64,000 bases of DNA from an uncultured Bacteroidota bacterium (lineage in GTDB: Bacteria; Bacteroidota; Bacteroidia; AKYH767-A; 2013-40CM-41-45). The first letter of the stretch is position 1, and each line of letters begins with the position of its first letter. Where the stretch lies: NCBI GenBank assembly GCA_937871435.1, contig CALMQM010000048.1, positions 1-64,000 of the forward strand, given 5' to 3'. Shown here in pieces: positions 1 through 64,000 of this stretch. The notes under the pieces are model-generated. The model did no database searches. It saw nothing but the letters and a program-made list of their open reading frames with translations, and was not told the DNA's origin. The position numbers and the translations under genes were made by a program.

Positions 1-77
1 AGGTATTAGGTACTAAGTATTAAGTACCAAGTATCAGGTATCAGGTATTAGGTATTAGGTACCAAGTATTAGGTACA
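1..77. repeat. Heptanucleotide array, left arm (AGGTATT-type)
   Basis: Eleven uninterrupted 7-bp units in perfect phase, variants of AGGTATT, AGGTACT, AAGTATT and AGGTACA. The array starts at the window edge, so it probably continues to the left. It contains no credible reading frame. The same unit in inverted orientation follows at 122-254 after a 44-bp spacer, so the two could pair as a large hairpin. Confidence 0.9.
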
Positions 78-121
78 GGATGATAAGATTTTTATACTCC
101 GGATTTAACATTCCTCATTCC

Positions 122-254
122 TATTACCTTGTACTTAATACCTGGTACCTAATACCTAATACCCAAGACCTAATACCTAATACCTATTACCCAATACCTA
201 ATACCTAATACCTAATACCCAATACCTAATACCTAATACCTAATACCCAATTCC
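122..254. repeat. Heptanucleotide array, inverted arm (TAATACC-type)
   Basis: Nineteen consecutive 7-bp units, mostly TAATACC or CAATACC, the reverse complement of the unit at 1-77 and 4455-4580. Phase is never lost across 133 bp although single units vary by substitution, which suggests turnover by slippage or recombination. The array ends 35 bp before the start codon of the TetR-family gene and so lies in its upstream region. Confidence 0.9.
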
Positions 255-289
255 ATAACTGAATAATTATTCATTATCTTGTCCACATT

Positions 290-865
290 ATGGCAAGAAT
301 TCGCGACGCGCAAAAAACGGAACAGATTTATCAGGCAACGCTTGAGTTGGTATTAAAGCAGGGATTGAGTGGTTTGAAGATGGCTGATGTGGCAGCTCAG
401 GCCGGTTTGGCAACAGGAACCGTTTACATTTATTTTAAGGATAAAGATGAACTGATCAATCATTTGTATGCTCATTTGAAAGCAAAAAGTGATTCTGCTT
501 TCACCGGAGAACCGGAAGAAGATGAGTCGGTCAAAAAGTCTTTACGCAAGATCTGGAAGCAATATTTTACATTCAGGTTAGCGCATTTGCATGAATCGGC
601 ATTTCTGGAACAATATCACCGTTCCCCTTTTCAGAAGGAAAGGAAGAAAAAGGGGGCAGGTTCGGAATATCATCCATTTCAATCTGTCATACGCATAGGG
701 CAGGAAGAGAAGAAACTTATCAAAGCGGAAACAGGAATTGTCTTTGCCTTGCTAACCGGTCCGTTGCACGAACTGATCCGTCTTCACATCAGCGGAAATG
801 TGAAAATTACTCCGGCCTTAATGGATGATACCTTTGACCGGATCTGGGAAAGTATCAAACGATAA
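290..865 (+). CDS. TetR/AcrR family transcriptional regulator
   Basis: A 191-residue protein of normal TetR length. Residues 8-54 form the N-terminal helix-turn-helix DNA-binding domain, with the family-typical core ADVAAQAGLATGTVYIYF; the remaining ~135 residues are the poorly conserved ligand-binding and dimerisation region. Members repress nearby genes until a small ligand binds. The target is not evident: the next gene (a DinB-like protein) starts only 10 bp downstream on the same strand, so the two are probably co-transcribed, while the upstream DNA consists of heptamer repeats. The ATG at 290 has no clear Shine-Dalgarno sequence, which is usual in this genome. Confidence 0.88.
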   Translation: MARIRDAQKTEQIYQATLELVLKQGLSGLKMADVAAQAGLATGTVYIYFKDKDELINHLYAHLKAKSDSAFTGEPEEDESVKKSLRKIWKQYFTFRLAHLHESAFLEQYHRSPFQKERKKKGAGSEYHPFQSVIRIGQEEKKLIKAETGIVFALLTGPLHELIRLHISGNVKITPALMDDTFDRIWESIKR

Positions 866-875
866 ATTAAATGTC

Positions 876-1367
876 ATGAGAACAACATTGGTTCGATATG
901 TCAAGTACAATGCATGGGCAAATCAACGTTTGCTGGATTTAATTTCGGAACAATGCAGTGATGTTCAGTTGAACCGGGAATTGATCAGTAGTTTTCCAAC
1001 GATTCGTAAAACACTTTTGCATATCTGGGGCGCAGAATCTGTTTGGCTGCTTAGATTACAGGGAACTTCACCCTCAACTTGGAGCTGGATGGATTTCACA
1101 GGCACACAGGAAGAATTGAAAAAGGTGATGTTGGAGAATGACAGGAACTGGTTGGATTTTATTGAATCAAAAGATGAGAATTATCTCTATGCAACATTTG
1201 ATTACAAGGCAATTGACGGAACAGCCTATGCCAGCAGCAGAGTAGAAGCGATTCATCACTGTATGAATCACAGCACCTTTCACCGTGGTCAATTGGTAAC
1301 ACTGCTTCGGCAGGTTGGAATTACAAAATTGCCTTCTACGGATTATATTACATTCAGTCGGTTGTAA
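876..1367 (+). CDS. DinB-like (DfrB/YfiT superfamily) protein
   Basis: 163 residues from the ATG at 876; an upstream in-frame start at 825 would overlap the TetR gene and add residues unlike the family, so it was not used. The sequence shows the four-helix DinB pattern: an opening YNAWANQRLL segment, a first histidine at 49 (TLLHIWGAE) and the closing HSTFHRGQ motif with H132 and H136. These three histidines form the metal site in this superfamily, whose members include thiol-dependent transferases and damage-inducible proteins. The substrate cannot be predicted. The gene probably forms a pair with the TetR regulator just upstream, which suggests a small regulated detoxification unit. Confidence 0.85.
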   Translation: MRTTLVRYVKYNAWANQRLLDLISEQCSDVQLNRELISSFPTIRKTLLHIWGAESVWLLRLQGTSPSTWSWMDFTGTQEELKKVMLENDRNWLDFIESKDENYLYATFDYKAIDGTAYASSRVEAIHHCMNHSTFHRGQLVTLLRQVGITKLPSTDYITFSRL

Positions 1368-1393
1368 ATAATGCGTAACAGAACCAGAATGCT

Positions 1394-2071
1394 TCAGGAA
1401 TGTGCTGAAAAATATTTTTCCATTACGAGATTCTTGTCGCAGGGCAACCATTGAAGCACGATTTCAGGATGCGTACTAGCTTTTTCCATGAGCAATGAAT
1501 ACCCCAATCCGCTGTAAATTTTGAAAGCAACCGCGTTGGATTTCAGCACATGAATTTGTGAATAGGTGACATCCGGTCGGCGTTCAAGCAGCAGTCTTTC
1601 TTTTTCTTTCATCAATGATGCGAGAATTCCTTTTCCCCTGAATTCAGGGAGAGTAAGACCAATATCAATGATCAAAGCACCTTGTTGCCAATGATGATGC
1701 ACTTCATTGATGTAAGGCATTTTTGCGGCAGCCAGTTCCAGATTTTTTTCTGGAATAAAATATTTGAATAGAGTTCCTTTCAGAATGGTACCGGGCTGTC
1801 CGCTTTCTCCTTCGATCCAGCCGGCAACAGCTCCTGCAACTTTACCTTCATATTCTGCCATGAGATAATCAGAATAACACAACTCCTGACCGGTTACATC
1901 TTCAGCCAAAATATCCGCGAGTATTTTTCGGATTTCCGATTCAGACAATTCAAAAATCTTACTGTAACTGAAAACATCCGTTCCGCTTTTTTCGGCAGCA
2001 ACAATTGTTTCAATTAAAAAAGGGATATCTTTTTCTTCGGCCTTACGAAACTGGAGAGGGTTCTGAGGCAT
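1394..2071 (-). CDS. GNAT family N-acetyltransferase
   Basis: 225 residues starting at ATG 2071 (PQNPLQFRKAEEKDIPFL, a typical GNAT opening). A longer frame from 2125 would overlap thiL by 28 bp and adds an unlikely leader. The acetyl-CoA binding motif is visible as LPEFRGKGILASLMKEKE, about two thirds into the protein, followed by the C-terminal SNAVAFKIYSGLGY segment in which GNATs bind the cofactor pantetheine. The acceptor substrate is unknown. The gene follows thiL on the minus strand with a 26-bp gap and is probably co-transcribed with it. Confidence 0.85.
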   Translation of the reverse strand: MPQNPLQFRKAEEKDIPFLIETIVAAEKSGTDVFSYSKIFELSESEIRKILADILAEDVTGQELCYSDYLMAEYEGKVAGAVAGWIEGESGQPGTILKGTLFKYFIPEKNLELAAAKMPYINEVHHHWQQGALIIDIGLTLPEFRGKGILASLMKEKERLLLERRPDVTYSQIHVLKSNAVAFKIYSGLGYSLLMEKASTHPEIVLQWLPCDKNLVMEKYFSAHS

Positions 2072-2097
2072 CTGTTTTAAGTTAGACAAAGTGTTAT

Positions 2098-3147
2098 TTA
2101 ATTTTTCCTCAACAATGCATCCCAACCCTGAGCTGTAAGTGCGACATGGTTTCCTGACTTGTCAACCAGATGAACACCTAAGGCTTCATCAGTGATGTGA
2201 CCAATGATGGAAATATCCATGTGCATGCGGAGTTTTTCATAATCTTGCTGGCGGATAGTGAATAATAATTCATAATCTTCTCCGCCACTCAAGGCACATA
2301 CTGTCGCATCCAATCCAAATTCACGTGCCCTGTCATAAGTCTGAGGATCAATTGGAATTTTATCTTCGTACACTTCACAGCCGACTTTAGATTGTCTGCA
2401 CAGGTGCAATACCTCCGAACTCAATCCGTCAGAGATGTCAATCATGGACGTTGGCTTTACACCCAATTCCCGTAACTTCTCTACGATTTCCTTTCGTGCT
2501 TCCGGTTTCAGTTGTCGTTCCAGAATGTAATCGTTGCCACTCAGGTCTGGCTGAATTTTCGGATTCTCCAGGAAAATTTTCTTTTCACGTTCCAGAATCT
2601 GTAAACCCATGTATGCGCCACCCAGATCGCCGGATACACAGAGGAGATCATGGACTTTAGCGGTATTTCGGTATACAATCTGGTCTTTTTCAGCAGTACC
2701 AATCGCTGTGATGGAAAGGACCAGTCCGGATGTTGAAGAGGTGGTATCTCCACCAACTAAATCAACTTTGTAATGTTCACAGGCAAGCGCCATACCTTCA
2801 TACAGTTCTTCTACTGCTTCGAGCGAAAAACGGTTGGAGAGCGCGATGCTGACAAGGATTTGTTTAGGTGTCGCGTTCATCGCATACACATCACTGAGAT
2901 TTACCACCACAGCTTTGTATCCCAAATGTTTGAGCGGATGAAACATCAGATCGAAATGAACGCCTTCAACGAGCATGTCGGTAGTTACAATGGTCATTTG
3001 CCCTGCGGGATCAATCACAGCTGCATCATCGCCTATACCTTTGATTGATTCCGGATGATGAATCTGAACAGATTTTTCTATCCATTCAATCAGTCCGAAT
3101 TCTCCAAGGTTTCCTAACTCTGTCCTGTTTACACTATTTTCAAACAT
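2098..3147 (-). CDS. thiL: Thiamine-monophosphate kinase
   Basis: 349 residues, normal family length. ThiL phosphorylates thiamine monophosphate to the active cofactor thiamine diphosphate with ATP. The start NRTELGNLGEFGLIEWI is characteristic. The metal- and ATP-binding motifs of the PurM/ThiL fold follow in order: GIGDDAAVID near residue 40, NLSDVYAMNA near 85, GGDTTSS near 120, DISDGLSSE near 240 and SGGEDYELLFT near 290. No other thiamine gene lies nearby. A TACCTTTG promoter box sits 18 bp upstream of the start codon, giving a short leader. The GNAT gene follows downstream. Confidence 0.95.
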   Translation of the reverse strand: MFENSVNRTELGNLGEFGLIEWIEKSVQIHHPESIKGIGDDAAVIDPAGQMTIVTTDMLVEGVHFDLMFHPLKHLGYKAVVVNLSDVYAMNATPKQILVSIALSNRFSLEAVEELYEGMALACEHYKVDLVGGDTTSSTSGLVLSITAIGTAEKDQIVYRNTAKVHDLLCVSGDLGGAYMGLQILEREKKIFLENPKIQPDLSGNDYILERQLKPEARKEIVEKLRELGVKPTSMIDISDGLSSEVLHLCRQSKVGCEVYEDKIPIDPQTYDRAREFGLDATVCALSGGEDYELLFTIRQQDYEKLRMHMDISIIGHITDEALGVHLVDKSGNHVALTAQGWDALLRKN

Positions 3148-3164
3148 AATTTCTTGTTGAACTG

Positions 3165-3172
3165 CAAAGGTA
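3165..3172 (-). promoter_or_regulatory. Putative -7 promoter box of thiL
   Basis: On the minus strand the bases read TACCTTTG, an exact match to the Bacteroidota -7 consensus TAnnTTTG, ending 17 bp before the thiL ATG. No good -33 TTTG is visible at the expected spacing, so the call is moderate. Confidence 0.5.
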
Positions 3173-3249
3173 TTCTAATCAGGATAATATTCGTAGAGAA
3201 AATAAATTGGAATCAGGAGTTCACCTGATTCAAAAGATAAAACCGGGAA

Positions 3250-4422
3250 TTATTTATAGATGTACTTTTCGTATTTCGCAAAATTTCCCTCACGAACACT
3301 CAGCAATCGGCTGGCTTGTTCTCCATTCACTTTGCCACTCTTGTAAACATCCATCACCAGATTAGTAAATGATCTGCTGCTTCTTCTCAGTTGCATGATA
3401 TAGTAATTCGGGCCTCCACTGGATTTCGGTTTCTTTGCTTCTTTGATAAGAAATTCTTTCCAGGCCTGGTCTGCTTCTTTCATCATATTCCTGAATATTT
3501 CTTCATTTATTAATTCAAGTCTGAATGCCCTTGCCAATATTGCCTGGTTGCTGACTCCAAGTCTTCTGCCGGCTTTGGCGATATGTTTCAGCATCAACTC
3601 ACCTTTTACTTGTAGAAATGGTGCGAGTTCTGTTTGAGGCAAAAGAGCTTCTTCCGCAACCAGTCTGCAAAATTTTTCTACAACATGAAGTCCGGAAGGA
3701 TCCTCAGCTGTAAGACCTGTATCGTTTGAAATACCGGAAACACCGATCCAGATGTGCGCCAATTCATGAACAAGAGAAAATAATTGTCCGTGATCCCAAT
3801 CGTCTGCATTGATGAAGATAAATGGAGCGTATTTATCGGCTATCGCAAACCCTTTGAATGTATCGCTGTCCAGTTTTAGGCGCGTATGAAAATTACTGCT
3901 GAGAGTAACAAAGATTCGTTTGCTTTCTGCCTGATCAATCCAATGTTTGAGAGGTTTTAGATCAGCTTTTCCAGGCTGAATGTTGAGTGTTTTTCGAATG
4001 TCTTTAGCGACTGTTTCTACCGGACTTTTAATTGTGTATTTCCCGACAAATTCGATTTTTTTTTCTCTGTTCCCTGCCAGAAACTTACTCAGCCATTCCT
4101 GCTTTTCCTGAATCTCGCGCATCATGAAAATCAAAGCTGTGCTCAATCCTTCATCTTTATTTTTTCGAAAATCTTTGAGTGCCGGAAAATCTTTGGGAAT
4201 GTATTTGAGATAAAATACATCTACGGGACGACGGTATAATCTTGCAAGCTTTTCCACCTGCTTCACACTTGGCCATTCTGTTCCATCAGGAGATTCCCAA
4301 TCTTTGATTCGTTCCACTTTGCACGTTTTGCCAATAGTGGCTGCTGCTTTTTCCAGTGTGATGCGCGCAGTTTTTCTTGCCCACTTGAGTACTTCCCGAT
4401 TGATATTTGCTTTTTGAGACAT
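3250..4422 (-). CDS. HTH and ImmA/IrrE family zinc metallopeptidase
   Basis: 390 residues. The N-terminal ~70 residues resemble an Xre-type helix-turn-helix (MSQKANINREVLKWARKTA, then WPSVKQVEKLARLYRRPVD). The centre carries the ImmA/IrrE (DUF955) metallopeptidase domain with the zinc motif VHELAH: H219, E220, H223. Members of this architecture cleave a regulator or antitoxin partner; they control mobile elements (ImmA), radiation response (IrrE) or act as toxin-antitoxin components. No separate repressor or antitoxin gene adjoins it, so the HTH may act in cis. The ~110 residues after the peptidase contain a further helical region with no recognised fold. It lies next to a heptamer repeat array, in an accessory-looking block. 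Confidence 0.85.
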   Translation of the reverse strand: MSQKANINREVLKWARKTARITLEKAAATIGKTCKVERIKDWESPDGTEWPSVKQVEKLARLYRRPVDVFYLKYIPKDFPALKDFRKNKDEGLSTALIFMMREIQEKQEWLSKFLAGNREKKIEFVGKYTIKSPVETVAKDIRKTLNIQPGKADLKPLKHWIDQAESKRIFVTLSSNFHTRLKLDSDTFKGFAIADKYAPFIFINADDWDHGQLFSLVHELAHIWIGVSGISNDTGLTAEDPSGLHVVEKFCRLVAEEALLPQTELAPFLQVKGELMLKHIAKAGRRLGVSNQAILARAFRLELINEEIFRNMMKEADQAWKEFLIKEAKKPKSSGGPNYYIMQLRRSSRSFTNLVMDVYKSGKVNGEQASRLLSVREGNFAKYEKYIYK

Positions 4423-4454
4423 GACAGGAATTTAATGTGTGAGTTTATTTTACT

Positions 4455-4580
4455 GGGTATTAGGTATTAGGTACTAGGTATTAGGTACTAGGTATTAGGT
4501 ACAAGGTATTAGGTACAAGGTATTAGGTACAAGGTATTAGGTACTAGGTACTAGGTACTAGGTATTAAGAATTAGGTACT
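4455..4580. repeat. Heptanucleotide array (AGGTATT/AGGTACT)
   Basis: Eighteen consecutive 7-bp units in perfect phase, largely alternating AGGTATT with AGGTACT or AGGTACA, with one degenerate unit (AAGAATT). The unit is the same as at 1-77 and the inverse of 122-254. It lies in the gap between the ImmA/IrrE gene and sufA. Together with the array at 122-254 it flanks the five genes from 290 to 4422 as inverted repeats. Confidence 0.9.
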
Positions 4581-4636
4581 CAGAGGGAAGATAAAAGTAA
4601 AGAGTGAATGGTGAATAGTGAATAGTTATCTCCTAA

Positions 4637-4669
4637 CAATAAATCATACAATAAATCATACAATAAATC
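4637..4669. repeat. 12-bp direct repeat, 2.75 copies, in a low-complexity spacer
   Basis: The unit CAATAAATCATA occurs twice in full and once in part without gaps. It lies in a low-complexity stretch (about 4581-4740) that also has GTGAATAG repeats and GGAACC-like repeats near 4678-4702. This stretch and the heptamer array fill the 395-bp gap between 4423 and 4817, apart from the sufA promoter at its right end. No gene was seen in it. Confidence 0.7.
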
Positions 4670-4761
4670 TAAAACCGGAAACCAAGAACCAGGAACCGGG
4701 AACTCATAACCAGCAAACTGAAACCTATTGAAAATCAGCCATTCAAAACCCAACAAAAGCC

Positions 4762-4792
4762 TTGTTTAGAACCCCTCTAAATAGTACCTTTG
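4762..4792 (+). promoter_or_regulatory. Promoter of the suf operon
   Basis: TTG at 4762-4764 and TACCTTTG at 4785-4792, separated by 20 bp, match the Bacteroidota housekeeping promoter (TTG, 17-23 bp, TAnnTTTG). The sufA start codon follows 25 bp later. This is the best promoter in the window. Confidence 0.7.
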
Positions 4793-4817
4793 TATATTAA
4801 TTCTATTCAAAAATCAA

Positions 4818-5144
4818 ATGATTACGGTAACAGAAAGGGCTAAGGCTAAAGCAGTTGAGCTAATGTCTGCTGAAAACAAGCCCACAGAAGCCTTTATTCG
4901 TGTCGGTGTTGAAGGTGGCGGTTGTTCAGGCTTGACGTATAAGCTTGAATTTGATACAGTTATAAGACCTGACGATAAAATATTCGAAGACAAAGGGATC
5001 AAGATTGTGTGTGACAAAAAAAGCTTTTTATATCTCATCGGAACTGAGCTGGATTTCAGTGATGGATTAAACGGAAAAGGCTTTGCGTTCAACAATCCCA
5101 ATGCTTCAAGAACTTGTGGTTGTGGAGAATCTTTTTCTGTCTGA
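4818..5144 (+). CDS. sufA: SufA/IscA-type iron-sulfur carrier
   Basis: 108 residues, standard A-type carrier length. The three cysteines that hold the cluster are present: C36 in GGGCSGLTY and C100 and C102 in the C-terminal TCGCGESF. These proteins accept Fe-S clusters from the SufBCD scaffold and pass them to target enzymes. It is the first gene of the suf operon, directly behind a good promoter, and is separated from sufB by 149 bp, a larger gap than any other in the operon. Bacteroidota suf operons usually begin with such a gene. Confidence 0.95.
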
Positions 5145-5293
5145 ACCGAAAAAAGGATCACAAAAAAAATATCCGTCGATTCAGTTTAAACGCTATTCAG
5201 AGTAGATCGGACACTTCAATAAATCCGGTATGCAAAAATAGACTCGATGCATTTTGCAATCATTAACCCAACCATTTAATTCAACACCTCCAC

Positions 5294-6739
5294 ATGAGTG
5301 AGGATCAAAAAATAATTACAGAAGTCACCGAAAGCGATTACAAGTGGGGCTTTATTTCGGATATAGAATCTGATCAGGCGCCAAAAGGCTTGAATGAGGA
5401 AGTGATTCGTTTTATTTCTCTCAAGAAGAAGGAACCTTCCTGGCTTCTTGAATGGCGACTCAAAGCATATCGTCATTGGCTGACGATGGAAGAGCCTACC
5501 TGGCCGAACGTTCATTATCCGAAAATTGATTTCAATGACATCATTTACTATTCAGCACCGAAAGCTAAACCGGTTTTAAACAGCCTGGATGAATTGGATC
5601 CGGAAATCAAAGCGACCTTTGATAAGCTGGGTATTTCTCTGGAAGAACAGAAACGTTTATCAGGTGTTGCTGTGGATGCGGTGATCGATAGTGTGTCAGT
5701 TAAAACTACTTTTCGTGAAGCGCTTGGTGAATTGGGGATTATTTTCTGTTCATTCAGTGAAGCTGTACAAGAGCATCCTGAACTGGTAAAGCAATACATT
5801 GGTTCGGTTGTTCCTTCTACTGATAATTATTATGCAGCATTAAACTCTGCAGTTTTCTCCGATGGTTCTTTCTGTTACATTCCAAAGGGCGTACGTTGTC
5901 CGATGGAATTATCAACTTACTTCCGGATCAATTCTGCCGGTACCGGCCAGTTTGAACGCACATTGATTGTGGCAGAAGAAGGCGCTTATGTAAGTTATCT
6001 TGAAGGATGTACCGCTCCTATGCGGGATGAAAATCAATTGCATGCTGCAGTGGTAGAAATTTATGCGCATCAGGATGCGCAGGTGAAATACAGTACTGTA
6101 CAAAACTGGTATCCGGGTGACAAGGAGGGCAAGGGTGGAATTTACAATTTCGTTACCAAGCGTGGCTTGTGCTACGGAAAACATTCCAAGATTTCATGGA
6201 CTCAGGTTGAAACAGGTTCTGCGATCACCTGGAAATATCCGAGTGTAATTCTCAAAGGAGATCATTCCATCGGAGAGTTTTACAGTGTGGCCGTGACAAA
6301 CAATTTTCAGCAGGCGGATACCGGAACTAAAATGATTCACCTGGGAAAAAACACCCGGAGTACAATTATTTCAAAAGGAATTTCCGGCGGAAAAAGTCAG
6401 AATAGCTACCGTGGCTTAGTGAGAATAAGCAGGAAAGCAGATCAGGCAAGAAATTTTTCTCAATGTGATTCATTGCTGCTTGGTGACAAATGCGGCGCAC
6501 ATACATTTCCATACCTGGAAGTAAATAATAAGACTGCAATTGTTGAGCATGAAGCTACCACCTCCAAGGTAGGAGAGGATCAGATCTTCTATTGTAATCA
6601 ACGAGGAATATCCACAGAGGATGCAGTTGGTTTGATCGTAAATGGTTATTGCAAGGAAGTGTTTAATCAGTTGCCAATGGAATTCGCAGTGGAAGCACAA
6701 AAACTTCTCGCGATTTCACTGGAAGGAAGTGTTGGATAA
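5294..6739 (+). CDS. sufB: Fe-S cluster assembly protein SufB
   Basis: 481 residues, full length. SufB is the scaffold subunit of the SufBC2D complex on which Fe-S clusters are built from iron, SufS/SufE sulfur and reducing power. The beta-helix core is recognisable ([20 protein letters not shown], then [19 protein letters not shown]) and the C-terminal segment [20 protein letters not shown] is typical of the family. It precedes sufC by 53 bp. No Shine-Dalgarno is visible before the ATG. Confidence 0.97.
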
Positions 6740-6792
6740 AACAGCTTACACGCAAATAAAAAAAGAGCTTAATAAGCATTATAGTTGATGAT

Positions 6793-7551
6793 ATGTTAGA
6801 GATAAAAAATTTACAGGCAAGAGTAGAGGAAAAGCAGATTCTCAATGGGATCAATCTCATTGTGAAACCGGGAGAAGTGCATGCGATTATGGGACCAAAT
6901 GGTTCCGGAAAGAGTACGCTTGCTTCTGTATTGGCAGGACGTGAAGAATATGAAGTTACCGGCGGTGAAGTGCTTTTCAAAGGGCAGGATTTGTTGGAAA
7001 TGTCTCCTGAAGACCGTGCACGTAAAGGTTTGTTTCTTGCATTTCAGTATCCGGTAGAAATTCCCGGAGTGACAAATGCCAATTTTCTTAAAACAGCTTT
7101 GAATGAAATCCGCAAAGCTAACGGATTGCCGTCTCTCGACTCCAAAGAGTTTCTTCAGTTGATGAAAGAGAAAATGAAACTGGTAGAAATGGACAAAGCC
7201 ATGACTCAGCGTTCAGTGAATGAAGGATTCAGCGGAGGAGAAAAAAAACGAAATGAAGTTTTTCAAATGGCTATGCTGGAGCCTGCTCTTGCAGTGCTTG
7301 ATGAAACGGATTCAGGACTGGATATCGATGCGTTACGGATTGTAGCAAATGGTGTTAATGCTTTGCGCAATAAAGAACGTTCGTTTGTTGTGATTACACA
7401 TTATCAGCGCTTGTTGGATTATATCGTTCCGGATTACGTGCATGTGTTGTACAAAGGCCGAATTGTTAAGTCAGGAACAAAAGAATTAGCGCTTGAACTG
7501 GAAGAAAAAGGTTACGACTGGATCAAGGAAGAAAACGGTGTTCACATTTAA
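6793..7551 (+). CDS. sufC: Fe-S assembly ATPase SufC
   Basis: 252 residues. This is the ABC-type ATPase of the SufBCD complex, a soluble cytoplasmic protein rather than a transporter. Walker A (GPNGSGKST, about residues 35-43), the signature motif [10 protein letters not shown] (about 147-156) and Walker B leading to LDETDSGLD (about 170) are all intact. SufC energises conformational change in SufB-SufD during cluster assembly. It follows sufB and is spaced 14 bp from sufD. Confidence 0.97.
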
Positions 7552-7565
7552 TCTGCTTCTGAATC

Positions 7566-8885
7566 ATGAATACCGCATATCAACATACAGGAACCGAAAA
7601 TTTTGTTCGCGCCTTCGCTGAATTCAGCAAGGAGAATGGAAGAATACTTCCTGAATTGAATACAATTGCAATAGGGCGATTGGAGGACATTGGTTTTCCA
7701 ACCACCAGACATGAAGAGTGGAAATATACCAATGTCAGTCCGATACTAAACACCGCATTCAGTCATCCCGGCCCACAGTTCAGATTGAAAAAAGAAGATA
7801 TTCAGTCATGGATGCTCGCAGGCAAGGACGCTATTTTGCTTGTGTTTGAAAATGGTTATCTGAATACTGACCTGTCATCCCTCGATGGTTTACCCGAAAA
7901 AGTGATCATCGCTTCTTTGTCTGCACAGCGATCCAATGCGATCGTGAAACAACATCTTGCGAAATATGCTCCGATGAAACAGGAAAGTTTTGTTGTATTG
8001 AATACAGCATTTGTATCGGATGGTGCTTTTATTTATTTACCTGCCAACATACAAATTGAGAAGCCTGTTCATGTTTTGTATGTGAATGATTCAGAATTTC
8101 ACCCTACTGTGATTTATCCACGTAACCTGATCGTAGCGGACAAAAACGCTTCTGTGAAAGTTGCCGTTAGTTACCATTCCATCGGTTCAACAAATGCCGG
8201 ATTTACAAATGCAGTAACGGAAGTTGTAGCCGGACAAAATGCGCAGGTTGAATTAATAAAGATTCAAAATGAAAATGAATCTGCATTTCACATCAGCCAT
8301 ACTGAAGCGATACTTTCAAAGGATTCAGTTTTTAATATTAGTACGATTACATTGGGAGGTAAAATTGTTCGCAACAACCTTCACATCGTACTGAGTGAAA
8401 CGAATAGTGTTGCACACCTTTACGGATTGTATATTACTGACGGAAATCAACTGGTTGATAATCATACATTGGTTGATCATATGAGTCCGAATTGTGAAAG
8501 CAATGAACTGTACAAAGGTGTATTGGGCGGAAAATCTTCTGGCGTATTTAACGGAAAGGTATTTGTTCGTCAGGATGCGCAGAAAACGAACGCTTATCAA
8601 TCCAACAAAAATATTTTGCTCAGTGACGAAGCAACCATGAACACAAAACCGCAATTGGAAATTTTTGCGGATGATGTAAAATGTTCGCATGGAGCGACGA
8701 CAGGGCAAATGGATGCCGAAGCATTGTTTTACCTGAGGTCGCGCGGAATCGGAGAACAGGAAGCAAAAGCTTTTTTGAACATTGCCTTTGCAGCGGATGT
8801 GATAAAAAACATTTCCATCGAGGCATTGCGGGATCGATTGATGCCTCTTATTGAAAACAAACTGAAGCAAAGCATACAATCATGA
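7566..8885 (+). CDS. sufD: Fe-S assembly protein SufD
   Basis: 439 residues. SufD is the SufB paralogue that completes the SufBC2D scaffold. An early HEEWKYTN segment and the late region DDVKCSHGATTGQMD followed by FYLRSRGIGEQEA are diagnostic for SufD. The N-terminal third is less conserved, as is usual. The stop codon overlaps the sufS start by four bases (ATGA), so translation is likely coupled. Confidence 0.96.
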   Translation: MNTAYQHTGTENFVRAFAEFSKENGRILPELNTIAIGRLEDIGFPTTRHEEWKYTNVSPILNTAFSHPGPQFRLKKEDIQSWMLAGKDAILLVFENGYLNTDLSSLDGLPEKVIIASLSAQRSNAIVKQHLAKYAPMKQESFVVLNTAFVSDGAFIYLPANIQIEKPVHVLYVNDSEFHPTVIYPRNLIVADKNASVKVAVSYHSIGSTNAGFTNAVTEVVAGQNAQVELIKIQNENESAFHISHTEAILSKDSVFNISTITLGGKIVRNNLHIVLSETNSVAHLYGLYITDGNQLVDNHTLVDHMSPNCESNELYKGVLGGKSSGVFNGKVFVRQDAQKTNAYQSNKNILLSDEATMNTKPQLEIFADDVKCSHGATTGQMDAEALFYLRSRGIGEQEAKAFLNIAFAADVIKNISIEALRDRLMPLIENKLKQSIQS

Positions 8886-10138
8886 AGTCCAGTCATGCAT
8901 CGGCATTTCCTGCACACCATACATTTGATGTAGCGGAGTTGCGCAAGGATTTCCCGGTATTGCATCAGAAAGCCTACGGAAAACCGCTTGTCTATTTTGA
9001 TAATGCTGCCACTTCCCAAAAGCCTTCTTCCGTGATTCATGCGCTTTCGGAATATTATTCGACAACAAACGCGAATATTCACCGAGGTGTGCACTACCTG
9101 AGTCAAAAAGCCTCGCAAGCCTTTGATGATGTCAGGGCAAAGGTTCAACAATTCATTCATGCCGGATCGGAGAAAGAAATCATTTTTGTCCGCGGAACAA
9201 CTGAAGGCATCAACCTTGTTGCGGCAACTTTTGGACGGATGAGTGTAAGTGCAGGAGATGAAATTCTTGTTTCAGCAATGGAACATCACAGCAACATCGT
9301 TCCCTGGCAGCTTTTGTGCGAAGAAAAGAAAGCTGTGTTGAAGGTAATTCCGATGTCTGATGAAGGTGTGCTTGATATGGAAGCTTACATTTCCCTGTTA
9401 AGTTCCAGGACCCGGCTGGTATCTGTTGTGCATACTTCCAATTCTCTGGGAACTATTAATCCGGTGAAGGATATGATCCGCCTGGCTCATCAAAAAGGAA
9501 TTCCGGTTCTTGTTGATGCAGCGCAGGCTGTTGTTCATGAGCCTATAGATGTGCAGGATCTGGATTGTGATTTTCTTGCATTCTCCGGACACAAAATGTT
9601 AGGGCCAACAGGAGTTGGTGTGTTGTATGGAAAGCTTGACCATCTCGAGAAGATGCCACCGTATCAGGGTGGAGGAGAGATGATACATTCTGTAAGTTTC
9701 GCAAAGACGACATTTAATGAAGTTCCGTATAAATTTGAAGCAGGCACACCGAATATCGCGGATGTGATTGCATTGGGAGTAGCAATAGATTATTTGCAAT
9801 CCATGGACAGGTCTGCCGCTTTGAATCATGAATTGGGGCTGATGGAATATGCGTCTCTTGAACTTTCAAAAATAAATGGACTTCGTCTGATTGGAACTTC
9901 GACAAATAAATCGGCTGTTGTTTCTTTTGTTATTGATGGATTGAATGCACTGGACGTAGGAATGTATCTGGATACTTTAGGAATAGCTGTACGAACCGGA
10001 CATCATTGCACAGAACCGGTAATGCAACGCATGGGAATTCCCGGGACTATCCGTGCATCCTTTATGTTTTACAATACATATCAGGAAGTGGAGCAGCTTA
10101 TAACAGGCGTGAAGAAAGCGATTGAATTATTGAAATGA
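8882..10138 (+). CDS. sufS: Cysteine desulfurase SufS
   Basis: 418 residues, group II cysteine desulfurase. It uses pyridoxal phosphate to remove sulfur from cysteine as a persulfide, which SufE then collects. The PLP-binding lysine is K238 in FSGHKMLGPTG, and the catalytic cysteine is C376 in RTGHHCTEP. Residues before about 25 (a short leader) are longer than in many SufS proteins. It overlaps sufD upstream and sufE downstream by four bases each, so the three are strongly coupled. Confidence 0.97.
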   Translation: MKSSHASAFPAHHTFDVAELRKDFPVLHQKAYGKPLVYFDNAATSQKPSSVIHALSEYYSTTNANIHRGVHYLSQKASQAFDDVRAKVQQFIHAGSEKEIIFVRGTTEGINLVAATFGRMSVSAGDEILVSAMEHHSNIVPWQLLCEEKKAVLKVIPMSDEGVLDMEAYISLLSSRTRLVSVVHTSNSLGTINPVKDMIRLAHQKGIPVLVDAAQAVVHEPIDVQDLDCDFLAFSGHKMLGPTGVGVLYGKLDHLEKMPPYQGGGEMIHSVSFAKTTFNEVPYKFEAGTPNIADVIALGVAIDYLQSMDRSAALNHELGLMEYASLELSKINGLRLIGTSTNKSAVVSFVIDGLNALDVGMYLDTLGIAVRTGHHCTEPVMQRMGIPGTIRASFMFYNTYQEVEQLITGVKKAIELLK

Positions 10139-10578
10139 ATAATATAACTGACGTGAGTATCTCCGAAATAGAACAAGAAATCATTTCTGAATTTGAATTG
10201 TTCGAGGAATGGTCTGAGAAATATGAATACATTATTGAGCTTGGACAAAAACTTCCAGCGTTGGACGCTATTCACAAGAAAGAAGAAAACAAAATCAAAG
10301 GTTGTCAGAGCAGTGTCTGGCTTCATTCTTCCACCCAAAATGGAGTAATTCGTTTTGAAGCAGACAGCGATTCAACGTTTGTAAAGGGTGAGATCGCGTT
10401 GTTGATCAGGGTTCTTTCAGGACAAAAAGCAGAGGACATTCTGCAAGCAGAGCTTGGCTTCATTGATGTAATCGGATTGCGACAGCACCTGGCACTGACC
10501 AGAGCAAACGGATTGGCATCGATGATCAAACAAATGAAATTGTATGCATTGGCACATCAAAGTCAGCACACATCATGA
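10135..10578 (+). CDS. sufE: Sulfur acceptor protein SufE
   Basis: 147 residues, typical size. SufE accepts the persulfide sulfur from SufS and delivers it to SufB. The active cysteine is C57 in KIKGCQSSVWLH, the conserved motif of the family. The gene overlaps both neighbours by four bases (ATGA), as expected for proteins made in fixed ratio. Confidence 0.95.
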   Translation: MNNITDVSISEIEQEIISEFELFEEWSEKYEYIIELGQKLPALDAIHKKEENKIKGCQSSVWLHSSTQNGVIRFEADSDSTFVKGEIALLIRVLSGQKAEDILQAELGFIDVIGLRQHLALTRANGLASMIKQMKLYALAHQSQHTS

Positions 10579-10922
10579 CAGAAGAAACAAAACCGACCGG
10601 TTCGGATACTGAATATGTTCGCCCATTGCGGGATCGGGTTATTGACGTGTTGAAGACGTGTTATGATCCGGAAATTCCTGTAGATATTTATGAGCTGGGT
10701 TTGATTTATGAGGTTCGAGTAGACCCGGGAAATGATATTTATATCAAGATGACTCTCACTTCACCAGCGTGTCCTGTTGCAGAAACTCTTCCGCCGGATG
10801 TGGAACAGAAAGTGAAGAACATTCCCGACGTGAACAATGCCCGTGTGGAAATCACATTTGATCCGCCATGGGAAAAAGAGATGATGAGTGAAGAAGCAAG
10901 ACTGGAACTGGGAATGTGGTAA
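10575..10922 (+). CDS. SufT-like MIP18/DUF59 family Fe-S protein
   Basis: 115 residues of the MIP18 (DUF59) family. The segment CYDPEIPVDIYELGLIY near residues 26-40 and the motif TSPACPVAETLP near 60-70, whose cysteine is nearly invariant, identify it. Bacterial members encoded with suf genes (SufT, or the PaaD-like branch) assist Fe-S cluster maturation or transfer to targets. Its overlap with sufE supports a role in this pathway; the exact step is an inference. Confidence 0.92.
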   Translation: MTEETKPTGSDTEYVRPLRDRVIDVLKTCYDPEIPVDIYELGLIYEVRVDPGNDIYIKMTLTSPACPVAETLPPDVEQKVKNIPDVNNARVEITFDPPWEKEMMSEEARLELGMW

Positions 10923-10933
10923 CATGAATCAGA

Positions 10934-11443
10934 ATGTCAGAGATAATAAATAAAGTTTCAGAAAGTGGTCTTGTCACAATTGACCTGGAGGACATGCATG
11001 TTCCCGGAGAACGTATTTTATTTGATTTGAAAGGCTGGCTGTTTGAAGAATTAATTCTGAAAGAAAAGGATTTCAGGGAACAGATGAAAATTCATCCCTG
11101 GGAAAAATACCAGGATGCTTTAGTAGCAGTGACATGCACAGCGGATGCTATTGTTCCCACTTGGGCTTATATGCTCATTGCAACAAAACTTTCACCTTAT
11201 GCCAGGAAGATTGTATTTGGGAATCTGACCACACTGGAAGACGAACTTTTTCGTGAACAGGTTTCTTCCATGAATCCTGAATTGTACAGGAATCAGAGAG
11301 TGGTGATAAAAGGGTGCTCTAAAAATGAAGTGCCAGTTTCAGCCTATGTGAGTCTGACTGCTTTTTTAAAACCTTTGGTGAAGAGTATCATGTATGGTGA
11401 GCCATGTTCTACAGTTCCGGTGTATAAAAGAGTGGAGAAATAA
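10934..11443 (+). CDS. DUF2480 family protein at the end of the suf operon
   Basis: 169 residues matching, from memory, the DUF2480 family that is nearly confined to Bacteroidota and often sits beside suf genes. There is no signal peptide, membrane segment or recognised catalytic motif, so it should be a cytoplasmic protein. Visible features are an acidic N-terminus (LVTIDLEDM), a WEKYQDALVAV segment and a central ADAIVPTWAYML stretch. It starts 11 bp after the SufT-like gene, so it belongs to the operon. A link to Fe-S assembly is suggested only by position. Confidence 0.8.
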   Translation: MSEIINKVSESGLVTIDLEDMHVPGERILFDLKGWLFEELILKEKDFREQMKIHPWEKYQDALVAVTCTADAIVPTWAYMLIATKLSPYARKIVFGNLTTLEDELFREQVSSMNPELYRNQRVVIKGCSKNEVPVSAYVSLTAFLKPLVKSIMYGEPCSTVPVYKRVEK

Positions 11444-11519
11444 TTTTATTTCTGCTCGGAACAATCAGCCGGATATTTTTCTTTGTGAACTCAACGCCTG
11501 AGGGCGAAAATTACCCGGA

Positions 11520-12752
11520 ATGAATCTCGAAAACAATCGCTACTACAGTAGTAACCTTGATCTGCTTGCATTGGCCGATGAATTCGGAACACCAGTGTAC
11601 GTATACGATGCACAAGTCATCTCGAATCAATACCGCCGGGTATTGAATGCATTCGGCGGGGTTCGTCTGAAACTGAAATATGCCTGCAAAGCTTTGTCCA
11701 ATCAGGCGATTCTGAAATACATGAAGAAACTTGGCGCAGGTCTGGATGCGGTTTCAATAGAAGAAGCGGAGCTCGGACTGATGGCCGGATTTTCTCCTTC
11801 AGAAATTTTATTTACTCCCAATGGAGTATCTTTTGAGGAAATCAAACGCGGAGTGGAATTGGGTTTGGTAATTAACATTGACAACATTTCTATTCTTGAA
11901 CAATTCGGCAATGAGTATGGCAACAGTGTTCCATGTTGTATTCGTTTGAATCCTCACATTGCAGCGGGTGGAAATCAGCACATCCAAACCGGTCATGTTG
12001 ATTCAAAGTTTGGTATTTCAATTTATCAATTGAGGCATATTGAACGAGTAATTAAATCCTGTTCAATTCGTGTGGAAGGATTGCATATTCATACAGGATC
12101 AGAAATTCTGGATTCCTCTGTTTTTCTGCGTGCAGCAGAACTGATGTTTGATGCAGCTCAGCAATTTCCGGATTTAAAGTTTATTGATTTCGGCAGCGGA
12201 TTTAAAGTTGCATACAAGGAAGGGGATGTGACTACTGACATTGAAGAACTGGGATCAGAATTGACGGAGCGCTTCAAAAGTTTTTGCAAACAATATGGAA
12301 GGGAACTTGAATTGTGGTTTGAGCCTGGAAAATTTCTGGTGAGTGAAGCAGGCTTATTGCTTGTTCGGGTGAATATTGTGAAACAAACCATTGCAACTGT
12401 TTTCGTTGGCGTGGATTCAGGACAAAATCATTTGATACGTCCGATGTTTTACGATGCATATCACGAGATCGTGAACATTTCCAATTCCGGGGGAAAACAA
12501 AGAATTTATACAGTAGTTGGATACATTTGTGAAACTGATACATTCGGATGGGATAGAAAACTGAATGAAGTGCGAGAAGGCGATGTTCTCGTGTTTAAGA
12601 ATGCAGGTGCATATGGATTCAGTATGAGTAATAATTACAATTCCAGGTTGCGCCCGGCGGAGGTTTTGATTCTTGACGGGAAAGCGCAACTGATCCGCAA
12701 GCGGGAGTCATTGAATGACTTGTTGAGGAATCAGGTCGACATAGATGTTTGA
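11520..12752 (+). CDS. lysA: Diaminopimelate decarboxylase
   Basis: 410 residues. LysA decarboxylates meso-diaminopimelate to lysine, the last step of lysine synthesis. It is a fold-III PLP decarboxylase: the PLP lysine is K57 in KYACKALSN, the glycine-rich phosphate loop lies near FIDFGSGF, and the second active site is C337 in CETDTFGWD from the partner subunit. The terminal GAYGFSMSNNYNSRLRP motif is typical of LysA rather than of ornithine or arginine decarboxylases. It stands alone, 76 bp after the suf operon. Confidence 0.93.
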   Translation: MNLENNRYYSSNLDLLALADEFGTPVYVYDAQVISNQYRRVLNAFGGVRLKLKYACKALSNQAILKYMKKLGAGLDAVSIEEAELGLMAGFSPSEILFTPNGVSFEEIKRGVELGLVINIDNISILEQFGNEYGNSVPCCIRLNPHIAAGGNQHIQTGHVDSKFGISIYQLRHIERVIKSCSIRVEGLHIHTGSEILDSSVFLRAAELMFDAAQQFPDLKFIDFGSGFKVAYKEGDVTTDIEELGSELTERFKSFCKQYGRELELWFEPGKFLVSEAGLLLVRVNIVKQTIATVFVGVDSGQNHLIRPMFYDAYHEIVNISNSGGKQRIYTVVGYICETDTFGWDRKLNEVREGDVLVFKNAGAYGFSMSNNYNSRLRPAEVLILDGKAQLIRKRESLNDLLRNQVDIDV

Positions 12753-12828
12753 TAATCACTATTTTCCTTGTGGGTAAATGCTTTCTGATAAATGATCTGT
12801 GCATAGAGTATCATTGACCCTGAATGTT

Positions 12829-12836
12829 TAATTTTG
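12829..12836 (+). promoter_or_regulatory. Possible -7 promoter box upstream of the LutB-like gene
   Basis: TAATTTTG matches TAnnTTTG exactly and lies 17 bp before the ATG at 12854. No TTG is present at the usual distance upstream, so support is partial. Confidence 0.35.
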
Positions 12837-12853
12837 GAAACATTTTCTAATCT

Positions 12854-14230
12854 ATGTCACTTCAATCTGATCAGTTTTTATTTGATGCGGAATCAAGGGT
12901 GTTCGACAAGGAACACCGGAGAAAGCTGGCATTTAATATTCATCAGTACGATAAAAAAGTAGAAGAAGGGAAACTTCAGTTTGAAGATTTTGATACTGCT
13001 CGTCAGCGAGCTTCTACTTTAAAATGGCGGGTAACAGAGAATCTGGATAAATACCTGATTGAATTCGAAGCCAACTTCATTAAGCGTGGAGGGAAAGTCA
13101 TTTGGGCACAGGATGGGGAAGAGGCGATGGCAGAGATTATCAAAATCATGAAGAATGCCAATGCGCGAACAGTGGTGAAATCGAAATCCATGACCACGGA
13201 AGAGATTCATGTCAATACAGCACTGGAAAGGGAAGGAATAGAATCTATTGAAACAGATCTTGGCGAATTCATTGTTCAGTTACGCAATGAGCATCCATAT
13301 CATATAGTAACTCCGGCGATGCATCTTTCGAAAGAAGATGTAGCGAAAACATTTCACGAAAAATTCAATCTGCCGATCAAAAGTACACCGAAAGAGATTA
13401 CCGCATTTGTTCGTGATCGGCTTAGAACGAAGTATCAGCATGCAGATGTTGGAATTACGGGAGCAAATTTTTTAATAGCTGATACCGGCGGTGTTGCTGT
13501 GACAGAGAATGAAGGAAATGCGTTGATGTCCGTAGCATTTCCTAAAATACATATTGCTATAGCCGGCATTGAAAAAATTATTCCTTCATTAACAGACCTG
13601 GATTTGTTCTGGCCTTTGCTTGCTACGCATGGAACCGGACAGAACATTACTGTATACAATTCCATTACAACCGGTCCACGGCAGGCAGAAGAATCGGATG
13701 GTCCGGTGGAAATGTATGTGGTATTGCTTGACAATGGCAGAACACAATTACTTGCGCAGCAGGAGCAGCGTCAGGCACTTTCTTGTATACGATGCGGAGC
13801 ATGTTTGAATGGTTGTCCGATTTACAAAGGTGTCGGAGGTCATGCCTATGGAAGTACTTATAGTGGACCGATCGGATCAGTCATTACTCCACATTACAAT
13901 GGCATGAAAGAATTCAAACATCTTAGTTATGCATCTTCCCTTTGTGGAAAGTGTACGGATGTTTGTCCTGTGCGAATAGAGTTGCATAAATTATTACTCT
14001 ACAACCGTCGTGATTCGGTGGATCAGCATCTCAGTCCGGGTAGTGAACGTTGGGTATTTTCTTTCTGGAAAAGCGCGATGTTGAACAGAACTTTGCTCAA
14101 CATGGGAGGAAGCAGGTTGAAAAATTTTGTATTGAAAAATTTCTTCAGAAAATCATGGGGCGATCGGAGAGAATTGCCGAAGATGGCTCCAAAATCTTTC
14201 AATGAAATGTGGAGGGCAATGCATAAATAG
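12854..14230 (+). CDS. LutB/LldF-type iron-sulfur protein (LUD domain plus ferredoxin)
   Basis: 458 residues. The first ~300 residues are the LUD (DUF162) domain, with the typical ITGANFLIADTGGVAVTENE segment; this is followed by two [4Fe-4S] motifs, CIRCGACLNGCP near residue 313 and CGKCTDVCP near 362. In LutABC this protein joins the L-lactate oxidation complex. Here no lutA or lutC neighbour is present in the window, so the partners must be elsewhere or the function may differ. A strong terminator follows 41 bp downstream. Confidence 0.88.
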   Translation: MSLQSDQFLFDAESRVFDKEHRRKLAFNIHQYDKKVEEGKLQFEDFDTARQRASTLKWRVTENLDKYLIEFEANFIKRGGKVIWAQDGEEAMAEIIKIMKNANARTVVKSKSMTTEEIHVNTALEREGIESIETDLGEFIVQLRNEHPYHIVTPAMHLSKEDVAKTFHEKFNLPIKSTPKEITAFVRDRLRTKYQHADVGITGANFLIADTGGVAVTENEGNALMSVAFPKIHIAIAGIEKIIPSLTDLDLFWPLLATHGTGQNITVYNSITTGPRQAEESDGPVEMYVVLLDNGRTQLLAQQEQRQALSCIRCGACLNGCPIYKGVGGHAYGSTYSGPIGSVITPHYNGMKEFKHLSYASSLCGKCTDVCPVRIELHKLLLYNRRDSVDQHLSPGSERWVFSFWKSAMLNRTLLNMGGSRLKNFVLKNFFRKSWGDRRELPKMAPKSFNEMWRAMHK

Positions 14231-14270
14231 TTATTTGCATAGTCAGCAAAATAAATTTTATACAAAATAA

Positions 14271-14308
14271 AAAGAGCGCTAAGAATTTTCTTAGCGCTCT
14301 TTTTTTAA
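14271..14308. terminator. Bidirectional rho-independent terminator
   Basis: AGAGCGCTAAG pairs with CTTAGCGCTCT around a short loop, with an A run before and a T run after, so it works on both strands. It separates the convergent LutB-like gene (plus) and the giant secreted protein (minus). Confidence 0.9.
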
Positions 14309-14320
14309 GAGATGTAATCT

Positions 14321-17300
14321 TTATGGGTGTGATGCAATGATAAACAACTGGCTATTGTTCTCGATCATACTGTAATCAGAAGATTCAACCAAACCATCAC
14401 CGGTGATATCGGTATAGTTATAACCGAAGGCGAAGTTTTGAGAATCGTTTTCGATCGCACCGTAGTCAGAAGATTCAACGAATCCGTCTTGTATTCCGAG
14501 GTTGGAACCGAAATCTGATACATCACCGCTCCACAATGCAAAGGTTCCGGGATCTACATTGACCATGTTGGAACTGTAAGCCTGGAGATCAGAAGTGGTG
14601 AAATCGTAAGTATCGCCATCGTTTATCTGTACAGGATCAGCGCTCCATGTTTCGAGAGAATTTCTGTGAGTTACACGGAGATAGAAGCTGTTACCGGAAT
14701 ATGCTCCACTGAATGTACAAACAAGATTTCCATCGGTCTGAAGAATTCCCTGGAAGCATTCCATGGAAATCAACATGGATGGATCGATCAGACAAACAGT
14801 AAGTGTGTCACAATCTGTCGGAGAAGCACTGATACCTGAATTGAACAATGCGGCATTCATCGGATTGCCTGACTGGTAGTAGCCCTGGATGAAAGCTTTC
14901 ACTGTGAAAGTTACAGTTGCTGTGGGAACAACAAAATCAGTGGATGAGTTGGTAACACAAGAAGGAGTAGAGATTGTGATCACACCGGTTGTTGCACCTA
15001 CCGGAACAGTTGTGCTGATCTGGTTTGCATTGTCAACAGTGAATGTTGCGCTTACGCCGTTAAACTGAACATCTGTGATACCAACAAATCCGCTACCACT
15101 GATTACTACCGGAGTTCCTGCTGCTCCTGAAGAAGGACTGAAGCTGCCGATAACGATTGCTGCGGGTTCTGTAATTGTTGCAGAGGTAGTCGCAGAACAT
15201 CCGTTCGCATCTACAACTGTGACAGAATAAGGACCTGCTACAAGTCCACTGATATCTTCTGTAGTTTCAGAATTGCTCCAAGAATAAGTATAACCCGGAG
15301 TGCCTCCGCTTACACTCAAATCAATGAAACCGTTGTTACCACCATTGCAGGAAACATCCACTTGTGTAGTTGAAAGGGAGATTGCTGTAGGTTCTGTGAT
15401 GGTTGCTGAAGCAGTAGTTGTACATCCGTTTGCATCAGTTACTGTAACAGAATTCGTTCCTGCAAGCAGACCTGTTAGGTCTTCTGTTGTTTGTCCACCG
15501 CTCCATGAATAAGAGTAAGGAGAAGTTCCGCCACTCACGGTGAGATCAATGGAACCGGTGTTGCCTCCGTTACACAATTCATCAATCTGAGTTGTGCTTG
15601 CACTCAGTACAGCTGGTTCTGTAATCGTTACAGAAGTATTGGCTGTACATCCGTTTGCATCGGTTACGATCACACTATAAGTTCCGGCAGATAAGCCACT
15701 GATATCTTCAGTAAGCTGACCACCACCCCATGAATAAGAATAAGGAGATGTTCCTCCATTTACAGTAAGGTCGATGGATCCATTTGATCCTCCGTTACAG
15801 CTCACATTGATTTGGGTGCTGGAAAGCGAGAGTGCTGCAGCAGGTTGTGTGATGACAGCTGAAGCTGTAGCTGTGCAACCGAAGGCATCAGTAGCTGTTA
15901 CAGAATATGTGCCAGCAATAAGTCCGGTTGCTGTTGCAGTAGTTTGAACCGGAACAGTATTCCATGAAAACGAAACCGGAGGAGTGCCACCTGTTTCAAC
16001 AGCGAGAGCAGTTCCTGTTGCATCGCCAAAACATAAAACATTGGTTGGAGTTGTCGCCACTGAAAGAGCAGGACTTACATTCACTGTGATGGAATTGGAA
16101 ACTGTAGTACATCCGTTTATGTCTGCAATTGTTGATGAATAGGTACCGGAAGCAGTGACATTGATGTGTTTGGTAGTTTCGCCATTGGGTGCCCAGGTAT
16201 TACCTGCCGGAATATTTGATACCAGTCGTACAGATTGTCCTGAACAGAGATTGGTAGGACCGCTTGCTGCGATGGATGCCTGTGAAGTGGTACCGGTAAT
16301 TTTCACGTCATCGATACGGAATTGGGCACAGGTAGATTTTGAGAAACGTATACTCAGATTCGGAACAGCGGGAATTGTTCCCGAGGCTGTGATAAGGGTC
16401 CAAACGTTAATTGCAGGTTGTGTGTATGTAAGAGGAGTCCAAATGACACCGTCGGAACTTACTTCTACGACCATCGCTTCTGTAGTACATCCGGAAACAT
16501 TGGCACGCAACAAACCGAATTGAAGTGTGAGACCAGTATAGTTTTGGGTATTGATTCCACTGATGATAAAATTACGCGGATTGGTAGTAGCGGTTCCAAA
16601 GAAAACGTTACCGCTTCCGGATGCTCCAAGATAACCAGTGGAAGCACTCGTAGTTCTTACGTCACAAAGATTGGCAGTAGTACTGGTGTAATAGTAAGTT
16701 CCATTATTCTGCCAGCCCGTGTATACGTTCACCAGTGGTGAACCTGTAGGTGTTCCAAAATTTTCAGAGAAAGCAGGACCGCCATAGCCGGAATAAGAAT
16801 TAACGGTTACACTTACTGGTGTACTTGAAGCAGTACAGCCTACTCCGTTTGTTGTAGTAACATAATAACTTCCGGAACCACTAACGGTGATTGATTGGGT
16901 GGTTTCACCATTACTCCAGAGATAAGAAGTATTTGCTGAAGAAGTAAGGGTAACTGACCCTGGTGAACAGAATGTGGTTGGACCTCCGGGAGTAATTGTT
17001 GGTGCAGCACAAGTGATCACAGTGAACGGAGTGGTTGAAGTACCGGAACATCCTCCGATAACAACGGTTACCTGACCGGTGGTTGCTCCAACAGGAACTT
17101 CAGCGGTGATCTGGAAGAAATTGTCGACGGTGAATGAAGGTGAACTTATGCCATTGAATTTTACGTCTGTGACAGTAGTGAAGCCACTTCCGATGATTTG
17201 AACGATATCACCTACAAATCCTGAGGTAGAAGGTAAGTAGGTAGTTACTTCGATTTGTGCAGGCTGATTTACAGTTACTGTATTTACTCCTGTACAACCA

Positions 17301-20077
17301 TTGGCGTCAGTCACTTTCACGTTGTATGTGCCGGCTCCGATTCCGGATAGTGTTGCACCGGAAGTTCCGCTGATAAGATTGATTTTATATCCAACATTTA
17401 ATTGATTGGTACAATTGTAATACACAACTGAAGGCATGGAAGCAGAAGGAGTGAATGTGAGCATTCCCACCTGAACTTTGTTATTTGTTACACCGGAATT
17501 GATGATGCTTAATGTATCACCGCCATTTGGATCGCTTGTGATCATGAATGGGAAGCCGGTCGCATTCACATCAAAATAATAGGTGATTCCACGAACGAGT
17601 GTAAGTTCTTTGCCTTCCACTCCATCAATGGAATAACCACTTGGATGTCCTACACCAAAATACGGGTGAGCAGCTGTTTTGGCAGCAACGGTCACAGAGA
17701 ATGCGAGTCCGGAAAGATTGTTTACATCCCAGTTGTAAGTGTAAGGCGCTACACCGCTTGTACCAGAAGCAGTGGCTGATCCATCCAGCAATCCATAACA
17801 GGATACATCAGTTGGTGTGGTAGTGCTGGTGATTTGAGCACCATCAACGACACTTGCTACAGTTGTCCCTGTACAACCGGTTGCATCAGTTACAGTGACA
17901 GTATAATCTCCTGCAAGCAATCCGGTAATCGCATCGGTAGTTTGAACCGGACTGGTATTCCACGAATAAGTCAGCGGAGCAGTTCCACCGCTACCGAATG
18001 CTGTAGCAGTTCCATCGGAACCCATCCAGCATGTTGGAGAAGTAGTGGTAGCAAAAACGGTTGGAGAAGGATTTACGGTTATTGTGATGTTATTGGAAAC
18101 GGCAGTACATCCATTGCCATCGGTAACTGTAGTGTAATAAGTATTGGCTGTGTAAACATTGATGGCCTGAGTAAATGCAGGATCAGGAGACCAGGAGTTT
18201 CCTGTAGGAATATTTGAAACGAGTACTGCATACTGACCATCACAGAATGTTGTTGGAGTAGTAGCAACAATTTCGAGTTGGTTTGCAGTACCTGTCAGTT
18301 TGATATCGTCAATGCGGAATTGAGTTGCGAAATTTCCTTTTGAAAAACGAATTCTCAGATTTCCGGTTGCAGGAATTGTTCCGGTAGGAGTGATCAGTGT
18401 CCATGCATTGGCAGAAGCAGGCTGTGTGAATGAAAGAGCTGTCCAGCTCAAGCCATCAGAACTTACTTCAACGGTGAGTCCGCTGGTGAGATCAGAGCGG
18501 AGGAGACCGAATGACAAGGTAAGACCGGTGTAATGAAGTGTGTTGATTCCGCTGATGGTGAGATCACGGACACTACTTGTTGGCGCGTTGCTGAATCCCA
18601 TAAAAATATTTCCACCTGCACTTGCACCTGAATAACCTGTAGAAGCTGTAGTCGTTCTGACATCAGCCTGAGGAGTGGTGGAGCTTGAGAAGGTATACAC
18701 TCCATTGTTCTGCCAGCCGGTATAAGAATTCACGGCAATAGAGGTTGCAGGAGGTGTAGGAACAGGAGTACCAACATTTTCAGAAAACAATGTTCCTGTA
18801 ACTCCGAATGAATTTTCTGTTACTACAGTTGGGGAAGAAGTTGCAGTACAACCTGATCCGTCAGTAACAGTAACTGTATACGAACCGCTATGGCTTACCG
18901 TAATCGATGAAGTTGTTTCGGATGTTGACCACAGATAGGATGCACCTGAGGAAGAGGTGAGAGTAACAGAACCCCCTGAACAGAACGTGGTAGGCCCACC
19001 GGCGGTGATAGTCGGAGCGGAGCATGATGTTCCTGTTCCTGAAACAGAAACTTGTCGGAGGGTTGCACCTGTGCTGGTATGATTAATAGTTCCGGAGTAA
19101 GGACCGGCTGAAGAAGGAACAAAATGAACGTAGATGGTTGTAGTAGGAACAGAACCTGAAGAAGGTGTGAGAGAGAATCCTGAAGAGAATCCTGAACCCG
19201 AGCTAAGGGAAACTTCAAAACCTGAAGGTGCAGCAATAGCAATAGGTGCAGTGAGGTTAGATCCTGAAACAGTATACGTTTTTTCAGCTGAAGTAAAGCC
19301 GGTTTGAACATTACCAAAATTGGTCAGACTTGTAGTTGAGACAGTGATATTTGGTGGGGCTGCCGAGCCACTTATAGAAATGTTATCTACTGCCAATCCC
19401 GGGCGAGAACCTGCTCCACTCACCTGACGGGATGCCCAACGGAGTTGAACCACCGGTTGATTGTCAGCGGCCGGAGGAAGTGTAGCGGATTTTGTCTGTG
19501 AATTTTGAGGAGTAGTACCTGATGTTTGAAGGGTGGTGTTATTTTGATATTCAGTACCGGTCACGTTTGACCATGCTCCGGAAGTTCCAACACGGTATTG
19601 CAGAATCAATTCATTGATGCGGGTATTCGAAGTTCCGTCGTAAGGATTTCGAATTGTCATTGCATCGAATGAAACAGAAATGGAAGTGAGACCGGTGGTA
19701 TTGATAGCAAGTGCAACACACAAATCAAGTGAAGCGGTGTTGAGACTTCCGATTTTACCGCTGTAGTTGTGCACATTTCCGCTTGTAGTTGCGGCAGTAC
19801 TGTTCGCAGTAAGAGCTCTGTCAGCAGTTGGGCCCGTAGTATTGAATGAGGCACCCGGGGAGGTGGAGATTGTCCAGCCGATCCAACCGGCAGGATAGGT
19901 TGTTGAGCTTGCAGCCAGTCCGGAAAAGTCCTGTGAATAAGGCAACGATTGTGCGGCAGGATTTGTTTGAGAGAAAGATGAAATGGAAAGGCTGACGAAG
20001 AAAAGAATCATCAGACGTGAAAACCATTTTACAAAATTTCCTGGGGGATTTGCGAATGGATTGTAGTGTGTTGTCAT
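14321..20077 (-). CDS. Giant secreted multidomain protein (SprB repeats, IPT/TIG, dockerin-like end)
   Basis: 1918 residues from ATG 20077; a longer frame to 20161 adds 28 residues before the leader and is less likely. A signal peptide occupies roughly residues 1-37 (hydrophobic core LMILFFVSLSISSF). In order: an anchor-type beta domain, a Hydin-like beta domain, Ig/PKD-like units, two near-identical ~150-residue modules starting at YTGWQNNG, six SprB-type repeats with the DANGC(T/S) ending (the last three in tandem at about 15140-15850), two IPT/TIG domains and a C-terminal pair of Ca-binding-like loops (FVESSDYGAIEND, LVESSDYSMIENN). One SprB repeat is split by a ~114-residue cupredoxin-like insert. 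There is no classic T9SS sorting domain. Probable role: surface adhesion; inferred from architecture only. Confidence 0.85.
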   Translation of the reverse strand: MTTHYNPFANPPGNFVKWFSRLMILFFVSLSISSFSQTNPAAQSLPYSQDFSGLAASSTTYPAGWIGWTISTSPGASFNTTGPTADRALTANSTAATTSGNVHNYSGKIGSLNTASLDLCVALAINTTGLTSISVSFDAMTIRNPYDGTSNTRINELILQYRVGTSGAWSNVTGTEYQNNTTLQTSGTTPQNSQTKSATLPPAADNQPVVQLRWASRQVSGAGSRPGLAVDNISISGSAAPPNITVSTTSLTNFGNVQTGFTSAEKTYTVSGSNLTAPIAIAAPSGFEVSLSSGSGFSSGFSLTPSSGSVPTTTIYVHFVPSSAGPYSGTINHTSTGATLRQVSVSGTGTSCSAPTITAGGPTTFCSGGSVTLTSSSGASYLWSTSETTSSITVSHSGSYTVTVTDGSGCTATSSPTVVTENSFGVTGTLFSENVGTPVPTPPATSIAVNSYTGWQNNGVYTFSSSTTPQADVRTTTASTGYSGASAGGNIFMGFSNAPTSSVRDLTISGINTLHYTGLTLSFGLLRSDLTSGLTVEVSSDGLSWTALSFTQPASANAWTLITPTGTIPATGNLRIRFSKGNFATQFRIDDIKLTGTANQLEIVATTPTTFCDGQYAVLVSNIPTGNSWSPDPAFTQAINVYTANTYYTTVTDGNGCTAVSNNITITVNPSPTVFATTTSPTCWMGSDGTATAFGSGGTAPLTYSWNTSPVQTTDAITGLLAGDYTVTVTDATGCTGTTVASVVDGAQITSTTTPTDVSCYGLLDGSATASGTSGVAPYTYNWDVNNLSGLAFSVTVAAKTAAHPYFGVGHPSGYSIDGVEGKELTLVRGITYYFDVNATGFPFMITSDPNGGDTLSIINSGVTNNKVQVGMLTFTPSASMPSVVYYNCTNQLNVGYKINLISGTSGATLSGIGAGTYNVKVTDANGCTGVNTVTVNQPAQIEVTTYLPSTSGFVGDIVQIIGSGFTTVTDVKFNGISSPSFTVDNFFQITAEVPVGATTGQVTVVIGGCSGTSTTPFTVITCAAPTITPGGPTTFCSPGSVTLTSSANTSYLWSNGETTQSITVSGSGSYYVTTTNGVGCTASSTPVSVTVNSYSGYGGPAFSENFGTPTGSPLVNVYTGWQNNGTYYYTSTTANLCDVRTTSASTGYLGASGSGNVFFGTATTNPRNFIISGINTQNYTGLTLQFGLLRANVSGCTTEAMVVEVSSDGVIWTPLTYTQPAINVWTLITASGTIPAVPNLSIRFSKSTCAQFRIDDVKITGTTSQASIAASGPTNLCSGQSVRLVSNIPAGNTWAPNGETTKHINVTASGTYSSTIADINGCTTVSNSITVNVSPALSVATTPTNVLCFGDATGTALAVETGGTPPVSFSWNTVPVQTTATATGLIAGTYSVTATDAFGCTATASAVITQPAAALSLSSTQINVSCNGGSNGSIDLTVNGGTSPYSYSWGGGQLTEDISGLSAGTYSVIVTDANGCTANTSVTITEPAVLSASTTQIDELCNGGNTGSIDLTVSGGTSPYSYSWSGGQTTEDLTGLLAGTNSVTVTDANGCTTTASATITEPTAISLSTTQVDVSCNGGNNGFIDLSVSGGTPGYTYSWSNSETTEDISGLVAGPYSVTVVDANGCSATTSATITEPAAIVIGSFSPSSGAAGTPVVISGSGFVGITDVQFNGVSATFTVDNANQISTTVPVGATTGVITISTPSCVTNSSTDFVVPTATVTFTVKAFIQGYYQSGNPMNAALFNSGISASPTDCDTLTVCLIDPSMLISMECFQGILQTDGNLVCTFSGAYSGNSFYLRVTHRNSLETWSADPVQINDGDTYDFTTSDLQAYSSNMVNVDPGTFALWSGDVSDFGSNLGIQDGFVESSDYGAIENDSQNFAFGYNYTDITGDGLVESSDYSMIENNSQLFIIASHP

Positions 20078-20150
20078 GTATAATTTATTAAGTGTTTTTT
20101 TTGATGCAAAGTCCGGAAAGCCTTTGTTGATGAGACTTTCAGCGGGCAAA

Positions 20151-20158
20151 CAAAGTAA
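20151..20158 (-). promoter_or_regulatory. Possible -7 box of the giant protein gene
   Basis: Minus-strand TTACTTTG, the same octamer as upstream of acpP and of the small gene at 20300-20617. It lies about 75 bp before ATG 20077, leaving a long leader. It could also be read as TACTTTG, a shortened TAnnTTTG. Confidence 0.35.
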
Positions 20159-20246
20159 CAAAAAAAACGATAGAATTCACATTACCTGAAGGTTATGAAT
20201 GTGTAAAATTCGACTTGGTAAAGTGACAGAAAAACATGGGGAAATA

Positions 20247-20279
20247 AAAAAATCCCCCATAGCCGTGGGGGATTTTTTC
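20247..20279 (-). terminator. Rho-independent terminator of the 105-residue gene
   Basis: AATCCCCCATAGCCGTGGGGGATT forms a tight hairpin flanked by A and T runs. On the minus strand it follows the stop codon at 20300 closely and ends in a T run. Confidence 0.85.
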
Positions 20280-20299
20280 CTAATAATTATAGCCTGATA

Positions 20300-20617
20300 T
20301 TATCTGTATGAATTGAGTCGTTGATTTCTTTCTTCCAGTAACTGCATGATGATTTTGTAGTCGTTGAGAGATACCGGACGGATATTGAGAATATCATCAA
20401 TATTTATCTGTTTGCTCAGTCTGGCACACGTTTCTTTGTCATACTTCTCGAAGGCTGTTTTATATGCCTGCATATGTAACTGAGGAATAAAGTAATATTC
20501 AATTTCAGAGAGCGTCAGATTGTATTTGTTGATGATGATTCCCGGTTCTTTAGCACCATTTCGGAATGAGAACATACTATACACATGAATAAAATCCTGA
20601 ATTTCTATCGCTGTCAT
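20300..20617 (-). CDS. Small hypothetical protein, 105 aa
   Basis: No family recognised. The 105 residues are helical and charged with no signal peptide or membrane segment, so a cytoplasmic protein is expected. Visible features: an aromatic N-terminal part (IHVYSMFSFRNG), a middle FEKYDKETCARLSKQINIDD segment and a basic C-terminal helix LLEERNQRLNSYR. It has its own terminator at 20247-20279 and a CAAAGTAA promoter-like box just upstream (20638-20645), which supports a real transcription unit of one gene. Confidence 0.6.
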   Translation of the reverse strand: MTAIEIQDFIHVYSMFSFRNGAKEPGIIINKYNLTLSEIEYYFIPQLHMQAYKTAFEKYDKETCARLSKQINIDDILNIRPVSLNDYKIIMQLLEERNQRLNSYR

Positions 20618-20637
20618 ACGTGTTATGATTGTGAAAG

Positions 20638-20645
20638 CAAAGTAA
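20638..20645 (-). promoter_or_regulatory. Possible -7 box of the 105-residue gene
   Basis: Minus-strand TTACTTTG about 20 bp upstream of the start codon at 20617. The position is right for a Bacteroidota -7 element. Confidence 0.4.
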
Positions 20646-20849
20646 TCTGTGAATGCCCCGGGGTCAATTGAAAATTGGTAAATGAAGGGATTCTATTGAT
20701 TAATTGACCTGATTTATGGGGTGAATTCATTACAGGAAAAACGGGGGATTGAATTAGTCTAAATTTTATATATTATTCAAAATCAAGAATATAACTATAT
20801 AAGTGTTAAAAATCAGAGTAAATGAAAGGATGTGATCTGTGTATAAAAG

Positions 20850-20882
20850 TAAAACCCAGAGGCTGCGTCCTCTGGGTTTTTA
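20850..20882 (-). terminator. Rho-independent terminator downstream of PAS-LuxR gene 1
   Basis: AAAACCCAGAGGCTGCGTCCTCTGGGTTTT: a 9-10 bp stem with a small loop flanked by A and T runs. It lies about 125 bp after the stop codon at 21007 on the minus strand. Confidence 0.8.
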
Positions 20883-21006
20883 AAAAGATGAAATAGTTTG
20901 GAGCTAGTGTGAAAAGTTCTCCAAAGATGAACTATGTTATTTTATTAGAAAATACCTCATTGAGGGGAAATATTACCCTAATAATGGGGTATTAGTTGAG
21001 CCCATT

Positions 21007-22119
21007 TCAAAAAAGTCCCATTTTTTCAGCTTTTCGGATCAATTCGGCTGCATTTTTTGCATTTAATTTTTTCAGGAGCATTTTTCTATGAGTTCGAATG
21101 GTATGTGCACTGACATGTAGTTTCTGTGCGATTTTTTCGGAGGATAATCCTTCTGACATTAAAATCAATACTTCAAGTTCCCTTTCACTTAAGTCCGGTA
21201 ATTCATCAGCAGATTTTTGTGAGTTTTTATTTTGTCGTAATGATTGTAAAAACTCCAGATTGATGTACGGTTTACCATCAATAATTTTAATCGAATCATT
21301 TTGAATATCCTCAAAATGGGTTGTAGCGTTTTTTCCTCCGGTTTGTTTGGTGGCAAGAGTAAAAGAAGAGATGAGAAATTTCACTTGTTGGTTTGAGTCG
21401 CGCTCAAGAACGCTGGTCACACTTCGGATACGGATGTATCCTTTGTTTTTTCTTTTGTATCTGAATATTGTTTCCCAACTGATGTGATCATGGACAAATG
21501 GTTGATTGTTTCTTTTTTCCAGATTGATTTGAAAATCAGAAACAATTCTGCCTGCATCATCTTCGTGAATATTGGCAAGTCCGAATCCCCAACCTCCATG
21601 CAGGTATTCTTCTTTTGTCCACCCTGAAAGTAATTCCATTCCGTGTGTTACAAAATGATTTTTTCCTGTTTGCACATCAGAAACTATCCAGCCGGTATCA
21701 GCACGATTGTCCATCACTTTGAGGATGGAATGTTTTTCCGGAGAAAATTTTTCTGAATCCGGAGTTTTGATCATTCCCTGGAAGACGAAGAGAATTCCGA
21801 CGGGGTCTTCAGATGATCCAAGATGATAAGCAGTTGTGTAATACTCCGGCTGAATTTGAGAATGATTACCACGATGGCGAATCCGAATGGAAAGTGATTG
21901 TTTCTTGTTTAGTTTTTTATCGATATCGATACAATCGATTTCCGGAAACAAGATTGAACAATTTTTCCCTTTGAGTTCTGTCAGATTAAGGTTTAGTTTT
22001 CCGAGAAGAAAAGGATTGCAGTAAATAATTTTTCCATTTCTGTTGCTGACTAAAATTCCGTCAGAGTTCACATCAAAAATACTGCGTAAAGGTTTAATGT
22101 AGTCAAGAACTGTTTTCAT
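21007..22119 (-). CDS. PAS domain LuxR-type transcriptional regulator 1
   Basis: 370 residues, no membrane segment. Residues ~10-115 form a PAS domain (DVNSDGILVSNRNGKIIYCN); residues ~135-265 look like a second, PAS_3-like sensor domain (WTKEEYLHGGWGFGLANIHE). The C-terminal ~65 residues are a LuxR/GerE helix-turn-helix, LSERELEVLILMSEGLSSEK then HVSAHTIRTHRKMLLKKL. The protein would sense an internal signal and bind DNA directly, without a kinase. It is a paralogue of the gene just upstream (22240-23328), from which it is separated by 120 bp. Confidence 0.88.
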   Translation of the reverse strand: MKTVLDYIKPLRSIFDVNSDGILVSNRNGKIIYCNPFLLGKLNLNLTELKGKNCSILFPEIDCIDIDKKLNKKQSLSIRIRHRGNHSQIQPEYYTTAYHLGSSEDPVGILFVFQGMIKTPDSEKFSPEKHSILKVMDNRADTGWIVSDVQTGKNHFVTHGMELLSGWTKEEYLHGGWGFGLANIHEDDAGRIVSDFQINLEKRNNQPFVHDHISWETIFRYKRKNKGYIRIRSVTSVLERDSNQQVKFLISSFTLATKQTGGKNATTHFEDIQNDSIKIIDGKPYINLEFLQSLRQNKNSQKSADELPDLSERELEVLILMSEGLSSEKIAQKLHVSAHTIRTHRKMLLKKLNAKNAAELIRKAEKMGLF

Positions 22120-22239
22120 ATGTAGGGCACCACTTAAAAAAAATTCGGGTGCTGTTAATTTATTTCATTGAGTCACTCAGATTATTTCACTGCGGATATC
22201 ACTTTCAAATCTTTATTCGCCGGCAAAGTGATAAAATTC

Positions 22240-23328
22240 TTATTCCAGTCCCATGTTGGCGGCGATTCGGATTGCATCCGCGGCATTACGGGCATCGAGT
22301 TTTTTAAAAAGACTTTTCTTGTATGAATTAATTGTATTCAGTCGTAAACCAAGGATTACAGCGATTTCTTTGGCCGCATGTCCCTGACGTAAATAATGTA
22401 ACACTTCAATTTCTCTGGGAGATAAACTTATGCCAAATGAAGAAGATTCATGGTTATCTTCTGCAATATTGGAAGGAACAATATGATTTTGTCGGAGGAG
22501 CTGATCAAGGATTTTGTCTGTCAGATGATGTTCGTTGTTTTTCTCCTCCGTGATATCGGTGCTGAAAATTATCGTATACAACACCCGATCGTTCGCATCT
22601 CTTTCAAGGACATACGTTTCGCTTTTCACCCATCTCCAGGATCCGTTTCTGTGTCGCCATCTGTATTCGTAAATGATGGGTTGATGGTCATGTATAAATG
22701 GCTGTGTGTTCCAGAGATTCATGCCATAAAGGAAACTTTCAATCAGTGGTTTTACATCTTCTGGATGTGTTAGTGAAATTCCCAATGCCCATCCATTTTC
22801 GACAAAGTCCTGATTGTCCCAGCCGATGATTTTCTCCAAAGCTTCAGATACATAGAGTGTAGTTCGTGCCTGAACATCGGTAACGGTAATCAATTCTTCG
22901 GAAAGATTGCTGAGTGCTTTGAGAAGGTTCACCTGATGATGGAAATGTTCCATCCGTTCTGCCGGCAATCCGATTTTTTCTTTGAAAGTGAACAATACTC
23001 CCATTGGGTCATTGTTCAAATTGTGCAGCATGGTATAGTTCACCGTTACATTGAATGGGCGATTATTTTTTCCAAAGCACTGGATAACGCGGATAATATT
23101 TTCCTGTTGAGATAATTCTTCCAACAGGTTGGTAAAGCGAAAGTTTTTATCATGTCGAAGATTGGCGCAATTCACACCTTTTACTTCATCTTCTTCATAA
23201 CCGAACAATTCACGGATAGCAGGATTTGTGTAGACTATTTTTCCATCTAAAGCAGTAACCATGATACCGTCTTTCGACAGATCATAGAGGGCGATACCCG
23301 GTTGAATGTATGCTAATAAGGCTTGCAT
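22240..23328 (-). CDS. PAS domain LuxR-type transcriptional regulator 2
   Basis: 362 residues with the same architecture as its downstream neighbour: PAS (DLSKDGIMVTALDGKIVYTN), a PAS_3-like domain (GWDNQDFVENGWALGISLTH) and a C-terminal LuxR helix-turn-helix (LSPREIEVLHYLRQGHAAKE, then LRLNTINSYKKSLFKKLDAR). The pair looks like a tandem duplication that has diverged considerably, especially in the first PAS domain. It is cytoplasmic, and its ligand and targets are unknown. Confidence 0.88.
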   Translation of the reverse strand: MQALLAYIQPGIALYDLSKDGIMVTALDGKIVYTNPAIRELFGYEEDEVKGVNCANLRHDKNFRFTNLLEELSQQENIIRVIQCFGKNNRPFNVTVNYTMLHNLNNDPMGVLFTFKEKIGLPAERMEHFHHQVNLLKALSNLSEELITVTDVQARTTLYVSEALEKIIGWDNQDFVENGWALGISLTHPEDVKPLIESFLYGMNLWNTQPFIHDHQPIIYEYRWRHRNGSWRWVKSETYVLERDANDRVLYTIIFSTDITEEKNNEHHLTDKILDQLLRQNHIVPSNIAEDNHESSSFGISLSPREIEVLHYLRQGHAAKEIAVILGLRLNTINSYKKSLFKKLDARNAADAIRIAANMGLE

Positions 23329-23560
23329 ATGAAAGAATATAAAAACGAGATACCGGCAAGTGACATCTTACAGTCTGGTAAGTAACACGAACAATACAGG
23401 TTCAGGACATGTTACACGCCTTGCATAGCAGATGTTTTCAATTCATTAAATTCATTGTTGGCGCAAAGGAGGAGAGCCAGGAAATGAGATTATTACTAGC
23501 TCAGTGATCTCAAAGCAAATATAAAAAGCTTCTTTAACTAAAAAAATTTATTAGCGGAAA

Positions 23561-23594
23561 ATGCGCCTGTTCTGATGGAAAAGACCAGGTGCAT
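23561..23594 (-). terminator. Weak hairpin terminator after the M42 peptidase gene
   Basis: ATGCGCCTG and CAGGTGCAT pair with one G-T, with a 16-nt loop. On the minus strand it follows the stop codon at 23610 and is succeeded by a T-rich stretch, so it is a possible but imperfect terminator. Confidence 0.35.
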
Positions 23595-23609
23595 AAAATC
23601 AGAGTGTAA

Positions 23610-24647
23610 TTAAAATTCCCAGGAGTTTTTGTCCAAATCCTTTAAACATGCGGAAAGCAGTTCAATACAAGCGGTAATATCATTTTTATCTGCCATTTCT
23701 ATTACCTGATGAATATGTCTTGTAGGGATTGAAATTGCTCCTGCAATTGCACCGGTTTTACCCATTCGTTGAATTCCGGCTGTATCTGTTCCTCCGGCCT
23801 GCAGGATTTCAGGTTGCCATTTTATTTTGAATTTGGTCGCTGTCTTTTTCATGAATTCAACCATTCGCGAATCGCAGATTGTTGAAGAGTCCATGATTTT
23901 AATTCCGGCTCCTTTGCCCAGGGAAGTGACACGTTCATGTGGCTGAGAACCCGGAACGTCGTAGGCAATAGTAGTATCCAGTGCGATTCCAAAATCAGGT
24001 TCGATATGGTGAGCAGCAACATTGGCACCGCGAATTCCTACTTCTTCCTGCACAGTAAACACACCGTAGACAGTGAATGGGATATTTTTCAATTTGCGAA
24101 AAGTTTCGATCAGGATGAAAACTGAAACTCTGTTGTCGATCGATTTGCAATTGACACAATTCCCCATTTCGATCAACTGTCGTTCTCGTGTAATAGGATC
24201 GCCGATTTGAACAAATTTTTCCACTTCTTTTTTTGTCATTCCCAGATCAATAAAAAAGTCGGAGATGCTGGCAGGTTTGTTTCTTTCTTCAGCCGACATG
24301 ATATGAATTGGTTTCGAGCCCATCACACCGATGAGATCTTTCTTTCCATGAACGATCACACGTTGTGCTGTAAGTGTTTTTGGGTCAAATCCTCCCAGGG
24401 TGTGAAAGCGAAGAAATCCATTGTCGTCAATGTGCGTTACCATGAAACCTATTTCATCCATGTGCGCCGCTACCATTACTTTTTTTGCATGCTTTCCTTT
24501 TTTGATCGCGGTGAGGTTTCCCATTTTGTCAATGTGAACTTCATCGGCCAAAGGAGTGATTTCCCGCAATACAATTTCACGGATTCTGTTTTCAAATCCC
24601 GGAGCCCCAGCGGTTTCACAAATTTCTTTCAGTAGAGGAATATTCAT
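23610..24647 (-). CDS. M42 family metallopeptidase (CelM/tetrahedral aminopeptidase type)
   Basis: 345 residues, family length. The dinuclear metal ligands of M42 enzymes can be followed: AAHMDEIGFMV near residue 60, SIDNRVSVF with the bridging aspartate near 170, VQEEVGIRGA with the catalytic glutamate near 203, ALDTT near 222 and PTRHIHQVIE near 313. These aminopeptidases form tetrahedral 12-mers in the cytoplasm and trim peptides; older annotations call them endoglucanase M. There is no signal peptide. The gene stands 85 bp downstream of pyk on the same strand. Confidence 0.92.
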   Translation of the reverse strand: MNIPLLKEICETAGAPGFENRIREIVLREITPLADEVHIDKMGNLTAIKKGKHAKKVMVAAHMDEIGFMVTHIDDNGFLRFHTLGGFDPKTLTAQRVIVHGKKDLIGVMGSKPIHIMSAEERNKPASISDFFIDLGMTKKEVEKFVQIGDPITRERQLIEMGNCVNCKSIDNRVSVFILIETFRKLKNIPFTVYGVFTVQEEVGIRGANVAAHHIEPDFGIALDTTIAYDVPGSQPHERVTSLGKGAGIKIMDSSTICDSRMVEFMKKTATKFKIKWQPEILQAGGTDTAGIQRMGKTGAIAGAISIPTRHIHQVIEMADKNDITACIELLSACLKDLDKNSWEF

Positions 24648-24732
24648 GTTGTTTTATTTTGGCGAATGTTTTTTGAATTAACGATTTAAGGTCAAATTTA
24701 TTGACTAACGAATTGGTTCACTCTTCACTCTC

Positions 24733-26160
24733 TCATTTTACCCTGCTCAGTTTGATCATATTTGTTCTTCGTTGTTCAACAAGCGGAATGCTGGCAAGAT
24801 TAATAATGATATCTCCGTTCTGAACATATCCGTTGTCTTTCAGAATTTGTTGCAACTCATCAATGGTTTCATCTGTAGATACTCTTCTGTCGTAGAAGAA
24901 TCCTCGTACTCCCCACACAAGGCTGATTACATGGAGGAGATCCGGAACATCGGTGAAGATGAGGATGTCGGCCTCCGGACGCTGGCAGGCTACTTTGTAG
25001 GCTGTGTAACCTGAACGTGTCATTCCGACAATTGCTTTGGCTCCTACCTGCGATGCCATCACACATGCGTTGTAGCAAACAGAATCGGAGATAAAAGAAT
25101 CACTCGTAATATCAGGTTTATGATCTCGGTTATAGCGGTAGGCTTTTGCTTCAACGGTTGTAATAATGTTGCGCATGTATTCCACCACTTTGGCCGGGTA
25201 TTGTCCGACGGAAGTTTCACCACTTAGCATTACCGCATCAGCGCCGTCCATCACAGAATTTGCGACATCATTTACTTCCGCTCTTGTCGGAGAGTAATTG
25301 GTGATCATGGATTCCATCATCTGGGTTGCGATGATCACCGGTTTGGCCGCTTCGATGCATTTGTTCACGAGCATCTTTTGAATGATAGGGACCTGTTCCA
25401 TCGGTAATTCCACACCGAGATCTCCACGCGCGACCATCAATGCATCTGTTTCGTGAATGATGTAATCAATTTCAGAGAGGGCTTCCGGCTTTTCAATTTT
25501 AGCAATTACACGGATTTTTTTTCCGGCACGTTTGATTATGCCTTTCAGATCGGTGATATCTCTGGCAGAACGTACAAAAGAGAGACCGATCCAGTCTACG
25601 TTTTGTTCAAGCGCGAAACTCAGGTCTTCGAGGTCTTTTGCTGTGAGACTTGGAAGGGAAATTTTTGTTCGTGGAAGATTTACTCCTTTGCGTGAAGACA
25701 ATTTGCCGCGACTTTCCACGATTGCATGTACTTCATCCAGCCGATTGGTACTGATCACACGAAGCTGAATTTTTCCATCATCAATCAACACCACATCACC
25801 AATTGCAACATCCTGTGGAAATTGCTGATAGTTCATGTACAGCCGGCCTTCTTTCCCAACGCATTCATGTGTTGTGAAAATGAGTTCCTGTCCAACTTCG
25901 AGCAACATCTCATTGTTCTCCACTTCACCGATGCGCAATTTGGGTCCCTGCAGATCGACGAGTATCGAAGTATTGACTTTCAACTCCTCACTGATGGAAC
26001 GGATATCGTCTATCACTTTTTTGTGCACGGCATAATCGCCATGCGAGAGATTCAACCGGCACACATCTACTCCTGCTTTCATAAGTTGTCGCAACATTTC
26101 CGGAGAGGAGGAAGCCGGTCCGATTGTGGCAACAATTTTTGTTTTATTATATGGAATCAT
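24733..26160 (-). CDS. pyk: Pyruvate kinase
   Basis: 475 residues. It converts phosphoenolpyruvate and ADP to pyruvate and ATP, the last step of glycolysis. The start TKIVATIGPASSSPEML, the LSHGD segment, the Mg/K-binding LVDLQGPKLRIG and the catalytic region VIAKIEKPEAL followed by VARGDLGVELP are all intact. The C-terminal allosteric domain is present. It is the last gene of a minus-strand cluster beginning with acpP. Confidence 0.97.
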   Translation of the reverse strand: MIPYNKTKIVATIGPASSSPEMLRQLMKAGVDVCRLNLSHGDYAVHKKVIDDIRSISEELKVNTSILVDLQGPKLRIGEVENNEMLLEVGQELIFTTHECVGKEGRLYMNYQQFPQDVAIGDVVLIDDGKIQLRVISTNRLDEVHAIVESRGKLSSRKGVNLPRTKISLPSLTAKDLEDLSFALEQNVDWIGLSFVRSARDITDLKGIIKRAGKKIRVIAKIEKPEALSEIDYIIHETDALMVARGDLGVELPMEQVPIIQKMLVNKCIEAAKPVIIATQMMESMITNYSPTRAEVNDVANSVMDGADAVMLSGETSVGQYPAKVVEYMRNIITTVEAKAYRYNRDHKPDITSDSFISDSVCYNACVMASQVGAKAIVGMTRSGYTAYKVACQRPEADILIFTDVPDLLHVISLVWGVRGFFYDRRVSTDETIDELQQILKDNGYVQNGDIIINLASIPLVEQRRTNMIKLSRVK

Positions 26161-26224
26161 AATTTTGTTTGGAATACAGAGAAATCACGCTCATTGAATC
26201 CGCAGAGATCGTCTGAAATTTTAT

Positions 26225-26647
26225 TCAGAAGACGAGATTTTCTTTTGATTTTAAATTTTTTGCATCGAGTTTATAAATACCCAACACAATTCTGATTTGT
26301 TTGATGGCAGAAAGAATGGTTTGGTCTTCGATGCGAGACATTCCATTTCGTACGATGATAAAATAATCCATCTGTTTTTGTTCAGGAATCAGCAGGCCTT
26401 TCACTGAACGGTTAGAGACAAGGTAATACTCATCCTCTTCCGGGTTGATATACCGGAAGAAAGAGAACTCCTGATCTTCCATTCTTTTTCCATTGAAGAC
26501 TTTGTAATCCTCTTCCCGTTTCAGCTGAAGATCGAGTTTCAGATTTATTTCTCTGCAAAGCCGGTAATCTTTTTGCTGGCAAATGATTCCGAAGAGCAGG
26601 AAGTCAAATTGATCTTCTTCATTCAGTTTAAGTACCGTCTTTGCCAT
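26225..26647 (-). CDS. IPExxxVDY family protein
   Basis: 140 residues from ATG 26647 (MAKTVLKLNEEDQ); a longer frame to 26674 adds nine unlikely residues. The name-giving motif is present as IPEQKQMDY near residue 93, with Met replacing the usual Val. The family is essentially restricted to Bacteroidota and is usually found between rnc and pyk, as here. No catalytic motif, signal peptide or membrane segment is visible and the function is unknown. Confidence 0.85.
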   Translation of the reverse strand: MAKTVLKLNEEDQFDFLLFGIICQQKDYRLCREINLKLDLQLKREEDYKVFNGKRMEDQEFSFFRYINPEEDEYYLVSNRSVKGLLIPEQKQMDYFIIVRNGMSRIEDQTILSAIKQIRIVLGIYKLDAKNLKSKENLVF

Positions 26648-26770
26648 GTTGCTTTTCGACTGTGAAAATAGCAATTGAATTGTAATCGTTTACACAAATG
26701 AAAGATTGACATGTCCTGACATGCAATACGATGAATACGAAAAGGTAGGAAGTGTAAACAGAAGTATATT

Positions 26771-27490
26771 TCAGAGGCCCAGACTGGAGCATGCTTTTTC
26801 CGCAGCAATTTGTTCTGCTCTTTTCTTGGAATAATCTTCTCCTTGTGAAATTTCCTGTCCGTCGATCAGGAGGCGAACACGTAACAATCGTTTCCCTCCA
26901 TTTTCCACTTCTTCAATCAATTCAAATTCGACAGATTTACGTTCGCGTTGTCCCCAGTTGATCAGTTTGCTTTTGAAATTTGCATCCAGTTGTTCAATTT
27001 CATCCAGATCGATGTGATGTTTCACAATTCGGTTCAGTATGAGTTTTCGTGTGACCTCGTATCCCTGATCAATATACACAGCACCGATGAGTGCTTCGAA
27101 TGCATCGCCGTAAGCGGAACGGTTTTTGGCTCCGGGTTCAATATTACCGGTCATAAAATGATCAATTCCGAGTTTCATCGCGAGGCGATTCAGGTGTTCC
27201 CTGTTTACAATCCGGCTTCTCATTTCGGTAAGGAATCCTTCCTCTTTGAAAGGAAATTTTTTGAATAACATTTCAGCGATAACGGCTCCGAGCACTGCAT
27301 CGCCAAGATATTCCAAACGTTCATTGCTGAGTTTAATTCCGCTGGGATGTTCTTCCGCTGTAGAACGATGACGAAATGCGAGATGATAAACGGAAGTATT
27401 ACCCGGAGTGAATCCAAGTAAATTTCGTAATGAGGACGCGAATTTTTTATCCCGGGAAAATAAAAGACGGATATAAGAAGAGAAACTCAA
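26771..27490 (-). CDS. rnc: Ribonuclease III
   Basis: 239 residues. It cleaves double-stranded RNA in rRNA processing and mRNA turnover. The signature NERLEYLGDAVLGAVIAE (about residues 60-77) and the second acidic motif GDAFEALIGAVYID supply the metal-binding carboxylates. The last ~70 residues are a double-stranded RNA binding domain ending KKRAEQIAAEKACSSLGL. It follows fabF with a 46-bp gap, the usual Bacteroidota order. Confidence 0.96.
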   Translation of the reverse strand: MSFSSYIRLLFSRDKKFASSLRNLLGFTPGNTSVYHLAFRHRSTAEEHPSGIKLSNERLEYLGDAVLGAVIAEMLFKKFPFKEEGFLTEMRSRIVNREHLNRLAMKLGIDHFMTGNIEPGAKNRSAYGDAFEALIGAVYIDQGYEVTRKLILNRIVKHHIDLDEIEQLDANFKSKLINWGQRERKSVEFELIEEVENGGKRLLRVRLLIDGQEISQGEDYSKKRAEQIAAEKACSSLGL

Positions 27491-27536
27491 GCGCTGAAAA
27501 TTTTAGAATTCAGGCTGCCGGCTGTATGTCGGTAGT

Positions 27537-28787
27537 TCAGGAATACTTACGGAAGATTACCGATGCATTGTGACCGCCAAATCCGAATGTATTGCTGAGT
27601 GCAGCATTTACTGTACGGTGTTGAGCCTTATTGAAAGTAAGATTCAGTTTTGGATCAAACGCAGGATCGTCAGTAAAGTGGTTGATGGTAGGAGGAACAA
27701 TTCCATGTACAACAGCCATGATACTTGCGATGGCTTCAATTGCACCAGCAGCGCCGAGCAGATGTCCGGTCATGGATTTTGTGGAACTGATATTCATGCG
27801 GTAAGCATCTTCTCCGAATACTGTCTGGATGGCTTTGATTTCCTGTGGATCGCCAATAGGAGTGGAGGTACCGTGTACGTTGACGTAATCAATATCTTTG
27901 GTTGTCATGCCTGCATCTTCGAGAGCTGCATTCATAACATTGGCGGCGCCCAATCCTTCCGGATGTGGAGCAGTCATGTGGTAAGCGTCAGCAGACATTC
28001 CTCCGCCTACAAGTTCAGCATAAATTTTAGCACCACGTGCTTTCGCGTGTTCCAGTTCTTCCAGTACGAGGCAACCTCCGCCTTCTCCCATCACAAAACC
28101 ATCTCTGTCGAGATCGAATGGACGGGAAGCTGTTGCAGGGTCATCGTTTCTTTGCGACAAAGCCTGAAGCGCATTGAATCCGCCAACACAAGTTTCATTC
28201 ACTGTAGATTCGGAACCTCCGGAAATAATGATGTTTGCTTTTCCAAGACGGATGTAAGTAAATGCATCAATAAGAGCATTGGTAGAAGAAGCACAGGCAG
28301 AAACTGTGGTGAAATTTGGTCCACGGAATCCGTATTTGATAGAGATATGACCAGATGCGATATCCGCGATCATTTTCGGAATGAAAAACGGATTGAATCT
28401 TGGGGTTCCGTCACCTTTTGCAAAAGCGGAAACTTCATCCTGAAAAGTTTTCAGTCCACCGATTCCCGATCCCCAGATCACTCCGATTCTGTCGTGGTTG
28501 ACAGTTTCGAGATTGATTCCGCTGTCGATAATAGCCTGATCGGCTACAACGAGCGCATAGTGAGAAAAGCCATCGAGTTTTCTTCCTTCTTTACGTTCAA
28601 AATGATCGTTTACATCGAAGCCTTTCACTTCGCATGCAAAACGTGTTTTGAATTTAGAAGCATCAAATTTTGTAATCATACCGGCGCCGCTGACTCCATT
28701 GATGAGTCCGTTCCAATAAGCTTCAACGGTGTTGCCGAGGGGTGTAAGTGCACCAAGGCCTGTAACTACGACTCGTTTCAGTTGCAT
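27537..28787 (-). CDS. fabF: 3-oxoacyl-[acyl-carrier-protein] synthase II
   Basis: 416 residues. FabF elongates fatty acids by condensing acyl groups with malonyl-ACP. The catalytic triad is complete: C165 in SACASSTNAL, the first histidine in VNVHGTSTPIGD and the second in SMTGHLLGAAGAIE; the closing SNTFGFGGHNAS motif is also present. It lies downstream of acpP, separated by 111 bp containing a strong hairpin. A long open frame on the opposite strand is a coding shadow. Confidence 0.97.
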   Translation of the reverse strand: MQLKRVVVTGLGALTPLGNTVEAYWNGLINGVSGAGMITKFDASKFKTRFACEVKGFDVNDHFERKEGRKLDGFSHYALVVADQAIIDSGINLETVNHDRIGVIWGSGIGGLKTFQDEVSAFAKGDGTPRFNPFFIPKMIADIASGHISIKYGFRGPNFTTVSACASSTNALIDAFTYIRLGKANIIISGGSESTVNETCVGGFNALQALSQRNDDPATASRPFDLDRDGFVMGEGGGCLVLEELEHAKARGAKIYAELVGGGMSADAYHMTAPHPEGLGAANVMNAALEDAGMTTKDIDYVNVHGTSTPIGDPQEIKAIQTVFGEDAYRMNISSTKSMTGHLLGAAGAIEAIASIMAVVHGIVPPTINHFTDDPAFDPKLNLTFNKAQHRTVNAALSNTFGFGGHNASVIFRKYS

Positions 28788-28844
28788 TCCGGTATAAAAG
28801 TTTGAGATTTACACAAAAGGGCGCTTCCTTACCCTGTTGAAAGT

Positions 28845-28886
28845 CCAACCAGATCTCCGGTAGTTTTACCGGCAGATCTGGTTGGG
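28845..28886 (-). other. Intercistronic hairpin between acpP and fabF
   Basis: CCAACCAGATCTCCGGTA pairs with TACCGGCAGATCTGGTTGG with one bulge, a long GC-rich stem with a short loop. On the minus strand no T run follows, so it is not a standard terminator. It could stabilise the upstream acpP message or attenuate fabF, matching the much higher demand for ACP. Confidence 0.7.
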
Positions 28887-28898
28887 AAAATGGGAGAA

Positions 28899-29135
28899 TT
28901 ATTTAGCGTTCTTCTCGATGTAGTCGATCGCCTGGCCAACGGTAGAAATTTTTTCTGCCTGATCGTCCGGAATTGCGATGTTGAATTCTTTTTCAAATTC
29001 CATGATCAACTCAACGGTGTCAAGTGAATCAGCGCCCAAATCGTTGGTAAAGCTGGCTTCTGTCGTCACTTCTTTTTCGTCAACACCAAGTTTATCGATG
29101 ATGATGGCTTTCACTTTTGTTGCAATGTCTGACAT
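28899..29135 (-). CDS. acpP: Acyl carrier protein
   Basis: 78 residues, acidic, standard length. The phosphopantetheine attachment serine is S37 in [16 protein letters not shown]. It carries growing acyl chains in fatty acid synthesis. It is the first gene of the minus-strand cluster, with a promoter-like pair upstream (29174-29204). Confidence 0.97.
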
Positions 29136-29173
29136 GTTTGTGTCCTTTTAGGTGTTTTATATTAAATGTGGTG

Positions 29174-29204
29174 CAAAGTAAAATTTATTCGACTTAAAAT
29201 CAAA
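29174..29204 (-). promoter_or_regulatory. Putative promoter of acpP
   Basis: On the minus strand TTTG (29204-29201) and TTACTTTG (29181-29174) are 19 bp apart, matching the Bacteroidota layout with a one-base departure in the -7 box. The start codon at 29135 lies about 38 bp downstream. Confidence 0.55.
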
Positions 29205-29395
29205 ATACCATGATTAAGCCTTTTCGGAGCATCTTCAATCTCATAGAATTAAAGACCAATGATTCTATTAATCTACTTTATTATCATCATTTTCACTCTT
29301 TCAATCCTCATTTTTAAGGAAATTTATCTAAAAATGAACAACATTTATAGACAGATTGTTTTCAAAAAATGAGGTGATATTTTTGTTCCTAATTT

Positions 29396-30385
29396 TCAGT
29401 GAACGAACATACGGATCAGGTAAAATATTCCGGCAGCAAGAAAGGCTGAAACCGGAATGGTTAGTACCCAGGCCCAGATCAGCTGAATGGTAACTCCCCA
29501 GCGTACGGCACTTACCCGTTTAGTAACACCCACACCGATGATGGCACCGGTGATAGTGTGTGTAGTACTTACCGGGATTTTGAAGTGTTGAGTTCCGAAG
29601 AGTGTCAAGGCTCCTGCGGTTTCCGCGCTAAATCCTTCAAATGGAGTAAGTTTGGTAACTTTTTGACCCATTGTCTTCACAATTTTCCAACCTCCAATCA
29701 TTGTTCCGGCGGCAATTGCAGTATAGCAGGCTAAAGGCACCCATTCCGGAATTTCCTTGATATCGCCGATCATACCCTGGGAAAGCATTGCAGCGGCAAT
29801 AATTCCCATTACTTTTTGCGCGTCATTTCCACCATGTCCGAGACTGTATGCTGCAGATGATAAAAGTTGAAGGCGACGGAACACGACATCCACTTTAGAT
29901 GGATTAAATCGTTTGCAGATATTGAGAGTAAGAACAGAAATAATGTATGACATGAGTAATCCGATAACCGGAGCCAAAACGATAAAGTATATGGTGGGCA
30001 TTACTTTTTCATATTGAACGGCAGAGAATGAACCTGCATTTGCAATGCCGGCACCGGCAAAACCACCGATAAGAGTATGAGAAGAGCTGGAAGGAATTCC
30101 TCCCCACCAGGTAGCGAGATTCCAAATGATAGCGGCAATTACGCCGGACAGCACAACAAGCAGTGTAACATTTTCCTTGTTGACAGTTTTGGCAACTGTA
30201 TCGGCAACCTTTAGTTCAAAGATCCAGTAGGCGAGAAAATTGAACGCTGCTGCCCAAATTACTGCAGTAAGAGGAGAGAGTACTTTGGTGGAAACAACAG
30301 TTGCAATTGAATTCGCAGCATCATGGAAGCCATTGATAAAATCAAAGATGAGTGCCAGGATGATGACAAGTGTGATTAGTTGCAT
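29396..30385 (-). CDS. Inorganic phosphate transporter, PiT family
   Basis: 329 residues with about ten membrane helices. PiT carriers take up metal-phosphate complexes using the proton gradient. Both family signatures are visible: GFHDAANSIATVVSTKVLSP near the N-terminus and GHGGNDAQKVMGI near residue 188, the inverted-repeat halves of the transporter. It follows the DUF47 gene by 31 bp, a very common pairing in bacteria. Confidence 0.93.
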   Translation of the reverse strand: MQLITLVIILALIFDFINGFHDAANSIATVVSTKVLSPLTAVIWAAAFNFLAYWIFELKVADTVAKTVNKENVTLLVVLSGVIAAIIWNLATWWGGIPSSSSHTLIGGFAGAGIANAGSFSAVQYEKVMPTIYFIVLAPVIGLLMSYIISVLTLNICKRFNPSKVDVVFRRLQLLSSAAYSLGHGGNDAQKVMGIIAAAMLSQGMIGDIKEIPEWVPLACYTAIAAGTMIGGWKIVKTMGQKVTKLTPFEGFSAETAGALTLFGTQHFKIPVSTTHTITGAIIGVGVTKRVSAVRWGVTIQLIWAWVLTIPVSAFLAAGIFYLIRMFVH

Positions 30386-30416
30386 ACAAAACGGATTGTC
30401 AGGAAATTAGGACTTG

Positions 30417-31064
30417 TTAGGCGTGTTTCACAATGACAGATTCAATGACGTTCGCTACATCTTCGCACATGTCAGTAGCTGTTTCAAGAGCTGAGAGGAC
30501 TTCTTTTATTTTAATAATTTGAATGGCATCTTTTTCTTCTTCAAAGAGTCGGGCCACAGCATTATCAAAAATATCGTCTGCGTGATTTTCAATGCTGTTC
30601 ACTTTCACCAATGCTTCGCGGATTTTAATCATGTTGTTCAGACTGCGAAGACTTTGAATGGCGCTGTTCAGTTCCTCAGCACATTGCAGAATCAATTCAC
30701 TGAGTTTGACCATAGAAGGATGAATTGTATCCAGTTTATACAACTCTATTCTTTTCGCTGATCCATGGATGTAATCGATGATGTCATCCAGTCCTGATGC
30801 CAGGTGCTGGATATCTTCCCGATCAAAAGGGGTGATAAAAGTTCGTGCTACTTCATTGAAAATCTGATGTGTGATTTCGTCTCCAACGTGCTCCAGTTTT
30901 TCAATCTGGCGGATATATGAAACCCGCTTTTCTGCCGAATTGGTAATCATTGCTTCATACAGCAGCTTTGAGATTGCGACAAGGTTGGCAGAAGCCGCTT
31001 CAAAAAGGGGATAAAATTTACGGTCTTTTGGGACGAAGTACTGGAATATTGAATTCGCTGACAT
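30417..31064 (-). CDS. DUF47 family PhoU-like protein
   Basis: 215 residues, all-helical PhoU-like fold of the DUF47 (Pit accessory protein) family. The LEHVGDEITHQIFNEV segment and the later ENHADDIFDNAVARLFEEE are the two metal-binding E/DxxxD-type motifs of the repeat. It probably regulates the PiT transporter encoded immediately downstream in the same operon. A TTACTTTC sequence about 25 bp upstream of the start resembles the promoter boxes seen elsewhere in the window. Confidence 0.9.
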   Translation of the reverse strand: MSANSIFQYFVPKDRKFYPLFEAASANLVAISKLLYEAMITNSAEKRVSYIRQIEKLEHVGDEITHQIFNEVARTFITPFDREDIQHLASGLDDIIDYIHGSAKRIELYKLDTIHPSMVKLSELILQCAEELNSAIQSLRSLNNMIKIREALVKVNSIENHADDIFDNAVARLFEEEKDAIQIIKIKEVLSALETATDMCEDVANVIESVIVKHA

Positions 31065-31368
31065 AAGATAGGGTGCTGTTTAGGAAAGGACGAAAGTAAG
31101 AAATTTAGAAGGTGCGAGAAGCAATGTTGATAATTTCATCTACTAATTTCACCCTTGAATCGATTGTTTTTAATGTTTCACAAAAGCGGATTTGAACTAT
31201 CTTTTTCGTTCCAGTTATTCATTCGTATAAGGGTTTTGAATTCCCGCCAGATGAGGGATTAATTTTTAGAATTTTCTGAAATATTAATTCCTGAATCAAA
31301 AAAATGAGAGTGGCAATAAAAATAACAGATATTGTACACCCTAAAGATCATTTTCTATATTCGTTGAA
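31065..31368. other. Divergent intergenic region between the phosphate and polyamine operons
   Basis: About 304 bp, AT-rich, with no gene. It must hold divergent promoters for the DUF47-PiT operon and the speD-like operon. On the right side I see no clean TAnnTTTG box. Confidence 0.5.
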
Positions 31369-31722
31369 ATGAATTACCAGTCGGGACTCCACATTTTGGC
31401 AGAATTGAAATCTGAACGGACAGATTTATTGTCAGCTTCTGATTCGCTCAGGATACACTTTGATGAAATGATCAGACACCATGATTTGAACAAGTTGGGC
31501 GAAGTATATCATGAATTTCCGGGAGGAGGATTTACAGGCGTTGTATGTTTGACCGAATCACATATCGCGATACATACCTGGCCGGAATTCGGGTTTGTTA
31601 CTTTCGATGTTTTTCTTTCTAACTATTCTAAAAATAATGATGCAGCCGGAAGGTCAATCTATTTGTCTACGTTGAGTTTTCTTGAAGCAACCGTGGGCAA
31701 CGTGACAGAAATTCGGAGATAA
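31369..31722 (+). CDS. SpeD-like pyruvoyl decarboxylase (AdoMet decarboxylase family)
   Basis: 117 residues, the size of the short prokaryotic (class 1B) S-adenosylmethionine decarboxylases. The self-processing site is intact: E63-S64 in [12 protein letters not shown], where S64 would become the pyruvoyl group, and H69 matches the processing histidine. However, the catalytic cysteine of the family (Cys83 in Thermotoga, usual motif DVFTC) is serine here, S84 in DVFLSN. The normal product, decarboxylated AdoMet, is the aminopropyl donor for spermidine synthase, a homologue of which is encoded in this operon. Related SpeD-fold enzymes decarboxylate arginine or ornithine instead, so substrate assignment stays open. 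It is the first gene, 5 bp before the DUF4178 gene. Confidence 0.85.
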
Positions 31723-31727
31723 AAAAG

Positions 31728-33641
31728 ATGGCATTCAATTTTACACAAACCTGCGCGAGTTGCGGAGCCATGTTGAATTTCCGCTTAGGTGATTCAGCTG
31801 CTATGATATGTCCAAAGTGCAGGAGTTTTGTTCATCGTTCGGTTTCGGTTGCATCTGTTCCCAAAGCAGCGCCTGTACCGGAAGATATGAGCGTGATCCG
31901 GATTGGGACAACCGGAACATTAGAGGGGAAAGCATTTGAAATTATTGGGAGGATCAGATATAACTATCGCAGAAGTTTTCGGAATAAGTGGTTGATGTCA
32001 TTTGCGGATGGCAGTTCCCGGTATTTGATGGAAGGATTGGGTGTGTATGCGGTGATGGAATTGGAGAATGTGAATTTCAGCAGCAGTAAAGTGGCACAAT
32101 TCAAACCGAAAGTAGAAGCAGAATTTCCGGGCGATAAAATTCTGTATGTGGAGGAACTGGAAAAAGTACTTGAGATTCACTTTGATGGAGAATTGATGTC
32201 TGTTTCACATGAGACTCCGGATTTCCTGACAATTTATTTCACAAACAATGATCTGCAATGTGCGTTGATGCAGATTTACAGCAGGACCGAGAATGAAATG
32301 TTTACCGGTCGGCTGATTGAGTTTGAAAAATTTAATTTTAAAAACCTCCGTATTTCAGGTGATCAAAATAAAATTTATCAGGGAAGTTTACCTGCTCCTT
32401 TGAAGTTAACCTGTACACGCTGCTCAGCAGAGTTTCAATTGTTCACTCATGATCAGGCAAAAGTTTGTGCTTGTCCTCAGTGTCATGCGTATTTTGAATA
32501 CAAAAAAAAGACAGCCACATTCAGCGAACAACAAAAAAGACCGGAGGATGTTGCGGATCCTGTATTGCCTGTCGGGAGTCAGGGAAAATTGCGGGATACT
32601 TTTTATATCGTTACCGGATACGCTGTCAAAAAAGACGCGAAATACAATTACCACTGGGTGGAATACACTCTATGGAATCCTGTTTTCGGATATGCCTATT
32701 TAGCTGAGTACAACGGACACTGGAATTATCTGTATCAGGTTGATTACTTCCCACGCGTTGTATTGAAGAAAGATTTTGTTTACACACAGGAAAGATTGTT
32801 TCGCGTTTACAATGTGTACAAGGCTAAAACACTGTATACCGAAGGAGAATTCTCTTTTGATCTTTACGACGCAGATGGTACATCGTATCAGGAATATATT
32901 TCACCACCATATATGCTCACGAGAGAGCTTACGCACGATGAGCTTGGGTGGTATCTCGGCGAATACATTGAGCCTTCGGAGATAAAGGAGGCATTTGATG
33001 TGAAGACGGAATTTCCATCCAAAGTCGGGATCGGTTCTTCGCAGCCTCTGCGGTTAAGTTTTAATCCGAAAACATTGAATCTGGTCACATTTATCATGAT
33101 CGCGTTCGTCACACTTATTCAAATAATATTTGTTTACTCAGCACGCAATGAAACCATTTTTCAGCAACGATTGTCTTCTGTTCCGGATAGCATCGGCCAG
33201 TTAAAACCGGTTGTTTCTCCAACATTCACTTTGCAGGGAGGAAAATCAAATCTTGAGTTTGCGATGTATTCACCTGTTGATAACAATTGGTATGAAGCAG
33301 GTGTAGAGCTGGTGGATGAAAGCAATGGAGCGACTGTTGAATTTTCCAAAGCGATCGAATTTTACAGTGGCTATGACGACGGTCCATGGACAGAAGGACA
33401 AAAAAATGAAGAAGTTATATTGTCCAGCATTCCCGCCGGGAACTATCATTTTGTGTTGTATCCGAGTGTAGGTTCAGGCTTTCCTCCGTTGGATCTTATT
33501 TTGAAAAGAGATGTTCCTGTCTGGTCTAATTATTTTATGACGATAGCTGCATTAATCCTGTTGCCATTAATCCAACGTTGGCGACTCAACAGGTTTGAAC
33601 GAAGTCGTTGGATGGAAAGTGATTTCTCACCGTATGAATAA
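31728..33641 (+). CDS. Duplicated zinc-ribbon/DUF4178 membrane protein
   Basis: 637 residues. Two copies of the same unit: a CxxC...CxxC zinc ribbon (CASCGA...CPKC, residues ~5-30; CTRCSA...CPQC, ~228-255), each followed by a beta-rich DUF4178 domain. Then comes a membrane helix near residue 450 (LVTFIMIAFVTLIQIIFVYS), an extracytoplasmic beta domain of ~140 residues and a second helix near the C-terminus (YFMTIAALILLPLIQRW). The ribbons and DUF4178 units should face the cytoplasm. DUF4178 has no known activity. It lies in a tight operon with speD-like, DUF350 and spermidine-synthase-like genes. Confidence 0.82.
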   Translation: MAFNFTQTCASCGAMLNFRLGDSAAMICPKCRSFVHRSVSVASVPKAAPVPEDMSVIRIGTTGTLEGKAFEIIGRIRYNYRRSFRNKWLMSFADGSSRYLMEGLGVYAVMELENVNFSSSKVAQFKPKVEAEFPGDKILYVEELEKVLEIHFDGELMSVSHETPDFLTIYFTNNDLQCALMQIYSRTENEMFTGRLIEFEKFNFKNLRISGDQNKIYQGSLPAPLKLTCTRCSAEFQLFTHDQAKVCACPQCHAYFEYKKKTATFSEQQKRPEDVADPVLPVGSQGKLRDTFYIVTGYAVKKDAKYNYHWVEYTLWNPVFGYAYLAEYNGHWNYLYQVDYFPRVVLKKDFVYTQERLFRVYNVYKAKTLYTEGEFSFDLYDADGTSYQEYISPPYMLTRELTHDELGWYLGEYIEPSEIKEAFDVKTEFPSKVGIGSSQPLRLSFNPKTLNLVTFIMIAFVTLIQIIFVYSARNETIFQQRLSSVPDSIGQLKPVVSPTFTLQGGKSNLEFAMYSPVDNNWYEAGVELVDESNGATVEFSKAIEFYSGYDDGPWTEGQKNEEVILSSIPAGNYHFVLYPSVGSGFPPLDLILKRDVPVWSNYFMTIAALILLPLIQRWRLNRFERSRWMESDFSPYE

Positions 33642-33821
33642 ATGAAAATGAAAAATCTGAGCAAACACGAATTGTTTTCTTTACGTTATTTCATTGTTTT
33701 CTATCTTCTCATTACAGGAGTTTTTGTGTATGCAGGGATGACAGGATGGAAAATTCTGGATACGACTCCTTCGGAAAAGCACAGCAATGCTTATGGAACA
33801 TCACATTATTACCATAAATAA
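33642..33821 (+). CDS. 59-residue single-pass membrane peptide of the polyamine-related operon
   Basis: The ATG begins at the base after the stop codon of the DUF4178 gene, and the TAA is 9 bp before the DUF350 gene, so the frame fills the gap exactly. The peptide has a charged N-terminus (MKMKNLSKHE), one clear membrane helix (YFIVFYLLITGVFVYAG) and a tail of ~25 residues rich in His and Tyr (TSHYYHK). Its small size makes automated annotation likely to miss it. Position and helix argue that it is real; no family is recognised. Confidence 0.7.
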   Translation: MKMKNLSKHELFSLRYFIVFYLLITGVFVYAGMTGWKILDTTPSEKHSNAYGTSHYYHK

Positions 33822-33830
33822 TTTATACAA

Positions 33831-34049
33831 ATGACAGAGCTTATCAACCTGAAATACATCTTCGCTTCGGTGGTGTATTCATTACTGGGAGTACTCATTT
33901 TTGTTTTAGCCTATTGGATGGTTGAAAAAATGACTCCTGAAAATACCTGGAAAGAGATTACTGAAAAGCAAAATACCGCTGTTGCCATAGTAGCCGGTGC
34001 AGTGATTATCGGTTTGGCGATGATAATCAGCAGTGCAATCCACGGGTGA
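33831..34049 (+). CDS. DUF350 (YjfL-like) membrane protein
   Basis: 72 residues with two membrane helices (VVYSLLGVLIFVLAYWMVEK and VAIVAGAVIIGLAMIISSAI) linked by a short polar loop. This is one DUF350 unit, half of the E. coli YjfL type, so it may act as a dimer. The function is unknown; homologues appear with PspA-like, DUF4178 and polyamine enzymes. The stop codon overlaps the next start by one base (TGATG), which indicates translational coupling. Confidence 0.85.
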   Translation: MTELINLKYIFASVVYSLLGVLIFVLAYWMVEKMTPENTWKEITEKQNTAVAIVAGAVIIGLAMIISSAIHG

Positions 34050-35557
34050 TGCAGCGTTCCCTCACTTTTTTGTTGCTGGTATCCGTACTGGTGGTAGCGA
34101 CTTGCGGACTGATTTACGAATTGGCTGCAGGAACACTTGCAAGTTATTTGCTGGGAGATTCTATCACTCAGTTCAGTACGATTATCGGTGTGTATCTTTT
34201 TGCAATGGGCATAGGTTCATGGCTGAGTAAATTTTTTGAGAGGAACCTGCTTGCCTGGTTTATTCAAATTGAAATTATGGTCGGTGTGGTGGGAGGTTGC
34301 AGTTCAGCCATTCTTTTTCTTTTATTTCCACACATCGAGTTTTTCAGATTGTTGTTGTATTTGTTGATTTTCATTACCGGTGCATTGGTCGGACTTGAAA
34401 TCCCCTTGTTGCTACGAATTTTGAAAAGCAAATTTGAGTTTAAAGATCTCGTATCGAAAGTATTTACATTTGATTACATCGGAGCTCTTTTGGCTTCTGT
34501 AGTTTTTCCTCTCGTGCTGGTTCCGTTCCTGGGATTGGTACGCACTTCATTTTTATTTGGAATTCTGAATGTAGCGGTAGCATATATTCTCTGTCATCGT
34601 TTCCGTGAAGAAATTCCCTGGGCGAATTACCTGAAAGGTTCCGCATTGACTGTTATGTTACTGTTGGCCGGTGGGTTTGCCTGGGCGGATGAGATCATGA
34701 CGATTTCTGAAACTGCGACATACAATGAGCGCGTGGTATATTCTGTTTCTTCATCATATCAAAGAATCGTGCTTACAAAAAATAACCATGAGTTGCGATT
34801 GTACCTGAATGGTAATTTACAATTCAGCAGTCAGGATGAGTACCGTTATCACGAAGCTCTGGTTCATCCGGCAATGCAGAGTATTCATAATCCAAGCAGA
34901 GTGTTGATTCTTGGAGGAGGAGATGGCCTGGCATTGCGTGAAATTCTGAAATATCCTTCGGTCGATTCTGTTACGTTGGTAGATCTGGATCCTGAAATGA
35001 CACATTTATTTTCTACCAATGAGACGTTGCGCTCCTTAAATCATAACAGTCTGCATTCTTCACGTCTCAAAATAGTGAATGCAGATGCCTTCGAATGGTT
35101 GCGTTCCCAACGCGGTTTTTATGATTTTATTTGTGTTGATTTTCCTGATCCCGGTAATTATTCCGTGGGGAAACTTTATACTTTATCATTTTATAAGGAG
35201 CTTGCACGGGTACTAGCGCCCGAAGGGAAAACAGTTATTCAGTCAACTTCCCCATTGATTGCACCTAAATCTTACTGGTGTGTGTACCACACTGTTGAAA
35301 AGGCGGGAATGAATGCAGTACCATACCACACGTATGTTCCGTCCTTTGGTGAGTGGGGTTTTATTCTTGGGATGAAAGAGACTCATTTCTCCCCGCCGGA
35401 TACATTTATAAGTGGTTTGAATTATTTATCCGGACCTACATTTCTTTCGATGATGGAGTTTCCGCATGACATGTCGGAGCGACCAACAGAAATCAATAAA
35501 CTTAACAATCAAATACTCGTTCATTATTTTGAAGATGAATGGGCAGGATACCAATAG
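34049..35557 (+). CDS. Membrane-embedded spermidine-synthase-like aminopropyltransferase
   Basis: 502 residues from ATG 34049 (a GTG three bases earlier is possible). Residues ~1-215 hold about seven membrane helices (RSLTFLLLVSVLVVATCGLI is the first), the fusion type often labelled fused MFS/spermidine synthase. The rest is a complete SpeE domain: YQRIVL, then LQFSSQDEYRYHEALVHP (polyamine-side residues), the AdoMet-binding GGGDGLALREIL and VDLDPE, and VDFPDP, which retains the acidic residues at the catalytic site. It should transfer an aminopropyl group, probably at the cytoplasmic membrane face, to an amine acceptor that could be lipid-linked or a transported polyamine. This is inferred. 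Confidence 0.87.
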   Translation: MQRSLTFLLLVSVLVVATCGLIYELAAGTLASYLLGDSITQFSTIIGVYLFAMGIGSWLSKFFERNLLAWFIQIEIMVGVVGGCSSAILFLLFPHIEFFRLLLYLLIFITGALVGLEIPLLLRILKSKFEFKDLVSKVFTFDYIGALLASVVFPLVLVPFLGLVRTSFLFGILNVAVAYILCHRFREEIPWANYLKGSALTVMLLLAGGFAWADEIMTISETATYNERVVYSVSSSYQRIVLTKNNHELRLYLNGNLQFSSQDEYRYHEALVHPAMQSIHNPSRVLILGGGDGLALREILKYPSVDSVTLVDLDPEMTHLFSTNETLRSLNHNSLHSSRLKIVNADAFEWLRSQRGFYDFICVDFPDPGNYSVGKLYTLSFYKELARVLAPEGKTVIQSTSPLIAPKSYWCVYHTVEKAGMNAVPYHTYVPSFGEWGFILGMKETHFSPPDTFISGLNYLSGPTFLSMMEFPHDMSERPTEINKLNNQILVHYFEDEWAGYQ

Positions 35558-35571
35558 TATAATTCTGTCTG

Positions 35572-37188
35572 ATGCAACGAAGAGAATTTGTTCGTAATGT
35601 TTTACTCGGAGGCGCTTCGCTATTTGTAGTCAGAAATCTCGAGGCGTGCATGCCAGGAGATTCTTTTGCACACATTCAAGGCAGCATACGTGGGGGCAAT
35701 TCGAAAACAAGTCATTTATTGCGTGAAGGAAAATTTCCTCCTGCCTCAAAGTTCGTGGATGTGGAATGCCTGATTGTAGGTGGTGGAATTTCCGGTTTGT
35801 CTGCAGCAAGAAAATTGGTTCAAGCAGGAATTACAGATATTATAGTCCTGGATCTTGAAGATCATATCGGGGGAAATTCTCATGGCGGTAAAAATGAAGT
35901 GAGCGCTTATCCGTGGGGAGCACATTATTTACCCCTTGTAAATCCGGGACAGGAAGAATTAATTTCATTTCTGAAAGAAATCGGAGTGATACGATCAGTT
36001 GCTGAAAATGGCTTGCCTGTTTACAATGAATATTATCTCTGTCAGGATCCGGAAGAACGATTGTTTCTTCGCGGTCAGTGGCAGGAAGGAATCATTCCTT
36101 CTTTCGGATTGCCGGATTCACATCAGGCAGAAGTGAAACGTTTCCTGGATACGATGCAGCAGTTACGGTATAAAATGGGAAAGGACGGGAAAGAAGCTTT
36201 TGCCATTCCAGCTGCGGAAAGTTCACAAGATGCTGAGTTCAGGGAATTGGATAAAATCAGTATGAAAGAGTATATGATGCGTGAAAAGTATGCATCGCCG
36301 GAATTGATGTGGTACATTAACTATTGTTGCCGCGACGATTTTGGTACTCCTGCTGACGAAACATCCGCCTGGGCAGGGATTCATTATTTCGCCGGAAGAA
36401 AAGGAGTGGCGGCAAACGCAGAAATGAACTCTGTACTCACCTGGCCTGAAGGAAACAAATTTCTTGCAGAAAAACTGGCTGCTGAATTCAGTGATAAAAT
36501 ACAAACCGGACAATTGATTTTCAATGTTCGGCTGAATGCGGATTTTGTCGAAGCCCAATCCTATGATGTGCAATCAGCATCTGTTGTTTGTTATCGGGCA
36601 AAAAAAGTAGTGCTTGCAGTTCCACAGTTTGTAGCGCGACGGATTTTGAATAATACATCCTCCGGGAAAGAGATAATGGATGCTTTTCACTATGCACCGT
36701 GGATGGTGGCAAATGTTACTGTGAAAAAACCTGAAACGAGAAGTGGCCAGATTGAATTGTGTTGGGACAATGTCTTTTATAACAGTGAATCTCTCGGATA
36801 TGTGAATGCATGTCATCAGCATCTCAGTTCTCATCCCGGAATGGTTGTTCTTACTTATTATTTGCCTTTGACAAAGGGAAGTCCTTTTGAAGAGAGGACG
36901 AATGCATTAAAGCAAACGCATCGTTCCTGGGTTGAAGTGATCGTCAAAGACCTGGAGCAGGCTCATCCCGGAATTGGAAAAGAGATCACTACTATTGATG
37001 TTTGGTTGTGGGGGCATGCGATGATCCGTCCGGAGAAGAATTTCATGTTTAGTCAAGTCCGTCAGGAAGCCGGAAAGCCGATTGAAGGCAAAATATTTTT
37101 TGCACATTCTGATTTGAGCGGGATGTCGATATTTGAAGAAGCTTTTTCACAGGGAATCAGAGCAGCGAAAGAAATTCTGGAAGCATGA
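35572..37188 (+). CDS. Tat-exported FAD amine-oxidase-like protein
   Basis: 538 residues. The N-terminus is a twin-arginine signal (QRREFVRNVLLGGASLFVV) ending in LEAC, so it may also be a lipoprotein anchored at Cys26. The FAD-binding Rossmann motif follows at about residue 66, LIVGGGISGLSAARKLV, then DLEDHIGGNSHGG, as in flavin amine oxidases and protoporphyrinogen oxidase. The C-terminal FAD motif is visible near FFAHSDLSGMSIFEEAFSQG. It would be exported folded, with flavin. Within this operon a polyamine or amine group is the natural substrate guess; dehydrogenation of another compound is equally possible. Confidence 0.82.
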   Translation: MQRREFVRNVLLGGASLFVVRNLEACMPGDSFAHIQGSIRGGNSKTSHLLREGKFPPASKFVDVECLIVGGGISGLSAARKLVQAGITDIIVLDLEDHIGGNSHGGKNEVSAYPWGAHYLPLVNPGQEELISFLKEIGVIRSVAENGLPVYNEYYLCQDPEERLFLRGQWQEGIIPSFGLPDSHQAEVKRFLDTMQQLRYKMGKDGKEAFAIPAAESSQDAEFRELDKISMKEYMMREKYASPELMWYINYCCRDDFGTPADETSAWAGIHYFAGRKGVAANAEMNSVLTWPEGNKFLAEKLAAEFSDKIQTGQLIFNVRLNADFVEAQSYDVQSASVVCYRAKKVVLAVPQFVARRILNNTSSGKEIMDAFHYAPWMVANVTVKKPETRSGQIELCWDNVFYNSESLGYVNACHQHLSSHPGMVVLTYYLPLTKGSPFEERTNALKQTHRSWVEVIVKDLEQAHPGIGKEITTIDVWLWGHAMIRPEKNFMFSQVRQEAGKPIEGKIFFAHSDLSGMSIFEEAFSQGIRAAKEILEA

Positions 37189-38285
37189 ACAGAACAGGGA
37201 AAGATTTTTCCGTAACTCAGCCATGGATATACAAGTCCATGCCTGATCTGATCTTTATTTTATTGCCACCATTTCTTTCGCTACTAATAGTGTTTGCTTT
37301 CCCGGGACTTTTTCGTAATCCTGAAGGCATCCCTGATCTTGTCTGGCTCTTGCTGATTGTATTTGTGGATGTAGCACATGTTTACAGCACATTGTACCGG
37401 ACTTATTTTGATGCTGAAACATTTCAAAAACAAAAAGGAATTCTGATTAGTATACCGATTTTCGTTTTTATCCTGGCTGTTGTGTTGTATTCCATCGCGC
37501 CACTTTTATTTTGGAGAATTCTTGCTTACCTGGCGGTGTATCATTTCATCCGTCAACAATATGGATTCATGCGAATTTATTCCAGGAAAGAAAAAGTTTC
37601 ACGAATTGAATATTGGGTGGATACAATTACGATTTATTCAGCGACACTATACCCGGTATTATATTGGCACATGCATGGTCCCAGAAATTTTAATTGGTTT
37701 GTTGACAATGATTTTTTGTATTTCCAATCCGGTTGGTTGTCCAAATTGTGTTTTGGGCTATATGTGATCATTCTGATTGTTTATGTTGTAAAGGAAATCA
37801 ATTTAGTGAGATTCAGCGGCAAATTTAATCTTCCCAAAAATCTTGTTGTGACCGGAACTGCTTTGTCGTGGTATTTCGGAATTGTATATTTTAATGGAGA
37901 TCTTATTTTTACCCTGCTGAATGTGGTTAGCCATGGGATTCCCTATATGGCACTGGTATGGATGTATGGAAGAAAGCAGGAAATAAAGGAGAGACATACT
38001 AATGTTTTTCTGCAGAAAGTTTTCAGTGGATATGGTTGGCTCATTTTTTTAATGACCATGGTTTGCTTTGCCTATTTTGAAGAAGGGATTTGGGATGTTT
38101 GGATATGGAAAGACCATACTTCCTTATTTCAGCCTTTTTCTTTTTTGCCGGTGCTGAAAAACGCAACGTTGCTGAATATCCTTGTTCCATTGCTTACTGT
38201 ACCGCAGGCTACACATTACATTATTGACGGCTTTATCTGGCGCTTGTCAAAGGGAGAAACTTTTTGGGCAAAGAAAATTCTATGA
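37185..38285 (+). CDS. Polytopic membrane protein with histidine motifs
   Basis: 366 residues with about eight to nine membrane helices and no recognised family. Histidines recur next to helices in patterns reminiscent of membrane di-iron enzymes (VDVAHVYSTLYRTYFD near residue 65, LAVYHFIRQQYGFMR near 122, VVSHGIPYMALVW near 248, QATHYIIDGFIWR near 347). These could be metal ligands, as in membrane desaturases, hydroxylases or Brp/Blh-type dioxygenases, but no exact motif matches. The ATGA overlap with the oxidase gene shows co-translation. It is the last gene of the operon. Confidence 0.75.
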   Translation: MNRTGKDFSVTQPWIYKSMPDLIFILLPPFLSLLIVFAFPGLFRNPEGIPDLVWLLLIVFVDVAHVYSTLYRTYFDAETFQKQKGILISIPIFVFILAVVLYSIAPLLFWRILAYLAVYHFIRQQYGFMRIYSRKEKVSRIEYWVDTITIYSATLYPVLYWHMHGPRNFNWFVDNDFLYFQSGWLSKLCFGLYVIILIVYVVKEINLVRFSGKFNLPKNLVVTGTALSWYFGIVYFNGDLIFTLLNVVSHGIPYMALVWMYGRKQEIKERHTNVFLQKVFSGYGWLIFLMTMVCFAYFEEGIWDVWIWKDHTSLFQPFSFLPVLKNATLLNILVPLLTVPQATHYIIDGFIWRLSKGETFWAKKIL

Positions 38286-38352
38286 AAAGATGCTGTCGTA
38301 TAGATTCTGAAAAAAGCAATATTGAGGATGAATGAATTTTTGAAGCGACAGC

Positions 38353-38382
38353 AATGATTCAATTTTATAGCAATCATTTTTT
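38353..38382 (+). terminator. Possible terminator of the polyamine-related operon
   Basis: AATGATT and AATCATT pair across a 12-nt loop and run into six T residues. The AT-rich stem is weak, but the position, 68 bp after the last stop codon, is suitable. Confidence 0.4.
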
Positions 38383-38521
38383 CCCGGATACATTCTGTAT
38401 TCATTCTTAAATTATTTCCAGCGCTGATTAATTCAAATCGTCTTAGAAGAGAAATCTTAACATTTGAAATAAGGTAGGGATCAATTTATTTAAATCAAAA
38501 GATTTTAAGACTATTATTTTT

Positions 38522-38537
38522 TTGTTCTGAAGAACAA
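38522..38537. promoter_or_regulatory. Palindrome upstream of the 119-residue gene
   Basis: TTGTTCTGAAGAACAA, two 7-bp arms with a 2-bp centre, 49 bp before the ATG at 38586. It has the size and symmetry of a dimeric regulator site. Confidence 0.4.
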
Positions 38538-38585
38538 TTCCTGTACGCAGGCAGTAATTTAGAGGTTCACTAAAAAAATATCCCC

Positions 38586-38945
38586 ATGAAACAGTTATTT
38601 GCAATGGCAGTTCCAATTCTGCCAGGAAAGACAAAAGATTGGAAAAAATTCATTGATGAACTGCGCGACAAACGCTTTAATGAATTCAGTCAGTCGCGTA
38701 AGAAACTGGGAGTTCGTGAGCGGACATTTCTGCAATCCACTCCGCAGGGAGATCATGTGCTGGTGACACTTGAAGGAGAAGATCCTTACACAGCTTTCTC
38801 AAACTTCGCAAAGGGAAATGATGAATTCACAAAATGGTTTGTCGGCCAGGTGAAGGAGATTCACGGATTTGATCTTCAAAATCCTCCTTCAGGACCATTG
38901 CCTGAAATGGTTATCGATTCGATGGAAGCTGTACTCCATCATTAA
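38586..38945 (+). CDS. Conserved small protein, 119 aa (DUF6176-like?)
   Basis: No function recognised. The sequence resembles a family of ~110-residue proteins found in many bacteria that begin with the pattern VPILPGKTKDWKKFIDEL and contain RKKLGVRERTFLQSTPQGD; I tentatively associate it with DUF6176. The fold is probably a ferredoxin-like dimeric alpha-beta barrel, judging from size and pattern. There is no signal peptide or membrane segment. It is a single-gene unit with a palindrome upstream and a terminator 115 bp downstream. Confidence 0.7.
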   Translation: MKQLFAMAVPILPGKTKDWKKFIDELRDKRFNEFSQSRKKLGVRERTFLQSTPQGDHVLVTLEGEDPYTAFSNFAKGNDEFTKWFVGQVKEIHGFDLQNPPSGPLPEMVIDSMEAVLHH

Positions 38946-39059
38946 TAGTTATTCCTATTCGGATTGTTTAACATTATTTGCCTGCAACACCTGCACACCA
39001 GCCTGGGTTTATGCATTAATTCATTTTGCGTCATCCATATGAATTGATGCGTTGGGTTT

Positions 39060-39094
39060 GTACGTGGAGATAAAAGTCTCCACGTATTTTTTTA
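39060..39094. terminator. Rho-independent terminator, probably bidirectional
   Basis: TACGTGGAGA and TCTCCACGTA pair with a small loop, followed by a T run on the plus strand. It separates the 119-residue gene (plus) from the small membrane protein gene (minus). Confidence 0.85.
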
Positions 39095-39098
39095 TAAT

Positions 39099-39416
39099 TT
39101 AATCGATTATAAGTCTGAAGTAACCCATCGGATCGAATTTCAGAATGATTAATGAAAGAGCAAATCCGGAAAAATACAAAAGCAGTTCACCCCGTGTTCC
39201 GTCAAACTTTTTTTGGATGAATAATGTGATTAGAAAGCACACTAACCAAATCCAGATTGCATGGAAGTTACACAATAATAAAATCAATGTGAACTGTGCA
39301 AATTTTTCGGAACCATCTAAAAGTTCATATGAAAGTATGTTGGCAAGAAATACAGTTACCCAAAACAAAGGAAAACAGGCGACAAATTTTCTAAAACGGA
39401 TCAATCGTTGCAACAT
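39099..39416 (-). CDS. Small membrane protein, 105 aa
   Basis: No family recognised. Three hydrophobic segments (FVACFPLFWVTVFLANIL, FAQFTLILLLCNFHAIWIWL, LLLYFSGFALSLIILKF) separated by short charged loops with basic residues (KKFDGTRGE). It is probably an inner-membrane protein. The gene is alone, followed at once by the terminator at 39060-39094. An opposite-strand frame of similar length in the same place has a less convincing composition. Confidence 0.55.
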   Translation of the reverse strand: MLQRLIRFRKFVACFPLFWVTVFLANILSYELLDGSEKFAQFTLILLLCNFHAIWIWLVCFLITLFIQKKFDGTRGELLLYFSGFALSLIILKFDPMGYFRLIID

Positions 39417-39598
39417 GGCGATTTGAACGGAAGTTGATCACAAATATTCTTGCAAGAAAATAAATTATTTCGGATAGCACCTTAGAGTGGAATTCCTGGT
39501 TATCGAGACCCCAATTTTTCACCTCACTATGTCCTGCTAAATTGGAGGTTGGTTTCCTCTTAGAGGAAAAAAATAAAATCTGTACTTTTCAATTCATG

Positions 39599-40711
39599 TT
39601 ATTCCAAAAACAAAATATTCTTTGAAACAGATTCGCCCTGATCAGTAGTGATTCTGAGTTGATAAATTCCGGGCGAACATTTTTCTGTGGCTTGTGAAGT
39701 GTTCCATTCAAAAGTATGCATGCCTGCCACTTCGAAGCTGGTGTAAGGAAGAGAAATACATTTTCCCAATGAATTGAACAATTCAATTTTCACTGTTCCG
39801 GTGTGCGGCGATTGAATTGCGATCCGGATTTTGTCCTGAAGTCTGACAGGGTTGGGATATACATTGCATTGTAAAGTTCTATGAGACCCTTCGTTGATTC
39901 CGGTATTATTGAGTAAATCCTGCAAGCGAACTGTTTCAGCGTTGATCACTTGTTTTAAATTGAGAGCAGTATCTCCATCGTAAGCAAGGTACGCGACGAG
40001 ATTCAGATGAGAAATATCCCAGGAAGGATCCGGAACAAAACTCATGTTCTGAGAATAGGTAATGGTAGGTGTAGGCTGAGGAGGAATAGGTCCGGTAATT
40101 CCCCAGGATCCGTAGAGTCCACGACGAACTGTTTCGTTGTGATACCAATTTTGCAATGGATTCGCGCCACCCTGTAGATTGGATAAGTAATTTGTTTGTG
40201 CAAGGTTGCCAGTTGCAGGAATACTGTCTTCCGTAATGTATACATTGAATTTTACAGGAGCACTTGTCATTGGAGCGGAAGAGAAGCGCATGTCAACGCT
40301 AAAGTTGTAAGCGTTGCCATCAAAATACAAATCACGCATTCCGATGCTGGCGATAGCCGGAATGATGTTGCGTTCCTGAAATCGCTGTTGCATAAAGAGA
40401 TAACCTATAAAAATATGCGGGTTGCCTGCGTATTTGTAACGATCAATTGCCGCAGCGGGATAACTCACTACACCAAAAGCGTCACGAACAGCGGGCCATT
40501 CAGGAATTTCAAGATCGTCCCATTCATGCCATGCAAGCGCAACTGTGTTGAGTGGAGCATTGGCTTCAATATCTTCAACTTCCAAAGCAGCGGCGGGACA
40601 TCCGCCGCACCATGCACCGGTAAATTCTTCAACGAGTACCTTACGAACAGTTTGTCCATTGGTGAAAAATGAAAGGCAACACAGGACGAGAGTTAGAAAT
40701 TGTTTTGACAT
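39599..40711 (-). CDS. Omp28-like secreted protein with thioredoxin-type motif and T9SS sorting domain
   Basis: 370 residues from ATG 40711 (MSKQFLTLVLCCLSFFTNGQ, a clear signal peptide); a longer frame to 40747 has no leader character. After the leader comes VEEFTGAWCGGCPAA, a CxxC motif in a thioredoxin-like setting, as in the Omp28-related outer membrane family. The middle is a beta-rich domain. The last ~80 residues form a T9SS type A sorting domain (VYPNPVRLQDKIRIAI to the terminal FLE). It is therefore predicted to be exported by Sec, moved across the outer membrane and released or anchored at the surface. Role unknown, perhaps thiol redox or binding. Confidence 0.85.
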   Translation of the reverse strand: MSKQFLTLVLCCLSFFTNGQTVRKVLVEEFTGAWCGGCPAAALEVEDIEANAPLNTVALAWHEWDDLEIPEWPAVRDAFGVVSYPAAAIDRYKYAGNPHIFIGYLFMQQRFQERNIIPAIASIGMRDLYFDGNAYNFSVDMRFSSAPMTSAPVKFNVYITEDSIPATGNLAQTNYLSNLQGGANPLQNWYHNETVRRGLYGSWGITGPIPPQPTPTITYSQNMSFVPDPSWDISHLNLVAYLAYDGDTALNLKQVINAETVRLQDLLNNTGINEGSHRTLQCNVYPNPVRLQDKIRIAIQSPHTGTVKIELFNSLGKCISLPYTSFEVAGMHTFEWNTSQATEKCSPGIYQLRITTDQGESVSKNILFLE

Positions 40712-40832
40712 ATGACTAGGATGATTCTCAAAGATAAGAATATACATGTAGTGGGCAAATAGAATGGAAGAGCGATTGAAAAACTGTTATTTTCAATCAG
40801 AATAATGAATTATTCGACAGGAAGTGTTTTGA

Positions 40833-42905
40833 TCATTCTTTATTGGAACCTGTAACACTATACATATCTATTTCGCCCTTGTTCTTTGCTTTGATTTTTC
40901 CTCTGTGAATACAAACGAACTGATTTTTTACCAGCTCATAAGTATTCTGGCTGATGTTAATTTGTCCTGTTTCAGCGCTGCTTTCCATGCGGGATGCGAT
41001 GTTTACAGTATCACCCCAAATGTCGTAAGCAAATTTTTTCACACCAACAATTCCGGCAACTACAGGTCCACTATGTATACCAATTCTTATTTCAAATAAA
41101 TCCTGATTCAGCTTTTTTCTTTCATCGTTGAAGCGATTCATGTAGTTCCGGATTTCCAACGCAGCTGAAACTACAAGTGAGGCATGCGAATTATCCACTA
41201 CAGGCAGTCCGCCGGCGGCCATATAACTGTCGCCGATCGTTTTAATTTTTTCGATTTTGTATTTGTCAATGATGGCATCAAAAGCGCGGAAGAGAGTATC
41301 AATATCTTTTACAAGTTCGGCAGGACTCAATTTTTCAGAAATTTGTGTAAAGCTTTTGAAATCAGTGAACATGACAGTGACCTGATCAAACTGTCTCGCA
41401 TTCGCGTTCCCGTTCATTTTGAGTTCTTCCGCAACTTCTTCCGGAAGAATATTGTGCAGAAGTTCATCGCTTCGTTTTTTACCTTTTTGAATCCGGTTGC
41501 GTTGCATCAACACGATCACTCCAAAGAATAGGACTATGGCAAAACCTGCTATGAAACCATTTCGAACTTGTTTTTGTCTTTTGAGTTCAGCGGCTGCGAT
41601 GGCGTCTTTCTTTTCCTGTTCGCTGCGCAACTTCGCTTCTTTCTTTTCATATTCATAACGAAATTTAGTTTGCAACGAAATTTTTCTGTTCTTGTCATTT
41701 TGAACACTGTCTCGCATCTGAATATACAGATCAGTCATTTCCAGTGCCTGTTTCCAGGACTGTTTTGAACGATACAGTTTTCCGAGATTGTCAGCGGCAT
41801 TGCGGATATCCGCAGGATAACCAAGTTCTTTTGCAGTAGCAAGAGAACGCTCAAGAAGCGGAAGAGCTTCCGCGACATCTCCTGTAGAAAATAAAGCTGC
41901 TCCATATAAATTAGTGCTGATCGCAATTCCCCATTTATCTCCCAGAGATTCAAAACCTGCAAGACTTTCACGGTAATAATTTTTTGCCAGGGAAATGTTT
42001 CCCGCTTTTTCGTAAGCCATCCCGATATTTTTTTGGGAATACGCGATACCTTGTTTATCGCCGAGCGCAATTCTTAGTTCGAGAGCTTTGTTGTAGAAAT
42101 ACAAGGCTGAGTCGGGACGATTGAGTTCTTCCTGTACACCACCCAAAGCATTGTATGAGTAGGCGCTGGAATACTTGTCGTTGGTTTTAATTTCTATTTC
42201 GAGCGCGCGACGAAAGAAGCTCATCGCTTCATTGTATTGATTCTGGTCTTTATAAATAAATCCTATGTTCTGAAAAGCGGTGGCGATACCCTCGGAGTTG
42301 TTGATTTTTTCTTCAATGGACAATGCTTTCATGTAATATTCCAACGCTTCAGGGATTTGGCCCTGATTGGAATAGATTAAACCCATGTTGTTGTAGGTTG
42401 TCGCGATACCGTCAGAGTCATGTATTTCAATTTTTATTGCAAGACTTTTTTCGTTCAACGCGATCGCCTGTTCAATTTGTCCCTGGTCTTTGTAAATAGC
42501 AGCCATATTATTCAATACTGTTGCCGCGTCCCTTTTGGATCCTGATTTTTCGAAAAGTGTGAGACTTTGCTGGTAATAATCCAGAGCTTTTTTTATATCG
42601 CCCTGTTGTTCATACAAAAAAGCAAGCCAACCGAGAGCGTTTGATAGCCCATCAGTGTAATTGATGGTAGTGGAAAGTTGCCGTGCTTTTTCACATTGTT
42701 GGATTGCCTGATCCGGATGGTCGTTGTACAATTCTCCTGCGAGTGCGAGCAAAGTTTGTACACGCATTGTATCCGCGATCGGGTGCTGTAATACTTTTTG
42801 AATGGAATCGATCTTGTTTTGATCCTGAGCAAAAACGTTTAATGAAATTACACTCAGTGTAAAAAGAACGAAGTACCATTTCCGGTAAGCGTAAAATGCA
42901 TTCAT
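40833..42905 (-). CDS. TPR sensor protein with class III adenylate cyclase domain
   Basis: 690 residues from the second ATG (42905; 42920 is also possible). A signal sequence leads into about seven TPR-like repeats (ALDYYQQSLTLFEKSG and similar), then a coiled coil (KKEAKLRSEQEKKDAIAAAE), one membrane helix near residue 455, a short linker and a class III nucleotide cyclase domain. The metal aspartates (MFTDFKSF and IGDSYMAAG), the lysine in EKIKTIGD and aspartate in YDIWGD that select ATP, and the Asn/Arg pair in VNIASRMES are all intact. So it should make cAMP in the cytoplasm in response to a signal sensed by the extracytoplasmic TPR array. A 19-bp palindrome lies upstream. Confidence 0.9.
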   Translation of the reverse strand: MNAFYAYRKWYFVLFTLSVISLNVFAQDQNKIDSIQKVLQHPIADTMRVQTLLALAGELYNDHPDQAIQQCEKARQLSTTINYTDGLSNALGWLAFLYEQQGDIKKALDYYQQSLTLFEKSGSKRDAATVLNNMAAIYKDQGQIEQAIALNEKSLAIKIEIHDSDGIATTYNNMGLIYSNQGQIPEALEYYMKALSIEEKINNSEGIATAFQNIGFIYKDQNQYNEAMSFFRRALEIEIKTNDKYSSAYSYNALGGVQEELNRPDSALYFYNKALELRIALGDKQGIAYSQKNIGMAYEKAGNISLAKNYYRESLAGFESLGDKWGIAISTNLYGAALFSTGDVAEALPLLERSLATAKELGYPADIRNAADNLGKLYRSKQSWKQALEMTDLYIQMRDSVQNDKNRKISLQTKFRYEYEKKEAKLRSEQEKKDAIAAAELKRQKQVRNGFIAGFAIVLFFGVIVLMQRNRIQKGKKRSDELLHNILPEEVAEELKMNGNANARQFDQVTVMFTDFKSFTQISEKLSPAELVKDIDTLFRAFDAIIDKYKIEKIKTIGDSYMAAGGLPVVDNSHASLVVSAALEIRNYMNRFNDERKKLNQDLFEIRIGIHSGPVVAGIVGVKKFAYDIWGDTVNIASRMESSAETGQINISQNTYELVKNQFVCIHRGKIKAKNKGEIDMYSVTGSNKE

Positions 42906-42961
42906 GGGGCGGTGATACATTTTAGAGGTTCCCTTTATTTAATGAATCAGAACATCTTCAT

Positions 42962-42980
42962 ATTACATTACGAATGTAAT
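42962..42980. promoter_or_regulatory. 19-bp palindrome upstream of the cyclase gene
   Basis: ATTACATTACGAATGTAAT, perfect 8-bp arms around a 3-bp centre, 57 bp upstream of the cyclase start codon. It looks like a binding site for a dimeric regulator. Confidence 0.45.
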
Positions 42981-43105
42981 CAAATCACGCGTTCACGCTG
43001 CAGGTCAATTGTGATAAGATGAAATGTTAAAACATGTATCATTCATTTTCCGGTCGGTGAATAAACGATGATTTTGGAAATGAATCGTTAATGTGTATTA
43101 TAAGT

Positions 43106-43858
43106 TTATAATTCTTCCAGTCTTTTTAGAAATTCTTCTTTTCTGCGCATAGAAACATCGATGGCGGTTCCGTCAGACAAGATCACGACTCCGCCTTTTC
43201 CGCTATTGTAACTTTTCACATAACTCAGGTTCACCAAATGGGAATTGTGTATTCTGAAAAAGTTATAATCGCTTAGTAATTCCTCGAATTCCTTTAGGGT
43301 TTTGCTTACAGTGATTTTGGATTTGTCTTTCATAAACAAATACGTGTAGTTCACATCACTCTGGCACCGCACAATATCGTTAACAGATAATATTTCTTTT
43401 CCATTCGATACGGGAATACAGATTTTTTTTGAAGGAGCCTGCAGATTTTTGAGGTTGTAATAAAGAGCATCGAGTTTATCGGATTGCATGCGTGCTTCCT
43501 TCTTGCTTAGAACTTTTTTCAGAGAAATTGCAAGATCATCCGGATCAATTGGTTTTAGGAGGTAATCGACTGCACTGAATTTAAACGCTTTTAACGCGAA
43601 GGTGTCATACGCTGTTGTGAAAATGACATCAAATTCTTCATTGCCAATTTCCTGAAGTAAATCAAATCCTGTTCTATTGTGAATTTGTATGTCGAGAAAG
43701 ATTAGATCAGGTTTCATTTTTCTGATTGCATTCACGCCATCCTCCACTGTATTCGATAAGTGCAGAATTTCCACTTCGGCAGCGTGGTCATTTTGAAGTA
43801 ACATTTGCAATCTGTCAATGCAATGTTGTTCATCGTCAACCAGAATTGTTCGAATCAT
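43106..43858 (-). CDS. LytTR family response regulator
   Basis: 250 residues. The N-terminal receiver domain has the acidic pocket (RTILVDDEQH) and the phosphorylated aspartate in DLIFLDIQIHN near residue 55, then the TTAYDTFALKAF switch region. The C-terminal ~100 residues are a LytTR DNA-binding domain, with FFRIHNSHLVNLSYV typical of the fold. It starts 3 bp after the histidine kinase gene, which is its obvious partner. Confidence 0.95.
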   Translation of the reverse strand: MIRTILVDDEQHCIDRLQMLLQNDHAAEVEILHLSNTVEDGVNAIRKMKPDLIFLDIQIHNRTGFDLLQEIGNEEFDVIFTTAYDTFALKAFKFSAVDYLLKPIDPDDLAISLKKVLSKKEARMQSDKLDALYYNLKNLQAPSKKICIPVSNGKEILSVNDIVRCQSDVNYTYLFMKDKSKITVSKTLKEFEELLSDYNFFRIHNSHLVNLSYVKSYNSGKGGVVILSDGTAIDVSMRRKEEFLKRLEEL

Positions 43859-43861
43859 ATA

Positions 43862-45973
43862 TCAATCGTTAGTAATATAGGGAAGTTGCAAAATTACTTT
43901 GAGTCCTTTTTCCAGATCGATGAATTGAACCGATGCTTTTACATCGGACAATTTGTTCAGGAGATCCATCCGCGCCTTTGTAATGTTCATTCCCATGGGT
44001 TTTTTATTCGGATTTCCATAAATTGAATGATTGGCTTCACTGGCTGATCTGCCGATTCCATTGTCAACAATGACACACTGAAGCATGTTGTCTTTTTTGC
44101 TGAAAGATATTTCTATTTTCCCGTTTTCATTCAGTTGTGAAAATCCGTGCCAGATACTGTTTTCGACAAAAGGCTGAAGGATGAGTGGCGGAATGTATGT
44201 TGTGTCGGGGTCGATATCCCTGGCGATATTTATGTCACAGGTGAATTTATTTTTCATTCGCATTGATTCGAGTTTCGTGTACAGTTCGAGAGCCTCAAGG
44301 TCTTCCGTTAGAGTTACTTCTTTTTTTTCAGAATTCTCCAGTATCATCCTCATAAGTTTGGAGAATTTGATAGTAAAATAATCCGCAGTCTTGCTGTCGT
44401 TGGTGGTGATGTATTGGCTTATAGAATTGAGAGAATTAAAAATAAAATGCGGATTCATCTGAGCACGGAGCGCTTTCATTTCTGTTGTGGCAATGTCGGC
44501 TTTTATTTCCGCCTGACTTTGTTTCTCTTCCGCATCTCTTCTTCGCTTATACAAAATGAAACCACCTGTTCCGGCAAGCAACAACATGATGCCTCCGACA
44601 GTCATGAGGCTGTTAATTTTTACCTGGCTTTGTAATTCGGCAGCAGCAATGGCTTGTTCCTTTTCGTGGGCCAATTTGAGATCAGATTCTTTTTTCTGGT
44701 ATTCATATTTTGATTGCAGGCTGCCTAATTCCAGCAAGTGGTCAGTACTCAGTATACTGTCATTAAGACGTATCGAATTTTCGAGTGCTTCAAAAGCCTT
44801 TTCATAGTTACCTTCATGCTTATAAATAGAAGCAAGCGTTTGCCAGGAATCCAACTGGTTATTTTGATCTTCGAGTTCTTCACCGATCTGCAAACCTTTG
44901 ATGGCAAAATCAGCGGCTTTGACATACCTCGTTTCAGGATTGATATAGTTTCTGATCAGGAATGAAGCAGGTGCATCATCGAGAATGCTTGCCAGGTTGT
45001 TAAACACAATGCTGAGATCATTTCTGTCGCCGCTTTCGCGCAACATATTTTCACATTGCTGAAAATAATAATACGCGGAATCATAATTGTTCATCCGGGA
45101 ATACATTACACCCAGGTTGATCAGTGTTTTTCTTAATCCACGTTTATCTCCAATGGTTGTTGAAAGCTCTCTGGATTTGTGATAATACTCCACAGCTTCA
45201 TTTGGTTTTCCCATTTCATCCAGTGTATTTCCCATAGTCATGTAAGCACTTCCCAGTTTTTTTTTGTTCTGTCCGTGTTGGCAACACACCATTGATTTTT
45301 CAGCATACTTTAAAGAAGTCGGATAGTCGGGAATGTTTCTATAAGCGATGCTGATGTTAATATAAATATCCATCAATGTAGAAGAGTCTTTCATTCTCTC
45401 TGCAGCTGTAGCTGCATCGAACAGGCATTTGAGAGCAGTTGGATAGTCAGCCAATGTCAGATATACAGTGCTTTCATTGTTACGGATTGTATAGAGCCTT
45501 ACGGCATCAGCTTCTTCGGAGGCTTTAATAATTTTTGCTCCTTCTTCAAAAGCTGCGATGGATTCCTGATAGCGGGACAGATTAAATAATGCATTACCAA
45601 GATTATTGTAGAGATTAACCTGGAATTTATTTTCACCAATTGCTTTGCAAAGTGTTATTCCGTTTTGGTAAGAAAGAATCGCATTGGAATCTTGCTCCAG
45701 ATTTTTGTAACATAATCCCGTCACCATGTAGCATTTTGCCATTTTTAATTTTTCATCCAACTCATGGGCGAGATCCAATGCTTCATGTGCAAAACGCAAA
45801 CCTGATTCCGGATTTTCATCACTAAAGGTGTAAGCGATATTGTACAGAATGTTCAATCTGGTGGTATCTGCCGAATTGTGATTTTTCAATTCAGCGAGCA
45901 GAGAGTCTGTTTTTTCGACTGCGGAAGCAGAAAGTCTGATGAAGGCAAAGAACAGAAGAAGAATACGATTCAT
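43862..45973 (-). CDS. TPR sensor histidine kinase of LytS/YehU type
   Basis: 703 residues from ATG 45973 (MNRILLLFFAFIRLSASA, a signal peptide). About nine TPR-like repeats form the periplasmic sensor, followed by the KYEYQKKESDLKLAHEKE coiled coil and one membrane helix (SLMTVGGIMLLLAGTGGFIL). The His_kinase domain has its phosphorylated histidine in LRAQMNPHFIFNSLN and an ATP-binding domain with VENSIWHGF and DNGIGRS. It phosphorylates the LytTR regulator encoded immediately downstream. The sensor half closely resembles that of the adenylate cyclase two genes away. A TATATTTG box lies 19 bp upstream of the start codon. Confidence 0.93.
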   Translation of the reverse strand: MNRILLLFFAFIRLSASAVEKTDSLLAELKNHNSADTTRLNILYNIAYTFSDENPESGLRFAHEALDLAHELDEKLKMAKCYMVTGLCYKNLEQDSNAILSYQNGITLCKAIGENKFQVNLYNNLGNALFNLSRYQESIAAFEEGAKIIKASEEADAVRLYTIRNNESTVYLTLADYPTALKCLFDAATAAERMKDSSTLMDIYINISIAYRNIPDYPTSLKYAEKSMVCCQHGQNKKKLGSAYMTMGNTLDEMGKPNEAVEYYHKSRELSTTIGDKRGLRKTLINLGVMYSRMNNYDSAYYYFQQCENMLRESGDRNDLSIVFNNLASILDDAPASFLIRNYINPETRYVKAADFAIKGLQIGEELEDQNNQLDSWQTLASIYKHEGNYEKAFEALENSIRLNDSILSTDHLLELGSLQSKYEYQKKESDLKLAHEKEQAIAAAELQSQVKINSLMTVGGIMLLLAGTGGFILYKRRRDAEEKQSQAEIKADIATTEMKALRAQMNPHFIFNSLNSISQYITTNDSKTADYFTIKFSKLMRMILENSEKKEVTLTEDLEALELYTKLESMRMKNKFTCDINIARDIDPDTTYIPPLILQPFVENSIWHGFSQLNENGKIEISFSKKDNMLQCVIVDNGIGRSASEANHSIYGNPNKKPMGMNITKARMDLLNKLSDVKASVQFIDLEKGLKVILQLPYITND

Positions 45974-45991
45974 AGGGGGGGTGTAATATTC

Positions 45992-45999
45992 CAAATATA
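45992..45999 (-). promoter_or_regulatory. Possible -7 box of the kinase-regulator operon
   Basis: Minus-strand TATATTTG matches TAnnTTTG and lies 18 bp before the ATG at 45973. No correctly spaced -33 element was found. Confidence 0.35.
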
Positions 46000-46141
46000 T
46001 GGAATTCGGCAAAACGAATTTCATCCAAAACGTTGCGAATAATAAGCCGAAACCATCACTTAATCAATCCTTATAGGAAGCACCCTTGATCGGGATGTAT
46101 GTTTGAGCTGTCAAATTAATTACCTGATCAAATTCTTCATT

Positions 46142-46525
46142 ATGAATCTCAATCTGCTTCATCTCCAGCGAAAATTCACCATTATCTGTTCTTTAGCAGG
46201 TATTATCTCAGTGTTTCTTCCATGGGTAAAAGTTTCAGGCGGTTCAATTGAGGTGAGTCTGAATGGGTTCCGGGGTTATGGAATGATGACTTTCATAGCG
46301 TATGGTTTGTCGCTGTTGTTTTCTCTGTCAGGAAACCAGCAGGAAGCATTGGATAAAAAAACGCGACTCATCACTTTGGTATGTGGAAGTATAGCCTTGC
46401 TGCTCACTGTGAATGCATTCGGAAGTACCAACGATGATTCAGCATTTAGTTTTGTGAAAACTGAATATGGTGTCGGGATCTGGTTGTCGTTGGTTGCTTC
46501 TGCAGGCTTGAATTTGGCTGCGTGA
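46142..46525 (+). CDS. Small four-helix membrane protein
   Basis: 127 residues from ATG 46142; an upstream in-frame ATG at 46103 adds a basic leader and is less likely. Four hydrophobic segments: FTIICSLAGIISVFLPWVKV, GMMTFIAYGLSLLFSL, LITLVCGSIALLLTV and IWLSLVASAGLNLA. The FLPWVKV segment with a following glycine-rich loop occurs in many small bacterial membrane proteins of unknown function. The C-terminus ends within the last helix. Confidence 0.6.
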   Translation: MNLNLLHLQRKFTIICSLAGIISVFLPWVKVSGGSIEVSLNGFRGYGMMTFIAYGLSLLFSLSGNQQEALDKKTRLITLVCGSIALLLTVNAFGSTNDDSAFSFVKTEYGVGIWLSLVASAGLNLAA

Positions 46526-46869
46526 AAATTGAAAGACACTGATTTTAGTATTTAAAATCTGCCATTTAGTTGAAAAAATAATGACAGATGTATTTTTCAT
46601 CCTTATTGATAAAATATTACAGGATGAAAAACTCAATTGACTGAATGAAATGCGAGAAACAGGTAACTGACGTATTACTATTGATTACGGAAAATTCGTA
46701 TTTACTAAAACAAAGATCGGATAAGGTTTTCCAGTTTTCTTTATAAAATAAATGTCGAAAAAACAAGAACATAAATGTTCTTTCATATAAATAAAAAAAT
46801 ACTTTCTTGCCACAGATTCAAATTTAACATCGTCTATTAACAAATAAACTAACCTTAAAAAATCAACCC
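46526..46869. other. Intergenic region upstream of the secreted beta-helix gene
   Basis: 344 bp, AT-rich, no gene. It holds the 18-bp palindrome at 46765-46782, and probably the promoter for the two secreted-protein genes that follow. No matching -7 box was found. Confidence 0.5.
46765..46782. promoter_or_regulatory. 18-bp palindrome upstream of the beta-helix gene
   Basis: AAGAACATAAATGTTCTT, perfect 8-bp arms with a 2-bp centre, 87 bp before the ATG at 46870. A candidate operator. Confidence 0.45.
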
Positions 46870-48012
46870 ATGAAAAAAATGAGATTAATTTTTGCTCTGG
46901 CCATTGCCTGCAGTATGATGTTCACTCAAACAACTTCCGCCAACAAATGGCGTGTGAACAGAATTTCAAATTATTTATCCAATGGTACTCAATTTGGAGA
47001 AAACGTTGGAGGGACGAGTTCGTTTCCTGTATTTGACACACCTGACAATGCTCAGAACAATAACCTTGTTGCTGATCACGACACATTGTATCTCGAAGGA
47101 ACAGGAAATACACTAAGTTATCCCGGATTTACACTGAGTCGTCCGCTTGTACTCATTGGTGCCGGATATTTCCTGGACCTGAATTCCAATGCTGATGTGA
47201 GTAATGATTTATTGGAAACAAGATTAGAGAATATTGTGTTCAATGCAAATTCGGAAGGCTCGCAGATAATGGGTGTGCATGTGATGAATGGATTTGGAAT
47301 CGATATTGATGCCAGTAATATTCTGGTTAAACGTTGCCTTGTTGAAGCGGATATCAATCTTGGTTATTTTGTCGGGATGACTGACATTACACTCGTTCAG
47401 AATTTTATTGCGAATGCTGGTGGAGGAAATGCAGGAGGTGTCACTGTAAGTGGATTTGGAATTCCACAGAATGTGATTATCAGCCATAACATTTTCAAAA
47501 AAATTCTGAGTCTGTGGAATGGCAGTGGAACATACAGTATTGCAGAGTGCAACAATAATATTTTTGATTGTCCGGCAATTTCCGGAACGGCTTCTATTCG
47601 TTTGAATACACCTTCCTTTCAAAACAATATCATCAAAACTCCAAACCTGATTGTTGATCTCAACAGTGGTGTGGCTTCTTCCAATGTAGTGTATAATGTG
47701 TGCGCGACAGCTACTCAACTGAATACTACAGATCCGCAATGGCACAATATACATGTAGCCAATATGCAAACAGTGTTTGTTCCTGTTGGAACCTCGACGG
47801 ACGGAAATTATGAGCTTGATCCTACATGGGCCGCGGCGAATCCCGGTTCTGATGGAGCAGACAGAGGAGCATTCGGTGGAGCATCTATAACAAGTCGATA
47901 TACTTTGTCGGGACTACCGCCTGTACCTGTTGTGTATTCGATCGCCACAAGTGGTGTTGCATCCCCTGTGACAGGATTGCCTGTAACGATTAAGGCAAGG
48001 ACGATCAAATAA
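46870..48012 (+). CDS. Secreted right-handed beta-helix protein
   Basis: 380 residues. A signal peptide (MKKMRLIFALAIACSMMF to about residue 24) is followed by ~270 residues of short strands with regular asparagine and hydrophobic spacing (SRPLVLIGAGYFLDLNSNAD, ITLVQNFIANAGG, NVIISHNIFKKIL), the pattern of a parallel beta-helix as in pectate-lyase-like proteins. No catalytic motif is apparent. Unlike its neighbours it ends without a T9SS sorting domain. It is followed after 28 bp by another secreted protein, so the two form an operon and may act together. Confidence 0.72.
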   Translation: MKKMRLIFALAIACSMMFTQTTSANKWRVNRISNYLSNGTQFGENVGGTSSFPVFDTPDNAQNNNLVADHDTLYLEGTGNTLSYPGFTLSRPLVLIGAGYFLDLNSNADVSNDLLETRLENIVFNANSEGSQIMGVHVMNGFGIDIDASNILVKRCLVEADINLGYFVGMTDITLVQNFIANAGGGNAGGVTVSGFGIPQNVIISHNIFKKILSLWNGSGTYSIAECNNNIFDCPAISGTASIRLNTPSFQNNIIKTPNLIVDLNSGVASSNVVYNVCATATQLNTTDPQWHNIHVANMQTVFVPVGTSTDGNYELDPTWAAANPGSDGADRGAFGGASITSRYTLSGLPPVPVVYSIATSGVASPVTGLPVTIKARTIK

Positions 48013-48040
48013 TTTTATCCATCTTTTTAACTTATCCACT

Positions 48041-49033
48041 ATGAAAAAAATTGGACTTATTTTCTGTCTTATTCTGTTTTGCCAGATTTCGCGCGCACAG
48101 AATATTGTACAGGCAGAATATTTTATCGACACGGATTTAGGATATGGATTGAATACTGTCCTTTCTCTGACCGCATCACCGGATAGTACATGGTCATTTA
48201 CCATTCCTGTTCCCGGAACTTTGTCGGTGGGATATCACAAGATGTATGTTCGTACGCTTGATAATTCCGGTCATTGGAGCGAAACCAGTATCCGTAATTT
48301 TGAAGTGCTTCCTTCAAATACTACCGACAGTGTTGTGAATGGAGAATGGTTTATTGATACAGACGCAGGATATGGATTGAATACAGTATTTTCCGTTGTT
48401 CCTGTTGGTAATGACATCACACAATCTATCACAGTTCCACCGTCAACTATTGCAACACTAAGTCCTGGTTACCACAAATTGTATGGTCGTGTGCAGGATG
48501 GATATGGCCGATGGAGTGAAACGTTTCAACGAAATCTGGAAGTAGTCGAAAGTTTTAGTTATCCTGACATTGTGAAAGTGGAATACTTCAACAGTGTGGA
48601 TCAGGGTTACGATAATTGTTCCACTGAGATACTGACTGCTTCTGCTGACAGTGAATGGACGTTTACCATTCCTCCCGGTATTGTTCCGTTTGGAAGTGAT
48701 ACGATTTATTTACGAGTGAAAGACGGTCAGGAAGGTCGGTGGTCGCAGACTTCCAGGAGAATTATCAATGTAATTAATTCTGTCCCGAATCTGGCAGTTT
48801 CTCATTTCAGCATTTCTCCCAATCCAAGTTCTGGAATGTTCGCCATTCAAAGCAAAGACATGGAATTGGAATCAGTGCACGTATATGATATGATGGGATC
48901 ATTGGTATATAATGAAGAGGGAATGCGTACGATGACTTATAAACTTGATCTGAGTGCCTTAGCGAATGGATTTTATTCTGTGAAAATGGAAACTAATGAA
49001 GGAGTGTTTCAACAGATGTTGATGAAGGAATAA
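48041..49033 (+). CDS. Three-repeat secreted protein with T9SS sorting domain
   Basis: 330 residues. A signal peptide (KKIGLIFCLILFCQISRA) precedes three ~75-residue repeats, each starting with a EYFIDTDLGYGLN-like segment and ending with a GHWSETSIRNFEV-like segment. The repeats have an immunoglobulin-like or beta-sandwich look, not matched to a named domain. Residues ~258-330 are a T9SS type A sorting domain (SPNPSSGMFAIQS to the end). Predicted cell-surface or released protein; function unknown. The terminator at 49055 follows. Confidence 0.78.
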   Translation: MKKIGLIFCLILFCQISRAQNIVQAEYFIDTDLGYGLNTVLSLTASPDSTWSFTIPVPGTLSVGYHKMYVRTLDNSGHWSETSIRNFEVLPSNTTDSVVNGEWFIDTDAGYGLNTVFSVVPVGNDITQSITVPPSTIATLSPGYHKLYGRVQDGYGRWSETFQRNLEVVESFSYPDIVKVEYFNSVDQGYDNCSTEILTASADSEWTFTIPPGIVPFGSDTIYLRVKDGQEGRWSQTSRRIINVINSVPNLAVSHFSISPNPSSGMFAIQSKDMELESVHVYDMMGSLVYNEEGMRTMTYKLDLSALANGFYSVKMETNEGVFQQMLMKE

Positions 49034-49054
49034 TTTTTCAAACTTGTTTTAATG

Positions 49055-49097
49055 AAATCCGGGAGCCACTTGTTTTTAGTGGCTCCCGGATTTTTTA
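49055..49097. terminator. Rho-independent terminator, bidirectional
   Basis: AATCCGGGAGCCACT pairs with AGTGGCTCCCGGATT over a short loop, with a T run after it. It follows the three-repeat protein gene and, on the other strand, could also stop transcription from 49304. Confidence 0.92.
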
Positions 49098-49303
49098 ATA
49101 CAGCTTTCTTATTTTCTATTCAGATTAATGTGAAGACGAACGCGGTGGAAGATTGTTTGAAATGATTAATCTAACCCCGGGATGAGCATGCGCAGGTTTG
49201 TGTGTGAGCCGGCGAGGCACGGGAAAGGCTATGGCAGAGAGGGAGAACCATTCGTTCCAAATTAACAAAGGATTTTTGACTGTAAGGATTCAATATTTTT
49301 TTC

Positions 49304-49897
49304 TTAAAAATTCACTGCATAACCAAAATGAATGGCTACGATATAGGAGAATTTATCCTGAGTGAACTTTAGTGTTTCAGATTTTGCATTTGAATTTTCG
49401 CCAAATTCTTTACCGAAATTTACCCAGGGATTCAGGTAAAAGCCGACATTCTTAAATGGTTTGAAAACATATCCCGCACGTAGATTTGGATATCTGCTGT
49501 TGAAATGAATTCTTTCTGTTGAATTCAGGTGTCCGACTGATTTGGAATAGAAAAATACAGAAGGACCGAAGTGTAATCCTTTTCTATCGGGGCGGAAAAA
49601 ATAATCAGCAAAGACAGCAAAACTTGTTTCCAGTTTCAGGTCACGAAATCCTTTGTCAAAATTTGATTTACTCATCATGTTGTCAGGAAATTCGGAGCTG
49701 TAAACAGAAGCCATAATACTGAAATGAGATAGTTGAGCCGGACTGTATTTCAGGCTGAATGAATATCCTCCAAGTATGAACGGAGCGGGATCCAGTTCAA
49801 GTGACAACATTGATTTTTCGGAGGAGGATGAAGTTGGTGTTTGTGCGCTCAATGACAAACAAGAAATAAGGAGGAGAGAAAGAAGCAGGTTTTTCAT
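49304..49897 (-). CDS. Predicted outer-membrane beta-barrel protein, 197 aa
   Basis: 197 residues from ATG 49897 (MKNLLLSLLLISCLSLSAQ, a clear signal peptide); the frame extending to 49930 adds 11 residues without leader character. The mature part alternates hydrophobic residues in short strands and ends in aromatic-rich FSYIVAIHFGYAVNF, whose terminal phenylalanine is the usual barrel assembly signal. It resembles the generic outer membrane beta-barrel proteins of Bacteroidota; no specific function. A TACTTTG box lies about 20 bp upstream of the start codon. Confidence 0.68.
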   Translation of the reverse strand: MKNLLLSLLLISCLSLSAQTPTSSSSEKSMLSLELDPAPFILGGYSFSLKYSPAQLSHFSIMASVYSSEFPDNMMSKSNFDKGFRDLKLETSFAVFADYFFRPDRKGLHFGPSVFFYSKSVGHLNSTERIHFNSRYPNLRAGYVFKPFKNVGFYLNPWVNFGKEFGENSNAKSETLKFTQDKFSYIVAIHFGYAVNF

Positions 49898-49916
49898 AGG
49901 GTTTGTTTTTATGCAA

Positions 49917-49923
49917 CAAAGTA
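49917..49923 (-). promoter_or_regulatory. Possible -7 box of the beta-barrel gene
   Basis: Minus-strand TACTTTG, the same core as upstream of acpP and two other genes here, 19 bp before the start codon at 49897. Confidence 0.35.
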
Positions 49924-49967
49924 CCCGCAAGAAAACCGGCTGTGCATTAACAAATGATAAAAAGTGA

Positions 49968-50564
49968 TCAGGAATTTTTGGTGTCGGCGCGGAGTCGGCT
50001 CAGGGACACATTGGTGATTCCGAGATATGAAGCGATGATTGGATGAGGAATCAGGTTTTCCAACATGGCAAATTCTTCACGAAAACGAATCAATCGTTCT
50101 TTCGCAGTGTGTGAAGCAAGTGCTATTTCCTTTTCTGTCTTCCGGAACAATTCATTTTTGAGAATGGTATTTCCAAAATCACGGATTTCCAGATTAGAAA
50201 TCATCAGGGAAAGAAATTTTTCGCTGTCGAATTGAATGAGTTCAAGTTCCGTGAGGGCCTGAAAATTCAGAAGCGATACATTGTTCTTTGTTCTTATGAT
50301 ATGCGGACTAATGACATCATGTTGTTTATAAAATGCAAGGGTAATTTCTTCTCCATCCGGACTGAGCAGAAAACTCCGGCAGTATCCCTGAAGGATCACA
50401 TATTCTGATTGATTTTTTTGTCCGGCATGAACAAAGAGTTCATTCTTCTCAATTTTAGATACTTCAAAAATATTTTCCATCTGTTTAAAAGAACTTTGTG
50501 ACAATGGATAAATATGTTTGAAGATGTCTGCGGACAATTCAGGTTTCAGCGAACTTTTTTTCAT
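49968..50564 (-). CDS. Crp/Fnr family transcriptional regulator
   Basis: 198 residues from ATG 50564; a TTG start three codons upstream is possible. The N-terminal beta-roll is a cyclic-nucleotide-binding-like domain (NQSEYVILQGYCRSFLLSPD) and the C-terminal third is a short winged helix (IASYLGITNVSLSRLRADTK). The phosphate-binding cassette residues of cAMP-dependent Crp are not recognisable, so the effector is unlikely to be cAMP in the usual way. No cysteine cluster for Fe-S binding is seen. This is the common Bacteroidota Crp-like group of unknown ligand. Its start is divergent from no gene; it stands alone. Confidence 0.85.
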   Translation of the reverse strand: MKKSSLKPELSADIFKHIYPLSQSSFKQMENIFEVSKIEKNELFVHAGQKNQSEYVILQGYCRSFLLSPDGEEITLAFYKQHDVISPHIIRTKNNVSLLNFQALTELELIQFDSEKFLSLMISNLEIRDFGNTILKNELFRKTEKEIALASHTAKERLIRFREEFAMLENLIPHPIIASYLGITNVSLSRLRADTKNS

Positions 50565-50728
50565 GGAGTTCAAAATATTAAAGTGTTATCTCAATGAATG
50601 AAATTTTATAGCAAGTTAAAGAGAAATATAATAATTCAAAGGAGGAACGATGAAGTGAAATTATTTCCCGGATATTAAAATTGATTCGGATTTGAAAATT
50701 GTTCCTTATGTATTGTAAGTCCGGAAAT

Positions 50729-50767
50729 AAAAAATCCGGCTATGAAATTTCCATAGCCGGCTTTTTT
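50729..50767 (-). terminator. Rho-independent terminator of the CotH-family gene
   Basis: AAATCCGGCTATG pairs with CATAGCCGGCTTTT around a small loop with A and T runs on the two sides, just downstream of the stop codon at 50781 on the minus strand. Confidence 0.88.
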
Positions 50768-50780
50768 GAAAAAAAATAGT

Positions 50781-53129
50781 TTAGTGTTGAACCATCAGTT
50801 TCTGGCTGATCAATCCACAGCGTACAATATACACTCCGGAATGAAGGTTTTCTGTATTGAAGCTGACGACAGATTTGCCGATGCTTTCAAATACTTTTTG
50901 TCCTACCTGATCAAAGATCTCCAATTGTTTTCCGCTTGCTTCATTCATTCGTATGGTGACCAGAGAATTTGCGGGATTTGGAAAAGCAGTCATGGAAGCT
51001 GTTGCAACAATTTCATCTGCGATACCTGTACTCAGATTATTGTTTGCATTGAATGTTGCCTGCTGAATAACAAAATTTCCGGTACCATTCGGAACACGAG
51101 CGTAACCATAATCTGTAACCTGTTGCCCGAATGTCACCTGATCGGCAAGAGCAACTGAAGCATCCAGCAGATACACGCTTTCTCCGCTACCGCTGAGTTT
51201 AAAGTTTGCATGATACGCGCCCTGGCTGCTGTCTTCATCTGCCCAGATGATGAGGTAATCGTTTGCAGGAATCACAGTGTTTGCAGGAATGGTCCACTTG
51301 TCAGGATTGAAATAATTGTCGGTGAGATAATAACCGCTGATGTCAACCGGTTGAGATGAATTATTGTAGAGTTCAATCCAGTCATCGAATTCACCGGAAC
51401 TATCGGCTGCGGTAGCAGAATTTGACGCCATCACTTCATTAATTACTACGGATGTGTTGGAAGAGATAAGAGGAGCAATAAAATAAATGTAGACATTGTG
51501 TTCAGCGCCTTTCGGATCGTAGGTAACAGTTTTCGCGGAATTGGCGGATGCTGCTTCTACATAAAAACGAACCCATGATCCGGCACTGTGTCCGGGAATT
51601 GTGGCTCCGTAGATTCCATCCCCGGATAAGCTGTCGTTATGTGCCCCGTCATCAAACATAAGTACAGGAGTAAAGTTGCCTACAATTTCATTTGAGTAAT
51701 AGAGTGTCACATGATCAATTCCATTTCCTGAGCTAATGTTCGCGCGAACGTTTACGTCCTGCATCGAAACAGGCTGATTCCAGGCTGTTCCATTTGTATA
51801 ATATGCAACATCACTGATCTGAGGGCCAACCTGAGTTACTTCTGAATTAGTGAGGATATAATTTTTCCGGTTTACCATGAAATCTTTTACTTCCTGCACA
51901 CCATTTGTGAAATCAGTATATGTATAAATTTTCTTCGGATCGTTGTACACCATTGTATCGATGAGATTTTTGTATTCATCAATCACCTGGTAGGCGCTGG
52001 TAGTATCGAAATCTTCGTCCAATAAAGTTCGAAGATGAGCGAGATATCTCTGACGCCATTGCGGACGTGCCAGAATTTTATTAAGTAGTGGATAATTCAC
52101 ATTTGTTTCGTGATAGAATGCACTCCAGGAAGTGGCGAGGTTAGCTTCAAAAGCGCTGTTTCCGTCATATTCCTGTGGAGTCATGCGTCCAGTTTCAATT
52201 TCATAATATGTGTAGTAATCCATTTTTCCTTTGTACACATAACTGTCGTCATCACAAAACAGAATTTCACTTGCAAGGAACCACAAAGTGCGATCGATAT
52301 CAAGCACAGCAGGAAGAAGTGTATCCAGCCCGGCGCCAGTGCTGTTATTCAATACATCACATGTATGTACAAGATCATCCCAAGGGTTTGTTTTGGTGAA
52401 TGATTTTAATTGATAGTAAGGTTGATAATCGGTAGAATCCGGTCCGCGGTAATTCAATGCTGCAGTCCCATCACCCCAGCCACCGCCACCACCGCCGCCA
52501 CCGGTAGACCTGTCGGCGCGCCAGTTTGTGCCATTATTGGTCATGAACCATTCTTTCAAAAAATCACCATTAAGCTGTTGAACGATCGGATACACTCCCC
52601 AATTTCCACCATTAATATACAATTTCACAAAAGCGGATTTCGCGGCAGGAATATGTTTTTTGATTTGATGCTGGTAAAATACTTCATGGATAAAGGAAGG
52701 ATCCTGGAAGGCATTATTCAGATTAAAAATATTGTATCCGAAAAGATCCTGTCCGGGAACAAATGAGTTGGTAGTAATATTGAATGATTTTTTTTGTCCC
52801 TGCACTCCGGAATAGGAAGTTTGCCCTTTGAAACGAACTCCCACGCTGTCGTAGACAATACCATCTACAGTCATAGTAGCCGGCAGATCGGTTTTGCTGT
52901 TGTAGTTTTGAGTAAGTAAAGTCCAGTAATTTGACTGAGGAAAATCCAGATAAATATTCCTTACAAGGTCTTGTTCAAACAAACCGGTATTTGGTAAATC
53001 ACCTGTAAAAAGCATTCTGCCATCGGGGGAGAGATGCATTTCATCGGGTAAATTTTGCGCAGACAAGGTGCAAGTGCTGAGTGTGAGCAGCAGTAAAGCA
53101 ACCCTGCTCAAAGAGTGAAACATTTTCAT
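50781..53129 (-). CDS. CotH kinase family T9SS protein with lamin-tail domain
   Basis: 782 residues. Signal peptide to about residue 24, then a CotH-like domain (residues ~55-380): RFKGQTSYSGVQGQKKSFNI, FVKLYINGGNWGVYPIVQQL, a poly-glycine loop (STGGGGGGGGWGDG), FCDDDSYVYKGKMDYYTY and TPQEYDGNSAF. The aspartates in DDDS and EYDG fit the metal site of CotH kinases, though the second motif departs from the usual PWDL. A ~100-residue lamin-tail domain (VINEVMASNS to LDASVALAD) and a T9SS type A sorting domain (AFPNPANSLVTIRM to the end) follow. Such secreted proteins may bind or phosphorylate surface targets; activity unproven. Confidence 0.85.
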   Translation of the reverse strand: MKMFHSLSRVALLLLTLSTCTLSAQNLPDEMHLSPDGRMLFTGDLPNTGLFEQDLVRNIYLDFPQSNYWTLLTQNYNSKTDLPATMTVDGIVYDSVGVRFKGQTSYSGVQGQKKSFNITTNSFVPGQDLFGYNIFNLNNAFQDPSFIHEVFYQHQIKKHIPAAKSAFVKLYINGGNWGVYPIVQQLNGDFLKEWFMTNNGTNWRADRSTGGGGGGGGWGDGTAALNYRGPDSTDYQPYYQLKSFTKTNPWDDLVHTCDVLNNSTGAGLDTLLPAVLDIDRTLWFLASEILFCDDDSYVYKGKMDYYTYYEIETGRMTPQEYDGNSAFEANLATSWSAFYHETNVNYPLLNKILARPQWRQRYLAHLRTLLDEDFDTTSAYQVIDEYKNLIDTMVYNDPKKIYTYTDFTNGVQEVKDFMVNRKNYILTNSEVTQVGPQISDVAYYTNGTAWNQPVSMQDVNVRANISSGNGIDHVTLYYSNEIVGNFTPVLMFDDGAHNDSLSGDGIYGATIPGHSAGSWVRFYVEAASANSAKTVTYDPKGAEHNVYIYFIAPLISSNTSVVINEVMASNSATAADSSGEFDDWIELYNNSSQPVDISGYYLTDNYFNPDKWTIPANTVIPANDYLIIWADEDSSQGAYHANFKLSGSGESVYLLDASVALADQVTFGQQVTDYGYARVPNGTGNFVIQQATFNANNNLSTGIADEIVATASMTAFPNPANSLVTIRMNEASGKQLEIFDQVGQKVFESIGKSVVSFNTENLHSGVYIVRCGLISQKLMVQH

Positions 53130-53351
53130 AGATATAGAAGTGGAATTTATTCGGAGTAAACTTAAATTATTTCTTCGTACGAGAAATAAAAATGGGATGA
53201 ATGAAGGGATATTATCGGTAAATCAAGAAATTGCTCACAAAGAAAAGCTTGTTCAGAGTAAAATTCAATTGTGAATGAAAATCAAACAGTATTATTCTAA
53301 ATCCTGATGAAATTGTTTGAAAAAAGCAATGAACTGGGATGGAGTACAGAT

Positions 53352-54284
53352 TTATCTTCTTCTTCCTTTGCTTGAAGTCTTGCCAGAAGGTGATCCGGAG
53401 CGTTTTTTATTTCTTTTATCCGGATTATTTCTGTTCGTATTTCCGGATGATTGTGTTGAACCGTTTTTTTTGTTGGAGTGTTTTCCGGAATCGAAAATTT
53501 TTTTGGATGAATGCTTTCTTTTATTAGCTGACCAACTCTTTTCTTTTTCTTTGTTACGGAAATTATTTTGATCCGCTTCGGAAGAAGAGTTTTCAATCAG
53601 TGAATACAATTCTTTCATTTCTTCATCTGTCAGATTTCGCCATTCGCCGGGAGGAAGTCCTTTCAAATTGATATTCATAATACGGACGCGTTCCAGTTTC
53701 ACGACATCATATCCAAAGTGTTCGCACATTCGCCGAATCTGACGGTTAAGTCCCTGTATGAGTGTGATTCGAAATGTAAAAGCGCTTTCCTGAACAACTT
53801 TGCATTTTTTTGTTGTCACTCCCAGCATCGGCACTCCTCTTGACATTCCCTGAATTACTTCATCAGTCAGAGGCAGATTCACTGTGACTACGTATTCTTT
53901 TTCATGCTTATTCCCTGCGCGGAGAATTTTGTTCACGATGTCACCATTGTTGGTAAGAAAAATCAAACCTTGTGAATCTTTGTCGAGCCTGCCAACAGGG
54001 AAGATACGCTGACTGTGATTTACAAACTGTACAATGTTATCGGGCACACCTTCTTCTGTAGTTGAGGTGATCCCGACAGGTTTGTTCAACGCGATAAAAA
54101 TTAAATCCTCTTCCTGGCGTGGTTCGAGTTCATGACCATTTACACGCACCCGATCACCAACTTTTACCTGGTCACCAATTTGCGCCCTTCGCCCGTTGAT
54201 GTACACATTTCCCTGTTCGATGTAGCGATCAGCTTCCCTTCGTGAACAAAGGCCACTCTCACTGATAAATTTATTCAATCGCAT
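53352..54284 (-). CDS. rluF: 23S rRNA pseudouridine synthase RluF-like, with basic tail
   Basis: 310 residues. The N-terminal ~60 residues are the S4 RNA-binding domain ([20 protein letters not shown]). The pseudouridine synthase domain carries the catalytic aspartate in [19 protein letters not shown] and the later [15 protein letters not shown], both typical of RluF. It modifies U2604 of 23S rRNA in E. coli. The last ~70 residues are an extremely basic, low-complexity tail ([15 protein letters not shown] and similar) with no homologue in the E. coli enzyme. Convincing throughout apart from the tail. Confidence 0.92.
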
Positions 54285-54446
54285 TGTGTTCAGCTTGTGT
54301 GGCTATGTACAATTAAACAGGAGTAAAATTTATTCTGAAGAGATATTTCTACCGATGTTATTCCTTTTCTGTTTTTAGAGGAGTTCCTCATAAATTTCAG
54401 TAGTGAAGTGATAAGAAATTCTATTCGAAATAATGAATTGTCAAAA

Positions 54447-54902
54447 TCAAACACCAAATTGTGACAGATGATGATTCAGGTGTTTGTAAAACATTGTATT
54501 CCATTCATCCACCTTGAGTACGCCAAATGAATGTGATTCTTTTTTATCAAAATATTTCTCACCCAAATTCTGAGTCTTTTGAATGTATTGAATGAGTCTG
54601 GCTTTTTCTGTTTCGAAAACTCTTGGATCTGTAATTAAAAACTGTGGGGCTGTTCTGCTGTTTTTCTTATAAGGAACATCCGTCACGACTGTTTTCTTTA
54701 CCAGTGCTTTCAAAATAAATTTCATGAATGCGGATGGTTTAGGATGAATATCATCGTAAATCATTTCGTAGGTGACACAACAATGAGCAAGCATTTGTGC
54801 AACATTCATTTTTCCCCACACAGGCTGAGTTTCAGACGTAAGTTTGTTGATGCGGGAAATAATTTCATTCGAAACTTCCGGAGTAAATATATTTTTTATC
54901 AT
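54447..54902 (-). CDS. DUF1569 (DinB-superfamily) protein
   Basis: 151 residues. DUF1569 members are four-helix DinB-like proteins; the motif WGKMNVAQMLAHCC near residue 29 and the closing NTMFYKHLNHHLSQFGV near 135 place the expected histidines of a metal site. No catalytic role is known. There is no signal peptide. The gene is alone between rluF and the divergent two-propeller gene. A second DinB-like gene lies at 876-1367. Confidence 0.82.
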   Translation of the reverse strand: MIKNIFTPEVSNEIISRINKLTSETQPVWGKMNVAQMLAHCCVTYEMIYDDIHPKPSAFMKFILKALVKKTVVTDVPYKKNSRTAPQFLITDPRVFETEKARLIQYIQKTQNLGEKYFDKKESHSFGVLKVDEWNTMFYKHLNHHLSQFGV

Positions 54903-55160
54903 GCTGATAGATAAATGAAATTGATGCTGGTTTTTATCACGACTTGTTTTGACAATATTAATCTGAAATGTACAGGTATCCTATGAATTTTTTGAATTTG
55001 TCTATAAAAATTTATTACAGAGTTAATCCTGAATTGAACGAAATCCTGCAGTTCCAAAAGGATAAAAACAAGGAATTTCTGCTGTTTTTAGAAGGTTCAA
55101 TCCGAATTTTTTCATCCACGAAATCCTCATTATCTTGACGCCTGTCAAATTAAATTTCAT

Positions 55161-58100
55161 ATGAAAAATAGTATTCTCTTCTTTGGATTTTTACTTCTTT
55201 CTGTTTGTTCTCAAGCCCAGCAGGCATACTATTCCTGGCATGAACAATTTCCTGGATCAAATATCATGAGCGTTTCAACAATGAGTAACGGAGATGTTCT
55301 TACGCATGGTGATTTCTGGGGAATAATAGATTTTGATCCGGATCCTGTTGTTGCGCACTATATGGACGTGACCAATGGGCGCTACTTTTTTGCGCGTAAA
55401 TCGGCAGACGGACAATATATCTGGGCAGTAAATTTTGACAGTCTGGCAACTCTGTCGGTCGAAGGAATGGTAGTGGATGAGGACGACAACATTTTGATTG
55501 CAGGAAGCTTTTACGGCACAGCGGATATGGCTCCCGGTCCTGCAGTCTACCTGATTCAGGCAACACAAATTGATGTATTCTTTGCCAAGTATAGCGGGCA
55601 GGATGGGCATCTGATTTGTGCAAAAACGTTTGGTTCCACTCAGCAGGATCATATTGGTGCAATATGTGGCGACAGGGACGGAAACATTTTGCTTACGGGT
55701 TCTTTTTATTCTCCAATAAATGTTGATCCGAATGGATCTTATATTCTCACAACAGGTGGTTTTGCGGATATTTATGTAGCCAAATACGATAGTACAGGAC
55801 AACTGATTACTGCCGCTCAGATCAGCAGCGCATCAGGAGATCAGTCTTCGGGTATTATCACTGATAATAGCAATGCTGTTTATGTAACTGGTTATGTTCA
55901 GGATTCTGCTGATGTTGATCCGGGGGCTGGGGTCTACAAAGTTCCGGCTTCAATGTTTTTAATGAAGATGGATGAAAATTTTAATTTTCAGAAAGCAGTT
56001 GCCTTCTATGGAAATGGATACCCTTCACCCAGGCAAATGATCATTGATGCGAACTCTGATTTAGTCATAGCCGGAGAAATCCGTAGTCCGAATGGAGTTG
56101 ATTTCGATGGGTCAGCTGGTACTGCCATTGTTTCTTCGCAAAGTTTGGGAGATGCGTTCATCACTCGCCAGGATACCGGACTGAATTATATCAGTGCAAT
56201 CGATATCGAGGCCAACACGGTCTCTCAACCCTGGGGATTGTCTACCGACCCAGCCGGAAATGTCTACGCTTCTTTTTATTTCCAGGGAGATGTAGACGTG
56301 GATCCGGGACCTGGTGTTGTCAGTTATACTTCCCTGAATAATTCTTCAGATATATTATTGGCAAAATATTCGCCACAACTTCAATTATTGTGGTCTTATT
56401 CGATGGGAAGTAATGGAACCGAATTCGGATTTGACATTGCGGCAGGGCAAGGAAATAAATTCTATGCCTGCGGATATTTTTCACAAAGCATAGATGCAGA
56501 ACCAGGGAGTTCTCAGGTCATACTCACGAGCAGTTCTACTGATGGTTATCTCATTTGTTACAACCAATGTCTGCCGCAAACCTATACTGTGCCTGCAACA
56601 ATTTGTCATGGACAGGATTATATTTTTGGCAACGACTCATTGCGAACTTCAGGCTCTTTTACACAACGGTTTAGTTCCGTTTCTTCCTGCGACAGCATTG
56701 TTACACTTGAACTCACGGTGGTTTCTCCTGTAATTGATTTATGTCTATCCGACACGACAATTTCCAGCAAAGCGATCAATGCTTCCTATCAGTGGATCAA
56801 TTGCACATCAAATACACCTGTTAGCGGAGCCACCGCTCAGAATTTTCATGTTCCGGATAACAATGGCTATGCTGTGAAGATTACGCAATCCGGTTGTGTG
56901 GATACTTCTGAATGCATGCAGTTGTATCAAAATGGAAATCGTCGGGTGCCGGAATTTGCCTGGGGGAGTTTAATGCCCTATCAGATGTTTGGAGGAGCTC
57001 ACGCAATGCGTATAGGAAGATATGGAGATATTTATGTAAGCGGAGAAATTACAGATATCGCGAATTTTAATTTGCTCAGCGGACCGGATTATTCCCTGAG
57101 TGCAGTCGATAATCACCGCTATTTTTGTCTGGCTAAATACAATGAGAACCGAGAATATCAGTGGGCATTTGCCTGTGGAGCTCCGGTTTCTACCGGACCT
57201 TATCCTGAAGTAGTGATTACAGCTATGGAACTGGATTCCACCGATAATATTTATGTAGCAGGCTATTACAGAACAGCTTTTGATTGTGATCCCGGTTCCG
57301 GCGTAACGATGTTACCGGATAATACTTTGCAGAATACATTTTTAGCAAAGTACACGACGAGCGGACAATTGATTTGGGCGAATTATATGGAAAATGCCGG
57401 AGGGTTTACAGAAATCAATTCCATTTTCACTGACAATTCAGGGCATGTATATCTCGGTGGTAATGCCACCGGTACGATCAGTATCAATACAGTATCCGGT
57501 ACAGCTTCGGCAACTGCGAGCGGATTACATTGTTTGATGTTGATGCAATTCAATTCTGCTACCGGAGCGTATGGATGGAATTTTATTCCTCCAGCCGGTA
57601 CTTTTGGTGATTGTGATGTTTCCGGTGGAGCCTGCGATCCGGCGGGTAACATTATTTTCTCCGGTTATTTCAGTCTGCAAATAGATTTTGATCCGGACAC
57701 AGGCACTACCAATCTTACTCCTGCGGTTGTTGGCGCGAATGACGCATTCCTTGTCAAGTTCACTCCCAATCGTCAGCTCGTGTGGGCTAAAAAGCGCAAC
57801 TCTATTTGTGATTATACTTCACCAACATCTGCTTACAGTGTACTGACGGATTGTGACAGCAATGTATACTGGTCAGGGACATGTCTCGGAGCATTTATTT
57901 CCAAATATTCGTCCAATGGAACTTTGATTCAAAATTATCCTATCTCAAGTGAAAGATCCTACGGTCGGGATCTGGCAATGGACGAAATGAATAATTTGTA
58001 TTTCCAGATTAACTACTACGATTCCTGTCACACCGGTACGGATACATTTTACGCCAACAATGGAAGTGAAGCGCTCTTTTGCAAATTCAGAAATGACGGA

Positions 58101-58778
58101 CGATATGATTGGGCAGCCCGCTTATATAATCCGGATAGAGATGATCAGGCAACAACAATTGATGTTGACAGAAAGGGTAATATCTATACACTCGGAAATT
58201 TCTCCGATACAATTGATGTTGATGCAAGTAATGCTGTGTACAATCTTACCGCCCCTTCCGGTTTCCATGTTTACCTTGTCAAATACGGAGAAGGATGTGC
58301 TCCTGTGGACACCGCACTGAGCGGAGATTCAACATTGCTTAGCGGACCGGATACATGCAGCTGGTATCAATGGATGGATTGTACTACAGGACAAATTGTT
58401 CCCGGGGCAAATCAATCGTCGATACAACCTTTGAATGCCGGATTTTACAGAGCTATTATTTATCAGGGAGAATGCGTAGATACATCCGGCTGTCATTACA
58501 TGGCTGCTTTTAATTCAATGGATGAAAAATACAGATTTGATTTTTCTGTCTGGCCCAACCCTGTGAGCTCGGATCAATTAGAGATCAGATCAGAATATTC
58601 AATTCAGTCTGTGGAATTATACAATGTAAATGGAATGAAAGTATTCTCTGATCAGCAGACTAACCGTAAGAAATCTTTCAGTATTTACACCGTTGATTTG
58701 AGCGATGGAGTGTACTATCTGAAAGTACTTGATGATCATGGGCGCAGGGGATCAAAGAAAATTGTAGTGATGAGATAA
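55161..58778 (+). CDS. Large T9SS protein with two beta-propeller-like halves
   Basis: 1205 residues. Signal peptide (KNSILFFGFLLLSVCSQA). The first ~440 residues contain repeats with a (V/F)DxDPGxG-type signature and strand patterns such as DNILIAGSFYGTADMAPGP, as in SBBP beta-propeller repeats. A disulfide-like module follows (CLPQTYTVPATICHG to SECMQLY), then a second propeller (residues ~600-1060), and a shortened copy of the same module (CSWYQWMDCTTGQIV). The end is a T9SS type A sorting domain (VWPNPVSSDQLEIRS to the last residue). Predicted cell-surface or released protein; function unknown. Confidence 0.8.
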   Translation: MKNSILFFGFLLLSVCSQAQQAYYSWHEQFPGSNIMSVSTMSNGDVLTHGDFWGIIDFDPDPVVAHYMDVTNGRYFFARKSADGQYIWAVNFDSLATLSVEGMVVDEDDNILIAGSFYGTADMAPGPAVYLIQATQIDVFFAKYSGQDGHLICAKTFGSTQQDHIGAICGDRDGNILLTGSFYSPINVDPNGSYILTTGGFADIYVAKYDSTGQLITAAQISSASGDQSSGIITDNSNAVYVTGYVQDSADVDPGAGVYKVPASMFLMKMDENFNFQKAVAFYGNGYPSPRQMIIDANSDLVIAGEIRSPNGVDFDGSAGTAIVSSQSLGDAFITRQDTGLNYISAIDIEANTVSQPWGLSTDPAGNVYASFYFQGDVDVDPGPGVVSYTSLNNSSDILLAKYSPQLQLLWSYSMGSNGTEFGFDIAAGQGNKFYACGYFSQSIDAEPGSSQVILTSSSTDGYLICYNQCLPQTYTVPATICHGQDYIFGNDSLRTSGSFTQRFSSVSSCDSIVTLELTVVSPVIDLCLSDTTISSKAINASYQWINCTSNTPVSGATAQNFHVPDNNGYAVKITQSGCVDTSECMQLYQNGNRRVPEFAWGSLMPYQMFGGAHAMRIGRYGDIYVSGEITDIANFNLLSGPDYSLSAVDNHRYFCLAKYNENREYQWAFACGAPVSTGPYPEVVITAMELDSTDNIYVAGYYRTAFDCDPGSGVTMLPDNTLQNTFLAKYTTSGQLIWANYMENAGGFTEINSIFTDNSGHVYLGGNATGTISINTVSGTASATASGLHCLMLMQFNSATGAYGWNFIPPAGTFGDCDVSGGACDPAGNIIFSGYFSLQIDFDPDTGTTNLTPAVVGANDAFLVKFTPNRQLVWAKKRNSICDYTSPTSAYSVLTDCDSNVYWSGTCLGAFISKYSSNGTLIQNYPISSERSYGRDLAMDEMNNLYFQINYYDSCHTGTDTFYANNGSEALFCKFRNDGRYDWAARLYNPDRDDQATTIDVDRKGNIYTLGNFSDTIDVDASNAVYNLTAPSGFHVYLVKYGEGCAPVDTALSGDSTLLSGPDTCSWYQWMDCTTGQIVPGANQSSIQPLNAGFYRAIIYQGECVDTSGCHYMAAFNSMDEKYRFDFSVWPNPVSSDQLEIRSEYSIQSVELYNVNGMKVFSDQQTNRKKSFSIYTVDLSDGVYYLKVLDDHGRRGSKKIVVMR

Positions 58779-58879
58779 TGCCTGTACTTCCTCAGTTCAA
58801 TCTGATAAAAGCTATTCGGATAAAAATTGAAACTTAACAGATCAATGAAAAGATTAATTTTGTCCGGAGATTCTTCTTT

Positions 58880-59440
58880 ATGAAAAACATTGCCATTTTC
58901 GCTTCAGGATCCGGAACCAATGCGGAAGCGATCATCCGTCATTTTCAGGGATCATCCACGCATCGGATTGTAAGTGTCTATTGCAACAAAGCGAATGCGG
59001 GTGTGCTGGAACGTGCTCAACGATTGCACGTGAATACCAGGATTTTCAACAAGGATGAATTGAATAATGAGGCTCATTTTTTGTCCTTGTTGAAAACGGA
59101 TCAAGTGGAGTACATCGTACTTGCAGGATTTCTCTGGCTTGTTCCGGAATATTTAATTCGTACATATTCACATCGCATCATCAACATTCATCCCGCCTTG
59201 TTGCCGGCTTTTGGTGGCAAAGGCTTTTATGGAGAAAGAGTGCATCAGGCTGTAGTGGACGCTAAACTTCCACTGTCAGGCATAACGATTCATGAAGTCA
59301 ACGAAAAATTTGACGAAGGAAAGATTCTTTTTCAGGCTGCTTGTTATTGTTCTCCATCAGATACTGCAACTTCACTGGCTCAAAAGATCCACGCACTTGA
59401 ACACGCTTATTTTCCTGTGGTGCTTGAAAAAATTCTTTGA
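58880..59440 (+). CDS. purN: Phosphoribosylglycinamide formyltransferase
   Basis: 186 residues. PurN transfers a formyl group from 10-formyltetrahydrofolate to GAR in purine synthesis. The glycinamide ribonucleotide loop IFASGSGTNAEAI is at the N-terminus, the catalytic INIHPALLPAFGGKGFYG follows near residue 98, and the later LSGITIHEVNEKFDEG contributes the catalytic Asp. The protein is slightly shorter than E. coli PurN (212). Its stop codon is 12 bp from that of the SGNH-like gene, convergent. Confidence 0.96.
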   Translation: MKNIAIFASGSGTNAEAIIRHFQGSSTHRIVSVYCNKANAGVLERAQRLHVNTRIFNKDELNNEAHFLSLLKTDQVEYIVLAGFLWLVPEYLIRTYSHRIINIHPALLPAFGGKGFYGERVHQAVVDAKLPLSGITIHEVNEKFDEGKILFQAACYCSPSDTATSLAQKIHALEHAYFPVVLEKIL

Positions 59441-59452
59441 AACAAATTCCCG

Positions 59453-60394
59453 TTATTCAACAAATAATTTTTCGCCTGTCTGCCTGATGCAAAATGCATT
59501 CAGACTGTCAAGAAAAATTTTCGCGCCATGCATGTTCAGGTGATCAGAATCTCTGAATAAACTGTCTGAAAATCGAAAAAGATCATTTCCGTTCAGGTAG
59601 AAAGTATGTTCTTCTTCAACAAATTTTCGCATCGCTATTCTGGATGATTCGATAGCACGCGTATTCCGAAAACTGTTATAACATGGCGATTTTGGGGTGG
59701 TAAAAAGAATTACGTTATTTCCATGAATCCTGGCAGTCTGCAGAATTTGTTTCAACAACGAAATATTATCCGGAATAAGATCGCCTGAAAATCGGGAGAA
59801 TGTATTTTCTTTTGCTCTCTCTTTGCATTGCTGAATCTGATCACCCTGGCGAAAAAATCCATGCAACATCGGCTTCAGATCGCTGGGTTGATTTCGTAAA
59901 TTAAACAAATAACTTATGTCACGGTTTGTCCTGAAAAAATTGCTTCCTGCCAGCAGACGATTGACAGGCGAATCGTCATCAAGTGTGTCGGTATATTTGT
60001 ACAATGAGCGGTTGATGTATTCCAGTTTGAATTTCGTTTGGTTGTAACCAAGCAACTCTTCATCCACACCAATACAGAGTGTTTTCAAATGCGGAATTTC
60101 TTTCCTGTACTTTTCATACAACACAGCGCTCCAGAATAAATCCATTCCGCCATAGGCAAAAGATACACAAGGTGTGTGTATGCCAAGAGAATCCATTTCA
60201 GCGACAAGAGGAATAGTATGCGAATTGCCTAACCAAAGTATTTCCGCATCCGTTTTTTTGCGTTGGTATTCCTTCATCAGGATGTCTGCCTGGGTTTCAT
60301 AGCTTTTGTATTTCCATTCAAGGAAAAATATCACGAGAATGCTAAAGCTTAACAAAGCCGCGATTTCAAGAAATAAAAGGCGGACAGATTTCAT
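59453..60394 (-). CDS. SGNH-hydrolase-like protein, partner of the MBOAT acyltransferase
   Basis: 313 residues from ATG 60394; a frame to 60430 would overlap the upstream gene. One N-terminal membrane helix (LLFLEIAALLSFSILVIFFL) anchors a periplasmic domain. ILWLGNSHTIPL supplies the nucleophile block (GxSxT-like, here GNSHT) and the C-terminal SDHLNMHGAKIF gives the DxxH pair, so the SGNH/GDSL pattern is recognisable although degenerate. In MBOAT clusters (alginate or polysaccharide O-acetylation) such proteins receive the acyl group in the periplasm. It follows the MBOAT gene with a 1-bp gap (TGATATG), so they are coupled. Confidence 0.75.
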   Translation of the reverse strand: MKSVRLLFLEIAALLSFSILVIFFLEWKYKSYETQADILMKEYQRKKTDAEILWLGNSHTIPLVAEMDSLGIHTPCVSFAYGGMDLFWSAVLYEKYRKEIPHLKTLCIGVDEELLGYNQTKFKLEYINRSLYKYTDTLDDDSPVNRLLAGSNFFRTNRDISYLFNLRNQPSDLKPMLHGFFRQGDQIQQCKERAKENTFSRFSGDLIPDNISLLKQILQTARIHGNNVILFTTPKSPCYNSFRNTRAIESSRIAMRKFVEEEHTFYLNGNDLFRFSDSLFRDSDHLNMHGAKIFLDSLNAFCIRQTGEKLFVE

Positions 60395-60395
60395 A

Positions 60396-61802
60396 TCAGA
60401 ATTGAAAATAGATAAAGGTTTGTTCTTCAAAAATTCCGAGCATAAGAATGGCTATCACCATCAATGCATTCATCGTATAGCGAAACAATCCGGGATTCGG
60501 GAAAAGTCGGACTATCCATCCACTCTTTCCGCTGAATGAGAGTGCTTCAGTAAGAATAAATAAAATAACAATCAAAATGCTGATCAGAAAACTCAAGCCG
60601 GAAATTTGAGGCACACCAATAATTCCTGATTGGAAACTAAATAGATGACCGGCAATATAAACTGCATGTTGCCAGGTAGAAGCCCGAAAGAAAATCCAGG
60701 CGAAGCTGACACAGAGAAAGGTGAAGAACACACGATGAATAGATCGCTTCGCTTTATCCCCGTGAATCAGTCGTTCAGCAATAATGAACAGTCCGTGCAG
60801 AATGCCCCAGACAACGAAGTTCCAGGATGCTCCATGCCAGAGCCCGCTCAGTGCGAATGTGATGAGAATATTCCGGATGAATCGCCCGGGACCTTCCCGG
60901 TTACCTCCGAGTGGGATGTACACATAATCGCGAAACCAGGCTGATAAGGAAATATGCCAGCGTGTCCAGAACTCCCGAAATGTTGCACTGAAATACGGAG
61001 TCCGGAAATTTTCCATCAGCTTAAATCCCATCACATTCGCCGAACCCAGCGCGATGTCACAATATCCGCTGAAGTCGCAATAAATCTGGATGGAAAAGAA
61101 AATCGTGGCCCAGATCAAGGGCCAGCCGCTGAATTGTTCAGGGCTGTTATATACAGCATCCACATAGACAGAGAGTCTGTCGGCAATCACCATTTTCTTA
61201 AACAATCCCCACAGCATTCTTTGCAACCCAGCACTAACCTGGACATAATCGAAAGTATGTTTCGCACGAAACTGATGCAAGAGCTGTTGTGGACGTTCAA
61301 TCGGACCTGCAACAAGTTGTGGATAGAACATGACATAGAGAGCATAAATTCCTAAATGTCGTTCCGCTTTCTGTCGGCCTCGGTATACTTCTACAGTATA
61401 GCTCATGGCCTGAAAAGTGTGAAAGCTTAATCCAACAGGAAGGAGCAATTCCATATAAGGCAAATGAAATTTGATTCCGGCAAACCCTGTCAGCAGCTCA
61501 AGATTCTCGTTGAAAAAATGATAGTATTTGAAAACAGCCAATACTCCTACGTTTGCGACAATGCTCAGAATCAGCCAACGCTTTTTTTTGCTTTGTGTAC
61601 TACTTTGTTCGATGACAATCCCGGCGAGATAGTCTATCGCAATAGTGAAAAAGAGAATGAGAATGTAGATAGGCTTGAAAAACATGTAGAAGAAACAACT
61701 GGCGACAAGCAGCCAGCTCCATCTCCAACGGTAATGGAGCAGAAAATATCCGATAGTGACAATCGGAAAAAAGAGAGCAAAAGCGAGTGAGTTAAATAAC
61801 AT
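60396..61802 (-). CDS. MBOAT family membrane-bound O-acyltransferase (AlgI-like)
   Basis: 468 residues from ATG 61802 (MLFNSLAFALFFPIVTIGY, a typical AlgI opening); the open frame runs further upstream but adds no membrane feature. About ten membrane helices. The MBOAT motif is intact: FREFWTRWHISLSAWFRDYV, then LSGLWHGASWNFVVWGILHG, whose histidine is the catalytic residue. Such proteins move acyl groups across the membrane to extracellular polysaccharide or lipid. The coupled SGNH-like gene follows. Confidence 0.93.
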   Translation of the reverse strand: MLFNSLAFALFFPIVTIGYFLLHYRWRWSWLLVASCFFYMFFKPIYILILFFTIAIDYLAGIVIEQSSTQSKKKRWLILSIVANVGVLAVFKYYHFFNENLELLTGFAGIKFHLPYMELLLPVGLSFHTFQAMSYTVEVYRGRQKAERHLGIYALYVMFYPQLVAGPIERPQQLLHQFRAKHTFDYVQVSAGLQRMLWGLFKKMVIADRLSVYVDAVYNSPEQFSGWPLIWATIFFSIQIYCDFSGYCDIALGSANVMGFKLMENFRTPYFSATFREFWTRWHISLSAWFRDYVYIPLGGNREGPGRFIRNILITFALSGLWHGASWNFVVWGILHGLFIIAERLIHGDKAKRSIHRVFFTFLCVSFAWIFFRASTWQHAVYIAGHLFSFQSGIIGVPQISGLSFLISILIVILFILTEALSFSGKSGWIVRLFPNPGLFRYTMNALMVIAILMLGIFEEQTFIYFQF

Positions 61803-61953
61803 CCTGAATTCTGATGCAAAAAAGTGAATAGTTTTGACCTGACAAGGACTTTCCAGTTTCTTTCGAGGTGATTTAAAGATAAAAGAAAAAAATTCGTTCC
61901 CTAAAGCGACTCTGCGCAACTTTGGCTTTGCAAAAGCGTATTGTTATGATTGC

Positions 61954-64000
61954 ATGCATTCTCTGTTGAAAGGTACATATAGCAAACCGGTTCTCTTCCT
62001 GGCTGTAGCCTTCCTGCTTTTTGGGGCAGCGGAGTTGTTGCGGTTTCCTTTTCAGGGTAACGAACAAAAGATGGTCGAACATTCGGAGAATATTCTGAAT
62101 GCACTGGATCAGCGTATGGCCGAAGGGTTGAAGAAAATCCCTTCATTAAAAACAGAAAAAGAACTGCATGAATTTTTCATGCACAGCGGGAATGAGAAAT
62201 CGGCGATCAGCTATTACATTTTCCGCAAAGACAGCCTTTTGCGTTGGTCCGACAATGAACCGGTTTTGTCGCCTTCTGTTTTAAATGAAGTTCAGCAAAA
62301 ATCTTTTCTGCATCTTTCAAACGGTTGGTTTTATTGTCATCCCCAAAAATCCGGGGATACTACATTGCTGGCTTTGTTATTACTGAGGAATGAATTTGCG
62401 TATGAAAATAAATATTTACAAAACACTTTTAATGCGGCACTTGAACTTCCGGAAGGAACAAGGATAGTCAGCGCCGGTGGCATTCCCTTTCATAGTCCGC
62501 AAGGTAAGGTGTTATGCTATTTCGCGATTGATTCATTTGGAAATATGAGCCGGTTGAGCGGATGGCTGTTTCTTCTTTCCGCGCTTAGTTTATTTCCGGG
62601 AATTTATTTTCTCGGGATTGCTCTCTTCAAAAAAAGTACATGGAAAGGTGTAGCATGGATTGTTTTGGTGGTTTTAATTCGGATACTTTTTATCACATTC
62701 AAAATCCCGGATGATATTTACAATACGGATCTTTTCAGCCCGAGAAATTACGCGTCGTCATTCTTCTTTAATTCCCTTGGCGATCTGCTTATCAATATTA
62801 GTTTACTCGCCTGTTTTTCCTTTTTGTTTTTTGCCCTTTCAAGAAAGAAGCACAAATCGGAGAGGAGCAGCAGTCTTTCTTGGGTCTTCATCGTTTCATT
62901 TCTTCTGATCAGTATTACCGGAATTCATCTTTTTCTGCAGGGATTGGTCATCAATAGCCGTATCTCTTTTGACTTCAGCAACCTGTCGGAGCTTGGAATC
63001 TACACAGCTGCTGCATTTTTCAGTGTTGCCTTAGTGCTCATAGCATTTTTCTTAGTACTGAGTGGTTTGGTTACCCGCTATTACGGATTTGTTCCGAGAT
63101 TCAAACATGTGTTATTGGCTCTTTTCTTTTCAAGTGTGTATGTATGCATTACGATCTGGCAACTGAATCTCAGAAATGAAGAAGAGAGCCGGAAACTTCT
63201 CGCTCAAAAAGTCGACGAGCGTCAGGATCACATAGCGGAATATCTCTTTGATGAAGCGACTCAAAAAATTACCGCGGACTCGCAAATCATTGCCGCATTT
63301 AGTTCTTTTCCTATTGGTCGTGAATCGGTAAGAAAACGATTGTCTGCCACATATTTCACAGGTTACCTTGGAAAGTTTGACAATACGGTTTGGTTTTATT
63401 CCGCAAACGGACAGCCCGCTGATTCATTAGAGAATCCGACAACACTTGCTGAGTTCAATCAGCAAGTTCTGAATTATGGCAAAGCCACATCGGCAAAGAA
63501 ATTATTCTATATGCCGAATGAATCGGGTCGTCTTTCATATCTGGCTATTCTTCCTGTAGAGTCAACATCCGGAAATGTTTTGGGAACAATGGTGATTCAA
63601 CTGAATGCAAAATTGTTCCAGTCGGAAGAAGGTTTCCCGGAATTGTTCATGAGTGGTAAATACAAAGAGAATTCCGGACTGAAAGATTATTCATTTGCCA
63701 GATATTCTAAAGGATCTCTGATATATGAATACGGATCCTATGCTTATTCTTTTTCTGATAAAATATTCAACGAAGCAGGAGATGATTTTTCATTTATTAC
63801 AATAGACGGATACAGTCACCTCGTATTCCGATCATCTCCCAACGCATTGATCATTGTAAGCAAACCGGCGGAAACTGCAGTTTACGTACTTACACTATTC
63901 AGCTGGGTCTTTGCGTTCTTTTCCATCGTCGTGTCTTTGTTGTATGTACTCTATCAATTGCTCTCCGGAAAATCTCACTTTCAGCTGAACCTCACATTGC
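61954..64000 (+). CDS. Large membrane sensor protein, N-terminal part only (truncated by window edge)
   Basis: 682 residues are present and the frame is open to the last base. The first ATG that is not preceded by a stop is at 61954. A helix near residue 14 (PVLFLAVAFLLFGAAELL) is followed by a ~150-residue extracytoplasmic region, a cluster of about six helices (near 190-400), a second extracytoplasmic domain of ~240 residues and another helix near 650 (LTLFSWVFAFFSIVVSLLYV). The design, two periplasmic domains with a helix bundle between, is that of large Bacteroidota sensor histidine kinases, but the kinase domain would lie to the right and is not visible, so the call is provisional. Confidence 0.6.
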   Translation, partial: MHSLLKGTYSKPVLFLAVAFLLFGAAELLRFPFQGNEQKMVEHSENILNALDQRMAEGLKKIPSLKTEKELHEFFMHSGNEKSAISYYIFRKDSLLRWSDNEPVLSPSVLNEVQQKSFLHLSNGWFYCHPQKSGDTTLLALLLLRNEFAYENKYLQNTFNAALELPEGTRIVSAGGIPFHSPQGKVLCYFAIDSFGNMSRLSGWLFLLSALSLFPGIYFLGIALFKKSTWKGVAWIVLVVLIRILFITFKIPDDIYNTDLFSPRNYASSFFFNSLGDLLINISLLACFSFLFFALSRKKHKSERSSSLSWVFIVSFLLISITGIHLFLQGLVINSRISFDFSNLSELGIYTAAAFFSVALVLIAFFLVLSGLVTRYYGFVPRFKHVLLALFFSSVYVCITIWQLNLRNEEESRKLLAQKVDERQDHIAEYLFDEATQKITADSQIIAAFSSFPIGRESVRKRLSATYFTGYLGKFDNTVWFYSANGQPADSLENPTTLAEFNQQVLNYGKATSAKKLFYMPNESGRLSYLAILPVESTSGNVLGTMVIQLNAKLFQSEEGFPELFMSGKYKENSGLKDYSFARYSKGSLIYEYGSYAYSFSDKIFNEAGDDFSFITIDGYSHLVFRSSPNALIIVSKPAETAVYVLTLFSWVFAFFSIVVSLLYVLYQLLSGKSHFQLNLTL

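Follow-up and report, generated by a model that had tools for sequence, protein, structure and literature searches.

Polyamine-type enzymes in bacterial envelope operons

Clusters that combine an AdoMet decarboxylase, a membrane-fused SpdSyn and DUF350 were reportedly described by Li et al. in 2019 (Biochem J), and a substrate other than putrescine is said to have been proposed for them. In the YgiB-YgiC and YjfM-YjfC pairs, which Pederick et al. reportedly treated in 2023, DUF1190 proteins are said to occur with peptide–spermidine ligases. Polyamine units can also be carried by protein lysines: deoxyhypusine synthase makes hypusine with an aminobutyl group taken from spermidine, and the lysine polyamines of silaffins are eukaryotic.

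Ravi et al. (2024) described PspA/CesT-linked operons with a 7TM-spermidine synthase, DUF350, a lipoprotein and DUF4178, together with a band-7/SHOCT variant that carries AdoMet decarboxylase and polyamine oxidase (PMC11237479). A core of AdoMet decarboxylase, 7TM-SpeE fusion, DUF350 and DUF4178 and its polyamine-oxidase variant are on record; for the 7TM-SpeE substrate, that analysis names either polyamines or 'aminopropylation of other substrates' (PMC11237479). A 2025 paper (PMC12803844), citing Li 2019, states that experiments showed bacterial membrane-SpeE fusions to have no part in making spermidine or spermine, and SpeD-derived ornithine and arginine decarboxylases have been reported (PMC10407285).

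The seven-gene operon and its distribution

The window, by which we mean the whole 64,000-nucleotide stretch of Bacteroidota DNA that was analysed, contains an operon of seven ORFs, which an ORF check confirmed at 31369–38285, all on the + strand:

31369–31722, + strand: gene 1, class 1b AdoMet decarboxylase (SpeD) homologue, 117 aa (PF02675)
31728–33641, + strand: gene 2, 637 aa, zinc-ribbon/DUF4178 protein, membrane helices at the C-terminal end
33642–33821, + strand: gene 3, 59-aa single-helix membrane peptide of no family, predicted substrate
33813–33818, + strand: C-terminal His-Lys codons of gene 3 (cat aaa), the last Lys being the predicted aminopropyl acceptor
33831–34049, + strand: gene 4, DUF350 membrane protein, 72 aa (PF03994)
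34046–35557, + strand: gene 5, fusion of a membrane-helix domain and an aminopropyltransferase (SpeE) domain, 503 aa (NF002956)
35572–37188, + strand: gene 6, 538 aa, exported FAD protein with amine-oxidase fold, probably a lipoprotein and predicted to be a Tat substrate (PF01593)
37185–38285, + strand: gene 7, polytopic membrane protein whose family has no name, nine residues invariant in 63 proteins

The tight packing given in the preliminary description is borne out in coordinates and gaps: 5 bp between genes 1 and 2 (31722/31728), 0 bp between genes 2 and 3 (33641/33642), 9 bp between genes 3 and 4 (33821/33831) and 14 bp between genes 5 and 6 (35557/35572), with a 4-bp overlap of genes 6 and 7 (37185–37188) and an overlap of genes 4 and 5 that is 1 bp with the ATG start of gene 5 at 34049 and 4 bp with the GTG start at 34046.

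The same seven genes, in unchanged order, recur in seven further Bacteroidota genomes sampled from the window's class, and the arrangement also holds for almost all of 80 public-genome loci. The full ordered set occurs in several Bacteroidota families. Contigs labelled as seven other phyla carry six-gene versions, and these make up a single clade. The seven genes are one conserved system, beyond chance. This is the outcome of the neighbourhood comparison that had been proposed earlier, in which genes lying mostly apart would have counted against a common pathway; they lie together, and the idea of a single envelope system holds.

The SpeD, membrane-SpeE fusion and DUF350 core is common to this operon and the clusters of Li et al., to which the window adds genes 6 and 7 and a named candidate substrate, the C-terminal Lys of the adjacent membrane peptide. 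With the operons of Ravi et al. it has in common the families of genes 1, 2, 4, 5 and 6 and the envelope setting, but it has no PspA, CesT or band-7 gene. Domain profile searches of the seven genes returned no match to PspA, CesT/Tir, ATP-grasp or DUF1190. The complete set had been thought undescribed; this applies to only part of it, because the DUF350/DUF4178/SpeE association and the oxidase variant are published (PMC11237479). For the rest the claim stands: neither gene 7 nor the Bacteroidota layout was found described in our literature search, and the main text of PMC11237479 leaves genes 3 and 7 unnamed and mentions no C-terminal lysine.

Enzymes and membrane proteins of the locus

Gene 1 matches AdoMet_dc (PF02675, E 5e-21) and scores 74.8 against TIGR03330, slightly below the cut-off of 75.65. 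Its Glu63-Ser64 pyruvoyl site and His69 are invariant in 76/76 orthologues. Where T. maritima has its catalytic Cys83, the window has Ser84, and 66 of the 76 orthologues likewise have Ser; the other ten keep the Cys alongside the same tail and gene 5. Because Ser84 replaces the catalytic Cys, decarboxylase activity and the supply of decarboxylated AdoMet (dcAdoMet) by gene 1 are uncertain.

Gene 5 matches Spermine_synth (E 6e-36) and, at full length (residues 6–501), NF002956/PRK03612 with 663.2 bits against a curated cut-off of 472. Alignment to solved aminopropyltransferases places its motifs, and GGGDG, both Asp of DFPDP (D365, D368) and DEYRYHE are invariant in 84/84 proteins, which leaves the catalytic Asp pair and the dcAdoMet-binding motifs intact throughout. 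Charge distribution gave no clear membrane side for its SpeE domain. Genes 1 and 5 are the sole SpeD and SpeE of the window's genome. The same holds across ten genomes, the window's plus nine that carry the operon or a version lacking gene 7: in each, the single SpeD and the single SpeE lie in the locus, and a deoxyhypusine-synthase/SpeY-family gene is also present. This last gene could supply homospermidine without the SpeD and SpeE of the locus; an NspC route to spermidine was not found in the window's genome. The earlier placement of the SpeD/SpeE chemistry outside ordinary polyamine synthesis is probably right.

Gene 2 has two stretches that match DUF4178 (E 3e-13), and gene 4 matches DUF350 (PF03994, E 6e-15). 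Gene 6 matches PF01593 over the cut-off (E 4e-15) and has a flavin amine-oxidase fold; its predicted model (pLDDT 90.6) comes nearest to putrescine oxidase/MAO, with Z about 30 and an rmsd of 3.2 across 420 residues. The window protein has a signal of the RR type as well as a lipobox-like Cys, and among 35 orthologues an RR/RK motif was found in 32 and a loose Cys-box match in 23. The preliminary description of a Tat-exported FAD oxidase-like protein agrees with the fold and, less surely, with the export signal. A conserved MAO/PAO-type lysine was not seen: by alignment columns, none exceeded 70% Lys in the 35 orthologues, and 'amine oxidase' is for this reason a fold assignment.

Gene 7 has no match among Pfam or NCBIfam families. 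Nine residues (D62, H65, H120, R123, Q124, Y126, H250, H344 and D348) are invariant in 63/63 proteins. Its model (pLDDT 91.7) gave no Foldseek match in the PDB at E <= 0.001 (best E 0.68), and the best VIA Z, 6.8, fell on microbial rhodopsins, which may reflect only a common helical-bundle arrangement. Assignment to the Brp/Blh beta-carotene dioxygenases (BCD, PF15461) was not supported. None of the 63 proteins matches PF15461, and the order of motifs, with the four His motifs tested for colinearity, was suggestive only and within control noise: hhalign P was 0.11 for core gene 7 and 0.003 over 168 columns for stand-alone homologues, where an unrelated control reached 0.012. These stand-alone homologues (20–24% identity, other Bacteroidota) have no common operon partner that would explain the function.

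A C-terminal lysine beside membrane SpeE

What is new here, as read from sequence, is the gene 3 tail that ends in His-Lys. Gene 3, which has no Pfam or NCBIfam profile match, consists of a hydrophobic helix followed by a variable Gly/Ser tail that ends ...GTSHYYHK in the window, with the stop taa (33819–33821) directly after cat aaa. An -HK end is found on a separate gene 3 ORF in 83 of 85 loci under at least eight phylum labels, a count in which 83/83 is by construction, the separate ORFs having been selected for -HK; the next commonest non-DUF350 C-terminal dipeptide in the same search occurs in 2/85. In the remaining two loci gene 3 forms part of a fusion with gene 2, which ends -HHK or -SHK. 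Fusion of the tail to the C-terminal end of the gene 2 orthologue is seen in L094 and L065 and in several loci of Pseudomonadota, and a tandem gene 3 duplicate in Solitalea (L087) has -YYHK on both copies. The residues upstream of His-Lys are hypervariable, and residue -3 is not fixed. Net charge averages +1.6 before the helix and +0.4 after it, an asymmetry too weak to fix the topology because it runs in this direction in only 55/83. The near-constant end suggests that the target of the enzyme is the peptide end rather than a free polyamine. The preliminary description correctly listed the 59-aa membrane peptide and gave it no role; it is now the best-supported candidate acceptor, through its C-terminal lysine.

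Outside the window's clade, the -HK rule appears to broaden to a C-terminal lysine. Tails there were found with a lysine-seeking filter, for which counts of other residues served as control. In 24 of 30 Pseudomonadota NF002956 loci, a hydrophobic ORF on the same strand carries a Gly/Ser tail that ends in K, compared with 6/30 for the next residue as tail end; two further K-ending tails lie on the other strand and a third about 8 kb away, which makes 27 of the 30 loci with a K-tailed membrane protein or lipoprotein in the vicinity. In PspA-type loci of Bacteroidota, -GGFGK, -SFGK or -GGK stands at the end of an adjoining lipoprotein or TM peptide. No tail is seen in three Pseudomonadota loci, two solitary Bacteroidota gene 5 loci and Gemmatirosa.

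Outside the gene 6 clade the Lys is kept but the His is not. Systems with gene 6 end in -HK and those without it mostly in -GK, -IK or -VK (in Pseudomonadota, -HK in 9/9 with gene 6 vs 1/18 without), which links gene 6 to the tail. Because tail and gene 6 were gained jointly about once on the tree, this link counts as one event and not as repeated covariation. The exceptions are Bryobacterales F-183 (G426), with a dispersed gene 6 and yet a -GGK tail beside gene 5, and G500, with an -HK end and no gene 6 detected.

Proposed mechanism and alternatives

We give about even chances to the reading that the operon is an envelope post-translational modification system in which the 7TM-SpeE protein aminopropylates the C-terminal lysine of gene 3. 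Gene 1 would produce decarboxylated AdoMet, and gene 5, held at the membrane by its helical domain, would transfer one or more aminopropyl groups to this lysine, to give a protein-bound aminopropyl-lysine, that is, a short polyamine at the tip of a flexible tail. Genes 2 and 4 may act as partners or scaffold, the tail sometimes being carried on gene 2, and the exported FAD protein and the His/Asp-rich gene 7 would later act on the modified His-Lys end, by further processing or by reading it. Here we infer from conservation that the lysine is the acceptor, and likewise the order of the steps, the membrane side and what genes 6 and 7 do. No relevant report of bacterial aminopropylation of protein lysine turned up in our literature search.

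It is rather unlikely, in our estimate, that gene 5 instead aminopropylates a small amine or lipid head group of the envelope, with gene 6 oxidising the product and gene 3 a scaffold only. This was the view of the preliminary description and lies near the published proposal of a non-putrescine substrate. The anchoring of the SpeE domain in the membrane, the kinship of the gene 6 fold with putrescine oxidase/MAO and the published suggestion of 'aminopropylation of other substrates' (PMC11237479) speak for it, but the invariant C-terminal lysine, present even in gene 2 fusions, and the lysine tails beside unrelated 7TM-SpeE loci are left unexplained. Given the conserved K tail, the gene 3 lysine is better supported as acceptor than a lipid or free amine. 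Unlikely as well is a tail that serves as a docking or ligand peptide, whose His-Lys is bound, for example by gene 6, gene 7 or a metal (copper binding of the Gly-His-Lys type), and stays unmodified. A short C-terminal motif behind a flexible linker is what one expects of a docking peptide, the His is invariant, and the four invariant His and two Asp of gene 7 could make a metal site. However, it is Lys and not His that persists outside the gene 6 clade, residue -3 varies, and docking alone does not explain the link with an aminopropyltransferase.

The two further alternatives concern the enzymes themselves. That gene 1 has shifted to another pyruvoyl chemistry and no longer decarboxylates AdoMet, in which case the tail chemistry would be different, seems very unlikely to us. 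The Cys-to-Ser change in 66/76, the TIGR03330 score under the cut-off and the documented SpeD-derived ornithine/arginine decarboxylases (PMC10407285) are compatible with such a shift, whereas the ten Cys-bearing orthologues share the same tail and gene 5, and gene 5 with its dcAdoMet motifs would be left without a donor because the genome has no other SpeD. Most improbable is ordinary spermidine synthesis by genes 1 and 5 with the other genes as passengers. The NCBIfam family is named polyamine aminopropyltransferase, and the genome has no second SpeD or SpeE; against this stand the relatives uninvolved in spermidine/spermine synthesis according to PMC12803844, the SpeY-family gene in the genome and the seven genes kept together across large distances.

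Possible relation to known protein-bound polyamines

If aminopropylation of the gene 3 lysine is correct, it would be an additional class of bacterial protein modification and would place gene 3, a small ORF of no family, and gene 7, from an unnamed family, in a pathway. A conserved C-terminal lysine on a neighbouring membrane protein offers a concrete candidate substrate for the widespread membrane-SpeE fusions. Hypusination and silaffins have a polyamine unit on a protein lysine, as the proposed system would, its predicted target in the window being a C-terminal one. Somewhat short of even odds, we consider that bacterial membrane SpeE proteins may generally be protein modifiers that build a polyamine on the C-terminal Lys of membrane-anchored tail proteins, comparable to hypusine and silaffin, with YgiC/YjfC as the equivalent at Gly-Gly, and that the multi-phylum clade adds an exported FAD protein and in part the gene 7 family, acting on the His-Lys end. 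SpeE fusions and peptide–spermidine ligases would then be united under one idea.

In E. coli, YgiB and YjfM adjoin YgiC and YjfC, which are annotated as peptide–spermidine ligases, and their Ser/Gly/Arg tails end in -GG, as expected if an ATP-grasp enzyme couples an amine to the C-terminal carboxylate. These pairs resemble the window's operon in having a membrane or lipoprotein partner with a Ser/Gly/Arg tail beside a polyamine-type enzyme, but they have an ATP-grasp amide ligase and a -GG tail where the window has SpeE and -HK. YjfM of E. coli sits with DUF350 and PspA genes.

Organization and conservation of the operon

The seven reading frames assigned to 31369-38285 on the forward strand in the preliminary description were all confirmed on the window DNA, with their strand, coordinates and spacings. 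They encode a SpeD homologue (gene 1), a zinc-ribbon/DUF4178 protein (gene 2), a 59-aa single-helix membrane peptide (gene 3), a DUF350 protein (gene 4), a membrane-SpeE fusion (gene 5), an exported FAD protein (gene 6) and a polytopic membrane protein (gene 7). Profile searches confirmed the SpeD, DUF4178, DUF350, SpeE-fusion and FAD-protein identities and returned no family match for genes 3 and 7. Gene 5 matches the 7TM-SpeE family NF002956 over its full length, scoring 663 bits where the cut-off is 472.

Among 247 sampled Bacteroidota genomes, eight, including the window's, have a close-kind gene 7, and all eight carry the complete seven-gene set in identical order. Genes 1, 2, 4, 5 and 6 are present without gene 7 in genomes G002 and G212; in G212 gene 3 is a separate ORF, and in G002 it forms a fusion with gene 2. 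A search of public genome contigs with the gene-7 alignment found 80 loci, and almost all of them keep this gene order. Genes 2 (in two pieces), 3, 4, 5, 6 and 7 were also found on contigs, mostly metagenome assemblies, labelled Leptospiraceae, Verrucomicrobia, Alphaproteobacteria, Oligoflexia, Obscuribacterales, Cyanobacteria and FCPU426; SpeD follows gene 7 in four of these and was otherwise not seen on the contig. Simple contamination is an unlikely source, because their gene-5 proteins group in a clade of their own (support 99/91) and their gene order is unlike that of Bacteroidota. In the tree, gene-6-bearing systems form a single clade (98/99) apart from the related PspA-type loci.

Several variant arrangements were observed. 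Genes 2-3-4 are tandemly duplicated in Solitalea agri (L087, 3294-6764), and genes 5, 6 and 7 are scattered at about 3.08, 5.84 and 2.84 Mb on the chromosome of Bryobacterales F-183 (genome G426; loci L201, L267). An Alteromonas plasmid (L200, 6911-13569) carries, in a single run, 7TM-SpeE, SpeD, a TelA-like toxic-anion-resistance protein, DUF4178, a long lipoprotein-like protein with the C-terminus -PSSGK, and DUF350.

A conserved C-terminal lysine

Gene 3 comprises a single hydrophobic helix followed by a Gly/Ser/His-rich tail. When all ORFs between genes 2 and 5 were read, one ending -HK was present in 83 of 85 loci; the other common endings (-HG, -HS, -IH) belong to DUF350, and any remaining C-terminal dipeptide occurs in at most two of the 85. 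At L094 and L065, the two loci without such an ORF, gene 3 is fused onto the C-terminus of gene 2, and the fusions terminate ...AYFHHK and ...VSGSHK. Both gene-3 copies in the Solitalea duplication end -YYHK. Since the residues preceding the final two vary freely, the feature under selection in gene 3 is, by sequence comparison, the C-terminal His-Lys.

Lysine tails extend beyond this clade. PspA-type Bacteroidota loci have a neighbouring lipoprotein or membrane peptide with the C-terminus ...GGFGK, ...SFGK or ...GGK. Of 30 Pseudomonadota NF002956 loci, 24 have, within 7 kb and on the same strand, a hydrophobic ORF whose Gly/Ser tail ends in Lys (next commonest C-terminal residue Leu, 6/30; background share of C-terminal Lys 4.6%), and further Lys tails lie on the opposite strand at two loci and about 8 kb away at one. 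The forms are -HK, -GK and -IK, with -VK in Tritonibacter, and at several Pseudomonadota loci the tail is the C-terminus of the DUF4178 protein. The -HK form accompanies gene 6 in all nine Pseudomonadota loci that have it, counting L231 (gene 6 just beyond the stretch) and L234 (tail farther off), and occurs in one of 18 tails without gene 6 (Fisher P 2e-6). This link maps to one shared origin on the tree and so reflects co-inheritance rather than repeated co-evolution. Bryobacterales F-183 breaks the pattern, with gene 6 away from gene 5 in the genome and a gene-5-adjacent tail ending -GGK.

The E. coli DUF1190 proteins offer a comparison:
L261 (E. coli locus), 10388-11026: YjfM
L262 (E. coli locus), 3745-4416: YgiB

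They adjoin YjfC and YgiC, annotated as peptide--spermidine ligases, and their tails resemble the Lys tails but terminate -HWGG and -SMGG. Among the 24 DUF1190 loci examined, the tail ends -GG in 13, a count affected by wrong-frame reading of part of the other 11, and in Lys in none. By analogy, enzyme type and tail end agree in both systems: an amide ligase requires a free carboxylate and an aminopropyltransferase an amine. The Gly-Gly DUF1190 proteins resemble an amide-ligase equivalent of the Lys tails.

Polyamine enzymes and a possible mechanism

Each of the ten genomes tested has one SpeD and one SpeE, both within the locus, and each has a gene of the deoxyhypusine-synthase/SpeY family, a known homospermidine route without SpeD/SpeE. 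A search for NspC in the window's genome found none. According to a 2025 paper, experiments have shown that bacterial membrane-aminopropyltransferase fusions take no part in spermidine/spermine synthesis (PMC12803844). The operon probably does not serve ordinary polyamine synthesis.

The gene 5 enzyme is intact by its motifs, with GGGDG, both Asp of DFPDP, and DEYRYHE retained in 84/84. Gene 1 retains the pyruvoyl Glu-Ser and His in 76/76, and the catalytic Cys position is Ser in 66 of these, including the window, so that its role as donor enzyme appears doubtful. The SpeD after gene 7 in L125, L135, L148 and L153 (non-Bacteroidota loci) keeps the Cys, whereas Ser is usual in the SpeD of Bacteroidota operons; probably SpeD has been replaced or separately recruited.

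In the mechanism that we propose, SpeD would make decarboxylated AdoMet, a step supported by the intact gene-5 motifs but dependent on a doubtful gene 1. The membrane-held SpeE would then aminopropylate gene 3, or the gene 2-3 fusion, at its C-terminal Lys, as conservation and enzyme logic suggest, and genes 6 and 7 may act on the modified His-Lys end, a role suggested by operon structure only. Already published are clusters of SpeD, membrane-SpeE fusion and DUF350, PspA-linked operons with DUF4178 and lipoprotein, and a band-7/SHOCT variant that includes AdoMet decarboxylase and a polyamine oxidase (PMC11237479). In the main texts covered by the literature search, no description was found of a C-terminal lysine rule, of gene 7 or of the seven-gene form without PspA, and their priority is not certain.

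Genes 6 and 7

The gene-6 model (pLDDT 90.6) has an amine-oxidase fold, nearest to putrescine oxidase and MAO (Z ~30). Among 35 orthologues, 32 have an RR/RK export motif and 23 match a loose Cys-box pattern; none of their lysines is conserved, unlike in MAO/PAO. The gene-7 model (pLDDT 91.7) gave no clear PDB match. In 63/63 gene-7 proteins nine polar or aromatic positions are invariant, four of them His and two Asp, and we infer a putative metal site.

Stand-alone gene-7 homologues (L027-L034, c0 cluster; 20-24% identity, ~390-440 aa) retain D62, H65, H120, R123, Q124, H250, H344 and D348; no operon partner common to these loci was found, and they represent a second, unlinked use of the family. 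Gene 7 and the Brp/Blh carotene dioxygenases have four His motifs in common, similarly ordered and spaced (window 37185-38285 and L154-L183), but the profile comparison between them is suggestive only. Elsewhere in the window, a 695-aa ORF (40833-42920) has, by eye, N-terminal TPR-like repeats and a C-terminal class III adenylate/guanylate cyclase-like domain.
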